Shown: positions 1 through 8,608 of the stretch, piece by piece
How positions within the stretch are numbered: position 1 is the stretch's first letter
Layout: each line of letters opens with the position of its first letter
The notes under the pieces: generated by a model
Databases searched by the model: none
Seen by the model: only the letters and a program-made list of their open reading frames with translations
What the model was told of the DNA's origin: nothing
Assembly (NCBI GenBank): GCA_025458735.1
Contig: JALORV010000063.1
Span: forward strand, 1 to 8,608
Direction: 5' to 3'
Length of the DNA: 8,608 bases
Source of the DNA: Burkholderiaceae bacterium
GTDB taxonomy: Bacteria; Pseudomonadota; Gammaproteobacteria; Burkholderiales; Burkholderiaceae
Position numbers and translations under genes: made by a program

Positions 1-1193
1 GGAATGCCGGCGAGCGAGAACATCAGCAGCAGCATGACGAATGCGTACCAAGGGCTGCGGCGACTCAGGCCACGCAGATCGACGATCTCCTCGGCCTCGA
101 ATCCCTTGCGGGCAAGCAGCAGCACGATGCCGAAGGTGCCGAGCGTGGTGATCGCGTAGGTGATCACGTAGAACATCGCGGCGCTGTAGGAGTTCACCGT
201 GCTCGTGGCGTTGCCGCCGACGACCCCGGACAGCATCGCCAGCAGCACGAATCCCATCTGCGCGATGGTCGAATAGGCAAGCATGCGCTTGAGGTTGGTC
301 TGCGCGATGGCGGCCAGATTGCCCAGCGCCAGCGAGGCCACCGCCAGCACGATGAGCATGCGCTGCCAGTCCGCTGCGATCGGCAGCAGCCCCTCGACGA
401 GGATGCGGAAGCCGACCGCGAAGATGGCGAGCTTGGGCGCCGAGCCGATCAGCATGGTCACCGGGGTGGGCGCGCCCTGGTAGACATCGGGCACCCACAT
501 GTGAAATGGCACCGCGCCCAGCTTGAACGCGATGCCGGCCACGACGAACACCGTGCCGAACACGAGCGCCATGCGGCTGGCGACATGCCCGGTCACGATG
601 CGGTCGGCCAGCTCGTTGATGTCGAGGGTGCCGGTGGCACCGTACAGCATGCTCATGCCGTACAGCAGGAAGCCCGAGGCCAGCGCGCCCAGCACGAAGT
701 ACTTCATCGCGGCCTCGGTCGAGCGCGCGTCATCGCGCCGCAGCGCCACCAGCGTGTACAGCGACAGTGCCTGGAGTTCGAGGCCGAGGTAGATGACCAG
801 CAGGTTGTTGGCCGAGATCATCAGCATGATCCCGAGCAGGCTGAACAGCGCCAGCGTGAAGAGCTCGCCCTTCCAGATGCCGCGGTCGCGCGCGTAACTC
901 TGCGAATACACCAGCACCAGCGCCACCGCGACGATGGCGAAGAGCTTCAGCACGCTGGCCATGGGGTCCGTCACGTACATTCCGCCGAAGGCGTAGGTGA
1001 CGACTCCCGCCGACAGGAAGGCCCAGGTGACCGCAGCCGTCAGCACCAGCACCACCAGCGCCAGCACATAGCTCAGGTTGCGGCGCGCGTCGGAGATGAA
1101 CAGGTCAGCCACCAGCAGCGCGCAGGTTGCCACCAGCAGGACGATCTCCGGCAGCGCTGCCAGGGCATTGAGGGTCGGTGTCGGCATGGCCAT
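1..1193 (-). CDS. nuoN: NADH-quinone oxidoreductase subunit N, 3' end outside window
   Basis: NuoN is one of the three antiporter-like proton-pumping subunits in the membrane arm of complex I. I translated this frame by hand from the ATG at 1193 and it stays open to the left edge, giving 397 residues of a family usually near 480-490, so about 90 C-terminal residues are missing. Family marks are visible: the TM5 glutamate in [12 protein letters not shown] (about E139), K164 in AAMKYF, the TM7 lysine in [15 protein letters not shown] (about K224), YQGAPTP just after it, the TM8 lysine in SAPKLA (about K254), and [15 protein letters not shown] (about 300-314). The protein is hydrophobic throughout. 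The C-terminal lysine helix lies beyond the window. A second in-frame ATG at 1187 is an equally possible start; neither has a clear Shine-Dalgarno site. It follows nuoM after 36 bp and is probably co-transcribed with it. Confidence 0.95.
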
Positions 1194-1229
1194 GTCGTGT
1201 CGCGGTGCGTCCCGGTCGGTCCGTCTGCC

Positions 1230-2735
1230 CTACTGCGCCGCCACGCCGGCCGGCAGCTTCGACTGGGCGACATGCTGCAGCAGCTGCGCCACCGAGGCAT
1301 CCATCAGGTCGGTGAACGGCTTCGGGTACACCCCCATCCAGAGTACCGCCGCCGCCAGCAGGGTCAGCACCAGCAGCTCACGGGCGTTGACGTCCGTGAG
1401 CGCCGCCACATGGTCGTTGGCGATATCGCCGAAGACCACGCGCTTGACCATCCACAGCGTGTAGGCCGCGCCGAGGATCAGCGTGGTCGATGCCACCAGC
1501 GCGATCCAGAAGTCGAACTTGACCGCGCCGAGGATCACCATGAACTCGCCGACGAAGCCGCTGGTGGCCGGCAGGCCCGCATTGGCCATCGCGAACAGCA
1601 CGAAGAACGCGGCGAACTTCGGCATCGTGTTGACGACACCGCCGTAGTCGGCGATGTTGCGGCTGTGCATGCGGTCGTACATCACGCCGATGCAGAAGAA
1701 CATCGCGCCCGAGATGAAGCCGTGCGAGATCATCTGGACGATGCCACCCGCCATGCCGAGCGGATTGAAGATGAAGAAGCCGAGCGTGACGAAGCCCATG
1801 TGGGCGATCGACGAGTACGCGACCAGCTTCTTCATGTCCGCCTGCACCAGCGCCACCAGCCCGATGTAGACCACCGCGATCAGCGACAGCGCGATGACAT
1901 AGCCCGCGAGGGCATGGGAAGCGTCCGGCACGATCGGCAGCGAAAAGCGCAGGAAGCCGTAGGCACCCAGCTTCAGCATGATGGCAGCCAGCACGATCGA
2001 GCCGCCGGTGGGGGCCTCGACGTGGGCATCGGGCAGCCAGGTGTGCACCGGCCACATCGGCACCTTGACCGCGAACGCCATGAAGAAGGCCAGGAACAGC
2101 AGCACCTGCGCGGTCATGCCCAGCGGCGTGGCATGCCAGTCGAAGATGCCGAAACTGCCGCCCGAGGCGTAGTAGAGGTAGACCAGCGCCACCAGCATCA
2201 GCAGCGAACCGAGCAGCGTATAGAGGAAGAACTTGAAGGCCGCGTAGACGCGGCTCGGCCCGCCCCAGACGCCGATGATGATGTACATCGGGATCAGCGT
2301 CGCCTCGAAGAACACGTAGAACAGCAGCCCGTCCACGGCGGCGAACACGCCGATCATCAGCCCCGACAGGATCAGGAACGCGGCGTAGTACTGCGCCACC
2401 CGCTGCTCGATCACCTCCCACCCCGCCAGCACGACGATCACGGTGATGAAGGCGGTGAGGATCACGAACCACACCGACAGTCCGTCGACGCCGAGGTGGT
2501 AGTGCGCGCTGAAACGCTCGATCCACGGCGCTTTTTCGACGAACTGCAGCGCCGCGCTCGACGCGTCGAAGCCGGCGTACAGCGGCACCGTCACCAGCAG
2601 TCCGAGCAGGCTGCCCACCAGCGCCACCGAGCGCACGACATTCGCGCTGCGGTCGCGGCCGGCCGCCAGCAGCATCACGCCGAAGGCGATCGGGATCCAG
2701 ATCGCGAGGCTGAGCCAGGGAGTCGCCGTCTGCAT
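1230..2735 (-). CDS. nuoM: NADH-quinone oxidoreductase subunit M
   Basis: NuoM is the middle antiporter-like proton channel of the complex I membrane arm. The 501-residue product has the usual family length and many predicted membrane helices. Seen in sequence: LGVDGLSVWF (81-90); the TM5 glutamate E144 in YVFFEATLIPMY; the TM7 lysine K224 in FAVKVPMWPVHTWLPDAHVEAP (split here by a broken-helix proline), the TM8 lysine K255 in MLKLGAYGFLRF; DMKKLVAYSSIAHMG (300-314); and the C-terminal glutamate E397 in SGFVGEF. All key charged residues are therefore present. The ATG at 2735 lies 9 bp after the nuoL stop, with only a weak AGG about 8 bases upstream that overlaps that stop, so translation coupled to nuoL is likely. 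Codon use matches the neighbours and nothing suggests damage. Confidence 0.98.
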   Translation of the reverse strand: MQTATPWLSLAIWIPIAFGVMLLAAGRDRSANVVRSVALVGSLLGLLVTVPLYAGFDASSAALQFVEKAPWIERFSAHYHLGVDGLSVWFVILTAFITVIVVLAGWEVIEQRVAQYYAAFLILSGLMIGVFAAVDGLLFYVFFEATLIPMYIIIGVWGGPSRVYAAFKFFLYTLLGSLLMLVALVYLYYASGGSFGIFDWHATPLGMTAQVLLFLAFFMAFAVKVPMWPVHTWLPDAHVEAPTGGSIVLAAIMLKLGAYGFLRFSLPIVPDASHALAGYVIALSLIAVVYIGLVALVQADMKKLVAYSSIAHMGFVTLGFFIFNPLGMAGGIVQMISHGFISGAMFFCIGVMYDRMHSRNIADYGGVVNTMPKFAAFFVLFAMANAGLPATSGFVGEFMVILGAVKFDFWIALVASTTLILGAAYTLWMVKRVVFGDIANDHVAALTDVNARELLVLTLLAAAVLWMGVYPKPFTDLMDASVAQLLQHVAQSKLPAGVAAQ

Positions 2736-2744
2736 GGGCCCGGC

Positions 2745-4811
2745 CTACCGCGCGAAGGTGACGAACAGCGTGATCATCGCCAGCAGGCCGAGGATCATGC
2801 CGAACGCATAGTGATAGATGTAGCCGGACTGCAGCAGCCGCGACAGTGCGGCCACCCAGCCGACCACGCGGGCGCTGCCGTTGACTGCCAGGCCGTCGAT
2901 CAGGCGCACGTCGCCGACTTTCCACAGCAGCTGCCCGATCGCCCGCGCACCGCCCGCGAACACCACCTCGTTGATGCGGTCGAGGTAGTACTTGTTCTCC
3001 AGCAGCCGGTGCAGGCCGGCAAAGCGGCGCTTAAGCGACTCCGCCAGGTCGGGGCGCAGCAGATACAGGTAGGCCGCCAGCAGGACCCCGGCGAGCGCGA
3101 GGTACGTCGGTGGGCTGGCGAAGCCGTGCAATCCCATGCCCACGGCGCTGCGCACGTCCTCGGCCAGACGCGCCATTGCCGGGTGGCGGCTGGCGTCGAC
3201 GAAGATCGAGCTCGCGAAGAAGTTGCCGCCCAGCAGCGTCTCCAGCGTGACGAAGCCGATGACGAGCGAAGGGAACGCCAGCAGCACCAGCGGCACCGTC
3301 ACGACATTGGGCGACTCGTGCGGTTCGCCGTGGTGGTCGTCGCCGTGATGGTGATCGCCAGGATGGTGGCTGCCATGGTGAGCATCTGCATCGGGGCCCG
3401 TCCCAGGGTGCCCGTCGTGATGCCCGCCTGCATGCGCGGCGTGCTTCCAACGCGGCTTGCCATGAAAGACAAGGAAGAACATCCGGAACGAGTAGAACGC
3501 GGTGATGAACACGCCAAGCGTCAGCGCCCAGAACGCGACGGTCGCGCCTGCCTGGCCCGCCTTCGCGGCGGCGCCGGTTGCAATGAGGATCGAGTCCTTC
3601 GAGTAGTAGCCGGACAGGAACGGCACGCCGATCAGCGCCAGCGAGCCGATCAGCGCCGTGATCCAGGTGACCGGCATGCGGCGCCACAGCCCGCCCATTT
3701 TGCGGATGTCCTGCTCGTGGTGCATGCCGATGATGACCGAGCCAGCCGCCAGGAACAGCAGCGCCTTGAAGAAGGCGTGGGTCATCAGGTGGAAGATGCC
3801 GGCCGCGTAGGCGGAAGCCCCGAGGGCCACCGTCATGTAGCCGAGCTGCGACAGCGTCGAATAGGCCACCACGCGCTTGATGTCGTTCTGCACGATGCCG
3901 AGCACGCCCATGAAGAACGCCGTGATCGCGCCGATCACGATGACGAAGCTCAACGCCGCGTCGGACAGCTCGAACAGCGGCGACATGCGCGCCACCATGA
4001 AGATGCCGGCGGTCACCATCGTGGCCGCGTGGATCAGCGCCGAGATCGGGGTCGGGCCCTCCATCGAGTCCGGCAGCCAGACATGCAGCGGAAACTGAGC
4101 GCTCTTGCCCATCGCGCCGATGAACAGGCAGATGCAGATCACCGTCATCAGCAGCCACGGCGTGCCCGGCAGCAGTTCGATCGTCTTGCCCGCCAGCGCC
4201 GGCGCGGCCGCAAAGACCTCCGCGTAGTGCATCGTGCCGAAGGTCGCGAACACCAGTCCGATGCCCAGCACGAAGCCGAAGTCGCCGACCCGGTTCACCA
4301 GAAACGCCTTCAGGTTGGCGGCGATCGCGGTCGGCCGCTTGAACCAGAAGCCGATCAGCAGGTAGGAGACCAGGCCGACCGCTTCCCAGCCGAAGAACAG
4401 CTGCAGGAAGTTGTTGCTCATCACCAGCATCAGCATGCTGAAGGTGAACAGCGAGATGTAGGCGAAGAAGCGCTGGTAGCCCGGATCGTCGGCCATGTAG
4501 CCGACGGTGTAGATGTGCACCATCAGCGACACGAAGGTGACCACCACCATCATCAGCGCGGTCAGCGGATCGATCAGGAAGCCGATCTCGAGCTTCAGTC
4601 CGCCGACGACGGCCCAGGTGTAGATGGCGCCGTCGAAGGTGTTGCCCCTGAGCACGTCGGCCAGGATGACGAACGAGGCGATGGCCGCCACCAGCACACC
4701 GGCGATGGTCACCGTGTGCGCGCCGGCGCGGCCGATCACCCGTCCGCCCAGCCCGGCGACCAGCGCGCCGACCAGCGGCGCCAGCGCCGCAAGCAGGTAG
4801 ATCTTCTGCAT
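2745..4811 (-). CDS. nuoL: NADH-quinone oxidoreductase subunit L
   Basis: NuoL is the distal antiporter-like pump of complex I and carries the long lateral C-terminal helix. From the ATG at 4811 it has 688 residues, within the usual range. Seen: MADDPGYQRFFAYISLFTFSML (about 106-127, split across helices); the TM5 glutamate E143 in LFFGWEAVGLVSYLLIGFW; the TM7 lysine K236 in GAMGKSAQFPLHVWLPD, followed by SMEGPTPISALIHAATMV; QNDIKRVVAYSTLSQLGYM; and K405 in FLSGYYSKDS. A histidine-rich loop at about 457-498 carries 15 His in 42 residues, followed by the C-terminal lateral helix and last transmembrane helix. An in-frame ATG 9 bases upstream, at 4820, would add Met-Pro-Ser. I prefer 4811 because MQKIYLLAALAPL resembles the family N-terminus as I recall it. 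Neither start has a good Shine-Dalgarno site, and 4820 touches a hairpin. The reading frame is open far upstream, but that extension antisense-free region is spacer and out-of-frame nuoK, not protein. Confidence 0.96.
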   Translation of the reverse strand: MQKIYLLAALAPLVGALVAGLGGRVIGRAGAHTVTIAGVLVAAIASFVILADVLRGNTFDGAIYTWAVVGGLKLEIGFLIDPLTALMMVVVTFVSLMVHIYTVGYMADDPGYQRFFAYISLFTFSMLMLVMSNNFLQLFFGWEAVGLVSYLLIGFWFKRPTAIAANLKAFLVNRVGDFGFVLGIGLVFATFGTMHYAEVFAAAPALAGKTIELLPGTPWLLMTVICICLFIGAMGKSAQFPLHVWLPDSMEGPTPISALIHAATMVTAGIFMVARMSPLFELSDAALSFVIVIGAITAFFMGVLGIVQNDIKRVVAYSTLSQLGYMTVALGASAYAAGIFHLMTHAFFKALLFLAAGSVIIGMHHEQDIRKMGGLWRRMPVTWITALIGSLALIGVPFLSGYYSKDSILIATGAAAKAGQAGATVAFWALTLGVFITAFYSFRMFFLVFHGKPRWKHAAHAGGHHDGHPGTGPDADAHHGSHHPGDHHHGDDHHGEPHESPNVVTVPLVLLAFPSLVIGFVTLETLLGGNFFASSIFVDASRHPAMARLAEDVRSAVGMGLHGFASPPTYLALAGVLLAAYLYLLRPDLAESLKRRFAGLHRLLENKYYLDRINEVVFAGGARAIGQLLWKVGDVRLIDGLAVNGSARVVGWVAALSRLLQSGYIYHYAFGMILGLLAMITLFVTFAR

Positions 4812-4819
4812 CGAGGGCA

Positions 4820-4852
4820 TCAGTGCCCGCCCGGCCGCCCGAAGGGCACTGA
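4820..4852. repeat. Inverted repeat abutting the nuoL start region
   Basis: TCAGTGCCC (4820-4828) pairs perfectly with GGGCACTGA (4844-4852) across 15 bases. On the mRNA the 3' arm of the stem ends with the A of the upstream in-frame ATG at 4820 and lies 9 bases before the ATG at 4811. An alternative small stem, GGGCA with TGCCC, would instead enclose the 4820 ATG (4814-4828 region). Any ribosome binding site for nuoL would be inside this structure, so it could limit nuoL translation. The pairing is seen; the effect is inferred. Confidence 0.55.
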
Positions 4853-4853
4853 G

Positions 4854-4868
4854 CGCCCCCGCGGGGCG
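4854..4868. repeat. Short GC-only inverted repeat
   Basis: CGCCCC (4854-4859) pairs with GGGGCG (4863-4868) around the three-base loop CGC. It lies between the previous hairpin and the one at the nuoL start. In GC-rich DNA a six-pair stem alone is weak evidence; it matters mainly as part of the cluster. Confidence 0.45.
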
Positions 4869-4879
4869 GAGCCAGGACA

Positions 4880-4905
4880 CGCGGCAGGCCCTGCGGCCTG
4901 ACGCG
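4880..4905. repeat. Inverted repeat, 10 pairs with one mismatch
   Basis: CAGGCC (4885-4890) pairs with GGCCTG (4895-4900) around the loop CTGC. After a single G/A mismatch, CGCG (4880-4883) pairs with CGCG (4902-4905). There is no T-run on either side. It is the second stable hairpin in the nuoK-nuoL spacer. Confidence 0.6.
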
Positions 4906-4917
4906 CGCCTGTCGACG

Positions 4918-4941
4918 CGGCCCGGCCTGCAAGCCGGGCCG
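4918..4941. repeat. Perfect 9-bp inverted repeat, strongest hairpin in the spacer
   Basis: CGGCCCGGC at 4918-4926 pairs perfectly with GCCGGGCCG at 4933-4941 across a six-base loop. All stem pairs are G-C, so the RNA hairpin should be very stable. On the transcribed side it is followed by GC-rich sequence, not by a U-run, so it is not a classic terminator. It could act as an RNA-stability or processing element between nuoK and nuoL. Confidence 0.7.
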
Positions 4942-4981
4942 TGGACCAGCGAACGAAGAAAGCGTGGGGGCGCATCAGTTG

Positions 4982-5287
4982 CTAGCCCTTCAGCGAATCG
5001 AGTTCCTCGACGTTGATCGTCGAGAGATTGCGGAACAGCACGACCAGGATCGCCAGCCCGATGGCCGATTCGGCCGCGGCCACCGTCAGGATGAAGAAGA
5101 CGAATACCTGCCCGTGGTAGTTGCCGAGGTAATGGGAGAAGGCGATGAAGTTCATGTTGACCGCCAGCAGCATCAGTTCGATCGCCATCAGCAGCACGAT
5201 CAGGTTGCGGCGGTTGAGGAAGATGCCGACCACGCTGATCGCGAACAGCAGCGCGCCGACGCCCAGGAACCAGGACAGCGAGATCAT
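4982..5287 (-). CDS. nuoK: NADH-quinone oxidoreductase subunit K
   Basis: NuoK is the small three-helix membrane subunit, related to MrpC, that sits between NuoJ/NuoA and the antiporter-like pumps. The 101-residue product is the standard length. The two buried glutamates of the proton path are present: E37 in [13 protein letters not shown] and E73 in [13 protein letters not shown] (E36 and E72 in E. coli). [10 protein letters not shown] and the ending [10 protein letters not shown] are also typical. The ATG at 5287 overlaps the TGA of the nuoJ C-terminal frame as ATGA and has a GAGG five bases upstream. This start is therefore well supported and suggests translational coupling to nuoJ. Coupling would be disturbed by the premature nuoJ stop about 350 bases upstream, although nuoK's own binding site may allow independent initiation. 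The gene itself looks intact. Confidence 0.97.
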
Positions 5288-5882
5288 TCGGGCCTCGCTG
5301 CGGAGGGCGGCTCGCCGACGGTCGCCGCCCGTGTCTGGCGTGCATCGTCCTCGCTGGCCATGCTGACGAGGCGGACCCGCTCGCCGCGCGTGACCCTGAC
5401 CTGCTGCGACGGGTCCTGGTGCTTGGCGTCCTTGCGGCCACGCAGCGTCAGCGCGATGGCGGCAATGATCGCCACCAGCAGCAGCGCGCCGGCGATCTGC
5501 AGCGGGAACACGTACTCGGTGAAGGTCAGGCGGCCGAGCGCCTCGATGTTGTTGGCGTTCGCGATGCCCGGCCCCGGCTGGTTCAGGCCCTGCCACCTTG
5601 GCTGCGACAGCACCAGCCACATCTGCAGCACGATCAGCGCGGCCACCAGTCCGCCATCATCACGACGAACAGGAACAGCACCATCACCGCGCCGACGTAG
5701 ACCAGCACCAGGGCGATGGCCAGGAACTCGGCCTGCAGCATCATCCAGAGGCAGGCGGCCGAGAAGAAGGCGAGTACCAGGAACAGCACCGCGTGGACCG
5801 GGTTGCGCGCGGTGATGACGCGCAGCGCCGCCGCCAGCAGGATGCCGGAGAAAAGCAGGAATAAAGCGACTTGCGCACTCAT
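5284..5882 (-). pseudogene. nuoJ: NADH-quinone oxidoreductase subunit J, frame broken by internal deletion
   Basis: NuoJ is a five-helix membrane subunit whose TM3 is a conformational gate between the quinone site and the pumps. Two parts in different frames are seen. Part 1 runs from the ATG at 5882 (MSAQVALFLLFSG) through ALRVITARNPVHAVLFLVLA and the gating helix [15 protein letters not shown] (residues 62-76). It then reads only ADWWPR and stops at 5634-5636. Part 2 is in the -1 frame from about 5652, reads [16 protein letters not shown], then [20 protein letters not shown], then a basic tail with QDPSQQVRV, and ends at the TGA at 5284. The parts total 76 + 122 residues. The LDIN...FW..LP-type loop that I recall following VVMM in relatives is absent, so the simplest reading is a deletion of 3n+1 bases (about 50-60). 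It may be a real mutation or a sequence error. A GTG at 5930 could extend the N-terminus by 16 residues, but that stretch does not look like NuoJ. An annotation pipeline might call 5634-5882 as a short CDS. Confidence 0.8.
5293..5296 (-). promoter_or_regulatory. Shine-Dalgarno site of nuoK
   Basis: GAGG on the minus strand ends five bases before the nuoK ATG at 5287. It lies inside the last codons of the nuoJ C-terminal frame and supports the short 101-residue NuoK over any longer reading of that frame. It is the clearest ribosome binding site in the window. Confidence 0.6.
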
Positions 5883-5975
5883 CTGGTGTTGCCCGCTTGC
5901 AGCGTGGCCCGGTTCTGCGCCGGCGCGCACGCCCCTCCCCGGGTCTGTTCTCGTCTGTTCGCGGCCTGGTCCTGT
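5883..5975. other. nuoI-nuoJ spacer, no gene seen
   Basis: These 93 bp carry no convincing ORF and no strong Shine-Dalgarno site directly before the nuoJ ATG. They contain a direct repeat, GAACAGAC twice with a GA spacer on the minus strand (5943-5950 and 5953-5960), and a perfect 10-bp palindrome GCGCCGGCGC (5917-5926). A G-rich GGGGAGGGGC lies just before the GTG at 5930 but too close to act as a normal binding site for it. No function is evident. Confidence 0.5.
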
Positions 5976-6464
5976 TTATCGGTACTTCGCGTCGGCCTCG
6001 CGGTTGGCCGCGATCTGCGCTTCGTAGCGGTCGCCAATCGCCAGCAGCATCGGCTTGGTGTAGTAAAGGTCGCCGCGGCGCTCGCCGTGATACTCGAGCA
6101 GGTCGGTTTCGACGATCGAGTCGACCGGGCAACTCTCCTCGCAGAAGCCGCAGAAGATGCACTTGGTGAGGTCGATGTCGTAGCGGGTCGTGCGGCGCGT
6201 GCCGTCGGCGCGCTGGTCGGACTCGATGGTGATCGCCAGCGCCGGGCAGACGGCTTCGCACAGCTTGCAGGCGATGCATCGTTCCTCGCCGTTGGGGTAG
6301 CGGCGAAGCGCGTGCAGCCCGCGGAAGCGCGGCGAGATCGGCGTCTTCTCTTCCGGGTACTGGATCGTGATCTTGCGGGCAAAGGCGTAGCGCCCGGTCA
6401 GGGCCAGGCCCTTGAGCAGCTCCTTCAGGAGCAGGCTGTCGAAGAACTCGCGCACGGCGCCCAT
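5976..6464 (-). CDS. nuoI: NADH-quinone oxidoreductase subunit I, 2x[4Fe-4S] ferredoxin-like
   Basis: NuoI carries clusters N6a and N6b, which pass electrons from NuoG towards N2 and quinone at the junction of the peripheral and membrane arms. The product has 162 residues, the usual bacterial length. Two ferredoxin motifs are intact: [12 protein letters not shown], with Cys63, 66, 69 and 73, and [12 protein letters not shown], with Cys102, 105, 108 and 112. The first three cysteines of each motif plus the last of the other should bind each cluster. The N-terminal amphipathic part ([20 protein letters not shown]), [18 protein letters not shown] and the C-terminal Tyr-rich [15 protein letters not shown] are typical of NuoI. 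The ATG at 6464 follows the nuoH stop after 13 bp, with a weak G-rich stretch before it. Nothing appears damaged. A 93-bp gap separates it from nuoJ. Confidence 0.98.
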
Positions 6465-6477
6465 GTCGTTGCCCGCC

Positions 6478-7566
6478 CTAGTTCCAGATGTTCCACGGCG
6501 TCTGCATCCAGACGGCGATCAGGATCAGCCATGCGAGCGTGATCGGGATGAACACCTTCCAGCCGAGCCGCATGATCTGATCGTAGCGATACCGGGGAAA
6601 CGAGGCCCGGAACCAGATGAAGAGCGACACCACGAAGAAGACCTTGGCGAAGAGCCAGAACCAGCCCGACAGCGCCACCATCCATCCCGGCAGCTCGATG
6701 CCCAGGACCCGTCCGAGATCGACCGGCGGCGCCCAGCCGCCCAGGAACATGATCACCGCCATCATCGACAGCAGGATCATGTTGGCGTACTCGGCCAGGA
6801 AGAAGATCGCGAAGGTCATGCCCGAGTACTCGACCATGTGGCCGGCCACGATCTCGCTCTCGCCCTCGACGACGTCGAACGGATGGCGGTTGGTCTCGGC
6901 GATGCTCGACACCACGTAGATCACGAACAGCGGCAGCAGCGGCAGCCAGTTCCAAGACAGGAAGGCCCAGCCGCGATCGGCGAAGAAGCCGCTGTTCTGC
7001 CGCTCGACGATCCCGGTCATGTTGAGCGTGCCCGCCACCAGCAGCACCGCCACCAGCACGAAGCCCATCGCCAGCTCGTAGCTCACCATCTGCGCCGCCG
7101 CGCGCATCGCACCGAGGAAGGAGTACTTCGAGTTCGATGCCCAGCCGGCGATGATGACGCCGTACACGCCGACCGAGGTGATCGCCATCACGTACAGCAG
7201 CCCGGCGTTGACATCCGCCAGCACGACCCCGGGCGCGAACGGGATCACGGCCCAGGCCGCCAGCGCAGGCATGATCACGATCACCGGCGCCAGGAAGAAC
7301 AGCGACCGGTCGGCCTGCGCCGGCGTGATGATTTCCTTGGTCAGCAGCTTGAAGGCGTCGGCAATCGGCTGCAGCAGCCCGAGCGGACCGACCCGGTTGG
7401 GGCCGACGCGGATGTGCATCCAGCCGATCAGCTTGCGCTCCCAGTACGTCAGGTACGCGACCATCAGCAGCAGCGGCGCAACGATGGCGACGATGCGCAC
7501 CAGCGACCACACGGCCGGCCAGGCCGCGCCCAGCGTCTCGGCTCCGAAAGCGGTCAGCGCATCCAT
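6478..7566 (-). CDS. nuoH: NADH-quinone oxidoreductase subunit H
   Basis: NuoH (the ND1 homologue) forms the membrane floor of the quinone chamber and the first part of the proton path. From the ATG at 7566 it has 362 residues, a normal length, and about eight membrane helices. Seen: [20 protein letters not shown] followed by [21 protein letters not shown] (about 39-78); [20 protein letters not shown] (about 136-155); [10 protein letters not shown]; the acidic quinone loop [19 protein letters not shown] (about 224-242), then EYSGM and FFLAEYANM; and [14 protein letters not shown] near the C-terminus (about 319-332). The stretch between VAG and EYSGM reads H-M-V where I recall an aromatic residue plus His plus V/I in relatives. 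A GTG at 7569 is an alternative start, giving a 4-base overlap with nuoG; the ATG at 7566 shares one base with the nuoG TGA. Translational coupling to nuoG is likely either way. Confidence 0.97.
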
Positions 7567-8608
7567 CACGCGGGTTCCACCTGGATCGGCCCGAACATCG
7601 CGCCCAGCGTCGCCGTCGAGGCATGGGCTGCGGCCACGCGAACGACTCCATCAGCAAGACGGTCATCGATCTGCAGGTCGAGCAGCGCGGTGGTGTCGCC
7701 CTGACGCACCCGCACCGAGGCGCCGTCGGCCAGCCCCAGCGCCTGCGCTGTCGCCGGGCTGACACGGGCCCGCGGCGGGCGCGCGTCGGCGGTTGCCTGC
7801 AGCGGCGGCGAGCGGCGCACGATGGCGTCGCTCGCATAGATCGGCACGTCCGCCAGCCGCTCGAGGCCATTGCCGGCTGCAGACACGGACGGCACCGCCA
7901 GCTCGAGCGAGGTCTCGTTCGACAGTCTGGTCGCGATCTCCGCCAGCGGCACTTCCGCACGCACTGCCTCGGGCGTGTCCTGGTCGAAGCCTGGCAGCTC
8001 GAGCAGGTTGCCGAGCACGCGCAGCACCTTCCAGCCGGGACGGGCCTCGCCCAGCGCCCGCACGGTGCCGTTGAAGTGCTGCACCCTGCCCTCGGCGCTG
8101 ACAAAGGTGCCGGCGGTCTCGGTGAACGGCACGATCGGCAGGATCACGTCGGCGACCTCCATCGCGCCGTCGCGATAGGGGGTGCAGGCAATCACGCAGT
8201 CGGCCTTTGCCAGCGCCTGCAGCGCCGCCGACGGGTTGGCCAGGTCGAACTCCGGTTCGAGGTTCCACAGCAGCATTGCGCGGCGCGGCGACTCGATCAT
8301 CGCGCGTGCATGCAGGCCACCGCCGGTCGGCTTCGCGCCTGCAAGATGTGCGCCGACGGTGTTGGCCGCCTCGGTGAGCACGCCCAGTCGAGCGCCGGTG
8401 GCGCGCGCGATCCACTGCGCCCAGGCGCGGATCTGCGCCGCCTGGGGATGCTGGACCGCGGCGTTGCCGAGCAGCACCACCTTGCGCTCGCCCGACAGCA
8501 GGCTGGCGGCGATGGCCTGATCCTGCGCCGCAGGCACCATGCCACTGGCCGGCGCCGCGATGCCGCGCGCCTGAGCCACCGCCGTCGCGATGGCGGCCAG
8601 CCGCTGAA
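7566..8608 (-). CDS. nuoG: NADH-quinone oxidoreductase subunit G, C-terminal part (5' end outside window)
   Basis: NuoG is the large peripheral-arm subunit of complex I. Its N-terminal region holds iron-sulfur clusters and its C-terminal region is a molybdopterin-oxidoreductase-like fold that has lost the cofactor's role. Only the last 346 residues are here, of a family near 770-800; the frame is open through the right edge. Visible are a Rossmann-like stretch [58 protein letters not shown], and the family hallmark [20 protein letters not shown] (near 8070-8126). After these comes a small C-terminal domain ending [10 protein letters not shown]. All iron-sulfur ligands lie outside the window, so their state cannot be judged. 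An internal GTG at 8579 begins the longest complete ORF but is not a gene start, since the protein reads on upstream as QRLAAIATA. The TGA at 7566-7568 overlaps the nuoH start. Confidence 0.95.
7577..7582 (-). promoter_or_regulatory. Shine-Dalgarno-like site of nuoH
   Basis: AGGTGG on the minus strand sits inside the last codons of nuoG, seven bases before the GTG at 7569 and ten before the ATG at 7566. It supports starting nuoH at this overlap but does not decide between the two codons. ATG is preferred only because it is the commoner start. Confidence 0.4.

Follow-up and report, generated by a model that had tools for sequence, protein, structure and literature searches.

A 55-base out-of-frame loss removes the TM3-TM4 loop from nuoJ on a Burkholderiaceae contig

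Introduction

The complex I subunit NuoJ and its counterpart ND6 form one protein family (PF00499, Oxidored_q3), in which the loop between TM3 and TM4 moves together with the rotation of TM3 between the open and closed states, as described in the sections of PMC10212512 drawn upon here. According to the same sections, this loop communicates with the TM1-2 loop of ND3/NuoA, and in E. coli a contact is found between NuoK R25 and NuoJ E84. A second body of work that bears on damaged genes of this kind concerns the records themselves, since, according to one survey, many of the apparent pseudogenes in bacteria arise from assembly (PMC11017572, consulted in excerpt).

The window, i.e. the whole stretch of DNA analysed here, is a complete contig of 8608 bases with a GC content of 67%; the protein database places the window's own NuoJ pieces on a contig of this length. 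Its nuoJ agrees with the NuoJ/ND6 family in gene order, in the sequence of TM1-TM3 and TM4-TM5 and in its place between nuoI and nuoK, but lacks two features of the family, namely the TM3-TM4 spacer of 19 residues and an uninterrupted reading frame. With the assembly-derived pseudogenes it has in common that the frame is broken at one isolated point and the gene is intact elsewhere; that survey, however, covers frameshifts and internal stops generally, and its excerpts hold no passage on losses as large as the present one (PMC11017572).

Gene organization and reading frames

The genes from nuoG to nuoN are all located on the minus strand. The C-terminal part of nuoG (7566-8606) and nuoN (3-1193) are open frames cut by the window ends, while nuoH (6478-7566), nuoI (5976-6464), nuoK (4982-5287), nuoL (2745-4820) and nuoM (1230-2735) are complete and intact, in agreement with the preliminary description, in which the visible complex I genes other than nuoJ had looked undamaged. 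The nearest genome compared (G001) has 20% of the sampled 31-mers in common with the window, and the best named record for the C-terminal part of NuoJ is the MAG Burkholderiaceae bacterium MGR_bin241 (77% over query residues 3-108).

The N-terminal piece of nuoJ (5634-5882, minus strand) begins with ATG at 5882-5880 and comprises 76 NuoJ codons encoding TM1-TM3 up to the motif VVMM, whose last base is 5655, followed by six out-of-frame codons (ADWWPR) and a TGA stop codon at 5634-5636. The remainder of the gene (5284-5652, minus strand) encodes TM4, TM5 and the tail; it reads in the -1 frame without interruption from 5652 up to a TGA of its own at 5284-5286, and this stop codon and the ATG of nuoK overlap in the sequence ATGA. 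At the junction (5654-5655, minus strand) the last base of VVMM abuts the base preceding the C-terminal part, and no single open frame runs across all five helices. The earlier reading of nuoJ as broken, with its N-terminal part ending after ADWWPR and its remainder lying in the -1 frame, is thus confirmed by the reading frames in both respects, but its statement that nothing lies between the two pieces does not strictly hold, as the N-terminal frame overruns the C-terminal part by 18 bases plus the stop codon.

The N-terminal part matches Oxidored_q3 (PF00499) with 81.3 bits when its frame is taken from 5930, and 2015 homologous proteins are found for the C-terminal part at E <= 0.001. Because both halves are NuoJ by homology, a chance origin of the two frames is excluded. 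In the database entry for the window's own C-terminal piece (P0001), the GTG at 5644-5646 is assigned as start codon.

Elsewhere in the cluster, the spacer between nuoK and nuoL (4821-4981, minus strand, 161 bases) is rich in GC hairpins formed by inverted repeats. Its DNA fold has a z-score of -3.33, with none of 200 shuffled sequences folding as well, and a search of this stretch against Rfam returned no match. The corresponding spacer consists of only a few bases in G001 and of about 170 in another relative (G017).

Size of the loss and conservation of the spacer

The distance from VVMM to the residue aligned with the first glycine of GLVAALIV was measured in homologues drawn from the best 120 of the 2015 proteins mentioned above and the best 120 of 8000 scored. 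In the first set of 120 proteins, three of which are without an anchor, the spacer amounts to 19 residues in all 117 usable homologues, and in the enlarged set of 149 proteins the same length is observed in each of the 146 that carry both anchors; the three set aside are the window's own C-terminal piece (P0001), a 5'-truncated protein (P0040) and a chimera (P0061). Since 57 bases are expected and two are present, 55 bases are missing, i.e. 3n+1. Alignment with relatives therefore places the loss inside the 50-60 bases that had been predicted, with the 3n+1 character also anticipated correctly, and the absence of the TM3-TM4 loop, likewise claimed before, is evident from the reduction of a spacer of 19 residues in 146/146 listed homologues to two bases in the window.

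Outside the spacer, the closest of the listed homologues are P0124, with 70/76 residues identical in the N-terminal and 103/115 in the C-terminal piece, P0121 (72/76 and 98/113), P0123 (71/76 and 95/110) and P0122 (68/76 and 98/111), all of which have the spacer. A single-base slip is ruled out, as 55 bases and with them the entire spacer have been lost, and natural variation of the spacer length is not seen among the 146 listed homologues.

The position of the break raises the question of whether the gene could still be functional. In a two-piece NuoJ, TM1-TM3 and TM4-TM5 would be made as separate polypeptides that assemble without the loop, the second one being putatively translated from the GTG at 5644-5646, which overlaps the first stop codon. 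The split does sit in an inter-helix loop, both pieces are conserved, and the end of the first stop codon comes 13 bases downstream of the GTG, a distance that would allow a coupled restart. Nevertheless, such an arrangement is found in no relative, the 19-residue loop being present in 146/146 listed homologues, no clear ribosome-binding site is discernible by eye ahead of the GTG, and the missing loop is the element described as moving together with TM3 when the complex changes between open and closed, and as being in contact with NuoK and with the loop region of NuoA (PMC10212512, in the sections used). A working split subunit is accordingly considered very unlikely. Joining of the two frames by a programmed -1 frameshift appears hardly conceivable: the frames do overlap by the 18 bases and the stop codon, but inspection by eye reveals no slippery heptamer of the type X XXY YYZ in the overlap, and the product would still be loop-free, with TM3 fused straight to TM4. 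Neither the split subunit nor the recoding has positive support. A NuoJ that is devoid of the TM3-TM4 loop, or split there, would not be expected to function normally.

Occurrence of the junction among relatives

The exact nuoJ junction is present in none of 300 genomes of the order, the junction pattern was not found in viral contigs, and the plasmid and phage collections gave no match. No same-species copy is included among the best-listed homologues, from a database clustered at 90%, and very near records may be absent from the collections. The NuoJ-family profile matches 288 of the 300 genomes, 287 of them with a best E-value of 7.7e-30 or lower and one weakly (G199), and 12 give no match; internal stops were read in the better rows among the matches listed. 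Within the family of G001 (67 genomes), all 18 main-type nuoJ rows span the PF00499 profile without an internal stop. The other PF00499 rows in these 67 genomes are six of a second, more distant type and a single weak one.

The second, more distant NuoJ-type gene is accompanied by nqrA in each of G001, G003, G009, G011, G018 and G024, and in G001, G009 and G011 the two share one contig, at distances of about 11, 8 and 37 kb, respectively.

Short NuoJ N-terminal proteins other than that of the window were also compared (n = 119). Of these, 118 are anchored and all 118 run into the start of the loop, which among the anchored short entries is missing only in the window. A non-NuoJ tail is counted in 42 of the 118 by ungapped comparison with near relatives of the window, a figure that is probably an overcount and does not represent a rate, as the search admitted only short proteins. 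One truncated N-terminal entry (P0150) comprises three member sequences from one contig and was counted neither way.

The one unanchored short entry of the 119 (P0175) lacks about eight residues of TM3 in frame and retains the loop. On a contig of 18603 bases, NuoJ and NuoK occur as one protein of 322 residues with both Pfam domains (P0129).

Sequence around the junction

The window is free of N, and none of its 20-, 25- or 31-mers occurs more than once. With k set to 10, 11, 12 and 14, the longest repeat found across the join measures 11 bases, and this 11-mer recurs in nuoH. Given the absence of N and of repeated 20-mers and a repeat of at most 11 bases at the join, a simple k-mer misjoin is left unexplained, and a DNA molecule carrying the deletion may well have existed. 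Slippage between direct repeats was rejected, as there is no 12- or 14-base repeat across the join.

That the junction is clean, with neither N nor long repeats, is in keeping with a genuine and recent null allele, in which the 55-base deletion would truncate NuoJ after TM3, so that complex I would neither assemble nor pump. The cell would then use another NADH dehydrogenase, the event being too recent for the operon to have decayed. The join itself counts against such an event, as relatives point to little microhomology: judged from their proteins and codons, the two sides would have about one base in common at the precise point of joining, and a (G)GAC similarity lies next to it.

A hairpin-driven loss, tried with three sequences, is not convincing. 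The loop DNA of relatives folds with z-scores of -1.67 and -1.33, equalled by 12 and 21 of 200 shuffled sequences, respectively, and the junction stretch of the window with -2.32 (4 of 200).

No decay is visible in the other genes or in either half of nuoJ, which counts against the null allele, although this cannot date a recent event. Over six relatives, pN/pS ranges from 0.29 to 0.83 for the C-terminal part of NuoJ and from 0.16 to 0.39 for the N-terminal part, the C-terminal part being variable among intact genes too. The rows of nuoN against G017, G011, G004 and G012 and of nuoM against G004, G012 and G011 (pN about 0.5) were disregarded as paralogue hits.

Origin of the deletion

Further support for a real and recent loss of complex I function comes from the wider group. 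A match to PF00146 (NuoH-type) is absent from 44 of the 67 genomes in the family of G001 and one to PF00499 from 46, and life without complex I therefore occurs in the wider group; moreover, alternatives are found in some relatives, with nqrA over the cut-off in 6/67 and the C-terminal domain of NDH-2 over the cut-off in 13/67. Owing to these many genomes without PF00146 or PF00499, and to the alternative dehydrogenases in some, the null allele is a serious rival. On the other hand, those relatives that have kept the operon possess a whole nuoJ, as seen in the 18/18 main-type rows of the family. Taken together, a real null allele is regarded as a possible cause, though not the expected one.

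The genomes without a NuoH-type match include nearly complete ones. The distribution suggests that whole genera in the family of G001 are devoid of complex I.

On balance, the probable cause is a deletion at the level of sequence or assembly, or else a minor allele captured by the contig. The source population would then carry the 55-base stretch, and the junction would be a fault of the 8.6-kb metagenomic contig, arising possibly from a closed coverage gap or from a chimeric or deleted library molecule; alternatively, the contig may have captured a minor allele. The complex I of the organism would in either case be ordinary. This reading is supported by a lesion that is single and isolated, with both NuoJ halves and the neighbouring genes open and conserved, by the constant loop length in the 146 listed homologues, by the strong NuoJ-family matches in 287 of the 300 genomes of the order and the absence of the junction from all 300, by the survey of assembly-derived pseudogenes (PMC11017572) and by comparable flaws in the same operon of related records.

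Among the latter, the contig of P0136 (6060 bases) also shows an internal loss of 3n+1 bases with a frame switch in a conserved nuo gene. Here it is NuoI that changes frame after about residue 79 and resumes about 109 bases further on, by which the second 4Fe-4S motif is lost, and the frame runs on into NuoJ. In contrast to the window, the lesion of P0136 is situated in nuoI, and its nuoJ is complete with the 19-residue spacer. In the MAG G077, which belongs to the family of G001, the frame of nuoH is likewise interrupted where a short piece is missing (L060, contig C85, around 7845-7870). This gap is marked by a run of 10 N, whereas the window junction is free of N, and the gene is 38 bases shorter still than nuoH of the window. 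In P0061 (contig of 4083 bases) a foreign N-terminus, which we take to be PstS-like, is fused to NuoJ just before TM4, near the right edge of the deletion in the window; this contig is probably chimeric. Finally, the reading frame changes within the loop or beyond it in five NuoJ entries (P0156, P0157, P0159, P0162 and P0165), all from contigs longer than 80 kb.

Other observations stand against a fault of the record, among them the lack of N and of long repeats described above. The analogies are indirect, frame-broken NuoJ relatives mostly retain the start of the loop, unlike the window, and a clean loss of 55 bases exceeds the usual sequencing indel. Of the three causes offered, with no preference, in the preliminary description, i.e. 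a recent loss of function, a mixed population and an assembly or consensus error, the evidence leans towards an error or a minor allele by analogy with the flaws in related records, and recent loss is the less favoured. Based on this analogy, a fault or minor allele is favoured over genuine recent loss.

Implications

Whether a flaw of the record or a simple recent gene loss, the lesion is nothing new in kind. A bearing on the mechanism of complex I would follow only from the unlikely split-subunit reading, according to which catalysis would not depend on the loop whose movement accompanies the open/closed transition. If the junction is an artefact, it illustrates that, in metagenomic contigs, damage to a core gene has to be backed by reads before a loss of respiration is claimed. 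If, on the contrary, the null allele is real, an early step of complex I loss would have been caught, in a wider group in which many genomes lack the enzyme.
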